Assembly (NCBI GenBank): GCA_022072255.1
Contig: JAJVHZ010000014.1
Location: 1 to 64,000, forward strand
DNA length: 64,000 nt
From: Gammaproteobacteria bacterium
GTDB taxonomy: Bacteria > Pseudomonadota > Gammaproteobacteria > JAJPIJ01
Direction: 5' to 3'
Shown here: in pieces, positions 1 through 64,000 of the stretch
How positions within the stretch are numbered: position 1 is the first letter of the stretch
Layout: every line of letters starts with the position of its first letter
Position numbers and translations under genes: made by a program
The notes under the pieces: generated by a model
The model's database searches: none
The model's input: the letters and a program-made list of their open reading frames with translations, nothing else
Told to the model about the DNA's origin: nothing

Positions 1-133
1 CAGTATCTCCCATTTTGGGAGGCGAATCAATGACGAAGGCCTGCTCTCTCCGTCCAGCTTGGAACCGCAGTCGGGACAAAGCTACGAGCGAGCGCAAGGG
101 CAACAGGTACTTGGCCCCACGGGCGTGGCGCCC

Positions 134-152
134 CTACTCCCACTCAATTGTC
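134..152 (-). repeat. Putative distal att site: copy of the guaA 3' end (minus strand encodes ...TIEWE*)
   Basis: tactcccactcaattgtc at 135-152 versus guaA end tcactcccactcgatcgtc at 42452-42470; the minus strand reads aca att gag tgg gag tag. Confidence 0.6.
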
Positions 153-416
153 TCCTACCTACCTAAGTGCTGATGATCATTAGACTTCTCAGAATGATCA
201 CAGCAATTGACCGTCGCGTCGACCGTCAAAACAAGGCGCTTGGAGATGACGGCCGGCGATAGATGGCGAAAGACAATCGTGTGCAAATCGCCACGACACC
301 CCTGACACGCCATAGTGGCCCCGGTCGTAGAGCAGAGTACGCTCGCCAGCTGAAGTCGATGACATGGGAACGGACTCAAGTGGATACCGACAGATGGCAT
401 ATGCATGATGGTTTGG

Positions 417-698
417 CTACTTGGTGGCCTGTACGAACCCCATCTCCACGAGGAAGCGCGAAGGCTGCTTGGGATAACCACGGTAAGAGTTCGCACGACT
501 AAGGATGAGCGACTCCTTCGCCCTCGTAATTGCAACGAAACAGTTCCGGCGCTCCTCCTCCATTTCAGGGCTGCTGTCACCCTTCTGACGACTTTGATAG
601 GAGGGCATAGTGTCTTCGGCGAGCCCAATCACATAGACGAAATCAAACTCTCTGCCTTTTGCCCCGTGAACAGTCATAAGGGTAGCCAGATCTTCAGG
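417..698 (-). pseudogene. C-terminal fragment of a UvrD/Rep-type superfamily 1 helicase
   Basis: Translation LMTVHGAKGREFDFVYVIGLAEDTMPSYQ...EEERRNCFVAITRAKESLILSRANSYRGYPKQPSRFLVEMGF matches UvrD motifs V/VI; no N-terminal helicase domain, and the upstream sequence is virB4 in another frame. Confidence 0.8.
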
Positions 699-2293
699 AA
701 CTCGATGGTCTCGGCCGTGGGTGGCAGCTGCAGTGGGTTGAAGCCGGTCGGTACGCCATTGCGCAGCGGCAGATAGGTGCCGCCCAGCGCCCGCGTCAGG
801 ATGTCGAGACCCCGGTCCTTGTCGAACAGCACCTGCGTGACGCCCTGCCGGGCGAGCAGCGTCACCAGGAAGCCGATCAGCACGGACTTTCCCGATCCCG
901 TGGGACCACAGATGAACGTGTGTCCGGTGTCCTTGCGACTGCCGCCGTCCGGATCGTGCGGATCGCTGGCGTGCAGCGAGAAGTAGTACGGCGAGCGGGC
1001 ACTGGTCACCAGCAGCGCCAGCGCATCGCCCCAGTGGTTGCCGGTGGCGCGACCGGCAGGAAAGTTGTGCAGCGGCGCCATCGCACAGAAGTTGCGCGAG
1101 GTGATCGGCGCCTTGCGCGGCCGCAGCGGAAAGCACGCCGGCAGCTGCGCCCAGAAAGCCGCCTCCAGCGCGAGATCCTCCCGCGCAGTCGTCATCCCAG
1201 TGTCGGCCAGGATGGCGCGCGCGAGGGCCGCGTCGTCATTCAGGGACTTCAGGCGCTGTTCGTTGGAGCTTCCGATCTGCCGATCGACCAGCGCCGTGAG
1301 CACCTGCAACGTGAAGTGGTGGTCCCCCATCACGAAGTCGTTGGAGGTCAGATCATCGAGCGCGTCCTTCAGCTGCTCGGCCTGGCTCACGGCGAAGTCG
1401 CCGGCATTGGCCATCTGGTTGTACTGACGCTGCAGCAGCCCCTGCCCGGCTGCCTTCGTCAGGAACGCGAAGGACTGTGTAAGCACGAACTCGAATGGCG
1501 CCGAGAGCAGCACGTTGTACATGCCCACCGTCGTCGGCGTCGCATATTCCTTGATGCCGAGAATCGCACCAAAGCGGGTCTGCGTAGGCAGCCGGTACTC
1601 GATGGTCTCGCTGCCAAAGATGATCCGCGTGGTCGCCAGCACTTCGTCGATTGGCGCCGTCGGCAGCGGCACGGGAGACAGGTCCGCATTCACCAGCTGC
1701 CCGAAGAACTCCAGCACACGCGAGTACAGGCGTCCGCAGGATTCATGGACACCGAGCCGCTCGGGGTCGTAGCGAGCAAGTGAGGAACCCACTGTCTGCG
1801 CGAGCTTCTCGCAGGCATCGAGCGCATCCGTGTGTTCCGCGAGTCGATGCTCTCCGGCCTTCGCGCTGATCAGGCGCGCCAGCAGATTCGGTGCCGCGCC
1901 GGCAATCGGCCGATAGGCCACCGACAGGTACAGCTCATTGACCATCAGCGTCTCGGTGGACAGTCGCGCCCGTTAGCGGGCCGACAATCGCTCAGCGAAG
2001 TCTTCCGTCGCTGCGGATTCGGCATTGCCCGCGGTGATCCGCTCGCGACGACGGATGACATGCATCCACAGCGCGACGTTTGGCGCCGCGATGTTTCGCC
2101 ACAGCACGTTCAGCCGTTCGTGCCAGTTGTTCAGCACTTCATCGTCGGCCGTCTCGAAGCTCGCACCGTCGAGCCGGAACACCTGGACGTAGTCACCCGC
2201 CTCGGTGCGCACGACGTGCGGCGAGATCTGCACGCGATACGGGATGCGGAACGCCGCCGGCATCTCGCGCCTCATGGCCGTGGCGCGCTTCAT
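674..2293 (-). pseudogene. virB4: VirB4/TrbE-like T4SS ATPase, interrupted and truncated
   Basis: N-terminal part (MKRATAMRREMPAAFRIPY...) and central part (MVNELYLSVAYRP... with Walker A GPTGSGKS) lie in the same frame, separated by TAA at 1973-1975; the C-terminus with Walker B is missing. Confidence 0.85.
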
Positions 2294-2655
2294 GAGAACC
2301 GCACCGTCGAGATTGCCTTGCGTCGACCATTCCGGTTCGGCAGATCGAGCTGCAGCGGGCTGTAGCTCGCGCCCTTCCAGAAACGGATGCTGCTGAAGTA
2401 CGCGAGGAGTCGCGTCTTGGTCCACATCAGCAGCAGGTCGAAGTAGCGGGCGTCACGCGCGCACAGCAGCATGCAGATGCCGTGGACCGGCAGCATCAGC
2501 AGCAGCACCAGCAGGTTCTTCGTCAGGAGGAACACCTCCATCGTGAACGCCGCGTTGAGCAGCAGCGCCGCGTACGTCACGCCGAAGCGCATGGGCGGGC
2601 GCGTGACCCCGACGAAGAGCGGATCGGCAGTGACCCCGGCATTGCGCGGTTCCAC
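2290..2655 (-). CDS. virB3: VirB3-like T4SS inner-membrane protein
   Basis: Small protein with two hydrophobic stretches between virB2-like and virB4-like genes; ATGA overlap with virB4. Confidence 0.75.
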   Translation of the reverse strand: MEPRNAGVTADPLFVGVTRPPMRFGVTYAALLLNAAFTMEVFLLTKNLLVLLLMLPVHGICMLLCARDARYFDLLLMWTKTRLLAYFSSIRFWKGASYSPLQLDLPNRNGRRKAISTVRFS

Positions 2656-2667
2656 GGCCGATGCCCC

Positions 2668-2976
2668 CTACACGCCGAACAGAGTCCGAATCCAGGCCAC
2701 GATCTGCGGCGCGCCGAAGATCGCCGCGATGCCGATCAGCGCACCGATGACCCAGCCCCAGGAGATCCGGCCAACGGCAGCGGCGATGGCCAGTGCGATG
2801 ACGATCAACACCGCGACGGGTGTCGCGATCGTCAGGGCGAAGGTCACCAGCGAGTTGGCACCGGTATCGAACGGCGAGGCCTGCGCGAACACCGCGCCCG
2901 GAGAGAGAAGTACCGCGGCGGCAGCGAGGCGGACGGTCAGTTGGTTGCCTCGGCAAGACTGGGTGCGCTGGTCCAC
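2668..2976 (-). CDS. virB2: VirB2/TrbC-like pilin
   Basis: 102 aa with signal peptide (AAAAVLLSPGAVFAQA) and two TM segments; position upstream of virB3. Confidence 0.75.
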   Translation of the reverse strand: MDQRTQSCRGNQLTVRLAAAAVLLSPGAVFAQASPFDTGANSLVTFALTIATPVAVLIVIALAIAAAVGRISWGWVIGALIGIAAIFGAPQIVAWIRTLFGV

Positions 2977-3040
2977 GAGTCATCCCCTCCTTCCCCTGGG
3001 GATGTCATCGAATCACGCGCGCTGTCCCGCGAAGCAGTAG

Positions 3041-3089
3041 AGGTTTCCGGGGAAATTCACCCGAAACCCTGCAGAACCATGGGTTTCGG
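3041..3089. promoter_or_regulatory. Operator-like element upstream of virB2 (AGGTTTCCGGGG plus inverted repeat CCGAAACCC...GGGTTTCGG)
   Basis: AGGTTTCCGGGG 3041-3052; perfect 9-bp inverted repeat 3061-3069/3081-3089. Confidence 0.5.
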
Positions 3090-3104
3090 CCAGAAACTCT
3101 ATTG

Positions 3105-3851
3105 TCATTCCTCCTGTGCAGCGTCCATCCTAGCCTCAGCAATCAATGGGAAGGGGGCGCCAACAGCAGGTTGGGCATGGATCAGCTCTCCGCAGAAATG
3201 CAGCTTCGCCTCGCGACGGAGCGCCTCCAATGCGGCGGCGTCCGGCTCGCGTGCTGCAAGCAGCAGTTCACGCCACAACCGCGGATGATTGTCCCAGCGC
3301 AGGCGCAGGGACTTCGCGCTCTCGATGGCAAGCGTGCGCACCTGCTGCATCGTCAGGGCCGCGATGCAGTCTGCCACGGTCGGCGGCATGGCGAAGATCA
3401 TCGATGCGACGCTGCGATCCTCGCGGACCACCTGCCAGCCGAACATCAGCGTCTCGAGCGCGAGCCAGTCCCAGCGAGTCGTGGGGGCTGCTCCGTTGAC
3501 GTGGCTGCGCGCATGCGTGCCATTGGTCGCAGCCATTCGCCACCACGCCACATCGCCGAATCGCAGGTCGACGATTACGAAGGGAAACAGCGACAGGCGC
3601 TGCCGCGCGGGCGGATCGAGTTCGCTCCAGAGATTTCGGTACGACGCGACGACCGGAAACGGATGACTGGACGCGCCGTCGAGCGAAAGCTCGCAGCACA
3701 GTTCGATGAACTGTTGGTTCAGTTGATGAGCGAGGCCTATCGAGCGGGCGCCTTTCCATCGGTGTTGCGAGAGCAGCTGACCATCCGCCCCCTCTCCGTC
3801 GCCAGGATCTTTCATGCGTACCGTCGCCAGCTCTCCAACACAAAGAGGCAT
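3105..3851 (-). CDS. Hypothetical protein, probable ICE-associated
   Basis: 248-aa ORF upstream of the virB remnants, divergent from the FlhC-like gene. Confidence 0.55.
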   Translation of the reverse strand: MPLCVGELATVRMKDPGDGEGADGQLLSQHRWKGARSIGLAHQLNQQFIELCCELSLDGASSHPFPVVASYRNLWSELDPPARQRLSLFPFVIVDLRFGDVAWWRMAATNGTHARSHVNGAAPTTRWDWLALETLMFGWQVVREDRSVASMIFAMPPTVADCIAALTMQQVRTLAIESAKSLRLRWDNHPRLWRELLLAAREPDAAALEALRREAKLHFCGELIHAQPAVGAPFPLIAEARMDAAQEE

Positions 3852-3870
3852 TGTTGGGAGACGGCACGTC

Positions 3871-3911
3871 GGAAACGCCCTCAGGTTTCCGGGGCATTTA
3901 TGGTAGAAACT
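3871..3911. promoter_or_regulatory. Second copy of the operator-like element, between divergent 3851(-) and 3927(+)
   Basis: AGGTTTCCGGGG at 3883-3894 identical to 3041-3052; GGAAAC-N8-GTTTCC inverted repeat at 3871-3890. Confidence 0.5.
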
Positions 3912-3926
3912 TCAGCAGGTTGATCT

Positions 3927-4475
3927 ATGGACACCACCAGCGGCGACGCGCGGTTCGACCGCTACTACCGGAGGATTCAGTTAGGCCTGCGATTGCTGTC
4001 GCACGGTGCCCGCGCCCAGACCGCCTGCGACTGGAGCGGCCTCACGCCGGACCGGCTGATCACCCTCAAGCGGCGCTGGCTCCCCGATGCCGGCGATGGA
4101 TTCCGTGGACCGGCCCCGACTTCCTTTCAACCCTTCTTCCGCTCCTCCGTGCGCCTCAGTCACGCGACCGTGTTCGCCAGCATCCATCAGGCGCTGTGCC
4201 AACGCTTCGCGCCCCCGGGGAGAGCGTGGGATCTGCAACCCGGACTGGAGAGCGGTGAGCGGCTGTGTACGGCCTACGAAATCTTTCGCGAGTGGGAGCC
4301 CGACGCCTACATGGAATTCGACCAGGCCGTGCTGCTCGCGCGAGGCGCGGCCAGTTCAGAGGACATCGAGTTGTTCCGATGCCTGCGCTGCCAGAGCGCC
4401 ATGCTCATCGACAAATGGGCGCGACGACGCGAAGTCTGTTCGGGTTGCCGCGGTAGGCGCTCTGCTAGTTCTTGA
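3927..4475 (+). CDS. FlhC-like transcriptional regulator with C-terminal CxxC...CxxC
   Basis: C-terminal LRCQSAMLIDKWARRREVCSGC resembles the FlhC zinc site; helical N-terminus; adjacent to T4SS genes. Confidence 0.5.
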   Translation: MDTTSGDARFDRYYRRIQLGLRLLSHGARAQTACDWSGLTPDRLITLKRRWLPDAGDGFRGPAPTSFQPFFRSSVRLSHATVFASIHQALCQRFAPPGRAWDLQPGLESGERLCTAYEIFREWEPDAYMEFDQAVLLARGAASSEDIELFRCLRCQSAMLIDKWARRREVCSGCRGRRSASS

Positions 4476-4737
4476 CGAGAACCATCAGGACGAGGTGGTA
4501 CAGGGCGGCAAACAGGCCGAAGCCCAGCGCCATCCCGGCGATCGGCAGGAACGGGAACCGCGGACCCACGGCGGACAGCTCGAACGCGATGGCCGCCACC
4601 AGACCGAAAACCAGTACGAAGCCGCAGAGGGCGTCCATGACCGGCTTCAGCAGCAGCAGGCCGGCGATCAGCGGAAAGGACACGACCTTCCAGGTCATCC
4701 AGGCCGATGCGCCCAGGGCGGGATGAATCTGTGCCAT
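4465..4737 (-). CDS. Small integral membrane protein
   Basis: 90 aa with three or more hydrophobic segments. Confidence 0.5.
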   Translation of the reverse strand: MAQIHPALGASAWMTWKVVSFPLIAGLLLLKPVMDALCGFVLVFGLVAAIAFELSAVGPRFPFLPIAGMALGFGLFAALYHLVLMVLVKN

Positions 4738-4768
4738 ACCTGCCTCCTGGGTCGGTTATTGCGCGAAA

Positions 4769-4787
4769 TAGTCACCAATAGTGACTA
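4769..4787. promoter_or_regulatory. AbiE operator-like inverted repeat TAGTCAC-CAATA-GTGACTA
   Basis: Perfect 7-bp inverted repeat; related sequence TAGTCACCATGGGTGAGTCA at 4841-4860 overlaps the probable abiEi start. Confidence 0.6.
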
Positions 4788-4830
4788 TAAATCACATTTC
4801 ATAAACCCCGACTTGTCAATGGTTTACTGA

Positions 4831-5670
4831 ATGCATATTTTAGTCACCATGGGTGAGTCAAAGAACGAAAAGCTAAACCGGCTTCTGGAGACCCTTGGGG
4901 ACGCCACCCTGGTCTCCAGCCGGTGGCTGCGCGCCCATGGATACCCCAGCAATTTGGTCGCGCGCTACATAGCGAGCGGCTGGCTGCAGTCTCCCGCACG
5001 GGGGGTCTACCTCCGCAAGGGCGGCAAACCCACCTGGGAAGGCCTCCTGCAGACCCTGCAGGTACGCGAGCAGCTGCCCCTTCACGCTGGAGGACGATTC
5101 GCGCTCGCCCGCCAGGGCCACGAACACTACCTGCGGCTGGGCGAGTCCGCGACGCTGACGCTGTACGGGCCAGCCAAGTTGCCGGCCTGGGCAGGCAAGC
5201 TGCCGCTGCGCGAGCGCGTGGAGGCCTGCGGCAAGGGACCGTTCGACTGGCCGTTGCTCACCTTCGGCGCCGATACGTCCGACGCAACACTGAATGCACA
5301 GGGCCTTGAACGCGTCACGGACGACACGCGCGCGGCGGGCGTCGTCATCTCCACCCCAGAGCGCGCCATACTCGAACTCTGCGATGAAAAGCCCGACAGC
5401 GCCTTGGTCGGTGAAGCGAACGCGCTCATGCAGGGACTCGCGACGCTCCGGCCGCAACTCGTGAGCACGTTGCTGCAGCACTGCGCCAGCATCAAGGCCA
5501 AGCGGCTTTTTCTCGCCCTCGCCGATCGCCATCATCATGCGTGGCTCGCGCACGTGAGCCTGCAGAACGTCGATCTCGGCCACGGCAAGCGAGTGCTCGT
5601 CCCGGGCGGCACACTGAACGCCAAGTACCAGATAACGCTGCCCGCCGACCTCGATGAACAACTGGGATAA
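4831..5670 (+). CDS. abiEi: AbiEi family type IV antitoxin / transcriptional autoregulator
   Basis: N-terminal wHTH pattern (TLVSSRWLRAHGYPSNLVARYIASGWLQSPARGVYLR) and AbiEi C-terminal layout; overlaps abiEii; the internal ATG at 4849 may be the real start. Confidence 0.85.
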   Translation: MHILVTMGESKNEKLNRLLETLGDATLVSSRWLRAHGYPSNLVARYIASGWLQSPARGVYLRKGGKPTWEGLLQTLQVREQLPLHAGGRFALARQGHEHYLRLGESATLTLYGPAKLPAWAGKLPLRERVEACGKGPFDWPLLTFGADTSDATLNAQGLERVTDDTRAAGVVISTPERAILELCDEKPDSALVGEANALMQGLATLRPQLVSTLLQHCASIKAKRLFLALADRHHHAWLAHVSLQNVDLGHGKRVLVPGGTLNAKYQITLPADLDEQLG

Positions 5671-6586
5671 CCGCTACGCCGAGCGCGTGAAGCTGCTGGT
5701 CGAGATCTTGCCAACGCTGGCGGAAGAGAAGCGCTTTGCACTCAAGGGCGGAACGGCGATCAATCTCTTCGAGCACGATCTGCCCCGACTCTCCGTCGAC
5801 ATCGACCTGACATGGCTGCCCATAGGTGACTTTGCGAACGACACGCGCGAGATCTCCGCCGCGCTCGAGAAGATCGGCGAAACGCTGCGCTCGGGACCAC
5901 TGCGGCTCCAGGTGCAGACCAGTGGCACGGAGGCAACCGGAGTCCATCGGCTCATCGCAAGTCGCCATCGCGCGCGGGTGCAGATCGAGACGACGCCAGT
6001 CATGCGGGGTACCGTGCATCCGGTGCGGACGATGCGAGTCCGCCCGGGCGTCGAGCAGGCATTCGGATTTGCCGAGATTCAGGTGCTGGACTTCGCGGAC
6101 CTGTACGCCGGCAAGCTTTCCGCGGCGCTATCGCGTCAGCACCCGCGCGATCTCTTCGACATGCAACCGCTGCTCGATGACGGACGCCTCGATGAACGAC
6201 TGTGGCGAACGTTCCTCGTCTATCTCACCTGCAGCCCGAAGCCCGCAGCGGAAATGCTGGCACCGCAGGAGCCCCGCGGCTTCGAGCAAACCTTCACGGC
6301 CCACTTCCAAGGCATGACCGCGACGCCAGTGACCGCGAGATCGCTGATGGATGTGCGTGCACGCCTGCTGCAGCGTGTTTCAGAATTGCTCGACGCGCCG
6401 TCGCACGCGTTCCTGGAATCCGTCGAGCGCGAAGCGCCTGACTTCAATCTGATCGGGCTACCCCATGCCGCCGACTTGCCCGGCGTGCGTCGCAAGCTGA
6501 CTAACCTGGGTCAACGCTCAGCCGCCAAACGCGCTGCCGACTACGAACAACTCGCCGCGGCACTTTCGCGCCACAGCATCTTCTAG
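5654..6586 (+). CDS. abiEii: AbiEii family nucleotidyltransferase toxin
   Basis: FALKGGTAINLFEHDLPRLSVDIDLTW (nucleotidyltransferase motif) and ADLYAGKLSAALSRQHPRDLFDM. Confidence 0.9.
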   Translation: MNNWDNRYAERVKLLVEILPTLAEEKRFALKGGTAINLFEHDLPRLSVDIDLTWLPIGDFANDTREISAALEKIGETLRSGPLRLQVQTSGTEATGVHRLIASRHRARVQIETTPVMRGTVHPVRTMRVRPGVEQAFGFAEIQVLDFADLYAGKLSAALSRQHPRDLFDMQPLLDDGRLDERLWRTFLVYLTCSPKPAAEMLAPQEPRGFEQTFTAHFQGMTATPVTARSLMDVRARLLQRVSELLDAPSHAFLESVEREAPDFNLIGLPHAADLPGVRRKLTNLGQRSAAKRAADYEQLAAALSRHSIF

Positions 6587-7011
6587 TTGGTATTTCGGCA
6601 TCAGCATGAGCAAGGCGTTCTCGATGCGATCAGCAAGTACCTGAGGCCGTTCTTGACTTCGCTCTAGTAGCGCTGCTCGGCGGACTACAGCCATCGCCTT
6701 CAAAGTCTCTCGGCAGTGCGTTCATTCCCTTTTTCAGAGTTCCCTGCACCCATTCCTTGAAGGCTGCCACCAGACCGGGAGGGTGACTAGGCACGCATCG
6801 CCACAGGTCCTCGCTCCGACTTCGCGGCAAAGACGATTGAGCGTGATGCGCAGAAACCCAGGTACACAGCCCAGAAACCCGCAACCCGCGCTGTGCGCTG
6901 CTAGAGACCGAGTGACGTTTGATCCAACTATCCCCTGAATCCCTGCGCTGCATTTCTCGCGATGGCTGCGCACTCTTTGTCCCATCGATTCGCATTGATG
7001 AGGCAATAGAG

Positions 7012-7425
7012 ATGGAAGCCCAGACTTCCACTAACAACGACAGTGCCACTACCACCACGCCAGAGACGCGCGAGGTGCGACTGTCGGGATGGGTGAATGA
7101 ACCGCTTCTCGACATCCGTCAGATCCTCAGTGGCCGCGAAATCTCGCGCCTAACTCGTCGTCCACGATGGCTACTGCTGGGACTGGCCGCGCTCGGACGA
7201 TTTCCGAAGCGGCGCACGCACTGTGGCAAACCAGTCGGTTGGCATCGAGCGGACGTACTCGACTGGCTGACACAGCGCATGGCGGTCGAGCCCGACTGCC
7301 CGCCTGTTGCGCAGACCTGTCGGCAGTCGCGCCCCCGCCAGGTCTGCCTTCCGTTCGAGATCAGCGCGCGGTGCGCAGTGCGCGGTGACGTCATTCGCCG
7401 CCGCGCCCACGGAGAGACAACGTGA
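7012..7425 (+). CDS. AlpA/excisionase-like small DNA-binding protein
   Basis: LSGREISRLTRRPRWLLLGLAALGRFPKRRTHCGKPVGWHRADVLDWL resembles the MerR/AlpA HTH. Confidence 0.6.
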   Translation: MEAQTSTNNDSATTTTPETREVRLSGWVNEPLLDIRQILSGREISRLTRRPRWLLLGLAALGRFPKRRTHCGKPVGWHRADVLDWLTQRMAVEPDCPPVAQTCRQSRPRQVCLPFEISARCAVRGDVIRRRAHGETT

Positions 7426-7721
7426 GTTCAGAAGCACTCGACCGAACTGACACTTCTAAATCCACGTGCCAACGCGCTGTACGCCGCAGCGAGCTGCGCA
7501 GAATCGTACCTCTCGCAGACACCACCATCTACGAAATGGAGCAACGAGGCGAGTTTCCCCGCCGCTTCTATCTGACTTCACGGTGCGTCGTCTGGGATCT
7601 CAACGAGGTGGAACAGTGGCTCACTGCGCGGCGCGCAGCGAGTCTCGCGGGGCTTGTTCACCGATCCCCTGAGCCAGACGTGCGGTCCCGCAGGCAAAGA
7701 CCAGTCAGTACCGGCCGTTGA
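7422..7721 (+). CDS. AlpA family phage-type regulatory protein
   Basis: RRSELRRIVPLADTTIYEMEQRGEFPRRFYLTSRCVVWDLNEVEQWL; GTGA overlap with the upstream AlpA-like gene. Confidence 0.8.
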   Translation: MSSEALDRTDTSKSTCQRAVRRSELRRIVPLADTTIYEMEQRGEFPRRFYLTSRCVVWDLNEVEQWLTARRAASLAGLVHRSPEPDVRSRRQRPVSTGR

Positions 7722-7947
7722 TTCACAGAATCACGCCTTGGGCGGCGGCGATGCCGTTAGCCTCAATGGTTTCCTGCTCACCCAAGTGCCTGTCATCATT
7801 AAACTGCCCGCAGTGCACGCCCACCTGTTGATCGTGCGCGGTGGCGTCGATGCACATAAGGGCTGCACGGCCGCTCCAACCTCCCGCCGCTCGCCGTTGC
7901 AGGGCTCGTCGAAACTGTCGTGTCGCGTCTCCTGCGCCATGGCGGGC

Positions 7948-9177
7948 TCAACCCGGCATCCCGTGCGGCCTGCTCGTCCTCAACGCATATGTCCCGATGA
8001 TCATTGAAAGGCCCAGCAGGACAATGCCCGCGGCAAGGATCAGCTTGAAATCCAGGACATCCGCCAAGTACCCCCAGCCGCCGGCCATCACCGCCCCGCC
8101 CAGTGCCAGCGCGATGGAGACGTTGGAAAAGATCTGCGAGTAGTCCTTGGCGCCGAACACGATCCGTACCAGCAGGGCCGTCTCCACGGTGACGCCCGCG
8201 TAGGCCCAGCCGAACAGGAACCCCCCGACCACCATCAAGGCCATGCCGGCGTGCCCCATCAGCAGCAGGACCAGCCCCAGGATTCCGAGACCGGTCGAGG
8301 CGAGCACCCCCGCCAGGGAACTCCGGTCGTTGACATAGCCCAGGGCCACCTTGCCGAGGGTGACACCCAGCATGATCGCCGACGCCACCAGCGCGGATTG
8401 TTCGACGGAGAATCCGACGCTGGTGATGTAGCTGGGCAGGAACAGGTTCAGCGTGGAAACCGAAATCATCAGGAGCGCGAACACCGTCAAGGCATAGAAG
8501 ACCGGCGTGCGGATGGCCACCGCATAGTCCGTTCCAGTCCTGGCGGCCGCGCTTTCATCCGCCTTTTCGCCGAAGGGCTTCAAGCCCATGTCCGAGGGAT
8601 GATTGCGCAGCAACAGGCCCAGCAAGGGCGCCACCACCAGCAGGATGATGCCGCCGAACACCAGATAGGTGGTGCGCCAGCCATGGGCTTCGATCAGGTA
8701 TCCGCCGAAGGGATTGAACAACACGCCGCCGATGCCCGAGGCCGCGCTGCAGAACCCGATGAAGAAGCCGACCCGGGTATTGAACCAGCGGTTGATCAGT
8801 ACCGGATAGCTCAGGTACAGCAGGAACGAGAACGAGATGCCGATGACGGCGCCGGCCACATAGAAGTGCCAGACGGCGTCGAACTGCGACATGCCCATGT
8901 ACACCGCTCCGACCACGGCTGCGCTTGCGGTCAGCAGCCATCGGGCGCTGTACTGGTCCAGCAGTTTTCCGGCGACGGACAGCGTCAGGAACGACACGGC
9001 GTAGACGAAGGTCATGTACAAGCCGAAGCTGCCGACGGAAACACCCAGCTCGGTGCTGACGGGGTCGTAGAAGATCCCGGCGCAGCTCATCACCAGTCCG
9101 ATGATGACGCCCATGATCAGGCAGCAGCAGAAGACGATCACATAGCCGTAGTGGAATCCGTGCTTGTCCATGATCAT
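7948..9177 (-). CDS. MFS transporter, oxalate/formate antiporter-like
   Basis: MDKHGFHYGYVIVFCCCLIMGVIIGLVMSCAGIFYDPVSTELG...; 12-TM pattern; ATGA overlap with the upstream SDR gene. Confidence 0.85.
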   Translation of the reverse strand: MIMDKHGFHYGYVIVFCCCLIMGVIIGLVMSCAGIFYDPVSTELGVSVGSFGLYMTFVYAVSFLTLSVAGKLLDQYSARWLLTASAAVVGAVYMGMSQFDAVWHFYVAGAVIGISFSFLLYLSYPVLINRWFNTRVGFFIGFCSAASGIGGVLFNPFGGYLIEAHGWRTTYLVFGGIILLVVAPLLGLLLRNHPSDMGLKPFGEKADESAAARTGTDYAVAIRTPVFYALTVFALLMISVSTLNLFLPSYITSVGFSVEQSALVASAIMLGVTLGKVALGYVNDRSSLAGVLASTGLGILGLVLLLMGHAGMALMVVGGFLFGWAYAGVTVETALLVRIVFGAKDYSQIFSNVSIALALGGAVMAGGWGYLADVLDFKLILAAGIVLLGLSMIIGTYALRTSRPHGMPG

Positions 9178-10016
9178 TGCCCTGGCGGGAAGTCTGTCGA
9201 GGCCGCAAGTTCGGTCTGCGCCTCGAAGCCCTCGAGCCGCTTTCTCACGGCCGCGATCGTGTTCTGCAGCGCTTGCGAACCCAGCGCCATGCGCAGCGGC
9301 GCCGGGTTGGTATCCACGCTCTCGATGATGCGCTGGGCCATGCGCGCCGGGTCCCCGGGTGCCAGACCGTTCTTCGGGTCGAGCATCTTGCGGAAGGCGT
9401 GGGCGGGGTTGCCCTCGTAGGCCGGCAGCGGAGTGGCCACTTGCGCACTGCCGTAACGGAACTCGGTGCGTGCGCCGCCTGGCTCGACGATGGTCACGCC
9501 GATGCCGAACGGCGCGACTTCCTGCGCCATCGATTCGCAGAAGCCCTCGATGCCCCACTTGGTCGCGTGATACAGGGAGTTGCCGGCAACGGCCACCTGG
9601 CCGCCGTAGGACGAAAGCTGGATGACGCGCCCACCCCCCTGGGCACGCAGGTGGGGCAGTGCCGCCCGGATGAGCCGGATCGACCCCGTCAGGTTGGTGG
9701 CGATGATGTGCTCGACCTGCGCATCGCTCAATTCCTCGGCGGCACCGAAGAGGCCATAGCCCGCATTGCTGACGATGACGTCGATGCGACCGAGCTGGGC
9801 AAAGGACGCATCGACCACGCTGCGCACCGCGGCGCCGTCGGTCACGTCGAGGACGGGAGCGAAGTAGGTGTCCGGGTACTGCGCGCGCAGGTCGGCCACG
9901 GCTTCGGGCTTGAGCACGGTGCCGACCACGCGATCGCCCCGCGCCAGCAGTTGTTCGGTCATCACGCGGCCGAAGCCGCTGCTGACGCCGGTGATGAGCC
10001 AGGTACGTTGGGCCAT
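9174..10016 (-). CDS. SDR family oxidoreductase
   Basis: TGVSSGFG, NAGYG, YHATKWGIEG. Confidence 0.9.
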   Translation of the reverse strand: MAQRTWLITGVSSGFGRVMTEQLLARGDRVVGTVLKPEAVADLRAQYPDTYFAPVLDVTDGAAVRSVVDASFAQLGRIDVIVSNAGYGLFGAAEELSDAQVEHIIATNLTGSIRLIRAALPHLRAQGGGRVIQLSSYGGQVAVAGNSLYHATKWGIEGFCESMAQEVAPFGIGVTIVEPGGARTEFRYGSAQVATPLPAYEGNPAHAFRKMLDPKNGLAPGDPARMAQRIIESVDTNPAPLRMALGSQALQNTIAAVRKRLEGFEAQTELAASTDFPPGQ

Positions 10017-10045
10017 GGGAATGCTCCTGAGGGATTAAGGAAATG

Positions 10046-10810
10046 CTAGGTCTGCGGTGCCGGGGCGGCCGCATCGATCGCCCGCAAGGCATTGAGCGAG
10101 CGCGGGTAGCCGATGAACGGCAGCAACTGGGTCACCGCATCGATCAACTGCGCGCGGGTGTTGCCCACGTGCAGGTTCGCCGCGACGTGCCCCTGGACCT
10201 GCGGGTCGCAGCCGCCGTGCGCGACCAGCAGACTGAACGTCAACAGCTCGCGCATCGGAATGCCGATGCCGCTGCGGGTGTAGTGGTCGCCGAAGCAGTG
10301 GGCCGACAGGAAGCGCTGGATGTGCTGCTGGTCCTGCGGCGCCGTGGCGTAGAGCCGATCCACCTGCGCCTCGCCGATGATCTGCACCTGCACCGCCTTG
10401 CCCTTGTGCATGCGGTCGTCGGGCGTGGTGGTGGACTGGCCCGGCAGCGGCAGTTCGACCCCGCGCGCGGTCAGCACTTCGTTGGTGATGTGCAGGAAAT
10501 CGAAGACCTTGGCCATGCCCACATAGGGCACGGCCTGGTAGACGATCTCCTTGACTTCGACCGGGGTCACTCCGATGTCCAGCGCCGCGCCGAGCATGAC
10601 CCGGTACTCGCTCTGGGCCTGGCAGGCGATCAGCGCCGCCAGTTGCAGCATCAACCGCTCGTGCGTGTCGAGCGCGCTCTCGCGCAACACCTCGTCGAAG
10701 GCGAAGTTGTCGAATGTCTCGATCAGCTCGGGGTCGGTCACCGCCAGCGTGGAGACGTGATGGGGGAACAGCGCTTCGTGGTTCCTGCGTGCGCGTTCGT
10801 TGGGGGCCAT
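10046..10810 (-). CDS. Carboxymuconolactone decarboxylase family protein
   Basis: Two CMD-like repeats (ERLMLQLAALIACQAQSEYRVMLGAAL; RELLTFSLLVAHGGCDPQVQGHVAANL). Confidence 0.8.
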   Translation of the reverse strand: MAPNERARRNHEALFPHHVSTLAVTDPELIETFDNFAFDEVLRESALDTHERLMLQLAALIACQAQSEYRVMLGAALDIGVTPVEVKEIVYQAVPYVGMAKVFDFLHITNEVLTARGVELPLPGQSTTTPDDRMHKGKAVQVQIIGEAQVDRLYATAPQDQQHIQRFLSAHCFGDHYTRSGIGIPMRELLTFSLLVAHGGCDPQVQGHVAANLHVGNTRAQLIDAVTQLLPFIGYPRSLNALRAIDAAAPAPQT

Positions 10811-10845
10811 GTGATTTCTCCTGTCGTCGAGCCGGGTGTCGCGCG

Positions 10846-11607
10846 TCACTCGCGCAGCAGGAAGGCGCCATCGACGACCAGATCGGCGCCGGTGGTGTAG
10901 CTGGACAGGTCGGACAGCAAGAACGCCGTCGCCCGCGCAATCTCTGGCGATTCACCCAGCCGTCCCAGCGGGATGCGCGCTGCGAGCCGGTCGGTGACCG
11001 CTTTCTGTCCCTCGGCCATGGCCAGCGGTGTGCGGATCACGCCCGGGGAAAGCGAGTTGATGCGGATGCGCTGGTCCGCGTAGTCCGCCGCGGTCGCTTT
11101 GGTCAGCCCGATCAGCGCGTGCTTGGAGGCGACGTAGGCCGGGAACTGCTTCAGGATGGTGTGCGCCTCGACCGAGGCGATGTTGACGATGGAGCCGCCA
11201 CCGGCGCGCAGCATCGCCTCGATCTCGGCCATCATCCCCCAGGCCACGCCGTCGAGGTTGATGCCCATGACCCGGCGCCAGTTCGCCGCGCCGGTCTGAT
11301 GCAGCAATCCCGGCTCGCCGGCGACACCGGCGTTGTTGACGGCCAGATGCAGCGCGCCGAAGCGCGACACCGTATCGGCGACCGCCTTGGCCACCTGCGA
11401 TTGCTCGGAGACGTCGCTGCGCAGCCCGAGCACGCTGCCGGGGCGCCGCGCCTCGAGCGCCGCCACCGTCTCGTCCAGATCCTGCTGGCCACGCGCGGTG
11501 ATCGCGACGTTGGCGCCACAGTCCACGAGGACCTCGGCGATGCTCCGGCCGATGCCCTTGGAGCCGCCGGTCACAAGAGCGGTCTTGCCGCCCAGATCGA
11601 TTTGCAT
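10846..11607 (-). CDS. SDR family oxidoreductase
   Basis: TGGSKGIG, NNAGVAG, YVASKHA. Confidence 0.9.
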   Translation of the reverse strand: MQIDLGGKTALVTGGSKGIGRSIAEVLVDCGANVAITARGQQDLDETVAALEARRPGSVLGLRSDVSEQSQVAKAVADTVSRFGALHLAVNNAGVAGEPGLLHQTGAANWRRVMGINLDGVAWGMMAEIEAMLRAGGGSIVNIASVEAHTILKQFPAYVASKHALIGLTKATAADYADQRIRINSLSPGVIRTPLAMAEGQKAVTDRLAARIPLGRLGESPEIARATAFLLSDLSSYTTGADLVVDGAFLLRE

Positions 11608-11617
11608 GGTGCTCTCC

Positions 11618-12445
11618 TTATGCTGGCTTCGTCGCATCCGGCCCGTAGTAGAAGTTGGCCGTCGCGCCGCCATCGATCAGGAAGTCGCTGCCGGTGATGA
11701 AGCCGCCCTCCGGTCCCATGATCAGCGCGGCCAGCGCCGCAACTTCGTCCGGCGTGCCGGCGCGGCCGGCGGGCATCTTCTTCAGCATCGCCTGGTAGAA
11801 CTCGGCGCGTTCGCCATGCAGTTCGTCATTCGCCAGCGGTGTGACGATGATGCCGGGGCTGATCGAATTGATCCGCGCGCCGCGTTTGGCCCAGTTGACC
11901 GCCTCGCCGCGCACCCGCAGCGAGTTGCAGCGCTTGGACATCTGGTAGGCGTGCATTGTGCTCTCGACGTTCTTGACGAAATCGAGCGCCAGCAGCGCGT
12001 CTGCCGGCGCGGTGGCGAGCAGTGCATCCTGTTCGGCGGTGAGCGCGGGCATGCGGTAACCGGACTGCGAGGAAATCACCACGCCCGAACCACCCTGCGC
12101 CATCACCTTGCCGAATTCCTCCAGCAACATCGAGGTGCCGTACAGATCGACCTTGAGGATCGCCTCGATCGGCGCCTGCGAGGGCGAGACGCCCGCCGCC
12201 TGCACCAGCGCCTTGATCGGCCCGAGCGATTGCGCCTTCCTGATCACGGCCTGGATGCTGGCGCGGTCCGACACGTCGGCCCGTAGGGCGGTGGTTTCGA
12301 ACCCGGCGTTCTCGAGCACCTTGGCGGCGGCGTCGGCCGCTTCCTGCCGGTAGTCGGCCAGAAGGATATGGCGCCCGCTGCTGATGCGCCGGGCGATGGC
12401 CTGGCCAATGCCGCCAGGGCCGATGACGACGGTGACATCTGACAT
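11618..12445 (-). CDS. SDR family oxidoreductase
   Basis: GPGGIGQAIARRI, YQMSKRC, SPGIIVTPL, LIDGG. Confidence 0.85.
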   Translation of the reverse strand: MSDVTVVIGPGGIGQAIARRISSGRHILLADYRQEAADAAAKVLENAGFETTALRADVSDRASIQAVIRKAQSLGPIKALVQAAGVSPSQAPIEAILKVDLYGTSMLLEEFGKVMAQGGSGVVISSQSGYRMPALTAEQDALLATAPADALLALDFVKNVESTMHAYQMSKRCNSLRVRGEAVNWAKRGARINSISPGIIVTPLANDELHGERAEFYQAMLKKMPAGRAGTPDEVAALAALIMGPEGGFITGSDFLIDGGATANFYYGPDATKPA

Positions 12446-12482
12446 TTCAGTACTCCTGATGGGGCCGAACGGCACAGGTGGA

Positions 12483-13084
12483 TCAGTTCGCTACCGTGAA
12501 GCGCGTCCCGGCATGTGCCGGTTTCTCCAGTTCGTCGACAATCGCAACCACGAAGTCTTCGGCACTGATGGCGTCACCCGCCGGGCTGTCGGTGCCGACG
12601 CGGTAGTGTCCGGTTCGCTCGCCGGGCGCGATTCGCGGAGCAGGCGCCAGCATGGTCCAGTTCAGGCCCTTCGAGGCCCGGTACAGGTCGAAGATGGTCG
12701 AGAGCGTTGACGCCTGCGCCTGGTAGGCCGCAGGGAAACCTGGCATGTCCTTGAGCCTCACACCGTCCACCTCCAGCGCACCGGCGCCGCCAACGACGAG
12801 CAAGCTACCGGTTGGCCGCGCCGCGATGAGATCGCGATGCGCCTGGAGGATGGGCTCGTGTGAACCGCCGTGGCGGTCCGGTGGAATGGCAATGACGCTG
12901 GCATCCGACGAGTCGATGAGGGCGACCACCTTGGGGGTGTCGTTCAATTCCATGGCAATCGCTGTGGATGCGCCTTGGGGCACCGTGCCCGAACGACTGA
13001 CCGCGGTGACCTGGTGTCCGCGCCGAGCCGCTTCCGCGGTCAACCGTGAACCAATCATTCCCGTGGCTCCGAAAACGGCAATCT

Positions 13085-13088
<4 letters not shown>
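12483..13088 (-). CDS. NAD(P)H-binding NmrA/YwnB-like protein
   Basis: MKIAVFGATGMIGSRL; close paralog at 16704-17309. Confidence 0.85.
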
Positions 13089-14248
<1,160 letters not shown>

Positions 14249-14290
14249 GGCCTTGTGCTCCGCGCTCAGTTGTTGATCTGTCTACTTCGG

Positions 14291-15499
14291 TCACGTGAAA
14301 TCGATGACGAAGCGGAAGCGCACGTCCTTGCCGACGACCCGCTGGTAGGCGCCATCGATCTGGTCCGGCCTGATCACCTCCACGTCCGGGTAGATGTTGC
14401 GGGCGAAGCAGTGGTCGATGACCTGCTGCGTCTCGGCGATGCCGCCGATCATCGAGCCGGCCAGGCTCTTGCGGCCGAAGGCCATCGCGACGGCGTTGAT
14501 CCCGCGCGCCTCGCCCAGGCCGACGTTCACGAAGGTGGAATCCAGCTTCAGCATCCGCATGAACGGCTCCGCCTCGAAGGCGTAGGGCACGGTGGAAATG
14601 ATCAGGTCGAAGCGGTTGCGCAGTTCCGGCCGGGCCTGCGCGTCCTGCCAGAAGTAGGCGGCGCTGGCGCCCATCGCGCGCGCGGCCGCGATCTTGCCCG
14701 GTGTGGTGGTCAGCACGGTGACTTCGGCGCGCTGGGCCACCGCCAACTTGACCGCCATGTGCCCCAGCCCCCCGAGGCCCACCACCGCCACGCGCTGGCC
14801 CGGCACGACGTTCCAGTGCCGGATCGGCGAGAACGTGGTGATGCCGGCGCACAGGATCGGCGCGGTCGCACGCAGGTCCATGCCCGGCGGGATGCGGATC
14901 ACGAACTTCTCGGTGACGACGATCCGCTCGGAATAGCCGCCGAGAGTGTGGCCACCGGACACCTTGTCAGGCGCGTCGTAGGTGAAAGTCGTGCCGTTGA
15001 CGCAGATCTGCTCGCGATCGGCCAGGCAGTTCTCGCAGGTGCCGCAGGCATCGACCATGCAGCCCACCCCGCCGTAGTCGCCGACCCGGAACTTGGTGAC
15101 GTTGCGGCCCACCGCCGCCACGCGGCCGACGATCTCGTGGCCGGGCACGCAGGGCAGGCCCGGCACACCCCAGTCACCACGCGCGGTATGCACATCCGAG
15201 TGGCAGATGCCGGCATAGAGGATGTCCAGCAGCACATCGTCGGCACCCAGCGCGCGGCGCTGGATGGTCATCGGGGCGAACTTGCCCGCGGTCTGGGTAA
15301 CACCCCAGGCGCGGGTCGGATACGGGCCGGCAGCGACGGCGCCCCCGGCCGGTGGCGACTGCGCCTGTGCGATGGCACTGCCGCTGCCGAACAGCAGCGG
15401 TGCGGCGGCGGTCATGCCGAGCCCGGCGGCAAGGAATCTCCGGCGGCCAGTCCCGGCCGGAGCCTGATCTTCATCCGATTGATCGCATGCCTCACACAT
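14291..15499 (-). CDS. Zn-dependent alcohol dehydrogenase (cinnamyl-ADH/YahK-like) with Tat signal
   Basis: RRRFLAAGLGMTAAAPL; AGICHSDVHTARGDWG; GHEIVG; GLGGLGHMA. Confidence 0.9.
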   Translation of the reverse strand: MCEACDQSDEDQAPAGTGRRRFLAAGLGMTAAAPLLFGSGSAIAQAQSPPAGGAVAAGPYPTRAWGVTQTAGKFAPMTIQRRALGADDVLLDILYAGICHSDVHTARGDWGVPGLPCVPGHEIVGRVAAVGRNVTKFRVGDYGGVGCMVDACGTCENCLADREQICVNGTTFTYDAPDKVSGGHTLGGYSERIVVTEKFVIRIPPGMDLRATAPILCAGITTFSPIRHWNVVPGQRVAVVGLGGLGHMAVKLAVAQRAEVTVLTTTPGKIAAARAMGASAAYFWQDAQARPELRNRFDLIISTVPYAFEAEPFMRMLKLDSTFVNVGLGEARGINAVAMAFGRKSLAGSMIGGIAETQQVIDHCFARNIYPDVEVIRPDQIDGAYQRVVGKDVRFRFVIDFT

Positions 15500-15577
15500 C
15501 CTGGTTCTCCTCTGGTTCGATTCCGGCTTTCGATGGATCCGCGAGCTTCCCGCCAATCCGTTTGCGCTCACGCATTG

Positions 15578-16600
15578 TCATTCATCGACGCGCAGCATCG
15601 TCTTGATGGCGCGACGCTCGTCCATGGCCTTGTAACCTTCGGCCACCTGCGCGATCGGCAGCACCAGGTCGAACACCTTGCCCGGCTGGATCGCGCCCTT
15701 GAGCACGCGTTGCATCAGATCGGGCAGGAAGCGTCGCACCGGGGCGGGACCACCGAGCATGCGTTGCTGCTTGAAGAACAGTTGCTGGCCGTCGAAGCTG
15801 ACACCATGCGGCACACCGACATAGCCGATGGTGCCGCCGGGTCGGCACACGCCCATCGCCTGCTCCATCGATGCATCCATGCCGACACATTCGAGCACCG
15901 ATTCGGCGCCGACGCCGCGGGTCAGCTCCATGATCCGGGCAACGCCTGCATCGCCGCGCTCGGCCACGATGTCGGTGGCGCCGAAGTCGCGCGCGAGCTG
16001 CTGGCGCGGCGCGTGGCGGCTCATCGCAATGATGCGTTCGGCGCCCAGCTGGCTGGCGGCCAGCACTCCCATCAGGCCGACCGCACCGTCGCCCACGACT
16101 ACCACGGTGCCGCCTTTGCGCACCTGCGCGGCATCGGCCGCGTACCAGCCGGTGCCGAGCACGTCGGACGCAGCCAGAAAGTGAGGGATCATCCCTGCGT
16201 CCGGCATCTCTTCCGTCGCAACGAGTGTGCCGTCGGCCAGCGCGACGCGGGCGTAAGGGGCCTGCGCGCCGGTCATGAACTCGCGCTGCATGCACGACGA
16301 CTGGAAGCCGAAGTTGCAATGCGGGCAGGTGTTGTCGGACAGGCAGAACGAGCCGACCACGAACTGGCCGGGCTTGACCGTATTCACCGCCGAGCCCACT
16401 TCGACCACCACGCCGCAGTACTCGTGGCCCATGTGCGCCGGGCCGTCCTGCGGCGACAGGCCGCGGTAGGGCCACAGATCGGACCCGCAGATGCAGGTGG
16501 CCGACAGTTTGATGATCGCGTCGGTGGGCCTTTCGATTTTCGGATCGGCGACCTGTTCGTAGCGGACATCGCCGGGGCCGTGCATGACGGTTGCGTACAT
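15578..16600 (-). CDS. Zn-dependent alcohol dehydrogenase
   Basis: CICGSDLWPYRG, GHEYCGVV, GDGAVGLMGVLAA. Confidence 0.9.
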   Translation of the reverse strand: MYATVMHGPGDVRYEQVADPKIERPTDAIIKLSATCICGSDLWPYRGLSPQDGPAHMGHEYCGVVVEVGSAVNTVKPGQFVVGSFCLSDNTCPHCNFGFQSSCMQREFMTGAQAPYARVALADGTLVATEEMPDAGMIPHFLAASDVLGTGWYAADAAQVRKGGTVVVVGDGAVGLMGVLAASQLGAERIIAMSRHAPRQQLARDFGATDIVAERGDAGVARIMELTRGVGAESVLECVGMDASMEQAMGVCRPGGTIGYVGVPHGVSFDGQQLFFKQQRMLGGPAPVRRFLPDLMQRVLKGAIQPGKVFDLVLPIAQVAEGYKAMDERRAIKTMLRVDE

Positions 16601-16703
16601 GACTGGACTCCTGTGAGGTTGGGGGTTCAGGGACTGCCGACGACGTGGCGGCCGGCACGGATCAGGCGTATCCGCTCAACGGCATGGCGAGAACTGGTCG
16701 CCA

Positions 16704-17309
16704 TCAGTTCGCGACCGTGAAGCGTGTGCCGCCATGCGCGGGCTCTTCCAGTTCATCGACGATCGCGACCACGAAGTCTTCGGCGCTGATTGAGTCGCCG
16801 ACCGGGCTGTCGGTGCCGATGCGATAGCGCCCGGTGCGTTCGCCGGGGGCGATGGCCGGCGCAGGGGCAAGCATGGTCCAGCCGAGGCCTTTCGATGCGC
16901 GATACAGGTCCAGCACGGTCGCAAGCGTTGTCGCTTCCGCAAGGTAGGCGGTCGGGAAGCCTGGGGAATCCTTGAGCGGAACGCCGGCCACTTCCAGGGC
17001 TCCGGCTCCACCCACGATGAGGAAGCGGCCGGAAGGCCTGGCTGCAATGAGGTCACGATGCGCCTGCAGGAAAAGCTCGTGCGAACCGCCCGTCCGATCC
17101 GGCGGTATGGCGATCACCGTCGCATCAGACGCATCGATCAGCGCGACTACCTTGGGCGTGTCGCCCAGTTCCATGGCGACCGCGCTGGACGCACCTTCTG
17201 CCGGGCCTCCGGAACGGCTGGCCGCGATGACCTGGTGCCCGCGTCGGACGGCTTCGGCCACCAGGCGCGAACCGACCATGCCCGTGGCTCCCAGAATTGC
17301 GATTTTCAT
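16704..17309 (-). CDS. NAD(P)H-binding NmrA/YwnB-like protein
   Basis: MKIAILGATGMVGSRL; paralog of 12483-13088. Confidence 0.85.
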   Translation of the reverse strand: MKIAILGATGMVGSRLVAEAVRRGHQVIAASRSGGPAEGASSAVAMELGDTPKVVALIDASDATVIAIPPDRTGGSHELFLQAHRDLIAARPSGRFLIVGGAGALEVAGVPLKDSPGFPTAYLAEATTLATVLDLYRASKGLGWTMLAPAPAIAPGERTGRYRIGTDSPVGDSISAEDFVVAIVDELEEPAHGGTRFTVAN

Positions 17310-17447
17310 GGCAGTACTCCTTTGCCGAGGGTTGGCTTTGCAGGGGGATCGTCGAGCCGGCTTGCTTCACGAGACATGCCGCCTCGGTGTACTCGTTTTG
17401 AATCATTCATGCGAAGCCTCCGACAGGTTGACGTGAGGGCATTCATT

Positions 17448-18236
17448 TCATGCAGTCGGCATCATGGCCTTCAGGTCCGCGAGCACCTGTTCCGGCTCCT
17501 GGTCGAGCGGCATGTTGTCGGCATCGCCAACGCCATCGGGCGCGCCGGTGTCGTCCGCCTTCACCGCGGCGAAAAGCGGCGCCAGGTCCTGCTGTTCCGG
17601 GCCGGTCTCGGCGACCAGTTCGAAGGTCTTGTTGCGGGCCTCATCCAGCGTGCGGCTGGCCACCAGTACCTCGGCGATCTGACGTCGCGCGATCGCGCCG
17701 TCTGCGGGCGTCCCGGCATGCCGCGTGTCGCCCTGCAGCATCACCAGCCGGTGCTGGTCGGCGTCGCTGTAGTCGAACCAGCCCGGACGCACGATGGTGT
17801 AGGCATTGCCGCTGGCGCGCAGCAGCCGTTTGGAGCGGCGCTTCCAGTCGTGCGCCTCGGTCCTGCGATTGTAGGAACCGGTGCGGTACGTGACGCCGAT
17901 GGCGGTCATCAGCGCGATGCGTACCTTGCGTCCACCGAGCGCACCGAGAATGTTGCGCACGCCGCCGTAGTCGATAGCGCGCGTATCGGCCTTGCCGCCG
18001 TTGGAGCCGTGCGTGAAGACGATGGCATCCACGCCGGCGACCGCCTGCGCCAGCGTGTCTGCTTGCGTCAGTTCGCCGACCACGATCTCCGCCTGCGCCG
18101 ACAACCCGGCCGCCTTGGTACGGCTGCGCACCAGGGCGCGCACGGCATGGCCGCGACGCAATGCTTCCTCGACGACATGGCGACCGACGCTGCCGGTGGC
18201 GCCGACGCATAACACGGTGAGCCTGTTCCCGCTCAT
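17448..18236 (-). CDS. NAD(P)-binding atypical SDR
   Basis: VGATGSVGRHVVEEALRRGHAVRALVR. Confidence 0.85.
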   Translation of the reverse strand: MSGNRLTVLCVGATGSVGRHVVEEALRRGHAVRALVRSRTKAAGLSAQAEIVVGELTQADTLAQAVAGVDAIVFTHGSNGGKADTRAIDYGGVRNILGALGGRKVRIALMTAIGVTYRTGSYNRRTEAHDWKRRSKRLLRASGNAYTIVRPGWFDYSDADQHRLVMLQGDTRHAGTPADGAIARRQIAEVLVASRTLDEARNKTFELVAETGPEQQDLAPLFAAVKADDTGAPDGVGDADNMPLDQEPEQVLADLKAMMPTA

Positions 18237-19075
18237 GTCAGACTCCGCACGAAGTCCTGCGCGGCGGCGTAAATCTCCTCGTCGCTGGTGCTGAGCGTGT
18301 AGGACGAGATTCCGCCATCGACCGGAATCACCGTTCCGGATACATAGGCCGACAGGTCGCTGGCGAGGAACAGCGCCGCATTGGCCACGTCCTCGACCGA
18401 GCCGTAGCGGCCCATCGCCTGCTTTGCGCCGAGCCGACCGACGAGGTGCTGCACCAGTTCATCGGCTTTTTCGGGAGGCACACCGAATGCCCTGGCGATC
18501 AGCGGCGTCATGATGACGCCCGGCGCCACGCCGTTGCAGCGGATGCCGAACGGCGCCAGCTCCTTCGCCGCGTGGCGGATCGTGCCGACGACGGCATGCT
18601 TGGCCGTCGCGTAGGACACCGAGGACCAGCCGCCTTGCAGGCCGGCGACGCTGACCGTGCTGATGATCGAGCCGCCCGTGCCTTGTGCTTTGAAGCGGCG
18701 CACCGCGCACTTGTGGCCGAGCACCACCGAGCGCACGTCGAGCACGAAGGTCTTGTCGAAGCCGGCCGACCCGATCTCGGTGACGGCCGAACCGTCGCCG
18801 GTGGAGCCGGCGTTGTTGAACATCACGTCGAGCTTTCCAAAGCGGGCGACGGCGGCATCCACGGCGGCCTGGATGGAGGCTTCATCGGTCACGTCGGTGT
18901 GCTGAAACACCGCCGCTTCACCGAGCAATTCCGCAGCCGCCTCGCCGGCCTCCTGTGCGACATCGGCGATGACCACGCGCGCGCCCTCGGCCACGAAGCG
19001 TGGCACGGCGGCCAGGCCGATACCGCTCGCGCCGCCGATGACGATGGCGACTTTTCCTGTCAGCAGGTCGTTCAT
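18233..19075 (-). CDS. SDR family oxidoreductase
   Basis: IGGASGIGLA, NNAGSTG, YATAKHA. Confidence 0.9.
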   Translation of the reverse strand: MNDLLTGKVAIVIGGASGIGLAAVPRFVAEGARVVIADVAQEAGEAAAELLGEAAVFQHTDVTDEASIQAAVDAAVARFGKLDVMFNNAGSTGDGSAVTEIGSAGFDKTFVLDVRSVVLGHKCAVRRFKAQGTGGSIISTVSVAGLQGGWSSVSYATAKHAVVGTIRHAAKELAPFGIRCNGVAPGVIMTPLIARAFGVPPEKADELVQHLVGRLGAKQAMGRYGSVEDVANAALFLASDLSAYVSGTVIPVDGGISSYTLSTSDEEIYAAAQDFVRSLT

Positions 19076-19123
19076 GTGGCTACTCCTTGCATTGTTGACA
19101 GCCACGGCCGAGGCAGTGCCGGG

Positions 19124-19885
19124 TTACTGAATGGTGATTCCGCCGTCCACGATCAGCGAATGGCCGACCACGAAGCTAGATGCATCGCTAGACAGCCAGA
19201 GCACGGCCTGCGCGATCTCGTCGGCGCGCCCCAGCCGCTTGATCGGCACCTGCTCGATCAGCGCATTCAGGACCGCCGGGTCGGTGCTGATCATCGAGGA
19301 CACCATCGGCGTGTCGATCACGCCCGGGCACACGGCGTTGATGCGGATGCCTTTCGACGCATATTCCAGCGCTGCGCTCTTGGTCATGCCGACGATGCCG
19401 TGCTTGGTCGAGCAGTAGGAGGTTCTTCCCGCCACGCCGACGATGGCGCCCATCGACGAACAGTTCACGATCGTGCCGCCGCCACCTTGCCTGAGCATCT
19501 GCTGCGTCTGGTACTTCATGCACAGCCAGATACCCTTGAGGTTGATATCGTGGGCGCGGATGAAGTCCCCGGTGCTGGCTTCGGCGATGTCCGCATACGG
19601 CGGCATCCAGCCGGCGTTGTTGTAGGCGGCGTCGACGCGCCCGAATTCCTTGCCCGTGTTCTCCACCAATGCCTGGACCTGCGCTTCATCGGACACGTCG
19701 CATTGCAGGGCCAGCGTCCTGCCCCGTGAGGACAGGCGGTCCGCCTGCGCCTTGACCTTGTCGTAATGACTGCCCGACAACACCACCGATGCGCCGGCTT
19801 CCAGAAACGCTTCTGCCGAGGCCAGGCCCATGCCTGAGCCAGCGCCGGTGATGAGGGCAACCTTGCCTGAGAGATCGATCTTCAT
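19124..19885 (-). CDS. SDR family oxidoreductase
   Basis: TGAGSGMGLA, NNAGW, YCSTKHG; close paralog at 23514-24275. Confidence 0.9.
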   Translation of the reverse strand: MKIDLSGKVALITGAGSGMGLASAEAFLEAGASVVLSGSHYDKVKAQADRLSSRGRTLALQCDVSDEAQVQALVENTGKEFGRVDAAYNNAGWMPPYADIAEASTGDFIRAHDINLKGIWLCMKYQTQQMLRQGGGGTIVNCSSMGAIVGVAGRTSYCSTKHGIVGMTKSAALEYASKGIRINAVCPGVIDTPMVSSMISTDPAVLNALIEQVPIKRLGRADEIAQAVLWLSSDASSFVVGHSLIVDGGITIQ

Positions 19886-20002
19886 GGATGGCCTCCGTGT
19901 GTTCTCATGGACTTGACCGTGACATCGACGGCGGCGGCGGAAATGCCGATGGCATGCGCCCGGGCGTTTCCGGCGGCGACGATCGCCTGACGAGTTCTAA
20001 CG

Positions 20003-21462
<1,460 letters not shown>

Positions 21463-21545
21463 GATGGGGACTCCTGCATCTTCAAGGGCGCGCGATGATC
21501 ATTCGGCATTGCCCGCGGCGGTGCGCGAGCGATTTCCTTGCGGCT

Positions 21546-23381
21546 TTACCGACCCCAGTCCAGCGGCAACGTGGTCGTGGCCGGCGCCACCCGCCGGTTG
21601 GTTTCGTCCCAGCCGGTCGGTGTCGGTCCGGACTCGACCGTCTCGAATGCGCGGTACGCCAGCAGCGGCAGGTTGAGCGACGAGGGCTGATCCTTGCCGA
21701 AGCCGATCCGATAGACGCCGCCGGGCAGGGTCGCCTGCTGCGGCGCGGTCAGCCGGCAAGGTTCGGAGACAAATGAAGGCTCGCCTTCCAGCGGGCAGAC
21801 GCTGACCGGGCTTTGCGTGGTCAGCACGAGTCGCAGCCGGTGGTCGGGCGCCAGGCCCCATTGGCGCAACGCCAGGAACAGATCGAAGCGCTGCATGCGA
21901 TCGGGTTGCAGATACTCGTCGCGCAACAGCAGCGGCCATGGCCAGGTCGTCGTGCCGGCGTCGTCGTGCCATGAGCGCTCGGGGTCGAGCCGGCTCTGGC
22001 TGCCGAGCAGCGCGCCGATGCTGATTCGCTGTGCATCGCCGTTCGGCGCGACATCGTAGAGATTGGCGATGAGTTCGAGGTTGGTGTTGCTGGAGGCGGC
22101 GTAGATCGTCGCGCTGATCGGGCCCGCGATCGTTGCTCCGTCAACGAAAGGCTCCGACGTGAACGCCACGTTGCCGTCGCGGGCGTCCGGGCTGCCCCAG
22201 CGCAGTTGCGCGCTGCCATCGCTTGCAGGGATGGCCTCGGCCAGCGTGCCACCCGGCCCGAACTGCAGGCGCGTCGACGTGCGCGCCACCGGATAGCCGG
22301 CGAGATTGATCCAGCGCCCGGTGCCCTTCTCGTACACGTGCATCGGGGTGGCGGTGCGCGCGATGCCGGTGTCGATTCCCTTCAGCCAGGTCTCGAACCA
22401 TTGCAGGTAGACGCCGACGTCCAGGCCCTGCGCATGCGACCAGTCGCCGACGATGATCTGCCAGCGCGGGTCGGTCCGCGCAGTGTCCATGGGCGCGTCC
22501 ACCGGGCGCCCGGCGGCGGCGTTCTGCAGCGCGATATAGGCGTGGATGCCGCCGATCTCGTTGATGTCGGACCAGCCCGTCCACAGCAGCACGGGGATGC
22601 CATTGGCGACGATGTCGGCCGCGCGCGAGAGCGGCAGGCGATCCTGCCAGTAGCCGTCGTAGGCCTCCGGGCCGCCGGCCATCACGCCCTCGAGGAAATC
22701 GGCGAAGTAGCCGGTGACCGAGGGCTGCTCGCCCATCATCGCGCCGGCGCGCGGTGCATAGGCGCTGAGCGCAGCGTTGGGCAGGCCATTGCTGGTCCAG
22801 ACCTGCCGATGCTGCATGTCCAGGCCGATGCACGAGGAGACGACCACCTTCAACGGCGAACCCGGGCGCACCGCCGCCGCAGTGGCCAGTCCGGTCGCGG
22901 CCGGGTAGGAACAGCCGGCCATCGCCACGCGCCCATCCGCTCCTTCCAGGGCTGCGGCCCAATCCACCACCGCGGCACCATCGCGGCCATCCTGCGAGGT
23001 GAACTGCTGCATCTGTCCGCTCGATCCGCCGGCGCCGCGCGGGCGCACCACGGCGTAGATGTAGCCGCGCTCGACGAAGTAGGGAATGACGCCGACGGGC
23101 TGGCCCAGTCGCAGATAGGGCGAGAACTCGACGATGACGGGGAACGGTCCCGCCGCGCGTGCGCCGCTGCGGAAGTCGACCGGATAGGCCACCATTGCGG
23201 CCAGCCGCGTGCCGTCTTGCAGCGTGATGTTCGTGTCATTCGTCGCGCCGGCCGCGAAGCGGGCCGGTGGCGGCTGCCAGCGACCACCCGGGTATGCCGT
23301 GGTGGTGGCGGTGGGCAGGGTCTGGGCCTGGCTCAGTAACGGGACGGCCAGCAGGGCCAGCGCTGCGATCAGGATTTTCAT
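21546..23381 (-). CDS. CocE/NonD family hydrolase with signal peptide
   Basis: Sec-type leader; GRVAMAGCSYPAATGLATAA nucleophile elbow; S15/X-Pro C-terminal region. Confidence 0.88.
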   Translation of the reverse strand: MKILIAALALLAVPLLSQAQTLPTATTTAYPGGRWQPPPARFAAGATNDTNITLQDGTRLAAMVAYPVDFRSGARAAGPFPVIVEFSPYLRLGQPVGVIPYFVERGYIYAVVRPRGAGGSSGQMQQFTSQDGRDGAAVVDWAAALEGADGRVAMAGCSYPAATGLATAAAVRPGSPLKVVVSSCIGLDMQHRQVWTSNGLPNAALSAYAPRAGAMMGEQPSVTGYFADFLEGVMAGGPEAYDGYWQDRLPLSRAADIVANGIPVLLWTGWSDINEIGGIHAYIALQNAAAGRPVDAPMDTARTDPRWQIIVGDWSHAQGLDVGVYLQWFETWLKGIDTGIARTATPMHVYEKGTGRWINLAGYPVARTSTRLQFGPGGTLAEAIPASDGSAQLRWGSPDARDGNVAFTSEPFVDGATIAGPISATIYAASSNTNLELIANLYDVAPNGDAQRISIGALLGSQSRLDPERSWHDDAGTTTWPWPLLLRDEYLQPDRMQRFDLFLALRQWGLAPDHRLRLVLTTQSPVSVCPLEGEPSFVSEPCRLTAPQQATLPGGVYRIGFGKDQPSSLNLPLLAYRAFETVESGPTPTGWDETNRRVAPATTTLPLDWGR

Positions 23382-23513
23382 GCGCCCTCCGGTAAAACCG
23401 ACGCGATGCCGACATCCTGCGCCTGTCCCGTACGCTGGAGAAAGCGGGTCATGCTCAACGCACTGCTGAATAGAGTTCAGCAATGATCGCTTTGAATCGC
23501 CTGCGGCGTGCTT

Positions 23514-24275
23514 CTACTGGACGGTGATGCCACCATCCACGACCAGAGGGTGTCCGACCACGAACCTCGACGCATCACTGGACAACCACAGCACCGCCTG
23601 CGCGATCTCGTCGGCACGTCCCAGGCGCTTGATCGGCACCTGCTCGATCAGCGCGTTCAACACACTCGCCTCGCCGGTCATCATCGAGGACACCATCGGC
23701 GTATCGATCACGCCGGGACATACGGCATTGATGCGGATGCCCTTCGACGCGTATTCGAGCGCCGCGCTCTTGGTCATGCCAAGGACGCCATGCTTGGTCG
23801 AACAGTAGCTCGTGCGGCCGGCGACGCCATCGATGGCGCCGATCGAGGCGCAGTTGACGATGGCGCCGCCACTGCCCTGCTTGAGCATCTGTTGCACCTG
23901 GTACTTCATGCACAGCCAAACGCCCTTCAGGTTGATGCCATGCACGCGGTCGAAGTCCTCGGTGCTGGCTTTGGCGATGAAGGCGAAGGGCGGCTGCCAG
24001 CCGGCGTTGTTGTAGGCGGCGTCGATGCGGCCGAATGCCTTGACCGTGTTTTCCACCAAGGCTTTCACTGCTTCTTCGTCGGCCACGTCGCATTGCAGCG
24101 CCAGCGTATTGCCGCGCGCGGCCAGGCGGTCGGCCTGTTCCTTGACCTTCTCAAAGTGGTTCCCCGACAGCACGACGGACGCGCCTGCCTCCAGGAACAG
24201 CTCCGCCGATGCCAGGCCCATGCCGGAGCCTGCGCCGGTGATCAGAGCCACTTTGCCTGACAGATCGATCTTCAC
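23514..24275 (-). CDS. SDR family oxidoreductase
   Basis: TGAGSGMGLA, NNAGW, YCSTKHG; paralog of 19124-19885. Confidence 0.9.
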   Translation of the reverse strand: MKIDLSGKVALITGAGSGMGLASAELFLEAGASVVLSGNHFEKVKEQADRLAARGNTLALQCDVADEEAVKALVENTVKAFGRIDAAYNNAGWQPPFAFIAKASTEDFDRVHGINLKGVWLCMKYQVQQMLKQGSGGAIVNCASIGAIDGVAGRTSYCSTKHGVLGMTKSAALEYASKGIRINAVCPGVIDTPMVSSMMTGEASVLNALIEQVPIKRLGRADEIAQAVLWLSSDASRFVVGHPLVVDGGITVQ

Positions 24276-24295
24276 TTCCCGTCTCCTGCGATGTT

Positions 24296-25042
24296 TCAGT
24301 AGCCCACGGTGCTTCCGCCATCCACGACGAACTCCCCGCCCGTGCAGTAGGCCGAGTCGTCGCAGGCGAGAAACAGAACCATGTTGGTCAGGTCATCCAC
24401 CGTCGCCATCCTCTGCAAGGGCGTCTGGCTGATGATCTGGGCCATCAGATCCTTGTATTCCTCAAGCTGGGTCATGTCCGTGGCCACGAGCCCGGGATGG
24501 ACGGAGTTCACCCGGATGGATGGAGCGAACTCTTTCGCTGCAACCTGGGTCATGGCGCGCATGGCGTACTTGCTGCTCGAATAGGCGACATCGCCCGGAT
24601 TGCCCCTCAGTCCGGCAATGGAGGAGATGTTGACGACCGAGGCATTGCCGCTCTTCTTCAGCAGTGGCAGTGCGTATGTCAGCCCGAGGAACACGGAGTA
24701 CTGATTGATGGTGATGACTTTCCGGTAGGTGTCGAACGTCATCGTTCCGATGGGCTGGTTGATGGCGATCCCGGCATTGTTGACCAGGACATCAAGCCGT
24801 CCCTCCGCGTTCTCGATCGCCTTGATGACCTGCTTCCAGTCGTCTTCGCTGGACACATCCTGCTTGAGGAAGACGGCGTTCTTTCCCAACGCGGCCGCCA
24901 GTTTCCCGCCCTTTTCGGTCAGCACGTCGGAAAAGTAGACTTTCGCGCCTTCTTCCACGAAGCGATGGACATGGCTGGCGCCCATGCCTTTCGCCGCCCC
25001 CGTCACCAGGGCGATTCTGTTTTCAAGTTTCAGTTGCGTCAT
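24296..25042 (-). CDS. SDR family oxidoreductase
   Basis: TGAAKGMGASH, NNAGI, YSSSKYA. Confidence 0.9.
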   Translation of the reverse strand: MTQLKLENRIALVTGAAKGMGASHVHRFVEEGAKVYFSDVLTEKGGKLAAALGKNAVFLKQDVSSEDDWKQVIKAIENAEGRLDVLVNNAGIAINQPIGTMTFDTYRKVITINQYSVFLGLTYALPLLKKSGNASVVNISSIAGLRGNPGDVAYSSSKYAMRAMTQVAAKEFAPSIRVNSVHPGLVATDMTQLEEYKDLMAQIISQTPLQRMATVDDLTNMVLFLACDDSAYCTGGEFVVDGGSTVGY

Positions 25043-25175
25043 CGGCTTGCTCCGGGTCATGCGCGGCTGGTGCAATTCGGTTTGGGGGAAGCCCGGGCTC
25101 ATGTGAACCGCGATGCCCACGCTGAACCGCTTCGGCGACCAAACGTGAGTCGATCATTCATGTGGCTCCCCTGTT

Positions 25176-25816
25176 TCAAAGAGTCCTCGCGCAGAACGCC
25201 GTCAGCTTTGTCATGGCGGCATCCACGTACTTCGGAACCCAGTAGGATTCGATGTGCGTCGCGCCGTCGATCCTGAACAGTTCTTTGTCCTTGGCGCCCG
25301 TGGCCTTGGCAAAGGCTTCCTCGGTCATGTACAGCCTGTCGGCCTTGCTGCCGGCGATCATCAGCAGCGGCTGCTCGATCAGCTCGATCTCGTCGGTGGC
25401 GTCCCAACGCGTCAAATCCAGCAGGCTGCTCGTAGTGTACTTGAAGGTCGAACCGGGGTGCGCATGCGTGCGCCAGTAGTATTCGTAGCCCTGCCGGTAC
25501 ATCTCGAAAGGCAGTGCGGCGATCTGTTCGTCGGTCATGTCGGCGTCGCCGGAATGGAGGATCTTCCCACCCGCCTTTTCCCCGGCACGCGCGTCCGAGG
25601 CTTCCTTCAAGTGCTGCTGGATCGTGTTCAACTGCGAATCCTCGAAGCCGTTGCGACGAAGCTGCCTTGGGCCTGAATCAGCAACGGGCCCGGGGCGTTA
25701 CTGACGCTGCCGGGACTGGTTGCACAGCCGGTCATCAAGGTCGTCATGACAATGGCGGAGGTCAACAGGAGTCGAGTGGCCTGCCGCCGCGCGTGGTTCC
25801 CGGGACGTGACTTCAT
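25176..25816 (-). pseudogene. Alpha/beta hydrolase-like gene: lipoprotein leader out of frame with the C-terminal half
   Basis: Leader ORF 25628-25816 (LLLTSAIVMTTLMTGC) and C-terminal ORF 25176-25631 (PLLMIAGSKADRLYM...GATHIESYW) are in different frames; the N-terminal catalytic half is absent. Confidence 0.7.
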
Positions 25817-27762
25817 CGCTGCGGTGCAGCGCCGCTGCCCCAGTCCAGCGGCAGGGCGAACGGCTCGGCCTGCGGCCCGCCGACGCTCCGCTGGCCTTCG
25901 TTCCAGGCGTGGGAAAGGATCGCGGCAGGCACGGCCAGGAAGTGCCGGTAGGGCAGCATCGGCAGGTTCAGCGTGGACGGCATCGCCCCGCCCAATGCGA
26001 TGGCATAGACCCCGCCAGGCACGGTCTGCTCCTGCGGCTGGGTCAACCGACAGGGGTCGGAATCGTTGACCGGCGGCAGGCCCATGGCGGGACAGCGATC
26101 AGCCGGCGTCTGGGTGGTGAGTTCCAGTCGGAGACGGTGGCCGGGGCGAACGCCCCACTGCCGCGGCGCCAGCGCCAGGTCGAAACGGTAGTCCCGGTTG
26201 GGCGTCAGATATTCGTCGCGCGCCAGCAATGGCCACGGCCAGGTGAGGGTGCCGTCGGCGTCGCGCCAGGACTTCGCCTCGTCCAGCCGGTGCTGGCTGC
26301 CCAGCAGCGCGCCGCGGCTGATCAGAACGGCGCTTCCGTCCGGAGCCACGTCGTAGAGCCGGCCGATGAACACCAAGTTGGTGTTGCTGGAGGAGGCATT
26401 CAGCGTGACGCTCATGGGGCCGGCGATCGTCGCGCCCTGCTCCAGCGGCGCGCTGGTATAGGTCAGCTTGGCGCCGGGCGTATCGGGCTCGCCGTAGCGC
26501 AGCTCGTCGCGGCCTGCGGACGCGTCGCCGGAAGGCGGCCGCAGCTGGCCTTCACTCCCCAGGGCCCAGCGCGTGCTCTGCGCGACGGGCGGGTAGCCGG
26601 CCAGGTTGATCCAGCGCTCGCTGCCCGGCTCGAACACATGCATCGGCGTGGCGGTGTCCTGGATGCCGGTGTCCTCGCCCTTGATCCAGGTGTCCAGCCA
26701 CTGCAGGAACACCCCCATGTCCAGGCCTTGCCCGTGTTCCCAGCCACCCATGATCAACTGATAGCGCGGGGTGACGGCCTGGCCGGGCTCCATCGGCATC
26801 TCCAGCGGTCGCTGTGCATGGGCGTTCTGCAAGGCCACGTAGGCGCGCACCGTGCCGGTTTCCAGCACGTCGCCCCAGCCGGCCCACAGCAGCATCGGCA
26901 CGCCGTTGTCCACGATTCGGCGGGCCAGCGTTGCGCGCCCGCGCTCGCGCCAGTAGTCGGCGTCGTAGGCCATGTCGCCACCACTGAGCACCGACTCTGC
27001 GAAGCGCGTGAAGAAACGCTGGCCGGCGGCCGAGCTGCCGGTCAGCTGCGGCCCGAGTTCGGCGAACTGCCAGAAGCTCATGGTCGGCAGGCCGGCGTTC
27101 AACCACGACTGCCGGTTCATGTTCTCCATGCCCGAGCACGCCGCCACCGCCGCCTTCAGCGGCGAGCCGGGACCCACGGCGGCAACATCGGTCATGGCGA
27201 TGGCGCCGGGCCAGGAACAGCCGATCAGGCCCACCCTGCCGTCGGAGCCCTCCAGCCGATGGGCGACCCATTCGATGATGGCCTTGCCATCGAGTCCCTC
27301 ACGCGGCGAAAGAAACTGCACCTCGCCGCCCGACTTGCCCAGCCCGCGTGCGCGGACCTGCACGGAGATGTAGCCATGTTCGGCGAAGAAGGGATTGACC
27401 TTGACCGGCACGGCGAACTGCACATACGGCATGTGCTCGATCACCACTGGGAACGGCCCGCGGGCGCGACGCCCGCTGGCGAGGTCGGTGGGATAGGCGA
27501 TACTGGCGTTCAAGACCACGCCGTCGTCCATGGTGACCGGCACGTTCTCGACCACCTCGACGCCGAAGCGCGCAGGTCCGGGCGACCACTTGCCGCCCGG
27601 ATACAGGGTGCTGGTGCCCGCAACGGTTCCGGCTTCTGCATGAGATCGATTCATCTCCCGGGCCTCCGACCGAAGGGGTGCCGCAGACAGTGAACACACG
27701 GATGCCAGCGCTACCAGGACGTTCGTCGTGATCGCGCTTCGACGTGCAAACGTTGCGCTCAT
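25813..27762 (-). CDS. CocE/NonD family hydrolase
   Basis: GRVGLIGCSWPGAIAMTDVAA; paralogous to 21546-23381. Confidence 0.88.
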   Translation of the reverse strand: MSATFARRSAITTNVLVALASVCSLSAAPLRSEAREMNRSHAEAGTVAGTSTLYPGGKWSPGPARFGVEVVENVPVTMDDGVVLNASIAYPTDLASGRRARGPFPVVIEHMPYVQFAVPVKVNPFFAEHGYISVQVRARGLGKSGGEVQFLSPREGLDGKAIIEWVAHRLEGSDGRVGLIGCSWPGAIAMTDVAAVGPGSPLKAAVAACSGMENMNRQSWLNAGLPTMSFWQFAELGPQLTGSSAAGQRFFTRFAESVLSGGDMAYDADYWRERGRATLARRIVDNGVPMLLWAGWGDVLETGTVRAYVALQNAHAQRPLEMPMEPGQAVTPRYQLIMGGWEHGQGLDMGVFLQWLDTWIKGEDTGIQDTATPMHVFEPGSERWINLAGYPPVAQSTRWALGSEGQLRPPSGDASAGRDELRYGEPDTPGAKLTYTSAPLEQGATIAGPMSVTLNASSSNTNLVFIGRLYDVAPDGSAVLISRGALLGSQHRLDEAKSWRDADGTLTWPWPLLARDEYLTPNRDYRFDLALAPRQWGVRPGHRLRLELTTQTPADRCPAMGLPPVNDSDPCRLTQPQEQTVPGGVYAIALGGAMPSTLNLPMLPYRHFLAVPAAILSHAWNEGQRSVGGPQAEPFALPLDWGSGAAPQR

Positions 27763-27791
27763 GGTGCTTCCTCCCAGGTCTCTACCGGCGA

Positions 27792-27938
27792 TCAGCTCAC
27801 GCGCAGCAGGGTCTTGATGGCACGGCGTTCGTCGTAAGCGGAGAACGCCTCGCCGATCTGCTTGCGCGTCCACCGACTTGGTGTCGGCGAGGTTAGCGCC
27901 AGCGCTGCGAACAGGGTGTTCATGTTTGCGGTCTTCAT
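27792..27938 (-). pseudogene. 48-aa composite ORF: signal-like leader fused to a Zn-ADH C-terminal tail
   Basis: MKTANMNTLFAALALTSPTPSRWTRKQIGEAFSAYDERRAIKTLLRVS; the tail parallels AEGYKAMDERRAIKTMLRVDE of the ADH at 15578. Confidence 0.7.
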
Positions 27939-29083
27939 TCGTTTTCCTGCGCCTTGCTGGCGGGGCGATTGCCGACGACGGGAAGCGCCGCAAGCGCGGT
28001 GCGGAACTCGGCCAGCTCGCCTGCCGTGAAGCGGACGTCCAGCGCGCCCATGTTCTCGCGCAGGTGCGGCCATTTCGTGGTCCCGGGAATCGGCACGATG
28101 AAGTCGCGCTGGGCCAGCAGCCACGCCAGCGCAATCTGCACCGGCGTCGCGTCCTTGCGCTGCGCCCAGTCGCGGGCCAGCGCGACGATCTTCATGTTCG
28201 TCTCCAGCGCCTCGGGCGCAAGGAACGGCACACTGGCGCGGCGATCCTGGGCGGCGAAGCGGCTGTAACCGTTGAAGCCGTCCGCCAGCAGCCCGCGCAT
28301 CGTCGGCCCCCAGGGCACGAAACCGATGCCGAGTTCAGCGCAGGTGTCGAGCATGGCGACTTCAGGCAGGCGTTCGAGCAGCGAGTACTCGCTCTGCACG
28401 GCCGCGACCGGCGTCACCGCATGCGCACCGCGCAGGGTTTCGGGGTTCACTTCGGACACGCCGAAGGTGCGGACCTTGCCATCGGAAATCAGATCGCCCA
28501 CCGCACCGGCGATGTCGGCGATCGGCACGTTCGGGTCCATCCGGTGCAGGTACAGCAGGTCGATCCGGTCGGTGCGCAGCCGCGTCAGCATGCCTTCGAC
28601 GCGCGCCTTGATGTGGGCGGGCTGGCTGTTGCGGCCGGTGACGGACGAACCGTTGTAGTTGAAGCCGAACTTCGTCGCCAGGACCACCTCGTTGCGGATC
28701 GGCGTCAGCGCCTCGCCGACGATCTCTTCGCTGATGAAGGGACCGTAGACCTCGGCCGTATCGAAGAAGGTGACGCCCATCGCGTGCGCGTCGCGGATCA
28801 GGCGAACCATCGCGGCGCGTTCGGGCGCAGGATTGTAGAAACCCGGCGCCATCGCCATGCAGCCCAGTCCGATCGGCGAGACCTCGAGCGGGCCGAGCCG
28901 GCGCTGCGGCAGCCGTCCGCGGCCGGCGGCACTGGCCGGCGTGGCGGACTGTGACTGTGCGATGCCCGGCATGCCGGTCATCAGCGGCACGGCGGCCATC
29001 GCGCCGAGCGTTCCGGCCAGAAACCTGCGGCGATCGGGTGCTACGTGGTCCTGCGGCTCGCCATGCATGACAGTGGCTTTCAT
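27935..29083 (-). CDS. Aldo/keto reductase with Tat signal
   Basis: PDRRRFLAGTLGAMAAVPL; RRLGPLEVSPIGLGCMA; FDTAEVYGP. Confidence 0.9.
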   Translation of the reverse strand: MKATVMHGEPQDHVAPDRRRFLAGTLGAMAAVPLMTGMPGIAQSQSATPASAAGRGRLPQRRLGPLEVSPIGLGCMAMAPGFYNPAPERAAMVRLIRDAHAMGVTFFDTAEVYGPFISEEIVGEALTPIRNEVVLATKFGFNYNGSSVTGRNSQPAHIKARVEGMLTRLRTDRIDLLYLHRMDPNVPIADIAGAVGDLISDGKVRTFGVSEVNPETLRGAHAVTPVAAVQSEYSLLERLPEVAMLDTCAELGIGFVPWGPTMRGLLADGFNGYSRFAAQDRRASVPFLAPEALETNMKIVALARDWAQRKDATPVQIALAWLLAQRDFIVPIPGTTKWPHLRENMGALDVRFTAGELAEFRTALAALPVVGNRPASKAQENE

Positions 29084-29114
29084 GTGAATTCTCCTGCGTC
29101 GAATGGCTGGAATC

Positions 29115-30014
29115 TCATGCCGCGGGTATCGGGTAATCGAGAAACTGCGGTTGCGGCTGATCCGGATCGGGGCCTCCGCGTATCCCGGTGTCGAGCGCAT
29201 CGATCCGCGCGAGCTCGTCGGCGCCGAGCTCGAAGTCGAAGATGTCGAAGTTTTCGGCGATGCGCGCCGGTTTGGTGGACTTCGGAATCACCTGGCGCCC
29301 CTGCTGGACGTGCCAGCGCAACATCACCTGGGCGGGTGTCTTGCCGTGCGCAGCAGCGAGCTCGCGCAGCGTCGGGTCGGTCAGGGTGCTCTTGCCCGGG
29401 CCCTTGTAGCCGCCGTAGAAGGTGATGCCGCCAAGCGGCGACCACGCCTGCGTGAGGATGCCGGCGACGGTGTTGGCCGCCATGCTGGTGCGCTGGGTGA
29501 AGTAGGGATGGAGTTCGATCTGGTTCACGGCCGGGACGACTTCGACCTCGGGCAGAAAGCGAGCGAGGATCGCCGGCGTGAAATTGCTGACACCGATCGC
29601 ACGGACGCGACCCTCGGCGAGCAGTTTCTCCAGCGCCTGGTAGGCCGCGATGGTGAGCGCGAAGTCCTCGACCCTCGGCTGGTGCAGGAGCAGCAGGTCG
29701 ATGACATCGACGCCGAGCTTGCCGGCCGACTTGTCGAAGGCGCGCAGCGCCGCGTCGTAGCCGTAGTCGGTGACCCACACCTTCGTCTCGATGAAGACAT
29801 CGTCACGGGCCAGCCCGGAGCGGCGCAGGGCCTCACCGACCCCGCGCTCGTTGCCGTAGGCGGCAGCGGTATCAATGTGCCGATAGCCGATCCCGAGGGC
29901 CGCGAGCACGGCGGCAGTCGTCTCGTCCGGCGGCGTCTGGAAGACGCCGAATCCAATGACGGGAATATCCAGGCTGTTGTTGAGGGTGAAGCTGGGAATC
30001 GTCGTGCGGGTCAT
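29115..30014 (-). CDS. Aldo/keto reductase (2,5-diketogluconate reductase-like)
   Basis: IPVIGFGVFQTP; YRHIDTAAAYGNERGVGEAL. Confidence 0.92.
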   Translation of the reverse strand: MTRTTIPSFTLNNSLDIPVIGFGVFQTPPDETTAAVLAALGIGYRHIDTAAAYGNERGVGEALRRSGLARDDVFIETKVWVTDYGYDAALRAFDKSAGKLGVDVIDLLLLHQPRVEDFALTIAAYQALEKLLAEGRVRAIGVSNFTPAILARFLPEVEVVPAVNQIELHPYFTQRTSMAANTVAGILTQAWSPLGGITFYGGYKGPGKSTLTDPTLRELAAAHGKTPAQVMLRWHVQQGRQVIPKSTKPARIAENFDIFDFELGADELARIDALDTGIRGGPDPDQPQPQFLDYPIPAA

Positions 30015-30080
30015 GGTCTTTGCTCTCGGGTGGTTGCTTTGTGATCGTTTCGATGGTGGCGGTCTCGCGGGTCGATGTCG

Positions 30081-30866
30081 TCACGGCCTGGATGTTTGCG
30101 CCAGATGCTGATCCAGCGCTTCGCGGGCGCGCTTGGCCGCACCGCTGTCGCCGCTTTCGGCCAGCAACTCGATGAGCTGGCGCAATTGCGCAGCCGTCAG
30201 GCCCACTCGCAGGCTGGCCGCGATGTGCGAACGCAACTGCGGCTCCACACCCGGCGTGGCAGCCAGCGCGCCCACGGTCGCGAGCTCGCGGCTCTGCCAG
30301 TCCAGGTTGTCGCGCTCGAAGATGTCGCCGAACAAGTGCGCCTGCAGGTACTGGTTGATGATCGGCGCGAAGTCGAACAGCGGACCCTGGACTGGCGCGC
30401 CGGAGATCTTCGTCTGGTTGGCCGTGCCGGCAGCGATCAGCGCGTCGCCGGTCGGAATCGCCCGGCTGGGCTCGCGCCCCGGTGCATCCTGGATGCCGCG
30501 TGCCCTGCGTGCCTCGACCACTTTCATCAGTTCGCCGAGCGCGTTGAGGCTGCGCGGAAAGCCGGTGTAGGCGTAGAGCTGCACCAGGATCTCCCTGGCT
30601 TCGCTGACGGTGAGGCCGACATCGAGCCCGCGGTTCAAGGCGGCGTTGAGCCGCGGCATGTCGCTCACGGCCATGGCGGCCGCGATCAGGGGGATGGCCT
30701 GCTGTCGGGCCGACAGCGTGTCCGATGCGGGAGCAGTGGACGTCATGGCGGGTTCCCCGGACGGTTGCGCGGCAAAGGCCAGTGCGCTCGTCAGCAACAG
30801 GGCCATCGCCCCCACAGCAGCGAACGCGATCAGGCTGAAGCTAACGGGCGTTGTATTGCTCATCAC
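30081..30866 (-). CDS. Carboxymuconolactone decarboxylase family protein with signal peptide
   Basis: Sec-type leader; [28 protein letters not shown]. Confidence 0.85.
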
Positions 30867-31320
30867 TGACCTTCTCCATCCAGGTCACGTTCCTGCCATC
30901 CACCGTGCCGGTGACGGCGAGGTGCGTCATGGCGGTCGTCGGTGCCGCACCGTGCCAGTGCTTGATGCCGGGCGGGCAGACGATCACGTCACCGGAACGG
31001 ATTTCCTGCACGGGCTTGCCCCATTCCTGCGTGAGGCCCACGCCGGACACCACGACCAGCCGCTGTCCGGCCGGGTGCGTGTGCCAGGCCGAGCGCGCGC
31101 CCGGCTCGAAGGTGACGTAGGCGGCAGAGGCATTGATGGTGTCGCTGGCGGAGAACAGCGGATCGACGCGCACGCGCCCGGTGAAGTACTCCGCAGGTCC
31201 GGTGGTCGCGGCCTGCGTGCCTGCGCGAGTGATCTGTTGTGCGGCGGCCGATCCTTCGGCACCGCCCGCCGAGCTGGCCGCTGCAGCGCACATCGCGACT
31301 CCCAATAGTGTCTTGTTCAT
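30841..31320 (-). CDS. Cupin domain protein with signal peptide
   Basis: [25 protein letters not shown]...[10 protein letters not shown]; paralog of 21061-21462. Confidence 0.88.
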
Positions 31321-31348
31321 GGTGATGTTCCTCGTCTTGTTCACTTGC

Positions 31349-32065
31349 TCAGTCTTCTTCCGTGAGCCCGAGGCGGCGACGCAGCTCCGTCGCATTGGTG
31401 TGCAGACGGAAGCCCGGGCCGCCGCGCTGGAACCGCCTGGCTTCCGCCAGGGGGCCCACGATCACCGGCTCGCTGCCGACATCGCGCACCAGCTGCGCGG
31501 CCACGCGCAGGGCGTCCTCGTCGTCACTGGCCAGCGGCACGGCGAGCTTGTCGGTGCTGCGCCCGGCCGACGCCTCGATCTGGGTGGCGTCGACCGAGCT
31601 GAACACCCGCACCAGCCGCGTACCCGGCAACAGCCGTGCGGACATCACTCCGACACCGGTCGATTCCGCTTCCCGCCCCAGCGCGCTGCCCGCCGACGGA
31701 TTGCAGGCATCGAGCACGATCTTGCCGCGGATCTCGTCCGCAAGATCCCGCCCCAGTTCCGGCAGTGCGTCGTAGGGCGTGGCGAACAGCAGCACCGAAC
31801 CGAAGCCGGCGGCTTGTTGCGGCGTCCCGGCCGTTGCCCGCGCGCCGAGCCCGGCGATGTCCGCGCGCACGCGATCCAGGTTGCGCGATGCGAACATGAC
31901 CTCGTGGCCGGCGCGCACCCAGAGCCGGCCGACGGTGCCACCCAGCCAGCCGGCGCCGCTCACGCCGAAGCGCAGGGGTTGCGGGGCTGCAAGGCCAGCG
32001 CGGGGCGCCAGTGCCGACATGACGGCGAAAGCGGCCATGCTCTTCAACGCGGTACGACGGTTCAT
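31349..32065 (-). CDS. NAD(P)-binding protein (NADPH:F420 reductase-like) with Tat-like leader
   Basis: [55 protein letters not shown]. Confidence 0.8.
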
Positions 32066-32373
32066 GGTGGCGGATCTCCAGAGCCTGGACGGGCCTGATA
32101 GCCCGGGGGTCGAATGCGTCGCGTTCCTGTCATCCCTGCGGGGGCCAAGGGCGGCCGGATCACGGCGCTCGTTAAATCTACTCGCGCCATCCGGTGACAA
32201 CTAGACCGGAAAATCCGCAGAGTCTCATGAGCAGAACTCATCAATTCAGCGACAGGTCGCCAGCGCACCGGGCGCGCTTCGGAGCGCGCGGTCGACGCTA
32301 ACGGACAGTCGGCGGTGGCCGAGGTTGCGCGCCTGATTTACATTCGGCCGATGGACAAGCGGACCTGACGACG

Positions 32374-34152
32374 ATGGCGGCCGAGCACCACGGGCTGGAC
32401 CTGCTGCCCTTGATCACCCTGCTGGCCGCGGGCGTGATCGGCGCGCCGTTGTTCAAGCGGCTGGGCCTGGGGTCGGTGCTGGGCTACCTGGCGGGCGGCA
32501 TCGCGATCGGCCCGTTCGGCCTGCAGGTCTTCACCCACCCGGCCGAAATCCTGCAAGTGGCCGAGCTGGGCGTGGTGCTGTTCCTGTTCATCGTCGGCCT
32601 GGAGATGCACCCGTCGCGGCTGTGGAGCATGCGCCATCAGATCTTCGGCCTCGGTCTGGTGCAGGTGCTCGTGTGCGCGCTGCTGCTCACCGCGGTCGGC
32701 GTTTTCACGGGCTTTCCGGTGGTGCCTTCGTTCGTCTCCGGTGCCGGCTTCGTGCTCACCTCCACCGCCATCGTGATGCAGTTGCTCGAGGAGCGCAGAC
32801 AGCTGGGCTCGCCGGCGGGGCAACGCGCCGTTTCGATCCTGCTGCTCGAAGACTTGATCATCGTTCCGCTGCTGGCGCTGGTCGCGTTCCTGGCGCCGGT
32901 CGCCGTTGGCCGGCCCGGCACGCACGCCGGCATCGACCTGGCGACGATCGGCATCGGCCTCGGATCGATTGCCGCACTGATCCTGGCCGGACGCTACCTG
33001 CTGAACCCGCTGTTCGGACTGCTGGCCAACGCGCGCGCGCGCGAGGTACTCACCGCGGCGGCCTTGCTCGTCGTGCTGGGCGCGGCGTACGCGATCGAAA
33101 GCGGCGGCCTGTCGATGGCGATGGGCGCGTTCCTGGCCGGCGTGATGCTGTCGGAGTCCAGCTACCGCCACCAGCTGGAAGCCGACATTGAACCGTTCCG
33201 CGGCGTCCTGCTCGGCCTGTTCTTTCTCGCCGTCGGCATGTCGCTGGACCTGGCGGTGGTCGCCGCCCACTGGGGCACGATCGTGTTCTACGTCATCGCC
33301 TACATGATCGTGAAGGCAGTCGGCATCTACGCCGTCGCCCGGCTGTTTCGCGCGGCCCACGGCGAGGCGCTCGATCGTGCGGTGGTGATGGCGCAAGGCG
33401 GCGAGTTCGCCTTCGTGCTGTACGCGGCGGCAACCAGCGCCGGCATCATCAACACCGAGCAGAACGCGATGCTGACGGCGACCATCATCCTCTCAATGGC
33501 GCTGACGCCGTTGGCGATCGCGTGCCTGAAGCGCGTTCGCGGCAGTCCGAGCGCAGGCGCCGAAACGCGTGAGTCGCCCGATGGCTTGACGGGTGCTGCG
33601 CTGGTCATCGGCTTCGGCCGGGTCGGCCAGATCGTCTCGCAGTTCCTGCTGGCACGCGGCCACGACGTCTCCATCATCGATACCGACGTCGAGATGATCG
33701 ACATCGCCCGGGAACACGACTTCAAGGTCTACTACGGCGACGGCACGCGGCTGGACGTGCTGCGCGCCGCCGGTGCGGCGTCCGCCCGTGTCGTGATCGT
33801 GTGCGTCGACGGGACCGAGGCCGGCACGAAGATCGTCGAACTGTTGAAGGCCGAATTTGTCCACGCGCCCGTGCTGGCCCGCGCCCGTGATCGCGTGCAC
33901 AGCCTGGCATTGATCCGCGCCGGCGCGGATCTGCAGGTGCGCGAGACCTTCGAGTCGGCCGTGTCGCTGGGCATGCAGGCGCTGCACACGCTGGGCGCTT
34001 CCGACAGCGAGGTCGCCGGCATCGCCGAGCGCATCCGCAAACGCGACCAGCAGCGCCTGGAGCTGGAGATCGTCGGTGGCATTGCTGCCGGCCGCGCGCT
34101 CTTCAGCGGCCGCGACTCGGGCAGCGATCGTGTTGCGCCGCCTCGCGAGTGA
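32374..34152 (+). CDS. KefB/KefC-like monovalent cation:proton antiporter with TrkA-N domain
   Basis: N-terminal multi-TM exchanger (ITLLAAGVIGAPLFKRLGLGSVLGYLAGGIAIGP) and C-terminal ALVIGFGRVGQIVSQFLLARGHDVSIIDTD. Confidence 0.9.
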   Translation: MAAEHHGLDLLPLITLLAAGVIGAPLFKRLGLGSVLGYLAGGIAIGPFGLQVFTHPAEILQVAELGVVLFLFIVGLEMHPSRLWSMRHQIFGLGLVQVLVCALLLTAVGVFTGFPVVPSFVSGAGFVLTSTAIVMQLLEERRQLGSPAGQRAVSILLLEDLIIVPLLALVAFLAPVAVGRPGTHAGIDLATIGIGLGSIAALILAGRYLLNPLFGLLANARAREVLTAAALLVVLGAAYAIESGGLSMAMGAFLAGVMLSESSYRHQLEADIEPFRGVLLGLFFLAVGMSLDLAVVAAHWGTIVFYVIAYMIVKAVGIYAVARLFRAAHGEALDRAVVMAQGGEFAFVLYAAATSAGIINTEQNAMLTATIILSMALTPLAIACLKRVRGSPSAGAETRESPDGLTGAALVIGFGRVGQIVSQFLLARGHDVSIIDTDVEMIDIAREHDFKVYYGDGTRLDVLRAAGAASARVVIVCVDGTEAGTKIVELLKAEFVHAPVLARARDRVHSLALIRAGADLQVRETFESAVSLGMQALHTLGASDSEVAGIAERIRKRDQQRLELEIVGGIAAGRALFSGRDSGSDRVAPPRE

Positions 34153-34171
34153 GGCTCAAGCACGTCGGCAA

Positions 34172-37100
34172 TCATTGTGGTTCTCGGGCGGGCACGGCCC
34201 GCGAGGGGCCGCGCCCGTACCTGTCCGCAATACGCTCGACAAGATAGTAGGTCACGGGAATCAGGAAGATCGCGAGCAACGTCGCCGCCAGCATGCCGCC
34301 GATGACGGTGGTGCCCATGACCTGGCGCGCCACGGCCCCGGAACCCGACGCCATCCAGAGGGGCACGCAACCCAGGATGAACGCAAAGGAGGTCATGATG
34401 ATTGGCCGCAGCCGCAGCCGCGCGCCCTCGAGCGCGGCCTCGACCAACGGGGCGCCCCGCTCGCGGGCGAGCTTGGCGAACTCGACGATCAGGATCGCGT
34501 TCTTGGCGGAGAGTCCGATGAGCATTACGAGGCCAATCTGCGCGTAGACGTTGTTCTCCATCCCGCGCGCCCACAGGGCCGCGAAGGCGCCGAAGACGGC
34601 GATCGGCGTCCCGAGCAGGACGCTGAATGGCAGCGTCCAGCTCTCGTAGAGCGCGGCCAGGATGAGAAACACGACAAAGAGCGAGATCGCGAAGATCACG
34701 GCGGGCGATACGCCCTCCTGCGCCCGCTTCTCATGGAAGGACATGCCGGCATAGTCGTACCCCATCTCGCCCGGCATGGTTTCGGCGAAGGTGAGCTCGA
34801 GCGCCCGCATCGCGTCGCGTGAACTGTATCCGGGAGCTGCCGTGACGTTGACCTGTGCGGCGCGGTAGAGATTGAAGCGCGTGGTGAACTCCGGTCCGCT
34901 GCTCGACCGGACGGTCGTCAGCGTGTTGAGCGGGACCGTTGCGCCCTCGGCGTTGCGGACGTGAAACAGGCCGACGTTCTCCGCCTTCGTGCGGAAGTCG
35001 CCCTCGGCCTGTACGAACACCTGCCATTGCCGCCCGAATCGATTGAAGTAGTTGACGAAGTAGCCGCCCATGAAGGTCTGGAGTGTCTGGCTGATCTCCG
35101 TGAGATCGACGCCCTGGGCGAGAACCCGATCGCGATCGACATCGATCAGGACCTGAGGGACCGAAGGCAGAAAAGTGCTGCTTACGGTGGCGATCTCGGG
35201 GCGCAGGCGGATCGCCGCGAGGAAGCGATCGAGATTCTCGGCGAGAAAGGCGACGTCACGCCCGGCGCGGTCTTCGAGCATGAACGTGACGCCGCCGGAG
35301 GTGCCGATGCCGGGAATGGCGGGTGGCGGGAAGGAAAACGCGTTTCCTTCCGGGATGGCGGCGAGCTTCGTGTTGATGGCTTCCTTGATCGCGGTGTACT
35401 GCTCCTCGGGTGTCGTGCGCTCTTCCCATGGCTTCAGTGTGATGAAGAAAAATGCGTTGAAAGTCGTATTGACGGTGCTGAGCAGGTTGTAGCCGATGAC
35501 GGACGTCACGTGCGCCACGCCGGGCGTGGCCAGGAGCGCCTCCTCGACCTTGCGCGCGGCGTCGCCGGTGCGTTCCATCGAAGCTGCATATGGCAGTTGC
35601 AGCGAGCCATACAGATAGCCCTGGTCCTCCTCGGGAAGAAACCCGGGGGACAGTCGCGAGCCGATCAGCCCGGCAACGACGGCAAAGACGCCGAGCAGCG
35701 CCATGCTCACGACGCCCTTGCGAATCGCCAGTCCCGAGACACTCACGTATCGCTCCGTGGTCCGCCCAAAAACGCGGTTGAACCTTTCAAAGAAGCGGCC
35801 GAGCAGGCCCGGCGCCGCAGAGCGTGGCTTCAGCAACAGTGCGCACAGGGCCGGACTCAGGGTGAGCGCAGTGAAGGCCGAGAGGATGACCGACACCGCA
35901 ACCGTCAGGGCGAACTGCTGGTACAGGGCGCCGGTGATGCCTGGAATGAAGGCGGTCGGCAGGAACACCGCGCTGAGCACGAGCGCAATGCCGATCACGG
36001 GACCGGAGACCTCCTCCATCGCCTTGAGCGTCGCTTCGCGCGGAGCAAGCCCCCGCTCGATGTGATGCTCGACCGCCTCGACGACGACGATGGCGTCATC
36101 GACGACGAGACCGATCGCCAGCACCAGGCCGAACAGCGCGAGCGTGTTGATGCCGAACCCGAAGAGCGGAAACAGGATGAAGACGCCGATCAGCGAGACC
36201 GGCACTGCACACAGGGGCACCAGCGTCGCGCGCCAGCCTTGCAGGAACAGGAAGACCACGAGCAGCACGAGCACGGTGGCTTCGACCAGCGTCATCAGGA
36301 TCTCGTCGATCCCCGCGCTCACCGCGCGCGTGGTGTCGAGGGCGATCGTGTAGCTCATGTCGGCCGGAAACTGCCGGGACACGCGCGCCATCAGCGCCCT
36401 GGCGCCTTCGGCGGCCTCGAGGGCATTGGTGCCGGGCAGCTGGTAGAGCGAGAGCACCGCGGAGGCCTTGCCATCGAGCCGCCCGCTCTGGTTGTAGGTC
36501 TGCGCGCCGAGTTCGATGCGGGCGACGTCCTTCACGCGCAACAGCGTGCCGTCGGGATTGGCCCGCACGACGATCTGCTCGAACTCCTCGACGCTCGCGA
36601 GCCGACCGGGCGCCCGCACCGTGTAGGTGAACTCCTGTCCTGGAGGGATCGGTTCGCCTCCGATCTGCCCGGCAGGGTTGACGGTGTTCTGCGCGCGTAG
36701 CGCACTCGTGATGTCAGTGACGGTGACGCCGAGCTTGGCGAGCTGGTCGGGCCGGACCCAGAGGCGCATGGCGTACTGGCCGGCGCCGAACACGTTCACA
36801 TTCGAGATGCCGGGAACGCGGGTCAGCTGATCGATGAGGTTGATGTTGGCGTAATTGGCCAGAAAGACGTTGTCGTGAGTCCCCTCCGGCGAATGCAATG
36901 CAATCAGCATGAGCGGCGCCGAGGTCGACTTGATCACCGAGACGCCGGCGTTGACGACGTCTTGCGGCAACTGCGACGCCGCCTGGTTGACCCGCATCTG
37001 CGTGAGTATGTGGTCGGTGTTGGGATCCGTGCCAACCTCGAAGTTCACGGTCATGCGAATGGAGCCGTTCGCGTTGATCGACTGGATGAAGTTGCTGCGA

Positions 37101-37318
37101 TCCACGCCGGTCATCTGTTGTTCGATCGGCGTTGCGACGGACTGCTCGATCGTCTGCGCATCGGCGCCCGTGTAGTTGGCGCGAACCTGGATTTCCGGGG
37201 GAACGATGCGCGGATACTGCGAGATCGGGAGCCCGATCAGGATCACCGTGCCGACGAAAGTGATCAGGATCGCGATGACGATCGCGACGATCGGGCGGTC
37301 GATGAAGAAGCGTGACAT
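34172..37318 (-). CDS. RND efflux transporter permease (AcrB/HAE1-like)
   Basis: 1048 aa starting MSRFFIDRPIVAIVIAILITFVGTVILIGLPISQYP; VVDDAIVVVEAVEHH. Confidence 0.95.
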   Translation of the reverse strand: MSRFFIDRPIVAIVIAILITFVGTVILIGLPISQYPRIVPPEIQVRANYTGADAQTIEQSVATPIEQQMTGVDRSNFIQSINANGSIRMTVNFEVGTDPNTDHILTQMRVNQAASQLPQDVVNAGVSVIKSTSAPLMLIALHSPEGTHDNVFLANYANINLIDQLTRVPGISNVNVFGAGQYAMRLWVRPDQLAKLGVTVTDITSALRAQNTVNPAGQIGGEPIPPGQEFTYTVRAPGRLASVEEFEQIVVRANPDGTLLRVKDVARIELGAQTYNQSGRLDGKASAVLSLYQLPGTNALEAAEGARALMARVSRQFPADMSYTIALDTTRAVSAGIDEILMTLVEATVLVLLVVFLFLQGWRATLVPLCAVPVSLIGVFILFPLFGFGINTLALFGLVLAIGLVVDDAIVVVEAVEHHIERGLAPREATLKAMEEVSGPVIGIALVLSAVFLPTAFIPGITGALYQQFALTVAVSVILSAFTALTLSPALCALLLKPRSAAPGLLGRFFERFNRVFGRTTERYVSVSGLAIRKGVVSMALLGVFAVVAGLIGSRLSPGFLPEEDQGYLYGSLQLPYAASMERTGDAARKVEEALLATPGVAHVTSVIGYNLLSTVNTTFNAFFFITLKPWEERTTPEEQYTAIKEAINTKLAAIPEGNAFSFPPPAIPGIGTSGGVTFMLEDRAGRDVAFLAENLDRFLAAIRLRPEIATVSSTFLPSVPQVLIDVDRDRVLAQGVDLTEISQTLQTFMGGYFVNYFNRFGRQWQVFVQAEGDFRTKAENVGLFHVRNAEGATVPLNTLTTVRSSSGPEFTTRFNLYRAAQVNVTAAPGYSSRDAMRALELTFAETMPGEMGYDYAGMSFHEKRAQEGVSPAVIFAISLFVVFLILAALYESWTLPFSVLLGTPIAVFGAFAALWARGMENNVYAQIGLVMLIGLSAKNAILIVEFAKLARERGAPLVEAALEGARLRLRPIIMTSFAFILGCVPLWMASGSGAVARQVMGTTVIGGMLAATLLAIFLIPVTYYLVERIADRYGRGPSRAVPAREPQ

Positions 37319-37324
37319 GGCGTG

Positions 37325-38500
37325 TCAGTCGCCCGGCGCCTGCGGCACCCAGGGCCTGGGATTCACCACAACACCTGCGGTCGCCTTCTGCGTGCCCTCC
37401 ACGACGATGCGTTCGCCGGCGTTCAGCCCCTGCTCGACGACCCACATCCGATCGACGCGACGGCCCATCCGGACAGGGCGGATCTCTGCCCTGTTGTCCG
37501 CGCCGATGACGATGATCTGGTAGCTGCCTTGAAGCTCGGTGACGGCCCGCTGCGGAACGAGAAGCGCATCCCGCCGCACCTCGGAGCGCATCCTCACCCG
37601 CACGAACTGCCCGCTGCGCAGGACGTTGCCGGGGTTCGGGAAGATCGCGGCAATGCGCTGCGTGCCGGTTCGGGCATCGACCACGGTATCGACCGCGAAC
37701 AGGCGGCCCTTGTGAGCAAACACGGACCCGTCCGCCAGGATGAGTTCGTACTCCAGTTGCTGCTCATGCGCCCGACGGGCTTCGGGGTCGTTCGCCCAGC
37801 GCCGCGTGTAGGCGACGTAGCGCTGGTCGCTCACCGTGAAGTATGCCTTGATGGGGTCCACCGTGGACACCACCATGAGCGGGCCCGAGTTGGGACCGAC
37901 CAGATCACCCACCTGCGCTCGCGCAAGCCCCGCGATACCGTCGATGGGCGAGCGGACCGAGGCGTATTGCAGGTTCAGCGTCGCCTGATCGACGGTCGCG
38001 CGCTGTGCTTTCACGCGGGCACGCGCCGCTTCGGCCTGTTGCACGGCGTTGTCGCGTTCCTGCTTGCTGATCGCGGATTGGCCCACCAGACTGGTGTAGC
38101 GTTGCGCCAGCAGATCGGCCTGCTGAGCGTTGGCCTGCGCTTGTGCCAGCAGCGCCTGGGCCTCAGCGAGCCCGGCCTCCGAGGGGCGAGGATCGATCTG
38201 GAACAGGAGATCGCCGGCCTTGACCTCGCTGCCCTCTTGGTAGTTCTGCGCCACGAGGTGGCCCTGAACACGCGCCTGGATGCTCGCCTCGACGGAGCCT
38301 TCGAGCGTGCCGACAAAGTCATCATAGATCGGTACGTCTTGTTGCAGCACCTCGGTAACCAGTACCTCCGGCGGCGGCGTGGACCGTGGCGACTGCGGTC
38401 CGCAGGCGGACAGCGCCAGCGCAAACGCGACAATCCACACCTGTTTACGCGCAGCCTGCGCGGTTCCTGGTTTGTTGAGTGACCGTGATGATCTGCACAT
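37325..38500 (-). CDS. RND efflux periplasmic adaptor subunit
   Basis: Lipoprotein leader (FALALSAC), VEASIQARVQGHLVAQNYQEGSEVKAGDLLFQIDP. Confidence 0.92.
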   Translation of the reverse strand: MCRSSRSLNKPGTAQAARKQVWIVAFALALSACGPQSPRSTPPPEVLVTEVLQQDVPIYDDFVGTLEGSVEASIQARVQGHLVAQNYQEGSEVKAGDLLFQIDPRPSEAGLAEAQALLAQAQANAQQADLLAQRYTSLVGQSAISKQERDNAVQQAEAARARVKAQRATVDQATLNLQYASVRSPIDGIAGLARAQVGDLVGPNSGPLMVVSTVDPIKAYFTVSDQRYVAYTRRWANDPEARRAHEQQLEYELILADGSVFAHKGRLFAVDTVVDARTGTQRIAAIFPNPGNVLRSGQFVRVRMRSEVRRDALLVPQRAVTELQGSYQIIVIGADNRAEIRPVRMGRRVDRMWVVEQGLNAGERIVVEGTQKATAGVVVNPRPWVPQAPGD

Positions 38501-38528
38501 GGTGAATCCTCTCACTGGAAAGCCGGTT

Positions 38529-39131
38529 CTATTTGGCGGCCACGCTCGCGACACGACTGACTCCGAGGCTCGAGCGCACGTGGAGCCGCGGGTCGAGCGC
38601 AAGCTTGACGATCAGGTCCGAAAGGCTGTTCAGCGACACTTCCCGGCCCTTGAACGGCTCACCCTTCTGCGTGAGCACGTAGTCGACGGCGGCATCCCGC
38701 GTGAACCAGCCCGGCCGGAGAATCGTGTAGTCGAGGTCCGAGCCTTCGATGACCGCCGCGGAATCCCGATACGGATCGAGCACGCGCTCATAGCGCTCGC
38801 CGGGCACCTCCCCGTAGATGCCCATGGAGCTCACGAAGATCAACCGCTTGACGCCGGTGGCCTGCATCGCCTGGACGATGCTTTCCGCCTGCTTCGCCAT
38901 CGGACCGGCGAGGTTTGCGTACACGACGTCCTGCCAGCGCATCGCGGCCATCAGCGTCGGCCGGTCGAGGACATCGCCCTCGACGATGTCGACGCGCGCG
39001 GAATCGGGGTTGGACAGGCGCGCTGCGTGGCGCAGATAGAGGGTGAGCCTCGCGTCCGACTGGGCGAGGAGCCACCGCGTCGTGTTGCGCGCGAGCTGGC
39101 CGTTGGCACCGAGGATGAGAATGTTGGTCAT
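38529..39131 (-). CDS. NAD(P)H-binding (NmrA-like) protein
   Basis: MTNILILGANGQLARNTTRWLL. Confidence 0.85.
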   Translation of the reverse strand: MTNILILGANGQLARNTTRWLLAQSDARLTLYLRHAARLSNPDSARVDIVEGDVLDRPTLMAAMRWQDVVYANLAGPMAKQAESIVQAMQATGVKRLIFVSSMGIYGEVPGERYERVLDPYRDSAAVIEGSDLDYTILRPGWFTRDAAVDYVLTQKGEPFKGREVSLNSLSDLIVKLALDPRLHVRSSLGVSRVASVAAK

Positions 39132-39221
39132 GTCCTGACTCCTGCGGCGTAGTCTGGTCCGCAGGCATTGATCTGATAAGTCGGAGGATCGAGAATAGAC
39201 TTGTGAGAGAGGCTCATTAAA

Positions 39222-40151
39222 ATGCCCAACCGTGGCCGCAGCTCGGCCCGCGAGAACTACAACGAACTGCAGGCCTTCCTGGCGGTGGCCCGCGAGCGCA
39301 GCTTCACGCGCGCCGCGGCGCAGCTCGGCGTGTCACCCTCCGCGCTCAGCCATACCCTTCGCGGCCTGGAGGAACGGCTGAAGGTCCGCCTGCTCACGCG
39401 CACGACGCGCAGCGTGTCACCGACCGAGGCCGGCGAACGACTCGCACGAGAGTTGGAACCGCGCTTTCAGGACATAGACCGGGCGATCTCCGATCTGGGC
39501 GGGATACGCGAAAAGCCGGGCGGCACCATCCGGATTACCACGAGCGAGCACGCGGCCTCGAAAATTCTGTGGCCCGTGCTGGAGAAGTTCCTGCCGAAGT
39601 ATCCGGACATTCGCGTCGAGGTGATCTCCGACGCCCGCCTGACAGACATCGTCGCCGAGCGCTTCGACGCCGGCATCCGCCTGGGCGAGTCGGTCGCCAA
39701 GGGTATGGTGGCGGCGCCGGTCGGGCCGCCGCTGCGCATGCTCGTGGTCGGCACGCCGAAGTACCTGGCGTCCCGGCCGCCAATCAACTCACCGCGGGAC
39801 CTCGTCCATCACGACTGCATCAACATCCGTTTCCTGACGCACGGCGGTCTCTACACGTGGGAATTCCAGAAGGGCGGACGCGCGCTGAACGTGCGCGTCG
39901 AGGGGCGCCTCACCTTCAACAGCATGACGCAGGTCATCAAGGCGGCACGCGCCGGCTTCGGGCTCGCGTTCGCACATGAGGACCTGGTCGAAGCAGACAT
40001 CGCGGCTCGCCGCCTGAAGGCGGTGCTGACAGACTGGACGCCGCCGTTTCCGGGCTATCACTTGTACTACCCGAGCCGGCGGCAGCACTCACCCGCGTTT
40101 GCGCTGTTGATCCAGGCGATGCGGGCGTTTGGTTCAGGTCGCGACCCGTGA
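39222..40151 (+). CDS. LysR family transcriptional regulator
   Basis: AVARERSFTRAAAQLGVSPSALSHTLRGLEERLKVRLLTRTTRSVSPTEAG; divergent from 38529-39131. Confidence 0.95.
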   Translation: MPNRGRSSARENYNELQAFLAVARERSFTRAAAQLGVSPSALSHTLRGLEERLKVRLLTRTTRSVSPTEAGERLARELEPRFQDIDRAISDLGGIREKPGGTIRITTSEHAASKILWPVLEKFLPKYPDIRVEVISDARLTDIVAERFDAGIRLGESVAKGMVAAPVGPPLRMLVVGTPKYLASRPPINSPRDLVHHDCINIRFLTHGGLYTWEFQKGGRALNVRVEGRLTFNSMTQVIKAARAGFGLAFAHEDLVEADIAARRLKAVLTDWTPPFPGYHLYYPSRRQHSPAFALLIQAMRAFGSGRDP

Positions 40152-40320
40152 ACGTCGTCACGGCGCGTCCTGCCGCAAGGCGCGTCATAAGCGATGAATC
40201 GCCTGTCTATCCGCCATTTGGCGAATTGCTTCCTCTGGGAGACGATTTGAAACCAAACAGACCCCGAGAAACGTCAATCATCTGATCTCATTGACGAGAG
40301 AAATCCCCCGACAAATCCCC

Positions 40321-40336
40321 TCACTCCCACTCGATC
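40321..40336 (-). repeat. Internal att-like repeat identical to 16 bp of the guaA 3' end
   Basis: tcactcccactcgatc at 40321-40336 and 42452-42467. Confidence 0.75.
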
Positions 40337-40827
40337 AACGCGACAACCCGCGCCCCTAGTTCGTCGGGCAAGCACCTCACCGCACTGTGCCAATCTTTGG
40401 AGTTTGGCGCACGACCGCAACGAATAACGTACTTCTTCGCGCCGTCCGACACGGTCCCCGCACGCGCGTACTTTGGCATGTCGGACAGCGGAAATACCCA
40501 CGCCATCGCAATGGCGGATGAATCTTCCGTCAGCAGGCCGAAAATCGCACACGCAGGACGATCCCAATAAGTCGCTTTGCGAATCTCGAAATGAACCGTG
40601 TCCGACCGTTCAGAAGTGCCGGCTTTGTTGATCGTTACGGTTCTGCACTTCACTTGCGCCGGCAGCGCACGGCCTGATCGCTTGTCGTAGATCAGGAGAT
40701 CGATACCGTCATCGTCCGCAACGTGCTGGAACGCCGATAGGCGTCCGTTCGTCGCAATCATCAACATGTTGGCGACGTGATTCTCTGCAATGGCGCCGAT
40801 CTGAGTGCTGGAAAGTTTGTCCATCAA
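40321..40827 (-). CDS. PD-(D/E)XK nuclease-like hypothetical protein; C-terminus formed by the att repeat
   Basis: DDDGIDLLIYDKRSGRALPAQVKCR motif pattern; C-terminus ...VALIEWE*. Confidence 0.6.
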   Translation of the reverse strand: MMDKLSSTQIGAIAENHVANMLMIATNGRLSAFQHVADDDGIDLLIYDKRSGRALPAQVKCRTVTINKAGTSERSDTVHFEIRKATYWDRPACAIFGLLTEDSSAIAMAWVFPLSDMPKYARAGTVSDGAKKYVIRCGRAPNSKDWHSAVRCLPDELGARVVALIEWE

Positions 40828-40879
40828 TCGTCTCCCGCCATGCAGCCCTTCGAACTCGCCGATCCAGGCTAACAGGCCG

Positions 40880-42157
40880 CTACGTCAGCGCCTGTGACGC
40901 GATTACCTTCATTGACGAGGGCAGAAGTACCGGCGTGTGCGCCTTGCCCGCCACCCACGCGTCGATCATCTCCGCCCACTCCTGCAGCATGTGCCGCCGC
41001 TGCTCGGCGTACTGGGCGCGGTTGTATGTGCCACGCGATGACTCGTTGCGCTCGTGCGCGAGCGCCTTCTCGATCCAGTCGCGGTTGAAACCCATCTCGT
41101 TGAGGATCGTAGAGCCGGTGCGGCGCAGGTCGTGAACCGTGAACATCTCCAGCGGCGGGCCTTTGGCCTTGGCCTTCTCGGCGATCTGCGACGTGACCCG
41201 GTTGAGCCTGCTCGCTGCGATGTGAACGTCGGCGTCATAGCGTGATGGGAAAACGTATGGCGAGCTGCCCGCCATCAGCTTCAGCGCGGTGAAAATCTCC
41301 AGCGCCTGCCGCGAGAGATAGACACTGTGCGGCCGACGCGCCTTCATGCGTTCCTTCGGAATCGTCCAGACGCCCTTGTCGAAGTCGACCTCGCTCCACA
41401 TGGCCTTTGCCAGTTCGCTCTTGCGCACGAGCGTCAGCAGGATCATCCGCAGCGCCAGGCGGTGGATGTGGGCAAACGACACCTTGTCGATCAGCGTGAA
41501 CGCGATCCGGATTTCCTCGGGGCTAAGCGCGCGCTCGCGCGGCTTGAAGGTTGCAATGGAAGTTGGCGCCACCTCGTTGGCCGGATTCGGCACCTTGTGA
41601 CCGTGCAGGTTCGCGAAGTTGTAGATGCCCTTCACGATGTCCCGGACGTGAATGGCCGTCGCGGGCGAACCCCGGTTCTTGATCTTCAAGCACAGGATGC
41701 GCACGTCGTCGGACGACACCTCCGGCAGCAGGCGGTTCGAGAGTTCGGGTTCGACCTCGCGCCGATAGATGCCCTTGCGCATGGTGCGAGTGCTCTCCGC
41801 CATCGGGCCCTCGTCCAGCCACTTGGTGGCGAACTGGCCCAGGGTCTGAGCGGCTGCCAACTGGCGCTTCTCGCGCTGCTTCACCCTCGCCGGAGAATGC
41901 CCTTGGGCGAGCGTGTTCCGGGCGGCGATGCACTTCTCGCGCGCGGCGGACAGGGATAGGCCCGCCGGGCCATAGCGACCCAGCGTGAGGGTCTCGCGCC
42001 GGTTGCTGATCCGATAGTCGAACCGGAACGTGATCGTCCCTGCCGGGGAGACGGTCACGTACATCCCATCCCGGTCCGTCACTTTGTACGGCTTTTCCCG
42101 GGGTTTCAGCCTCTTCAGGGCGATGTCGGTAAGCATGGCGGGCCCCTGTTCTGACAC
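40880..42157 (-). CDS. int: Tyrosine-type integrase (DUF4102/phage integrase)
   Basis: MLTDIALKRLKPREKPYKVTDRDGMYVTVSPAGTITFRFDYR; VHDLRRTGSTILNEMG; ALAHERNESSRGTYNRAQY. Confidence 0.95.
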   Translation of the reverse strand: MSEQGPAMLTDIALKRLKPREKPYKVTDRDGMYVTVSPAGTITFRFDYRISNRRETLTLGRYGPAGLSLSAAREKCIAARNTLAQGHSPARVKQREKRQLAAAQTLGQFATKWLDEGPMAESTRTMRKGIYRREVEPELSNRLLPEVSSDDVRILCLKIKNRGSPATAIHVRDIVKGIYNFANLHGHKVPNPANEVAPTSIATFKPRERALSPEEIRIAFTLIDKVSFAHIHRLALRMILLTLVRKSELAKAMWSEVDFDKGVWTIPKERMKARRPHSVYLSRQALEIFTALKLMAGSSPYVFPSRYDADVHIAASRLNRVTSQIAEKAKAKGPPLEMFTVHDLRRTGSTILNEMGFNRDWIEKALAHERNESSRGTYNRAQYAEQRRHMLQEWAEMIDAWVAGKAHTPVLLPSSMKVIASQALT

Positions 42158-42164
42158 AGGCCTG

Positions 42165-42339
42165 TTTTACCGTCAAAACCCTGTATCGCTCAATCCGCAC
42201 CAGGGAAAACACGGGTTTCTGCCATTTTTTCCCTGAAATTCTGCGATTTGTTTGTCCGTCATGCCGTCAATCGTATGACGGTAAAAATGGAGGTCCTTAG
42301 GTATGTCCGGAATCCTTACCGTCAGATTTACCGTCAGAT
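42165..42339. repeat. Cluster of ACCGTCA/TGACGGT repeats upstream of int
   Basis: TTTTACCGTCA 42165-42175, TGACGGTAAAAA 42276-42287, tandem TTACCGTCAGAT at 42316-42327 and 42328-42339. Confidence 0.7.
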
Positions 42340-42451
42340 CGCGTCGCTTGGTGCCGATAGCCAGCGATAGATTCGGAAAGGTTATTTATTATTATTCAGC
42401 GACTTAGGTTCTGTTTTCGTGGGTCACCGATAGACCGCGAAAGGCACTCGA

Positions 42452-44026
42452 TCACTCCCACTCGATCGTCGCGGGCGGCTTGCCGGAGATGTCGTAGACG
42501 ACGCGCGAGACCCCCGCCACCTCGTTGATGATGCGGCGGGAGAGGTGATCGAGCAGCTCGTAGGGCAGGTGCGCCCAGCGGGCGGTCATGAAGTCGATGG
42601 TCTCCACGGCGCGCAGGGCGATCACGTGGGCATAGTTGCGCTGGTCGCCGGTCACGCCGACGGACCTCACCGGCAGGAACACGGCGAAGGCCTGGCTCAC
42701 CTTGTCGTAGAGATCGTGCCGGCGCAGCTCCTCGATGAAGATGGCGTCGGCGCGGCGCAGCATCTCCGCGCGCTCCTTGCGCACCTCGCCCAGGATGCGC
42801 ACTCCCAGTCCCGGCCCCGGGAAGGGATGGCGGTAGACCATCTCGTAGGGCAGGCCGAGCTCCAGGCCCAGCCGGCGCACCTCGTCCTTGAACAGCTCGC
42901 GCAGGGGCTCGACCAGTTGCATGCGCATCTGCGCGGGCAGACCCGCGACGTTGTGATGGGACTTGATGACGTGCGCCTTGCCGGTCCTGCCGCCGGCGGA
43001 TTCGATCACGTCCGGATAGATCGTCCCCTGCGCCAGGAACTGCACGTCGGCGAGCTTCGCGGCCTGCTCTTCGAACACCTCGATGAACAGGCCGCCGATG
43101 ATCTTGCGCTTGACCTCCGGGTCCTCCACGCCCTTCAGGGCGCCGAGGAACCGCTGCTCGGCGTCCACACGGATCACCCGCACCCCCATGTGCTGGCCGA
43201 AGGTCGCCATCACCTGGTCGCCCTCGTGCAGCCTGAGCAGGCCGGTGTCGACGAATACGCAGGTGAGCTGATCACCCACCGCCCTGTGCAGCAGCGCGGC
43301 GACCACGGAGGAATCGACGCCGCCGGACAGGCCCAGCAGCACCCCGCCCCGGCCAACCTGCGCGCGCACGCGGGCGACGCTGTCGTCGATGATGCTCGCG
43401 GTCGTCCACGTGGACCCGCAGCCGCACAGGTCGTGGACGAAGCGCGAGAGTAGGCGCATGCCCTGGCGGGTGTGCGTGACCTCGGGGTGAAACTGCAAGG
43501 CGTAGAAGCTGCGGTTCTCGTCGGCCATTCCGGCGACGGGACAGGTGCCGGTGGAGGCGATCACCTTGAATCCGGGCGGCATCTCGACTACCTGATCGCC
43601 ATGACTCATCCACACGTCGAGCAGGCCGTGTCCCTCCTCGTTGGTGCGGTCCTCGATGCTCGCGAGCAGGCGCGAGTGTCCGCGCGCGCGTACCTCCGCG
43701 TAGCCGAACTCGCGCTGCTCCACCGCCTGCACGCGGCCGCCGAGCTGCGCGGCCATGGTCTGCATGCCGTAACAGATGCCGAGCACCGGCACGCCCAGAT
43801 CGAAGACGACGCGCGGTGCGCGCACCTCGCTCGCCACGGTCACCGACTCCGGGCCGCCGGAAAGTATGACCCCCTTCGGGCGGAACTCGCGGATCGCCGC
43901 CTCGTCCATGTCGAAGGCGTGCAGTTCGCAATACACCCCGGCCTCGCGCACGCGGCGCGCGATGAGTTGCGTGTACTGCGATCCGAAATCCAGTATGAGG
44001 ATGCGATCGGCGTGGATGTCGGTCAT
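42452..44026 (-). CDS. guaA: GMP synthase (glutamine-hydrolysing)
   Basis: [65 protein letters not shown]. Confidence 0.98.
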
Positions 44027-44047
44027 ATGGGACAGGGCGCGAACAGT

Positions 44048-44154
44048 GGGTCGTGGGCGGCGATCCGTGAATCGTGATCCGTCATCGGTGGTTGGACGCC
44101 CTGCCCCGGCGCGCCCTCCGCACCGCCGGCCACGACCCGCGGCTCACGGATCAC
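44048..44154. repeat. Interdigitated inverted repeats in the guaB-guaA intergenic region
   Basis: GGGTCGTGG 44048-44056 / CCACGACCC 44130-44138; GTGATCCGT 44074-44082 / ACGGATCAC 44146-44154. Confidence 0.5.
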
Positions 44155-44164
44155 CCATCACGCA

Positions 44165-45718
<1,554 letters not shown>

Positions 45719-45729
45719 TCATCTTGGGC

Positions 45730-47130
45730 ATGAGCACGACGAATCAGCTGCCGACGGATCTGCCTCCGCAGCGCGAGGTCTACACCATCTCGCGCCTGAA
45801 TCGCGAGGCCCGCGCGCTGCTCGAGGGCCGCTTCCCGCTCATCTGGATCGAGGGGGAGGTGTCGAACTTCGCCCGCCCCGGATCCGGGCACTGGTATTTC
45901 ACGCTCAAGGACGCGCAGGCGCAGGTACGCTGCGCGATGTTCCGGCAGAACAACATGCGCCTGAAATTCCTGCCGCAGGACGGCATGCACGTCCTGGCGC
46001 GGGCGCGGGTGAGCATCTACGAGGGGCGCGGGGAATTCCAGCTCATCGTCGAGCACGCCGAGCCCGCCGGCGAAGGCCTGCTGCGCATGCAGTTCGAACA
46101 ACTCAAGAGGAAACTCGCCGCCGAGGGCCTGTTCGAGGAGTCCCACAAGCAGCCGCTGCCCCCGCATCCGCGCACCGTCGGCGTCATCACCTCGCCCACC
46201 GGGGCGGCCATCCGCGACATCCTGAGCGTCTTGCGCCGCCGGGCCCCGCAACTGGAGGTCATCATCTACCCGGTGCCCGTCCAGGGCGCCGCGGCCGCGC
46301 CACAGATCGCCGCCATGATCGGGTCGGCCGACGCGCGCCAGGAATGCGATGTCTTCCTGCTGGCCCGCGGCGGCGGCTCGCTCGAGGATCTCTGGCCGTT
46401 CAACGAGGAGGTCGTCGCACGCGCGATCCATGCCTGCCGCACCCCGATCGTCAGCGGCGTCGGCCACGAGATCGATTTCACCATCGCCGACTTCGTGGCC
46501 GACGTGCGTGCCCCGACGCCGTCGGCGAGCGCGGAGCTAGTGAGCCCCGATCGGCGCGAGTTGCTGACGCAGCTCCGCGGGCTGGAATCGCGCCTCGTCC
46601 AGCTCGCCGGCGCACTGCTCGCCCGCCAGCGTGAGCGCATGGCGTGGCTGTCGCGGCGGCTGGTGCATCCGGGACGACGCCTGCAGGAACTGGCGCAGCG
46701 GCTCGACGATGTGTACGCGCGCATGGGCAGCGCGGTGCACACGCTGATCCACCGGCGCCAAGTCGAGCTGGTCCGGCTTTCCGCGCGTCTGTCCGCGCTC
46801 AGCCCGGCGCAGCGACTCATGTACCTGCGGGGGCAGCTCGCGCAGTGGCGTCTGCGCCTGGTGCAGACGATGCGCGATCGCCTGCACCAGGAGGCAGCGC
46901 GCCTGCAGCCGGCGACGAGGGCCCTGCATGCGGTGAGTCCGCTCGCCACGCTCGAGCGCGGCTACGCCATCCTCACCGATGCGCAGGCGCAGATCCTGCG
47001 CGAGGCCGGCACGGCGCGGATCGGCGACCGCGTCGCGGCGCGACTCGCGCGCGGCCGGCTGCATTGCACCGTGGAGGAGGTCGTCATCGAGGATCGGTCT
47101 GCCGCCACGACGCCTGAACGCGATGCGTAG
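45730..47130 (+). CDS. xseA: Exodeoxyribonuclease VII large subunit
   Basis: YTISRLNREARALLEGRFPLIWIEGEVSNFARPGSGHWYFTLKD; ARGGGSLEDLWPFNEEVVARAI. Confidence 0.97.
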   Translation: MSTTNQLPTDLPPQREVYTISRLNREARALLEGRFPLIWIEGEVSNFARPGSGHWYFTLKDAQAQVRCAMFRQNNMRLKFLPQDGMHVLARARVSIYEGRGEFQLIVEHAEPAGEGLLRMQFEQLKRKLAAEGLFEESHKQPLPPHPRTVGVITSPTGAAIRDILSVLRRRAPQLEVIIYPVPVQGAAAAPQIAAMIGSADARQECDVFLLARGGGSLEDLWPFNEEVVARAIHACRTPIVSGVGHEIDFTIADFVADVRAPTPSASAELVSPDRRELLTQLRGLESRLVQLAGALLARQRERMAWLSRRLVHPGRRLQELAQRLDDVYARMGSAVHTLIHRRQVELVRLSARLSALSPAQRLMYLRGQLAQWRLRLVQTMRDRLHQEAARLQPATRALHAVSPLATLERGYAILTDAQAQILREAGTARIGDRVAARLARGRLHCTVEEVVIEDRSAATTPERDA

Positions 47131-48022
47131 TCGAATGCAGGCGCGCGCGGCCGGCGCATTCGCGCTGGCGATGCTCCTGTCGCCGTCGGTCAGCCCGACG
47201 CAGCCGCCCGGGCCGTCCGCGGCGGCAGAGTCCTCCGGGCTGCCGGCCGGGGCGAATGTGCCGGGCGGCTTCGTGGTCATACCCCTGGAGGCGGGCGGCG
47301 CGGATCGCCCGACCGCCAGCTTCAACGGCCGCCGCGTCCTCGTGATACCCGACGGCGAGGGCTACGCGGCGATCGTCGGGATACCGCTGAAGACCGCTCC
47401 CGGGGAGCAGCGCATCGCCGCGCGCGGCGCCACGCGGAAAACCTACCCGTTCCAGGTCGAACCGAAGCGATACGCCGAGCAGCGGCTCACGATCACCGAT
47501 ACGCGCAAGGTCAACCCCAACCCGGAGGATCAGGCGCGCATTGCCCGCGAGATGAAACGCATCGCCGCGGCGAAGGCGCACTGGAGCGAGCAGGAACCCG
47601 ATTCGCTGCGGCTGGACCTCCCGGCGCGGGGGCGCTTCAGCAGCCCCTTCGGCCTGCGCCGGTTCTTCAACGATCAGGAACGAAATCCGCACTCCGGTCT
47701 CGACATCGCCATCGGCACGGGCACGCCAGTGCTCGCCGCAGCCGCCGGTACGGTGATCGACACGGGGGACTACTTCTTCAATGGCAGGACGGTGTTCGTT
47801 GATCACGGCCAGGGCTTCCTGACCATGTACTGCCACCTGAGCGAGATCCGGGTGCAGCCCGGCGATCGGGTCGGCCGCGGCGAGCGGCTCGCCCTGTCGG
47901 GCATGACCGGCCGTGCCACCGGTCCGCACCTGCATTTCTCCGTCGTCCTGAACGACACCATGGTCGATCCGGCGCTTTTCCTGCCGCTCCCGAACTCCCC
48001 GCCAAAGGCCGGGGCGAGGTAG
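47123..48022 (+). CDS. M23 family metallopeptidase with signal peptide
   Basis: FSSPFGLRRFFNDQERNPHSGLDIAIGTGTPVLAAAAGTV; HLHFSVVLND. Confidence 0.93.
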   Translation: MRSRMQARAAGAFALAMLLSPSVSPTQPPGPSAAAESSGLPAGANVPGGFVVIPLEAGGADRPTASFNGRRVLVIPDGEGYAAIVGIPLKTAPGEQRIAARGATRKTYPFQVEPKRYAEQRLTITDTRKVNPNPEDQARIAREMKRIAAAKAHWSEQEPDSLRLDLPARGRFSSPFGLRRFFNDQERNPHSGLDIAIGTGTPVLAAAAGTVIDTGDYFFNGRTVFVDHGQGFLTMYCHLSEIRVQPGDRVGRGERLALSGMTGRATGPHLHFSVVLNDTMVDPALFLPLPNSPPKAGAR

Positions 48023-48087
48023 ACGTCGACGAGCTGGCCGATGCGGGCAACATGGCGTGAACCCGGCGCCGGCCCGAAGGAAGACGC

Positions 48088-49047
48088 TCAGCCGACGATG
48101 CCCCCGGCCTGGAGGTCGGCGTGATACGAGGAACGGACCATCGGCGCGCTCGCGACGTTGGCGAAACCCAGGGCGCGGGCGTACTCGCCGAGCTCGGCGA
48201 ATTCATCCGGATGAACGAACCGGGCCACCGGCAGGTGCGCCCGGCTGGGCTGCAGGTACTGCCCCACGGTCAGCATGTCGCAGCCGTGCGCGCGCAGGTC
48301 CTGCAGCACCTGCCGCACCTCGCCGATCTCCTCCCCCAGGCCCAGCATCACTCCGGATTTCGTCGGGATCGAGGCCTGCTCCTCCTTGAAGCGCTGCAGG
48401 AGCCGCAGGGACCAGGAGTAATCGGCCCCGGGGCGCGCCTGGCGGTACAACCGCGGCACGGTCTCGAGGTTGTGATTGAAGACATCCGGAGGCGCGCGGC
48501 GCAGCGCGGCAAGGGCGGGATCCATGCGGCCGCGAAAATCCGGGGTGAGGATCTCGATGCGGATGGCCGGGCTGGCGCCGCGTACGGCATCGATGCAGGC
48601 GGCGAAGTGACCGCCGCCGCCGTCGCGCAGATCGTCGCGATCGACCGAGGTGATGACGACGTATCGCAGGCCCATCTTCGCGACGGTCTGCGCCAGTCGC
48701 GCGGGTTCCTCCGCGTCGAGCGGCAGCGGCCGGCCGTGGGCCACGTCGCAAAAAGGACAGCGGCGGGTGCAGATGTCGCCCATGATCATGAAGGTGGCGG
48801 TCCCGTGCGCGAAGCATTCGCCGAGATTCGGGCAGGCCGCCTCCTCGCACACGGTGTGCAGGCGCTGGGCGCGCAGCAACTGCTTGAGCGCGATCACCTT
48901 CGGGTCGGTGGGCGCCCGTGCGCGGATCCAGGCCGGCTTGCGCGGCATCGGGCCGTCCGTGGCGATCACCTTGACCGGAATGCGGGCGACCTTCTCGGCG
49001 CCGCGCAGCGCGCGCCCCGGCTCCCTGCCCGTCTTACATTCGGTCAT
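48088..49047 (-). CDS. lipA: Lipoyl synthase
   Basis: [41 protein letters not shown]. Confidence 0.98.
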
Positions 49048-49723
49048 GCGCACCCCCTGGCCCGGTTTCGCCCGAGGTCGCGAATGCAAGCTCCGGACCG
49101 GACGAAGTCAGCTCATCGAACCCCAGGCGGTCATCGAGGGCGCGCAAGAGCCGATCGCCGAATGCCGGGATGCCTATGCACACCCCCTGTTCGCGCAGAC
49201 TGCTGACGCGCAGTCCCGGGTATCCGCACGGATTGATGCGCGTGAACGGCTCGAGGTCCAGGTCGATGTTGACGGCGAGGCCGTGATAGCAGCAGCCGCG
49301 GCGGACACGGAACCCCAGCGCCGCGATCTTGGCCTCGTGCGTGTAGACGCCGGGGGCGCCGGGGCGGCGCGAGGCTGACACGCCGAGCCCGGCGAGCGCA
49401 TCCATCGTGGCCTGCTCGGTACGCCAGACGAGATCCTTCACACCGATTCCCCGTCGCTTGAGATCGAGCAGCAGATAGACCACCAGTTGGCCCGGGCCGT
49501 GGTACGTCACCTGGCCCCCGCGATCGCTGCGCACCACCGGGATCCCGCGCGCGTCCAGGATGTGCTCCGGCCGACCCGCCAGCCCGAGCGTGTAGACCGA
49601 CGGGTGCTCCAACAGCCAGACCTCGTCCTCGGCATCCGCGCCTCGCGCGTCCGTATACTCGCGCATCGCCAGCCAGACGGATTCGTAGTCCTGCAGGCCG
49701 GGCCGGCGTACCACGGTTTTCAT
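49034..49723 (-). CDS. lipB: Octanoyltransferase
   Basis: [32 protein letters not shown]. Confidence 0.97.
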
Positions 49724-49989
49724 AGCACCATCACGATACGCGTTTCGCTGGTCAGATCGCGATAAATGGCGTCGAGCTGGTTGCGACTCTTGGCCTCGAT
49801 GGTCACGGTGACGGAGATGAAGCGTCCACCGCGGCTCTCGCGCGAACGCAGGGCGCCCTCGCCGAGGTCGCCGACGTGCCGCCGCACGATCTGGGCTACG
49901 AAAGCATCGAAGTCCTCTGCCCAGTACCCCATCACCTTGATGGGAAACTGACAGGGAAAGATCATGGCCGATTCGCGGCGCTCATTCAT
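49720..49989 (-). CDS. YbeD/DUF493 family protein
   Basis: FPCQFPIKVMG...[30 protein letters not shown]; adjacent to lipB; start uncertain. Confidence 0.88.
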   Translation of the reverse strand: MNERRESAMIFPCQFPIKVMGYWAEDFDAFVAQIVRRHVGDLGEGALRSRESRGGRFISVTVTIEAKSRNQLDAIYRDLTSETRIVMVL

Positions 49990-50195
49990 TTCATCGGTTT
50001 CCGTTTGCCTGCGCATTTCCGCGCTGCCGCGCGGTCGGCAGGACCGGCCCCCGAAAGCCGTGGCCGGGCGCGCTGCACGCAGTGCGCGATCCGCGCCCAA
50101 GTGCCGCACTCGCCGCGGGTGCTTGCCATGATGCCAGAACCGGCACGGCAATCAGAGTGAAGCGTCGTCTGGGTCACAGTACGCGCAGCGCCCGG

Positions 50196-50237
50196 GTAGT
50201 AAACAAGACCTTTCACTTCATGTTATCGTAGTAAACA
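50196..50237. promoter_or_regulatory. Direct repeat GTAGTAAACA x2, 32 bp apart, upstream of the signalling locus
   Basis: gtagtaaaca at 50196-50205 and 50228-50237. Confidence 0.4.
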
Positions 50238-50626
50238 CGTGGTTATTCGATACCGCGAACCGGATCGTCCAACGCCAGCGATGGCCTTTAGGCAGAGGCG
50301 CACGTAAGCGCGTAAACCCCAACGAGACCCCGACGAAACAATAACTTAGATATTGGGCGACCGGAAGATGATCACCTCGGCGACCGCCGGCGGTGACATC
50401 GGCCAAGTTCGTCGGGGACTGAGTGCATGTTACCGGCAGCGGGATGCGGTCGGGCGCAGGTCTGTGGACCGCCCGCGTCCTCACCGTGCATCCCCAGCCG
50501 CGACGGCCGCAGGCCCGTCGCGCCGCGGGGAGGACATGCCTCCGCGGTGGGCTAAGTCGGCCGGGAAGTCCGGCTCCAGCTTGTACACGATAAGGAGATC
50601 GGGACTGGAACGTAGGAGTGCCCAGG

Positions 50627-52294
50627 ATGTTGGATACAGAGTTCTGCCGGCAGATCCTCAAGCTGCCGGAACCATGGGTGGTCGAGGACGTGCGTGTGGA
50701 TAAACCGTCCAATCGCATCGACGTCCGGATCGGCATGCCCCGACGCAAGCGCACCTTCTTCAGCCGCCAAGCAACCTGTCCGCGCTGCCATCGCGCCCTG
50801 CCCGCGACCGGCGGTGGTCAGCGTGTGGTCAGGCACCTGAACATCGGTGAGATGCGCACTTACCTGACCGTACCGGCCGCACCGGCGGAGGGAAGCGCGA
50901 ACGACTGCGGATGCCGGCGGGTGTGGAGCAATCCCGGCTCGCGCTTCACCCAGGAGATGGAGCGCCAGGTCGTCGAAGGCCTGCATCTGCTGGGTTCGAT
51001 CGACGCCGTCGCCAAGCTGTTTCTCGTCAACGCCGTGGACGTCCGCGAGATCAACGCGCAGCACCGCATCATCGATTCCGACAAGCCTGCGCCCGCGCCG
51101 ACCCACACCATCGCCTACGCCCAGGCGCACTTCAACGACGGCGGACTGGAGGTGGCCTACATCGACGAGGAGGAATACCACACCGCGCCGGCCACCCCGC
51201 GACCGGCGCCGCCGAGGGAAAACCACGAGGCCGTGCCGCCGGAATCCGATCCGGTCTGGCAGCGTCTCATCGATCATTCCGCGCACGCCAGCCTGCAGTC
51301 ATTGGGCCTGAAGATGCTGCTCGAGCAGATCCGGCTCAGCGTCACCGGCAATCGCTCCGAGAACGCGCGCCTGGCGGCCGCCCGAATCCTGCGGCAGTAC
51401 TTCGTCAAGCACTGGCGGCGCAGCCAGATGGAACTCGCGTCGCTGCTCAGCGAGGCGCGTGCGAATCCGGGTACGCAGCCGGCCCAGGCGCCGGCCAAGC
51501 CGCTCATCGAGCCGCCGCCGGAATCCGACCCAGGCTGGCAGTACCTCATCGAGGGGCGCATACCCGTTCACGCCGAGGCCATAGGCCTGAAGATGCTGAT
51601 CGAACGCCTGCGACTGACGCTGGGCTCGCGGCCCTCGGCCGAAAGCCGAATTGCCGGCGCCCGCATCCTGCGCGAGTTCTTCGTCAAGCACTGCGCCCGT
51701 CATCAGAGCGAGCTGGCGCAGGTGGTCGCGGCTGGGAAGGCGCACATGCAGCGCACGGCGGCCTCGGCACGCCCGCAGACGGCGGCGGCCATCGAAGTGC
51801 CGCCCGAGTCGGCGCGCTGCTGGCAGTTGCTGATCGACGGTCAACTGGAGATCCAGAGCTCCGCCGTGGGCCTGACCATGCTGCTGGAGCGCATCCGGCT
51901 GACGATAGGTCGCGTACCCTCCCCGGCCGCACGCCTCGCCGCGGCCCGGGTAATGCGCCAGTATTTCGAAAAGTACCGCAGCCGCCACGAGACCGAGCTG
52001 AAGCTGCTGATCGCCGAGGATGCGCTCTACCGTGCGGACGCAAGCGGCCAGGTGGTGGAGTTCGTCGAGGTACCGCCGGAGAACCATCCGAGCTGGGACA
52101 AGCTGATACGCGGCGAGCTGCAGCTCCGTACCGAGGCGCTGGGCCTGAAAATGCTGCTCGAGCGGGTGCGCCTGTCGCTGGGTTCCGAGCCCACCGAAGC
52201 GCTGCGGCTCGCCGCCGCGCGCGTGCTGCGGCAGTATTTCATCAAGCATCGCAGCCGCCACCGCGCCGAACTCGAGCAGCTCAAGGCGGCCTAG
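50627..52294 (+). CDS. ISL3-type zinc-finger-like N-terminus followed by four ~90-aa helical repeats
   Basis: CPRCHRALPATGGGQRVVRHLNIGEMRTYLTV...CGC...GSIDAVAKLFLVNAVDVREIN, then four copies of PPEs..W..LI.g.....ala(i/v)GLkMLlERiRLtlg..p....RlaaAriLRqyFvKh.rrh..EL. Confidence 0.7.
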   Translation: MLDTEFCRQILKLPEPWVVEDVRVDKPSNRIDVRIGMPRRKRTFFSRQATCPRCHRALPATGGGQRVVRHLNIGEMRTYLTVPAAPAEGSANDCGCRRVWSNPGSRFTQEMERQVVEGLHLLGSIDAVAKLFLVNAVDVREINAQHRIIDSDKPAPAPTHTIAYAQAHFNDGGLEVAYIDEEEYHTAPATPRPAPPRENHEAVPPESDPVWQRLIDHSAHASLQSLGLKMLLEQIRLSVTGNRSENARLAAARILRQYFVKHWRRSQMELASLLSEARANPGTQPAQAPAKPLIEPPPESDPGWQYLIEGRIPVHAEAIGLKMLIERLRLTLGSRPSAESRIAGARILREFFVKHCARHQSELAQVVAAGKAHMQRTAASARPQTAAAIEVPPESARCWQLLIDGQLEIQSSAVGLTMLLERIRLTIGRVPSPAARLAAARVMRQYFEKYRSRHETELKLLIAEDALYRADASGQVVEFVEVPPENHPSWDKLIRGELQLRTEALGLKMLLERVRLSLGSEPTEALRLAAARVLRQYFIKHRSRHRAELEQLKAA

Positions 52295-52308
52295 GGAAAG
52301 GAGGCCTC

Positions 52309-53346
52309 ATGTTCGGGATTTCCAGCCCGCAGTCTGCGAACGCATCCCTCGGCAGCGTCAGCGGCCGCCTGGTGACGGTCACGGAGGCCGCAGCGGCCAT
52401 CAGACAGGGGCGGGTGCTCTGGATCGGCGGCGACGAGACGCTGCTGCGTCAGCTTCCCACCGGCCAGTGGATAGGCGGATCGATCCCCTACTTCGTCGCG
52501 CAGAACGGCGGGGAGACGACGCGCGAACGCGTGTTCTGCTCGGAATTGCCGGCCAATATCGCCACCGGCATGGACATCCGCTTCTACGACCTGGACACCA
52601 TCGGCCGTATAGCCGTCGAGGCGCCCGAAAACGGCTTCAGCATCCTGTTGATTCCGGCCACCAGCGAGCTGCATCTGAGCTACGCGCGAAACGCGCCCGG
52701 CTACGATGAGATGTTCCTGAAGCCGATCGCGGGCTGGGTCACGGGTGTGCATCTGGACGACCTCGGCCGGTCGCACCCGATCGTGTACAACGGCAAGACC
52801 GGCGAGGGCTCGCGCGAACGCGGCCTGGCAATGCACGTCGCGCTGCGTCCGGAGAAGATCGCCCAGATCGGCATCGTGAATACCTTCAGGCAGGGCAACG
52901 GCGACACGCTGGTGTTTCCCGAAACCGGCTTCGCCGCCAGCCGTTGCGAGGTCAACGGCGTGGAGCGCAATTTCGCCGAGTATGTGCGCGAACTGAAGAT
53001 CGATCAGCGCCTGCCGCTGGTGGCGGATTATTCGGGCACGATGATCAACGTCGGGCTGCAGCGCGTCGACGAGCGCGGCGACGAGGTGTCGTTCTACGCG
53101 CCGGTCTTCAAGGGCATCCGTTACCGGTTTGCCGCGCCGGTGGAGAATTACGTCGAGGCATTCCAGTCGGCGATACCGAAGCTGGATCAGCCGGTCGTGT
53201 TCAGCTGCAACTGCGTCCTGAACTACCTGTACTCGGAGCTGGAAGGCAAGCACACTGCGCACATGACCGGCCCGATGACCTTCGGCGAGATCGCCTATCA
53301 GCTCCTGAACCAGACCATGGTCTACCTGACCGTCGAGGATGCCTGA
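52309..53346 (+). CDS. Conserved-looking hypothetical protein, family not recognised
   Basis: 346 aa; 15 bp after the repeat gene, with RBS-like aaaggagg. Confidence 0.8.
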   Translation: MFGISSPQSANASLGSVSGRLVTVTEAAAAIRQGRVLWIGGDETLLRQLPTGQWIGGSIPYFVAQNGGETTRERVFCSELPANIATGMDIRFYDLDTIGRIAVEAPENGFSILLIPATSELHLSYARNAPGYDEMFLKPIAGWVTGVHLDDLGRSHPIVYNGKTGEGSRERGLAMHVALRPEKIAQIGIVNTFRQGNGDTLVFPETGFAASRCEVNGVERNFAEYVRELKIDQRLPLVADYSGTMINVGLQRVDERGDEVSFYAPVFKGIRYRFAAPVENYVEAFQSAIPKLDQPVVFSCNCVLNYLYSELEGKHTAHMTGPMTFGEIAYQLLNQTMVYLTVEDA

Positions 53347-53348
53347 GC

Positions 53349-54284
53349 GTGAGCGCCAGCCCCGAGAACATAGGCGCGTCCCCTTTTGATGCCGGCCCGC
53401 TCCCGCCCCGTCCCATATCCATATCGATGATCGGCGTCAGTGCCGACGACCGACGCCAGCTCCTGGACGCGTTCGAGGAGATCCCTGACGACCGCATCCT
53501 CTACCGGCCGGTCGCGCTGCATCAGCGCCCGGATATCCTGCTCGTAAATGCCGACGACGCCCGCTCGCTGGCCACCTGGGTGCGTTACCGAAATTACGCC
53601 CGCCAATTGGGCGGGGAACCGCCGAGCGTCGTCATCTCCGGCGACCGGACGTTCGACACGGCACATTATCAGCTCGCCAGCCCGCTGGACGGCCGCGCGG
53701 CGCTGCGGCTTTTCAATCGCATCGTCAGCGAACGCCTCACGGTGAAGGAGATCGAGGCTCCGCAACGCCCGCCGCTGTCGGTGGTGTACTCACCGCCGCT
53801 CGATGAGACCGCGCTGCCGCCGCGTCTGCTCGACATGAATCCGTCGGCCGACGAATCTCTGCCGCTCGCCTCGGTCGCCAGCGACATGGTCGCGCCCGAC
53901 GTCGATCTGAACGTAGCGGCGGTGCGCGCCCTGGTCATCGACGACAGCCTGCCGGTTCGCATCCAGATGAAGCAGGCGCTGCACCCACTGGGCTGGCAGG
54001 TGGACTTTGCCGAGAGCGGCGAGCAGGCCCTGCCGCTCCTGGACAACAACGACTACAACATCATCTTCGTCGACACCATCATGCCCAACATGGACGGTTA
54101 CGAAGTCTGCCGCCACGCGAAGGCGGGGCGCGCCAGGGACGTCCCCGTGGTGATGCTGACCAGCGCCTCCAGCCCCGCCGATCGGGTGCGGGGGAAGCTC
54201 GCGGGTTGCGATACCTACCTTATCAAGCCCGTCACTCCGCAGGTCCTGCGCCAGCTGCTGGAGCAGTATCTCTCGGTGCGCTAG
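53349..54284 (+). CDS. Response regulator: degenerate N-terminal receiver-like region plus canonical C-terminal receiver
   Basis: C-terminus VRALVIDDSLPVRIQMKQAL...IIFVDTIMPNMDGYEVC...VVMLTSASS...YLIKPVT; N-terminal DILLVNADD...VVISGDR...LASPLDG. Confidence 0.85.
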   Translation: MSASPENIGASPFDAGPLPPRPISISMIGVSADDRRQLLDAFEEIPDDRILYRPVALHQRPDILLVNADDARSLATWVRYRNYARQLGGEPPSVVISGDRTFDTAHYQLASPLDGRAALRLFNRIVSERLTVKEIEAPQRPPLSVVYSPPLDETALPPRLLDMNPSADESLPLASVASDMVAPDVDLNVAAVRALVIDDSLPVRIQMKQALHPLGWQVDFAESGEQALPLLDNNDYNIIFVDTIMPNMDGYEVCRHAKAGRARDVPVVMLTSASSPADRVRGKLAGCDTYLIKPVTPQVLRQLLEQYLSVR

Positions 54285-54383
54285 CCGAACTGGCGCGATG
54301 GCAGCGGGACGCATCGTGACGTTCGCGCATCATCTCCACCGTTCGAGCCACTGCGCAGCCATCGCGGCGTCCGGGATCTCCGC

Positions 54384-54872
54384 ATGAGCACCGCCGACGC
54401 CGGATTGCTGCTGGCGGCAGAGGTTCAGGGTCCCGCACGCCGGGAACGCCGGTTCGGTTTTCGCATCGGCGGCACGGGGTTCCTCGTGCCGGCCGGCGTG
54501 GCGAGCGAGATCGTGCAGAACCCCGTCGTCCATCGCATCCCCTGGCAGACTTCGCACATGCGGGGACTCGTCGGTCACCGCGGCAACGTCGTGCCCGTGT
54601 TCGAACTGTCAGCACTGTTTCACACGGTGGTGCGCAGCGAACCCGGCGCCTACCTGCTGATCCTCGACGGCGGTGAACGTGCGGGCGGGGTCTTCGTCGA
54701 TACCTTGCCGACCATGCTCGCCTGCGAGGCCGACGAGCATCCCGATTTCAGCGGTTTGCCCTCTCCGCTGTCCGAAACCGTGCAGGGCACCCGCGTCGCC
54801 GCGGGGGAGCGCTGGTTCGAACTGGACCACATGGCGTTGTTCGCGGCGCTCGCCCGCATGCACGCGGCCTGA
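54384..54872 (+). CDS. CheW/PilI-like coupling protein
   Basis: FGFRIGGTGFLVPAGVASEIVQNPVVHRIPWQTSHMRGLVGHRGNVVPVFEL. Confidence 0.88.
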   Translation: MSTADAGLLLAAEVQGPARRERRFGFRIGGTGFLVPAGVASEIVQNPVVHRIPWQTSHMRGLVGHRGNVVPVFELSALFHTVVRSEPGAYLLILDGGERAGGVFVDTLPTMLACEADEHPDFSGLPSPLSETVQGTRVAAGERWFELDHMALFAALARMHAA

Positions 54873-54935
54873 TACCGGAATCAAAGACCCGCTGCGAGCG
54901 GCACGGCAAGAATCCCGCGAGAGGCTGCGACAGCA

Positions 54936-56330
54936 ATGAAGTCCGCAAGATGGTCGGTCCGCGCTCGCCTCATTGCCCTGGTGCTGGCAGTGCACGCCTT
55001 CGGTCTGCTGCTGGGGGCCACCCTGATGCACCGCACGGGCTCCGCGCGGGCTCACCTCGCCGATGCCCTGCCGATGACCGCCGTCATCGCGCTGGGCGTC
55101 ATTTTGGTCGGTGTCATAGCGGTGCTTGCGATCCGCAGGTGGCTCGCGCCACTGGATCGCCTGCGGATCACCCTTCAACGCGTGAACGACGGCGATATCG
55201 ACGTCCGCGCCGCGGTCGACACCGACGATGAGTTCGAGGCGCTCGGGGCCGGTATCGACAACGTCGTCGCGCACCGCTGCAGCACGCTGCAAATCGAGGG
55301 TGAAAGCTATCGGCTCCACCAGTCCGTCGGCGCGATAATGCAGGCGGTTACGCGCATTGCCGGGCGCGATCTCAGCGCCCACGCACCGGTGCGCGACGAT
55401 GCCACGGGAGCGATCGCCGAGGCGCTGAACACCATGATCGGCGACACGGCGGCGGTCCTTCGCAGCGTGACGGAAGTCGCCACCAACGTTGCCGAGACCA
55501 CCAACCTCGTCAAGTCCCAATCCGATCACATCGTCATGCTGGCCCGCGCCGAACGCGAGAACCTCGAGGAGTGCGTCAATGATCTCGAGGTGGCGGCCGA
55601 CGCCCACAGCCACATCGCGCGCATGGCGATCGCCTGCGCGGAGGCGGGAGAAAAGGCCCTGGTAGCCACGCGGATTGCGCGCGTGTCGGTGCAGAACAAC
55701 GTATCTGGGTTCCAATCCATACGCACGACGCTGGCGGACACCGAACGGCGCGTGCGGCTGCTGCTGGACCGATGCCAGGAGATATCCGGCGCGGTCAACC
55801 TCATCAGCCATCTCACCGAGCGCACCCACGTACTCGCCCTGAACGCGAGCATGCACGCCTCGGCGGTGGGCGACGCCGGTCGCGGCTTCAGCGCGGTGGC
55901 CGACGAGGTGCAGCGCCTGGCCGAGAACACCCGCGAAATGGCCTCCCAGATCAGCGATATCGTGCAAAGCGTGCAGGCAGACACCGCCGACACGATGCAT
56001 TCGCTGCAGATGCTGAGCGAGCACGTGCAGAGCGGGAACGAACTGGTCGATCGCAGCGGCCGCGACATGCAGGCCACCGAGGAGGCGGCCGGCAACCTCG
56101 TGGATCTGATCCGCAAGATCGCGGCGGCCGCGGCCACACAGAGACAGATCAGCGCAACCATACGCCAGCGCACGACGGCAATCATCGAGAACGTGAGCCG
56201 CACCGGCGCGTATCTGCTCGGGCAGGCCGAGCACACCGACAATCTCGCCGAGCAGGCGATGGCGCTGGTGGAATCGGTGAGCGCCTATCGGCTGCCGGAG
56301 GAGGACGATGAAACGTCTCCACGGGCATGA
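54936..56330 (+). CDS. PilJ-like methyl-accepting chemotaxis protein without a periplasmic domain
   Basis: Two TM helices close together; HAMP-like segments; hairpin tip LTERTHVLALNASMHASAVGDAGRGFSAVADEVQRLAENT. Confidence 0.88.
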   Translation: MKSARWSVRARLIALVLAVHAFGLLLGATLMHRTGSARAHLADALPMTAVIALGVILVGVIAVLAIRRWLAPLDRLRITLQRVNDGDIDVRAAVDTDDEFEALGAGIDNVVAHRCSTLQIEGESYRLHQSVGAIMQAVTRIAGRDLSAHAPVRDDATGAIAEALNTMIGDTAAVLRSVTEVATNVAETTNLVKSQSDHIVMLARAERENLEECVNDLEVAADAHSHIARMAIACAEAGEKALVATRIARVSVQNNVSGFQSIRTTLADTERRVRLLLDRCQEISGAVNLISHLTERTHVLALNASMHASAVGDAGRGFSAVADEVQRLAENTREMASQISDIVQSVQADTADTMHSLQMLSEHVQSGNELVDRSGRDMQATEEAAGNLVDLIRKIAAAAATQRQISATIRQRTTAIIENVSRTGAYLLGQAEHTDNLAEQAMALVESVSAYRLPEEDDETSPRA

Positions 56331-56399
56331 GCCGCGCACCGATCGCGCCACCGCGATGACCTGCCGCGCCAGGCCACGACGGACGACTTCCCAGGGCAT

Positions 56400-59174
56400 A
56401 TGAACCATCCCAGCCGCGAGGTCGTGCGCATGCTGCAGGAGGAACTGCAGGACGTCTCCGCCAGCCTGCTGTCCTCGCCGCTCGGGCCCGGGGATACGCC
56501 GGCGCTGGCGCTGCGTGATCTGTCCCGCCGCCTGCACCGCCTCGCCGGGATGGCGCGTGCCCTCGGCCTGGCCGGTCTGCAACGCGCGATCGAGCATGCG
56601 CAGATCAACGTGCGGGCATGGCTGAGCCAGCATCCCAACGCGGCGCAGCCGCAACTGTGGCGGCTGGTGGTGGAATGGCCTTTGGAGGTCAACCGCTACC
56701 TCGACCGGCTCGAATCGACGGATTCAATCGCAGCGCTCTGCAATTTTCTCGGCAACCGGGACTGGCTTCGGCCGCTGCCGCCCGAGGAGTTCGAGACCCT
56801 CGCGACGGAGCATTGCCCCGAGCCTCCGACACCGTCCCCGACGAGCGCCGAGGACTCGCTGTCGCTGAAGATCCCCGAAGACGTCTCCCCCGCGATGGTG
56901 GTCGAGCTGCTGCAGGAAGTTCCGGACCTCACCGAACGGCTGGCCCGCCTGGTGGATGCATGGAGCGAAGACGGCAAGACCACTCACAGCCTGATGGAGG
57001 CGCAGCGGGTAGCGCACGCGATCAAGGGCGCGGCCAACACGGTCGGCATCCGCGGCATCGCAAGATTCACGCACGTGCTGGAGGACGTGCTCGCCCACGA
57101 GAATCACTCGCCGACACAATCCCGACCCCTGCGTTCCCTGGTTGCGCGCGCTGTGGCCTGCCTGCACCAGATGAGCGACACGCTGCTCGGTCGGAGTTCC
57201 ACGCCGGACGATGCGGCCGCAATACTTGCGGCCATGCAGGTGCACCTCGACGGCATGGCTGCCGGCGGCCAGGCGGCGGAGGCCGCCCGTGCGGAGGGCG
57301 CCGTGGCCGGTGGGGCGGACGCCATCGCCGAGGGCGATGACGGCCTCGCTGCCGTCTCGGCGCTGCCGCCGGCCGGCATCAGGATCAATCCGGCGCTCAT
57401 CGACGAGGTATTCCGGATCGCCGGGGAATGCGCGGTGTCCGTGAATCACATGCGGGAGGAACTGCACCGCACCCGCCAGATCGTGCAGGAACTCGCGCGT
57501 CGCGTGATGGCGGCGCGGGAGCCGGTGCAGGCCCTGCTCGCGATGCGCCTCCCCGGCGGGTCGGATCCCGGTGGCGCGGCCACGGCGTTGGGGCCGGTCA
57601 GGCAGCAGGACCTGCGTGAAGCCATCGCCGATGCGCTGATCCTCGGCGAGGATCTGCAGTCTCAGGTCCGTCTCATCGAAGAGCAGCTCAATGGCCACGA
57701 ACGGCTGAACGAGGAACTGCGCGGCCGGGTACGGCAATGCCGCATGATGCCGGCCGGGGAGATCGTCCCCAGGCTCAGGCGCGCGGTGGCGCAGGCCGCG
57801 CGCCTGGCGGGCAAGGAGACCGAGCTCGCCGTCGCCGGCGGCCATACCCTGGTCGATACCTACATACTCAACGCCGTGGTGGATCCGCTCATGCACGCCC
57901 TGCGCAACGCGGTCGATCACGGCATCGAGCCGGGCGCCGAGAGGCTGCGTCAGGGGAAGTCCGCGATCGGCAGGGTGAACCTGACCTTCCAGCACGAGGC
58001 CGACGAGATACTGATCCGCTGCCAGGACGACGGGCGCGGGCTCGACGCCGCGCTCATACGTCAGCGTGCCATTGCGCGCGGGCTCATCGCCCCGGGCGAG
58101 GAGCCCGACCAGGAACAACTGGCCCGGCTGGTCTTCCGTCCCGGTTTCTCCACGCGCGAACACGCCTCGCAGACCTCCGGCCGGGGCATCGGCATGTCTG
58201 CCATCGCCGCGCAGATCGCGCGCCTCAAGGGGTCGGTGGACATACGTTCGCAACCGGGGACAGGCTGCACGATCGAGATCCGGGTACCGGAATCGATGCT
58301 GTCGGTCGGTGTCGTGCTGGTGGCCGTCAACAACTATACCGTGGCGATCTCCAATCGAGGCCTGCTGCGGGTCAGCATGATCGAGGCCGATCAGGTCCGC
58401 ACTGAGGACGAGGACCGTTACGCTGAACTGGACGGCGATCGCGTGCCGGTGCAGACGCTGAACTCGCTGCTGTTCGCCAATGCCGCCCCGCTCGCCGCGA
58501 CGCCGCATACGCAGTTGCCGGCGCTGCTCATGCGCGCAGGCGAGACCCGCCGCCTGGTCGTACTCGAGAGCATCCTCGGAACGCGCACGATGAGTCTGAC
58601 CGGCCCGGGCCTCTACCTGCGCACGATGCCGGGCCTGCTGGGCACCACGACCATGGCCGACGGAATGATCGTGCCGGTTCTGGATCTCACCGAGTTGCTC
58701 GCGCAGCCCGCCGGGTGGACGGCGAATGCGCCGCGCGAGCCGGAAGGCGCGACCCAGAAGGACAGCCGCCCCCTGGCCCTCGCCGTGGACGATTCGATCA
58801 GCATCCTCCGCGAGCTGACCCAGACCCTGGGCGCCCACGGGCTACGGACGCATACCCTGCCGGATGGCGCGCGCGCCTGGGAGTATCTGCAATCGGTCAA
58901 ACCGAGCCTGGTCATCGTCGACGCCAACATACCGGGCATGAGCGGCGCGGAGCTGTGTTCCAGGATCCGCACCGACGATCGCCTGCGTCCCGTGCCGGTC
59001 ATCATGATCAGTGCCAATGCGGACGCCTACCGTGCCCGCGCCCAGCAGGCTGGCGCCACGTGGCTGCTGCCCAAGACCGGATTGCGGCCGCTGCTCGAGG
59101 AGGTCCTGCAGCGGATTCTCGTTCCCGCCGGATCCGAGGCCGGCAAGCAGGACAACTCCTCGGTGCCGGCCTGA
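56400..59174 (+). CDS. CheA/ChpA-like hybrid histidine kinase (Hpt-like, Hpt, HATPase, CheW, REC)
   Basis: AHAIKGAANTVGI; HALRNAVDHGIE; DDGRGLD; SGRGIGMSAIAAQI; LAVDDSISILRELTQ...LVIVDANIPGMSG. Confidence 0.93.
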   Translation: MNHPSREVVRMLQEELQDVSASLLSSPLGPGDTPALALRDLSRRLHRLAGMARALGLAGLQRAIEHAQINVRAWLSQHPNAAQPQLWRLVVEWPLEVNRYLDRLESTDSIAALCNFLGNRDWLRPLPPEEFETLATEHCPEPPTPSPTSAEDSLSLKIPEDVSPAMVVELLQEVPDLTERLARLVDAWSEDGKTTHSLMEAQRVAHAIKGAANTVGIRGIARFTHVLEDVLAHENHSPTQSRPLRSLVARAVACLHQMSDTLLGRSSTPDDAAAILAAMQVHLDGMAAGGQAAEAARAEGAVAGGADAIAEGDDGLAAVSALPPAGIRINPALIDEVFRIAGECAVSVNHMREELHRTRQIVQELARRVMAAREPVQALLAMRLPGGSDPGGAATALGPVRQQDLREAIADALILGEDLQSQVRLIEEQLNGHERLNEELRGRVRQCRMMPAGEIVPRLRRAVAQAARLAGKETELAVAGGHTLVDTYILNAVVDPLMHALRNAVDHGIEPGAERLRQGKSAIGRVNLTFQHEADEILIRCQDDGRGLDAALIRQRAIARGLIAPGEEPDQEQLARLVFRPGFSTREHASQTSGRGIGMSAIAAQIARLKGSVDIRSQPGTGCTIEIRVPESMLSVGVVLVAVNNYTVAISNRGLLRVSMIEADQVRTEDEDRYAELDGDRVPVQTLNSLLFANAAPLAATPHTQLPALLMRAGETRRLVVLESILGTRTMSLTGPGLYLRTMPGLLGTTTMADGMIVPVLDLTELLAQPAGWTANAPREPEGATQKDSRPLALAVDDSISILRELTQTLGAHGLRTHTLPDGARAWEYLQSVKPSLVIVDANIPGMSGAELCSRIRTDDRLRPVPVIMISANADAYRARAQQAGATWLLPKTGLRPLLEEVLQRILVPAGSEAGKQDNSSVPA

Positions 59175-59259
59175 CCCGAGGGTATAGCCAGCCTTGTTTA
59201 TCTGTCATCTCATTCCGCAGATAATCTGCGGCTAGCTTCCGCTCAAGAAGGCGCCCGCT

Positions 59260-60594
59260 GTGCTCAAGGTTCTGGTCATTGATGACTCGCGCGTCGTGCG
59301 CAAGATGATGGTGGAGTCACTGCGCGCGGAATTCGCGGGCGCAGCCGTCGACGAGTACGATCCGTGCATCCAGGGATTCCCGGGTTCGGAATTCGGATGG
59401 TCGTATTACGACGTGGTGTTCCTCGATTACAACCTCGGGCTGGCCGGCGAGGACGGCCTCACCTGGCTGCGCAAGTTCCAGAATTTCGCCGACATGCCGC
59501 CGGTCATCATACTGACCGACGAGGAGCGCATCAGCGTCATCGTCAAGGCGATCAAGGCCGGCGCCAAGGACTACGTCCTGAAACGCGATCTCAAGAATGC
59601 GGACCTGGCCAACATCATCTACCGCGCGCTCGGTATCGAGGGAGACGAGGCCGAGGCCAACACGCTCAACGAGATCCCCGCCCTGGAGGTGCCCACCGCG
59701 GCCACCGAGCAGACGCACGGGCACGAACAGAACGCCCCGGCCACGCAGCGGCCGGAATCCACCGTGACGCGCCGTAACGGCGCGCCACAGGACACCATAC
59801 GCGTACACATCCCCGGCTACCGCATCATCGCCCCGATTGCGCAGGGCGGCATGACCACGATCTTCCTCGCCCAGAGGGTCGAGGACGACCTGGAGATCGT
59901 CCTGAAACTGATGTTCACGCGCGATCAGCCCGACACGCCGCTGCTGCGCTATTTCATGCAGGAGTACGCGCTCATCTCCAAGCTGAACCACCCCCACATC
60001 ATCAAGATCTTCGAGCGCGCGTTCGCGAAGGACTTCGCCTATATCGCCATGGAGTATCTGCCCGCCGGCAACCTGGTCGCACGCATCCGCAAGGGCCTGA
60101 TGCCGGACAAGGCGCTGCAGTACATACGCCAGATCGCCGAGGCGCTCGGGGCGGTACACAACCTGAGCATCGTGCACCGGGACCTGAAGCCATCGAACAT
60201 ACTGTTCCGCCAGAACGACACCGTGGCGATCACGGACTTCGGCGTGGCGCATTTCGCGGCCGGCATGAGCGGCATCGACGAGACGCAGGTGCTGATCGGC
60301 AGCCCGTCCTACATGAGCCCGGAGCAGTGCAAGCGTCGTCCCGTTGATCCGCGCAGCGATCTATACAGTCTCGGCGTGCTCATGTTCGAGATGCTGACGG
60401 GGGGTAAGCCGTACACGGGGCGCGGCATTCCGGAGATCATCGATGCCCACATACGGGCCCCGGTACCGCGTCTTCCCGACGAACTGCGGCAGTATCAACC
60501 GCTCATAGACGGCCTGCTGGCAAAGGATCCGGCCGAGCGGTTTCAGAGCGCCGGCGAGTTCATCGCCGGCCTGGAGTGGATCTGCCAGGGCTGA
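59260..60594 (+). CDS. Receiver domain fused to a Hanks-type Ser/Thr protein kinase
   Basis: VLVIDDSRVVRKMM...VVFLDYNLG...YVLKRD; kinase APIAQGGMTTIFLAQ, VLKLM, IVHRDLKPSNIL, ITDFGVA, GSPSYMSPEQ. Confidence 0.93.
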   Translation: MLKVLVIDDSRVVRKMMVESLRAEFAGAAVDEYDPCIQGFPGSEFGWSYYDVVFLDYNLGLAGEDGLTWLRKFQNFADMPPVIILTDEERISVIVKAIKAGAKDYVLKRDLKNADLANIIYRALGIEGDEAEANTLNEIPALEVPTAATEQTHGHEQNAPATQRPESTVTRRNGAPQDTIRVHIPGYRIIAPIAQGGMTTIFLAQRVEDDLEIVLKLMFTRDQPDTPLLRYFMQEYALISKLNHPHIIKIFERAFAKDFAYIAMEYLPAGNLVARIRKGLMPDKALQYIRQIAEALGAVHNLSIVHRDLKPSNILFRQNDTVAITDFGVAHFAAGMSGIDETQVLIGSPSYMSPEQCKRRPVDPRSDLYSLGVLMFEMLTGGKPYTGRGIPEIIDAHIRAPVPRLPDELRQYQPLIDGLLAKDPAERFQSAGEFIAGLEWICQG

Positions 60595-60614
60595 GGCCAC
60601 GCGCGTGCCGCCGC

Positions 60615-61268
60615 TCACACGTCGACGGCCGTTTCATCCGCGAGCACGGGCTGAAACAGGCCGCTGGCGGCGTCGAACATGGACAGGTGGCCGTCGGCGA
60701 TGCCGAAGTGCATGCCGTGCAGCGCGATCCGGCCGTCTTCCACGCGCTCGCCGATCCATGGATAGGTGAGCAGGTTCTCCATGCTCAGCCTCACGATCTG
60801 GTACTCCATGTGAAGCAGTCGCTCCGCCGGTGGCAGCGGCAGGCGCATCATGCGATCGCGCGCGGTCATCGCGATGTTCATCCAGCTGCCGATGAATTCG
60901 GCGTTGGGTATCTGGTTGTGATAGCCTTCCAGAAGCGCCGCCGCGCCACCGCAGCGCGCGTGACCCATCACGACGATGTGCGACACGTTCAGATGCAGCA
61001 CGGCGAATTCCAGGGCCGCGCCCGTCGCCTGGTGCCGCGCGATCGGCGAGTTTGGCGGCACGAGGTTGGCGACGTTGCGCAGAACGAACACTTCGCCCGG
61101 GGTGGTGTCAAATATGGTCGCGGGATCGACCCGGCTGTCGCAGCAGGCGATGAACATGGTCTGCGGGGATTGCCCGCGCGCCTCGAGATCCCTGAACAGT
61201 TTCTGGGCCGCCGGGAATCTGGTACGACGGAATCGCCGGTAGCCGGAGATCAGACCTTCGATGCTCAT
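60615..61268 (-). CDS. Beta-class carbonic anhydrase
   Basis: FIACCDSRVDPATIF, VLRNVANLVPP, VMGHARCGGAAALL. Confidence 0.95.
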   Translation of the reverse strand: MSIEGLISGYRRFRRTRFPAAQKLFRDLEARGQSPQTMFIACCDSRVDPATIFDTTPGEVFVLRNVANLVPPNSPIARHQATGAALEFAVLHLNVSHIVVMGHARCGGAAALLEGYHNQIPNAEFIGSWMNIAMTARDRMMRLPLPPAERLLHMEYQIVRLSMENLLTYPWIGERVEDGRIALHGMHFGIADGHLSMFDAASGLFQPVLADETAVDV

Positions 61269-61319
61269 GAGTTCAACCTCGCTTCAATCACGGGTCACGC
61301 GCTGAGTGATGAAAGCGGT

Positions 61320-62621
61320 ATGTCCGATCCACGCATCATCCGGGCGTCGGCGGCTATGACGGACCCCGTAGCGCATCATATCGCACTCGACCAGCGCCTT
61401 GTTGAGACGGCCCAGGCCATCAAGCTGCTCACCGCGCTGGCATGGCCGGAGTCCGCCTACGAGGAGTTCCGGAAAGGATGGCGGCGGGGCAACGCTCGAC
61501 TGCCGCAGGTCGAATACCCCCGCAACGACCACGCAAGCCGCATCCCCTCGCTGCTGTCGATCATGGCGGCCTGCGATCGCGGCCATCCCCTCGGCAACTA
61601 CGTCTACCTGACGGCGGAAAGCTACCTGCTGGCGGCCCGCATGCTGCAGTGTATCGGTCAGCCGGAATTCCTGGAGTTGTCGGTGAGTCTCTATGGCCAG
61701 CCGAAGGAGGTCATAGCAGCCGGCAGCCTGACACACCTGCACGCCGCGGAGTTCTTCGCCGAGATGACCGGTGAGTTCGCCAACGCGGCGTCGATACCGG
61801 AGGCGGAGTTCTCGCTCGGCTCAGAGGACGTCGCCGAGGCCCTGCGCAGCCGCCTGGTCCCGTTCTTCTCTTATCACCCCGTCAAGGTCGTCATCGACCC
61901 GGCGATGGCGTCCAAGGCCGCCGCCGGCGCGCTGCGCATACGCCTGCGATCGGCCACGCGCTTCACCGCGATGGACGTCGCTCAGCTGATCCATCACGAG
62001 GGATACGTCCACATGCTCACCGCGTTGAACGGGCGGGAACAGCCCCGGCTAGCCAGCCTCGGCCTGGCCGCCCCGCGCACGACGTGGACACAGGAGGGGC
62101 TGGCGACGTTTTCCGAGCTGGTCAGCGCCTCGGTCGATCTGCACCGGATGCGCCGCATCGCGCTGCGCACTCACGCGGTTCAGATGGGGCTGGATGGCGC
62201 GGATTTCATCGACATCTTCCGCTTCTTCCTCGACTCGGGGCAGGAGGAGTACGAGAGCTTTCAGTCGGCGGCCCGCATCTTCCGCGGCGGCGATCCGCGC
62301 GGCGGTGTGGTGTTCACGAAAGACGTCGTGTATCTGCTGGGGTTGCTGCGCACGCACACCTTCCTTCGCAAGGCGGTGCAGTCCAACAAGTTTCACTATG
62401 CCGAACACCTGTTCGCGGGACGCATGACGCTGGGAGATGTCATCGCGCTGGAGCCGTACTTCGAGAGCGGGGTCATCGCTCCGCCGCTGTACGAGCCGCC
62501 GTGGCTGCAGCAGCGCAGCTGCCTGGCCGCCTATCTGTGCTATTCGATCTTCGCCAACAAGATAGACCTCGCGGCGGTCAGCCTCGAGGACTTCCAGAAC
62601 ATGGAGCAGCGCGCGCCATAG
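61320..62621 (+). CDS. QEGLA-motif (DUF1704-like) protein
   Basis: LIHHEGYVHMLTALNGREQPRLASLGLAAPRTTWTQEGLATFSEL. Confidence 0.75.
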   Translation: MSDPRIIRASAAMTDPVAHHIALDQRLVETAQAIKLLTALAWPESAYEEFRKGWRRGNARLPQVEYPRNDHASRIPSLLSIMAACDRGHPLGNYVYLTAESYLLAARMLQCIGQPEFLELSVSLYGQPKEVIAAGSLTHLHAAEFFAEMTGEFANAASIPEAEFSLGSEDVAEALRSRLVPFFSYHPVKVVIDPAMASKAAAGALRIRLRSATRFTAMDVAQLIHHEGYVHMLTALNGREQPRLASLGLAAPRTTWTQEGLATFSELVSASVDLHRMRRIALRTHAVQMGLDGADFIDIFRFFLDSGQEEYESFQSAARIFRGGDPRGGVVFTKDVVYLLGLLRTHTFLRKAVQSNKFHYAEHLFAGRMTLGDVIALEPYFESGVIAPPLYEPPWLQQRSCLAAYLCYSIFANKIDLAAVSLEDFQNMEQRAP

Positions 62622-62646
62622 TCGGGCACGGTGCGACCCGCCGGCG

Positions 62647-64000
62647 TCAGTTGGTGCGCACGCCCTCGAAACCGAGCACGTCGCGGGCGCTGATGACCTC
62701 CGCACCCCAGGTGGTGGCCGGCGGGATGTAGATGCAGTCCCCGGCCCGCAGGAGCATCGATTCTCCCTCGATGATGAGCTTCATCTCACCCTGGTAGAGC
62801 GCGCACACGGTCTCGACGTCGGCGTTCTTGTCCGGCAACACGCTGCTCGGCGGGTATCCCACCGGCTGACACTTGTAGCCCCGGATCATGATCTTCTGCA
62901 GCATCGACTGCTTGCTGAGCAGGTCGTCGGTCTTCGGATCCCAGTGCTCGACCTTCAGCTTGTCCATGGTGCGGAAGGAAACCACGCAGTTGCCGCCCTG
63001 GAAGCGGGCCTCGTAGAGCGCGGTGTCGATGCGCTTGACCAGCTCCGCGGGCTCGTAATCCTTGATGGGGATGAGCGTGGCCACGCCCACATGGGCCGTG
63101 AGCGTCTGCCCCGCGTGCACGACCTCGTGCGGGATCTTCTGCTGCTCGATGCGCTTGCGCAGCGCATCGGCGATGCGGACGGCGTTGCGCCCGTCGCAGT
63201 CGGGCAAAAGTATGGCGATCCCCGCGCCGTCGTAGCGCGCCGCCAGATCACCCGGCCGCCGCCCGACACCGGATGCCAGGCGTGCGATCCGGTGCAGCAT
63301 CGCATCGGCGGCCTGTACCCCGTGCGCCTCGCGATAATGATCGAATTCGTCGATCTCGCACATCAACAGCGAGAGCGGCCGCTTCGCACGCATCTGCCGG
63401 CGCCACTCCGCGTCCAGGTGCTCCTCGAACGTGCGGCGATTGGCGATGCCGGTGACCGGGCACAGCGGCGAAACCCGGCTCAGGGTCTCCGAGAGCGCCT
63501 GCGCCTTGCTCTTCATCAGGCCGAGGTCCGCGCTGGCGCGTTTCGCCTCGTTCTCCGCCACCTGCCGGCGCTCGTTGTTGCTGCGCGCGCTCTGGTTGAG
63601 CTTGTCGATCTCCGTCCGGCGGGCCTCCAGCACGCCGCGCATCTGCTGGACGTCGTCCTCCAGTGCGAGCATCCGGTTGTTGACGCGATAGAGCGCACGC
63701 GAGGCGAAAATCGTCAGTCCGAGCGCGACCAGCATGATGACCCCGATCGCCGAGGCCTGGGCGTTACCTCGGGCGAGCATGTCCAGGCTCGCCGGAAGCA
63801 GGGCGGGCACCGCGAATGCCAGCACCGGCGCGCGGATACCGCCGTAGATGGGCACCGTGCAGATGGTGACGAAGGCCACCCAGAACAGCAGCACGCTGGC
63901 GGCCTGGATGTCGGCATGACGCAGGGCCAGGAACGCCAGTCCGCCAAAGGCCACACCGAGCAGGCCGGCGCCGGCGAGGAATCCGTGATACCAGGCCGGG
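62647..64000 (-). CDS. Membrane-anchored degenerate GGDEF protein with C-terminal cupin (5' end beyond window)
   Basis: TM-rich N-terminus, coiled coil, GGDEF fold with RYDGAGIAILL in place of RYGGDEF, C-terminal VCALYQGEMKLIIEGESMLLRAGDCIYIPPATTWGAEVI; frame stays open to the window edge. Confidence 0.82.
   Translation of the reverse strand, partial: PAWYHGFLAGAGLLGVAFGGLAFLALRHADIQAASVLLFWVAFVTICTVPIYGGIRAPVLAFAVPALLPASLDMLARGNAQASAIGVIMLVALGLTIFASRALYRVNNRMLALEDDVQQMRGVLEARRTEIDKLNQSARSNNERRQVAENEAKRASADLGLMKSKAQALSETLSRVSPLCPVTGIANRRTFEEHLDAEWRRQMRAKRPLSLLMCEIDEFDHYREAHGVQAADAMLHRIARLASGVGRRPGDLAARYDGAGIAILLPDCDGRNAVRIADALRKRIEQQKIPHEVVHAGQTLTAHVGVATLIPIKDYEPAELVKRIDTALYEARFQGGNCVVSFRTMDKLKVEHWDPKTDDLLSKQSMLQKIMIRGYKCQPVGYPPSSVLPDKNADVETVCALYQGEMKLIIEGESMLLRAGDCIYIPPATTWGAEVISARDVLGFEGVRTN

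Follow-up and report, generated by a model that had tools for sequence, protein, structure and literature searches.

FIST proteins of the NosP type are stand-alone sensors that control adjacently encoded histidine kinases lacking a sensor of their own (PMC12570481), and VpsV/VpsS provides a further precedent (PMC4398556). The locus described here, found in a 64,000-nucleotide stretch of gammaproteobacterial DNA (the window), resembles NosP-NosK/NahK in that the gene for a putatively FIST-like cytosolic protein adjoins a histidine-kinase system that has no sensor domain itself. However, this protein belongs to a separate Pfam family, DUF6976, that is only remotely similar to FIST; it is paired with a repeat protein and would, if at all, feed a CheA array, whereas NosP acts on a single histidine kinase.

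The chemosensory genes themselves are closest to the Pil-Chp (Tfp class) pathway, with which they share CheW, a HAMP-containing MCP and a CheA with Hpt and C-terminal receiver domains, in an operon without CheB or CheR. Unlike PilJ, the MCP has no periplasmic domain, the CheA falls in a separate clade, and a repeat/DUF6976 module and a receiver-Ser/Thr kinase (REC-STK) are present with no pilus genes alongside. This last protein recalls other REC-Hanks kinases, in which a receiver is fused to a PknB-like kinase domain, but it ends a chemosensory operon and sits in a che-linked clade, whereas relatives lie beside RND efflux genes or, with degenerate receivers, beside canonical Chp genes.

A conserved seven-gene locus

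Seven open reading frames lie on one strand between positions 50627 and 60594, and profile searches assigned to each the domains originally claimed (Table 1). Ortholog alignment favors the ATG at 50627, the start originally chosen, for gene 1, and the likely start of gene 3 is a GTG at 53349, directly behind the DUF6976 stop codon.

Table 1. Features of the locus, numbered by position in the window
Feature	Position	Strand	Basis
Gene 1: N-terminal domain like ISL3-transposase N-terminus (Zn ribbon and HTH-like), then four ~75-aa helical repeats	50627..52294	+	PF14690 E 3.5e-6; PF13542 weak
Gene 1, repeat copy 1	51233..51457	+	
Gene 1, repeat copy 2	51509..51733	+	
Gene 1, repeat copy 3	51785..52015	+	
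Gene 1, repeat copy 4	52058..52291	+	
Gene 2: member of DUF6976 with a remote FIST-like fold; candidate sensor in the cytosol	52309..53346	+	PF22396 E 3.4e-138; FIST_C E 0.0046
Gene 3: degenerate receiver-like domain and canonical receiver	53349..54284	+	PF00072 E 6.5e-22 at 197-306 only; alignment
Gene 4: CheW	54384..54872	+	PF01584 E 5.9e-13
Gene 5: MCP, two closely spaced TM segments, HAMP, signalling domain	54936..56330	+	PF00015 E 3e-26; HAMP
Gene 6: CheA (Hpt, HATPase, CheW, REC)	56400..59174	+	Profile matches
Gene 7: receiver-Hanks Ser/Thr kinase	59260..60594	+	PF00072 E 4.5e-14; PF00069 E 1.2e-44
Predicted phospho-Asp codon (D56) of REC-STK receiver	59425..59427	+	Alignment; Gly in orthologs L023, L024

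The gene order ZnR/repeat, DUF6976, RR2, (REC), CheW, MCP, CheA, REC-STK is found in Methylohalomonas lacus and at loci L021, L023 and L024. This orthologous block comprises the seven genes of the window, collinear, and one additional receiver gene. As orthologous genes in the same order recur in M. lacus, three further gammaproteobacterial lineages and a congener, the block is a conserved unit. An assembly artefact or chance adjacency was ruled out by the collinear block in other genera, including an isolate. Comparing the neighbourhoods of the first two genes and the REC-STK had been chosen beforehand as a test that could refute the grouping; both were conserved with the che genes in orthologous loci, which bear out the proposed Chp-like chemosensory operon joined to a receiver-Ser/Thr kinase. 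At one locus, L035, DUF6976 and che genes occur with no REC-STK adjoining.

Genes 1 and 2 form a conserved pair

The 346-aa product of gene 2, described as unrecognised in the original prediction, is a member of DUF6976 (460 bits against a PF22396 cut-off of 27). Members of this family occur in several phyla of bacteria, and at least one further record bears an archaeal label; no mention of the family was found in the open literature searched. Its alignment contains an almost invariant histidine, H122 (97%), and cysteines are present at positions 300 and 302. A structure model of gene 2 (pLDDT 92) was compared with known structures using Foldseek, and the only significant matches were to the FIST domain protein FBXO22, which provided the top two (E 7.5e-5, probability 1.00, and E 2.3e-4). 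The top four matches to the model of a natural repeat-DUF6976 fusion were likewise FBXO22 entries. The TM-score to the FIST fold is about 0.4, so the likeness is remote. The FIST_C profile scored gene 2 at 17.5 bits, under the curated cut-off of 28.5, and hhalign aligned DUF6976 and FIST_C collinearly at a probability of only 6.6% (E 0.0055). Modelling indicates a remote FIST-like fold for DUF6976, to which sequence comparison lends weak support.

Gene 1 was originally described as an ISL3-zinc-finger protein with four repeats. Both the zinc-ribbon match and the repeats are real, but the finger is not conserved: its cysteines are absent from three of four distant orthologs in the alignment, and zinc binding is therefore not a core feature. 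Judged by these alignments, the finger is incidental. Against the NCBIfam ISL3 transposase model gene 1 scored 26.8 bits (cut-off 180), the match being confined to the N-terminal Zn ribbon/HTH, with no full transposase with a catalytic domain. This restricted match and the lost cysteines led us to reject a transposase remnant as the function of gene 1.

The repeat is predicted to consist of four helices in the fusion model, and a stand-alone copy matched no family in Pfam or NCBIfam. A search of genes 1 and 2 against PDB sequences found nothing useful, and PADLOC gave no match for either gene. Anti-phage defence was also considered for the locus and rejected, the PADLOC matches obtained (PD-T4-6, mad6) reflecting a generic kinase domain only.

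Of 80 loci from different phyla, 78 have one repeat copy encoded directly upstream of DUF6976 or joined to it in a single protein, with seven fusions. In the fusion model each part is confident, with a pTM of 0.78 and a weak linker, and we therefore claim no repeat-DUF6976 interface. Gene order and fusions demonstrate the pairing itself; gene 1 may in addition serve as a scaffold. Repeat number is 4-5 in che-linked orthologs and one, rarely two, elsewhere, the increase to 4-5 being seen in full che loci only. Contrary to the original view that the first two genes have no obvious role in chemotaxis, they represent a conserved pair of repeat domain and FIST-like DUF6976 that is most likely sensory.

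A receptor without a periplasmic sensor

Gene 3 had been predicted to encode a double receiver. Its C-terminal receiver is detected by Pfam, but the N-terminal half is no more than a degenerate receiver-like domain, retained in the orthologs according to the alignment. Hydropathy analysis indicated that the MCPs of all five full loci have two TM segments separated by scarcely any loop, and hence no periplasmic sensor domain; the MCPs of L035 and L151 do possess one. Loss of the sensor coincides exactly with the loci that carry the multi-repeat protein.

This coincidence bears on a different interpretation of genes 1 and 2, in which the pathway acts on DUF6976 and the repeat protein, perhaps as substrates of the STK or as an enzyme-scaffold complex, and they are its output rather than its sensor. 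In favor of this, the majority of DUF6976-repeat pairs lie away from chemosensory genes, so the module is independent of the che genes and has a function of its own. Against this, the FIST proteins studied to date are sensors (PMC12570481, PMC4398556), the sensor-less MCP occurs precisely where the multi-repeat protein does, and in other phyla the module is flanked by histidine kinases, MCP and CheW: a spirochaete has an independent row of MCP-CheW-repeat-DUF6976-HK, and two-component genes adjoin the module in L044, L081 and L084. On balance, we consider an output role unlikely and favor a sensory one.

Relationship to Pil-Chp

The CheA of the window is reduced to 924 aa, shorter than its ~1400-aa orthologs. 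Tfp-class CheAs are characterised by multiple Hpt domains, a C-terminal receiver and no P2; the window CheA has the receiver at its C-terminus and Hpt, with a recognisable H-box in only one Hpt. The Hpt histidine and the N, G1 and G2 boxes are all present. In a tree, the CheAs of DUF6976-che loci split from two canonical ChpA rows at 100/100; with only 12 rows, the tree leaves the wider class of CheA unsettled. Beyond the window, about 8 kb further along this contig in the downstream direction, lie genes for CheR and a CheV-like CheW-REC protein (C11:68.5-70.4 kb), and the assembly, 95.5% complete, yielded no CheB.

The MCP, CheW and CheA are of Pil/Chp type and the genome encodes T2SSE-family ATPases elsewhere, as in type IV pili, so that the block might be read as a standard Pil-Chp locus that governs type IV pili and has acquired its accessory genes by chance. 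We regard this as very improbable. The same genome contains a distinct canonical PilG-H-I-J-ChpA locus, the CheAs separate with full support, and the additional genes are kept in all full loci. For these reasons, and given an MCP without a periplasmic domain, the set does not correspond to the canonical Pil/Chp locus.

The receiver-Ser/Thr kinase

The motifs of the kinase domain (Gly loop, K, HRD, DFG) fall in invariant alignment columns and are intact in the window, and the kinase core is whole in all aligned rows. The receiver is more variable. The DD, phospho-Asp, Thr/Ser and Lys residues are all present in the window, L021 and L022, but L023 and L024 no longer have the phospho-Asp and other receiver residues, so that not every member can depend on phosphotransfer to the STK. 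The predicted link from His-Asp relay to Hanks-type phosphorylation is thus plausible in this genome and not universal.

The REC-STKs of DUF6976-che loci form a clade (97/93) within a nine-member clade whose members are all che-linked (99/98). The subfamily as a whole is not confined to the locus; it is widespread in the class, with matches at E<=1e-60 in 100 of 369 genomes, and relatives also adjoin RND efflux genes.

Loss of receiver residues raises the possibility that the receiver is a docking pseudo-receiver rather than a phosphorelay output, the kinase phosphorylating chemosensory components or the repeat protein and so tuning the array sideways. Degenerate receivers in kinases beside canonical Pil-Chp genes (in this genome, L164 and L166) and the uniformly intact kinase core are compatible with this. 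Yet the receiver residues also look intact in L151, L152 and L153, as in the window, L021 and L022, which would be unlikely were they unused, and the REC-STKs of L023 and L024 are sisters in the tree, possibly reflecting one loss. We therefore find a pseudo-receiver doubtful here and retain CheA phosphorelay into the STK as plausible for this genome, its receiver being intact.

Proposed mechanism

We propose that the operon specifies a chemosensory pathway of Chp descent (Tfp/ACF-like) whose input has been replaced and whose output is a Ser/Thr kinase, a proposal that, with the steps given here, stands an even chance of being correct. Cytosolic FIST-like DUF6976 would bind a small ligand. With its 4-5 helical repeats, the gene 1 protein would bind several molecules of DUF6976 at once and carry them to the receptor-CheW-CheA array, and the MCP would then be signalled by this cytosolic complex, by analogy with control of a sensor-less histidine kinase by NosP. 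CheA, with its catalytic and Hpt residues present, could autophosphorylate and pass phosphate to gene 3 and the receiver of the STK. The phosphorylated receiver would switch the Hanks kinase, so that the response would be Ser/Thr phosphorylation of targets.

The Chp-derived system probably combines a cytosolic FIST-like input with a Hanks-kinase output. More tentatively, and with somewhat less than even confidence, it may represent a separate chemosensory class in which a cytosolic, multivalent FIST-like sensor scaffold drives the array and a Hanks-type Ser/Thr kinase is switched directly by phosphorelay from CheA.

The locus offers a first functional hypothesis for DUF6976 and for its partner repeat domain. 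The operon pairs a chemotaxis-type relay lacking the usual external sensor with a possible internal sensor and a eukaryotic-type kinase, and may therefore reveal a junction between two of the major phosphorylation systems of bacteria. As the cultured species M. lacus carries the compact conserved locus, it is a place to ask whether a CheA array directly controls a Hanks-type kinase.

Results

The assembly that holds the window (4.27 Mb, 95.5% complete) carries the seven genes consecutively on one strand. The original prediction read them as a chemosensory-like locus, in which CheW, MCP and CheA resemble the Pil/Chp class, linked to a receiver-Ser/Thr kinase (REC-STK), and its gene list proved right by Pfam, except that gene 2, which it left unrecognised, belongs to a named family, DUF6976. 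The 'double receiver' of gene 3 is a response regulator by Pfam, but its first receiver is degenerate. About 8 kb further downstream, the operon's contig also carries adjoining genes for CheR and a CheV-like protein, while no CheB was found in the assembly.

Coordinates of the operon and of the loci compared with it (G000, the window's own assembly; C11 and C13, its contigs, the window being G000:C11:1-64000)
Feature	Coordinates	Strand	Content
Operon	50627-60594 of the window	one strand	Zn_ribbon_ISL3 protein; DUF6976 (E 3.4e-138); response regulator; CheW; HAMP-MCP; CheA (Hpt, HATPase, CheW, REC); REC-Pkinase
CheR and CheV-like pair	G000:C11:68515-70413 (L017:8516-10414)	-	CheR; CheW-REC protein
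Canonical locus	L018:2808-13171 (G000:C13)		PilG-PilH-PilI-PilJ-ChpA; divergent Ser/Thr kinase with degenerate N-terminal receiver
Spirochaete row	L046:6389-12890		PAS-LuxR; 4HB-MCP; CheW; stand-alone repeat; DUF6976; REC-PAS-HisKA_2 kinase

DUF6976 occurs in 6/369 genomes of the class sample, and the full locus in three of them: the window's, a congener's and that of M. lacus. The window's relatives are gammaproteobacteria, the congener locus (L019) coming from a 'Gammaproteobacteria bacterium' MAG. The REC-STK and the first two genes are conserved with the che genes, as the original prediction of a single system would have it: M. lacus (an isolate) and loci L021, L023 and L024 all have the row of repeat protein, DUF6976, double-REC, usually a single REC, CheW, MCP, CheA and REC-STK. 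The single REC is absent from the congener, as from the window. Contendobacter (L035) has a related DUF6976 and Chp cluster, including what looks to be a gene for a periplasmic-binding protein; no REC-STK lies beside it, and the genome yielded no full-length one. Outside the full loci, the closest DUF6976 among the best 80 is that of L020, which stands alone. The full loci therefore bear out the unit, yet the DUF6976 module is separable from the che genes.

We scanned a single genome for each species and took the best 80 of a larger number of DUF6976 loci. A copy of the gene 1 repeat lies directly upstream of DUF6976, or is fused to it (seven fusions), in 78/80 of these, a slightly circular figure, as a few of the same loci had served as seeds for the repeat profile, though most matches are not seeds. 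Only one further copy was found elsewhere among 5866 ORFs, four other 'far' calls coming from over-extended ORF starts. Five full che loci have 4-5 copies (the window, 4), most betaproteobacteria a single copy behind the ISL3-like N-terminal domain, and spirochaetes, some Chloroflexi-type genomes and one record labelled Heimdallarchaeota a stand-alone protein of 74-88 aa. The N-terminal zinc ribbon cysteines are lost in L021, L023 and L024.

To model DUF6976, 60 homologs were used (pLDDT 92, pTM 0.89). At E<=0.001 the only PDB matches were two chains of FBXO22 (E 7.5e-5 and 2.3e-4), a eukaryotic FIST protein. The Pfam FIST_C match fell below threshold (E 0.0046), and when its profile was compared with that of 13 bona fide FIST proteins, the same C-terminal part aligned, including Cys and GEI...NQT motifs, at low probability. 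We call DUF6976 FIST-like, and remote. A natural repeat-DUF6976 fusion was modelled as a four-helix domain plus a FIST-like part, their relative placement being uncertain (pTM 0.78).

The receptors of the full loci lack a sensor: by simple hydropathy they have two TM segments and almost no periplasmic loop, whereas those of L035 and the che locus L151 have normal loops. CheA keeps the Hpt histidine and the N, G1 and G2 boxes, although G1 was not matched by regular expression in L022. Several Hpt domains plus a REC in CheA are typical of the Tfp/ACF classes (PMC10782961). In a 12-row tree, the full-locus CheAs and those of L035, L151, L152 and L153 split from the canonical ChpA of G000 and of another genome, G213 (100/100); the window branch is long, and the DUF6976-linked CheAs form no resolved single clade within the non-ChpA group. 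The window's assembly has five CheW-domain places, only two of them CheAs, the operon's and the canonical ChpA on C13. Flagellin genes lie on C13, yet both CheAs are Chp-like, and no flagellar-class CheA was seen in the assembly. L164 and L166 resemble the canonical locus in arrangement. In the window's family, L152 and L153 are che loci of high gene density: they contain two REC-STKs, a PAS hybrid kinase, CheR, CheB and two CheAs. No DUF6976 turned up in their genomes.

Kinase motifs are intact in every aligned REC-STK. The window, L021 and L022 keep their receiver residues intact; the sister pair L023/L024 has lost them, as has the kinase encoded divergently from G000's own PilG. The subfamily is common (100/369 class genomes at E<=1e-60). 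Some of the full-length relatives compared lie at che loci: those of L151, L152 and L153, and degenerate ones beside PilG in L018, L164 and L166. A 25-row tree places the six DUF6976-che kinases in a clade of their own (97/93), within a nine-row clade (99/98). All nine members lie at che loci, and the kinase-che link is therefore not confined to DUF6976 loci. Other relatives sit directly downstream of an AcrB-type RND efflux gene (identified by Pfam in L154, and in L155 and L158 by a gene of the same length in the same place), where receiver-Ser/Thr kinase control of efflux is possible.

Discussion

Among the open-access papers searched, we found none naming DUF6976, and none with a locus coupling CheA to a Hanks kinase in its title or abstract. 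In five Chloroflexi-type loci (L044, L070, L074, L095 and L098) the neighbourhood of DUF6976 includes a ~600-aa gene, which we take to be tungsten aldehyde:ferredoxin oxidoreductase-like, and in some of these what are presumably MoaD/MoaA-like genes.

The FIST protein NosP is a separate sensor for an adjacent histidine kinase that has no sensor domain (PMC12570481), and the same role has been proposed for VpsV (PMC4398556). Because of this precedent, and of the spirochaete row in which MCP, CheW, repeat, DUF6976 and kinase stand together, we suggest a scheme that builds on what the sequences show (which genes and domains are present and conserved, a receptor lacking its sensor, catalytic residues kept or lost) and whose physical interactions, phosphotransfers, input-to-output direction, ligand and targets we infer. 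DUF6976 would be the input and the repeat protein a multivalent adaptor, CheA would act as the relay, and gene 3 and the REC-STK may be the outputs.

Follow-up and report, generated by a model that had tools for sequence, protein, structure and literature searches.

Exaptation of the nucleic-acid-binding parts of transposons is already known as a phenomenon: some transposon proteins have become regulators in hosts or phages, and TldR, which derives from TnpB, illustrates it. Among chemosensory systems, Pil-Chp-like clusters combine CheW, an MCP, a hybrid CheA with a C-terminal REC domain, and REC proteins. TldR itself has been described as a regulator (PMC13418256), and NosP, a FIST protein, acts as an auxiliary sensor controlling an adjacent sensor-less kinase (PMC12570481). 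Within the window (the whole 64,000-nucleotide stretch analysed here), an operon for chemotaxis-like signalling seems to have recruited part of a transposon. A literature search, in which coverage of subscription journals was thin, returned no paper on a chemosensory protein that carries an ISL3 head, and none naming DUF6976, the product of the adjacent gene.

The open reading frame at 50627-52294 is a real gene, because an AGGAG precedes its ATG, another genome of the genus (G001/L003) has a 91%-identical orthologue whose neighbouring genes are arranged alike, and dN/dS between the two is about 0.16 (dN 0.045, dS 0.29 overall). That orthologue, together with a homologue in a genome of another family (G142), led us to reject a chance fusion or assembly artefact. 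Both the protein and its leader are single-copy in the genome; on this ground, and because a search for a phage match to the protein found none, phage origin was rejected. An anti-phage defence role was likewise set aside, PADLOC having returned no match for the gene. A preliminary description had read the frame as an ISL3-like N-terminus followed by four tandem repeats of ~90 aa, and profile, homology and shuffle tests bear this out. The repeats begin at 51233, 51512, 51797 and 52070, at most 2 nt from the starts previously placed near 51234, 51513, 51799 and 52072, with periods of 93, 95 and 91 aa (Table 1).

Table 1. Features of the repeat-protein gene, its leader and the genes downstream, in window coordinates.
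Feature	Position	Strand	Remarks
Leader region	50159..50458	+	conserved with same-genus genome
Whole gene: ISL3-type head, acidic linker, four repeats	50627..52294	+	555 aa
ISL3-derived head (by sequence), residues 1-149	50627..51073	+	PW-motif strand region, zinc ribbon, HTH region
Linker, residues 150-202, acidic, Pro-rich	51074..51232	+	no family match
Repeat 1 and linker, core 74 aa	51233..51511	+	
Repeat 2 and linker	51512..51796	+	AlphaFold2 model
Repeat 3 and linker	51797..52069	+	
Repeat 4, C-terminal end of protein	52070..52291	+	without linker
DUF6976 (PF22396) protein, proposed repeat partner	52309..53346	+	14 nt downstream of repeat gene
Response regulator, unmatched N-terminal half and REC	53355..54284	+	coordinates are those of the open frame
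CheW	54384..54872	+	Pfam
MCP: two predicted TM helices, HAMP, signalling domain	54936..56330	+	17-residue loop between TM helices
Hybrid CheA: Hpt (two stretches), HATPase, CheW-like, C-terminal REC	56400..59174	+	Pfam
REC-Ser/Thr protein kinase	59260..60594	+	Pfam

The preliminary description had made its reading depend on similarity to ISL3 N-termini, and such similarity is present in Pfam, NCBIfam, tblastn and hhalign. The zinc ribbon, with Cys pairs C51/C54 and C94/C96, is matched by Pfam Zn_ribbon_ISL3 (PF14690) at residues 48-83 (E 3.5e-6; 27.7 bits, above the cut-off of 25.5). The HTH region (about residues 107-149) is aligned by hhalign, and the Pfam HTH_Tnp_ISL3 (PF13542) match at residues 100-132 falls below its cut-off (E 0.016; 15.1 bits vs 27.4). 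The NCBIfam ISL3 transposase model aligns with residues 47-142 (E 2.6e-6), its full-length equivalog score (NF033550; 26.8 bits vs 180) not being reached. Annotated ISL3 transposases found by tblastn match inside residues 1-184, covering the first 130-184, with E down to 1e-8. The head scores 141-157 against genuine transposase N-termini (shuffle maximum 59), and hhalign of the heads against three transposases gives a probability of 99.2% (E 3.4e-19). The earlier claim that a DDE domain is absent holds as well: PF01610 finds no Pfam match in the protein, and residues 150-555, aligned to the DDE region of transposases, score at the level of shuffled sequence. Judged by sequence, the head is thus ISL3-derived with its DDE domain lost. 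It is also kept under purifying selection, with a dN/dS of about 0.14 (dN 0.051, dS 0.36) against the same-genus orthologue. ISL3 DDE fragments occur elsewhere in the same genome (L043, L044 and L045), unconnected to this gene.

Five intact heads were found, namely those of the window, its same-genus orthologue (L003/G001), G142, G304 and an Ideonella plasmid. G142 carries the same fusion at 43% head identity. The first three heads have all four Cys residues; the other two are without the four ligands and retain the PW, HL and W...F marks. The HTH recognition region varies between family members, and net charge ranges from +7 in the window (pI 9.7) down to -5 in G142 (pI 5.4). In an unrooted tree with ten ISL3 transposases, which has long branches and a small sample, all heads fall in a single clade (97/97); this nests, together with the ISCfr12-type transposase and two of its relatives, in a larger group (98/98) that is separate from other ISL3 members. 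Because the heads form one clade grouped in this way, a single exaptation is the simplest and probable reading; given that heads are rare whereas ISL3 transposases occur widely, the simplest direction would be from transposase to head. The preliminary description had proposed a regulator or scaffold. This interpretation is supported in part: the notion of a recruited head stands, to the extent that the ISL3-derived part is kept under selection, and either role may apply. The diverged recognition region, the reversed charge and the loss of Cys ligands in two heads favour scaffolding, docking or oligomerisation over sequence-specific DNA binding, although the window head, being basic and Cys-bearing, may still bind DNA. 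A further locus, in G525 (L036 6166-7207), is broken: what is left of a Cys-less head reads on into DUF6976, which carries a frameshift.

The four repeats of ~74 aa, mostly basic in the window, score 165-219 in pairs against a shuffle maximum of 45. Copies are 46-49% identical to the first and have 23 invariant columns, a set that shrinks to P2, W9 and F57 over 14 diverse repeat copies. AlphaFold2 applied to repeat 2 with eight aligned repeats places helices at 7-13, 24-37, 43-59 and 65-85 (mean pLDDT 86.6), predicting a compact all-helical four-helix unit; a full-length model was discarded as uninformative (pLDDT 38.6). The repeat is a previously undescribed domain, with no useful match in Pfam, NCBIfam, PHROGs or PDB sequences and no PDB or viral fold match to its model. 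Consistent with the preliminary description, neither sequence nor fold searches linked the repeats to a known catalytic domain, and a catalytic function was rejected. Matches to DUF4783, IBN_N and phrog_25872 were treated as chance, because they are short or below cut-off and lie on helical repeat segments. A tree of the repeats puts the copies of each genome, window and G142, together with moderate support (80/83), as would be expected if the two arrays expanded separately.

Among 369 genomes of the class, a four-repeat profile had matches in only four, two of the window genus, G142 (5 copies) and G304 (1 copy), with every gene directly upstream of DUF6976; in 399 genomes of the phylum, a wide repeat profile likewise recovered only loci adjoining DUF6976. 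In all 14 of the 14 repeat loci found, the repeat gene lies directly upstream of DUF6976. Most stand-alone copies were located by inspecting DUF6976 neighbours, so their adjacency is non-independent, and the 369- and 399-genome searches provide the unbiased check. Stand-alone single-repeat proteins occur in G285, G819, G818, G790, G791, G763, Sphaerotilus, Pseudosulfitobacter and G016, and Ideonella has a two-repeat protein upstream of DUF6976. An HMM whose only input was the copies in the window, L003 and G142 recovers all of these except G016 (E <=7.3e-6, in small search sets), and a wider HMM matches the G016 repeat (E 4e-7).

Three architectures are represented: a headless single repeat (9 loci), a head without Cys ligands and one or two repeats (2 loci), and a Cys4 head with four or five repeats in a chemosensory cluster (3 loci). 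A comparable cluster in G763 contains a single repeat and no head, which makes the head look like an extra, and the repeat is likely to be the core to which the head was later joined. The preliminary description missed this order of events, as it did the neighbouring DUF6976 as a partner in a chemosensory cluster. A DUF6976 tree needs two changes to explain the head-bearing loci, which may or may not form one clade.

The window DUF6976 protein matches FIST_C below cut-off (E 0.0046; 17.5 bits vs 28.5), and a Pfam search for FIST_N gave no match. A bona fide FIST protein in turn matches DUF6976 positions 214-320 (E 0.0007), and hhalign of DUF6976 against FIST gives a probability of 45%; the link to FIST_C is reciprocal and weak. 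DUF6976 can exist without the repeat, as five loci with none upstream (two in G804, and one each in G805, G809 and G810) demonstrate. Repeat-less DUF6976 genes in L074, L075 and L077 adjoin Ser/Thr kinase genes (L074 read by eye), and in L073 and L076 (L076 read by eye) genes for PP2C-type phosphatases occur close to DUF6976 loci that have the repeat.

Downstream of this pair, on one strand, follow a response regulator, CheW, an MCP, CheA and a REC-Ser/Thr kinase. CheW, MCPsignal, HAMP, Hpt, HATPase_c and Response_reg all score above their Pfam cut-offs, and with CheA, CheW, MCP and receiver genes together this is a chemosensory system. The window MCP has no recognisable sensor or input domain, and nor does that of G142, which likewise has two TM helices with almost nothing between them. 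Cluster order in G142, where the repeat protein has five repeats, is identical to that of the window. G763 is broadly alike (headless single repeat, DUF6976, REC proteins, CheW, and MCP-like and CheA-like frames read by eye), with an extra REC gene and another gene. In G016, CheB- and CheR-like genes, also read by eye, adjoin DUF6976. The conserved unmatched N-terminal half of the response regulator, perhaps a degenerate receiver, is found in G142 and G763 too.

We propose that the window protein may be a multivalent adaptor of the chemosensory system, a reading that we consider evenly balanced between right and wrong. Each ~74-aa helical repeat would be a module that binds the DUF6976 protein of the adjacent gene, a physical interaction that we infer because repeat and DUF6976 form the constant element of these loci. 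DUF6976 would in turn probably be a FIST-like cytoplasmic sensor. As the copies are in tandem, the protein would be multivalent, and its four modules could gather several DUF6976 molecules on one chain and make them available to the CheA/CheW/MCP complex, to whose kinase the pair would be coupled. Because the window and G142 MCPs have no recognisable sensor domain, a FIST-like sensor delivered by an adaptor could supply their input. The ISCfr12-type transposase head, its DDE domain lost, would have been added to this adaptor, and its main present role would be that of a folded module for docking or oligomerisation. Against this model stand the weak FIST link, the five repeat-less DUF6976 loci and the small number of head-bearing loci (five intact); the Cys4 head of the window genus, at net +7, fits DNA binding too.

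It is possible, if doubtful, that the protein is instead a transcription regulator, whose head still binds DNA in the leader or at other chromosomal sites and whose activity is tuned by DUF6976 binding to the repeats, turning sensing into gene expression. Retention of Cys4 in the window genus and G142, the basic window head and its dN/dS would all suit this reading, and so would the leader, which shows about 92% identity in the pair of same-genus genomes vs 80% at the four-fold sites of the gene and contains a 13-nt inverted repeat (50325-50337 / 50408-50420). An 11-nt word is also common to the window and G142 leaders, in opposite orientation, a result reached by 9 of 500 shuffles. However, the recognition region varies among heads, the G142 head is acidic and the G304 and Ideonella heads lack the Cys ligands. 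Furthermore, the leader comparison involves two close genomes, and the region also scores as a candidate RNA hairpin (fold z-score -2.4); a search against Rfam gave no match, and an explanation by an Rfam family was dropped.

It is rather unlikely that the protein is a DNA-borne sensor array, in which the transposase-derived head would bind DNA and carry FIST-like sensors on its tandem repeats, giving sensing a direct effect on the chromosome. An anchor of low specificity, with the head binding DNA or a pole-marking protein and so positioning the DUF6976/chemosensory complex in the cell, agrees with the basic window head, the mostly basic repeats and the multivalent build, yet it sits poorly with the acidic G142 head and with stand-alone repeats that have no head at all, and we regard it as improbable. 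Scarcely credible is a functionless fusion that arose recently and by accident, when reading continued from an ISL3 remnant into a repeat gene: ISL3 DDE fragments in the same genome and the degraded G525 locus might recommend it, but the same fusion in another family, purifying selection on the head and the single head clade across five loci already contradict it.

Overall, our analysis indicates that the DNA-binding head of an ISL3 transposase was exapted in bacteria, probably once, with headless, Cys-less-head and Cys4-head architectures still extant, and adds a new ~74-aa domain as the gene partner of DUF6976. Through the repeat-DUF6976 pair it can be tested what DUF6976 does, and how input reaches a chemoreceptor that has no recognisable sensor domain.

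The closest relatives by sequence are the ISCfr12-type ISL3 transposases, with which the protein has in common a ~145-aa N-terminus with a PW motif, zinc ribbon, RHL motif, W..PGSR[FY]T and HTH region; unlike them it has four helical repeats in place of a DDE domain and a diverged HTH recognition region, and its gene lies in a conserved host cluster. As in NosP/FIST operons (PMC12570481), a gene for a FIST-like protein would lie beside sensor-less kinase signalling genes, a likeness in how the parts work only, whereas DUF6976 has a weak FIST_C match and no FIST_N, the kinase is CheA, and a repeat adaptor is added. The content of CheW, MCP, hybrid CheA with C-terminal REC and REC proteins resembles, by analogy, that of Pil-Chp-like clusters, from which the window cluster differs in having the repeat protein and DUF6976 in front and a REC-Ser/Thr kinase last, with CheR and CheB not seen. 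Finally, like TldR, the protein has lost catalytic activity and retained the nucleic-acid-binding part, but its head comes from a different transposon family, comprises the DNA-binding domain only and is joined to a new repeat domain.
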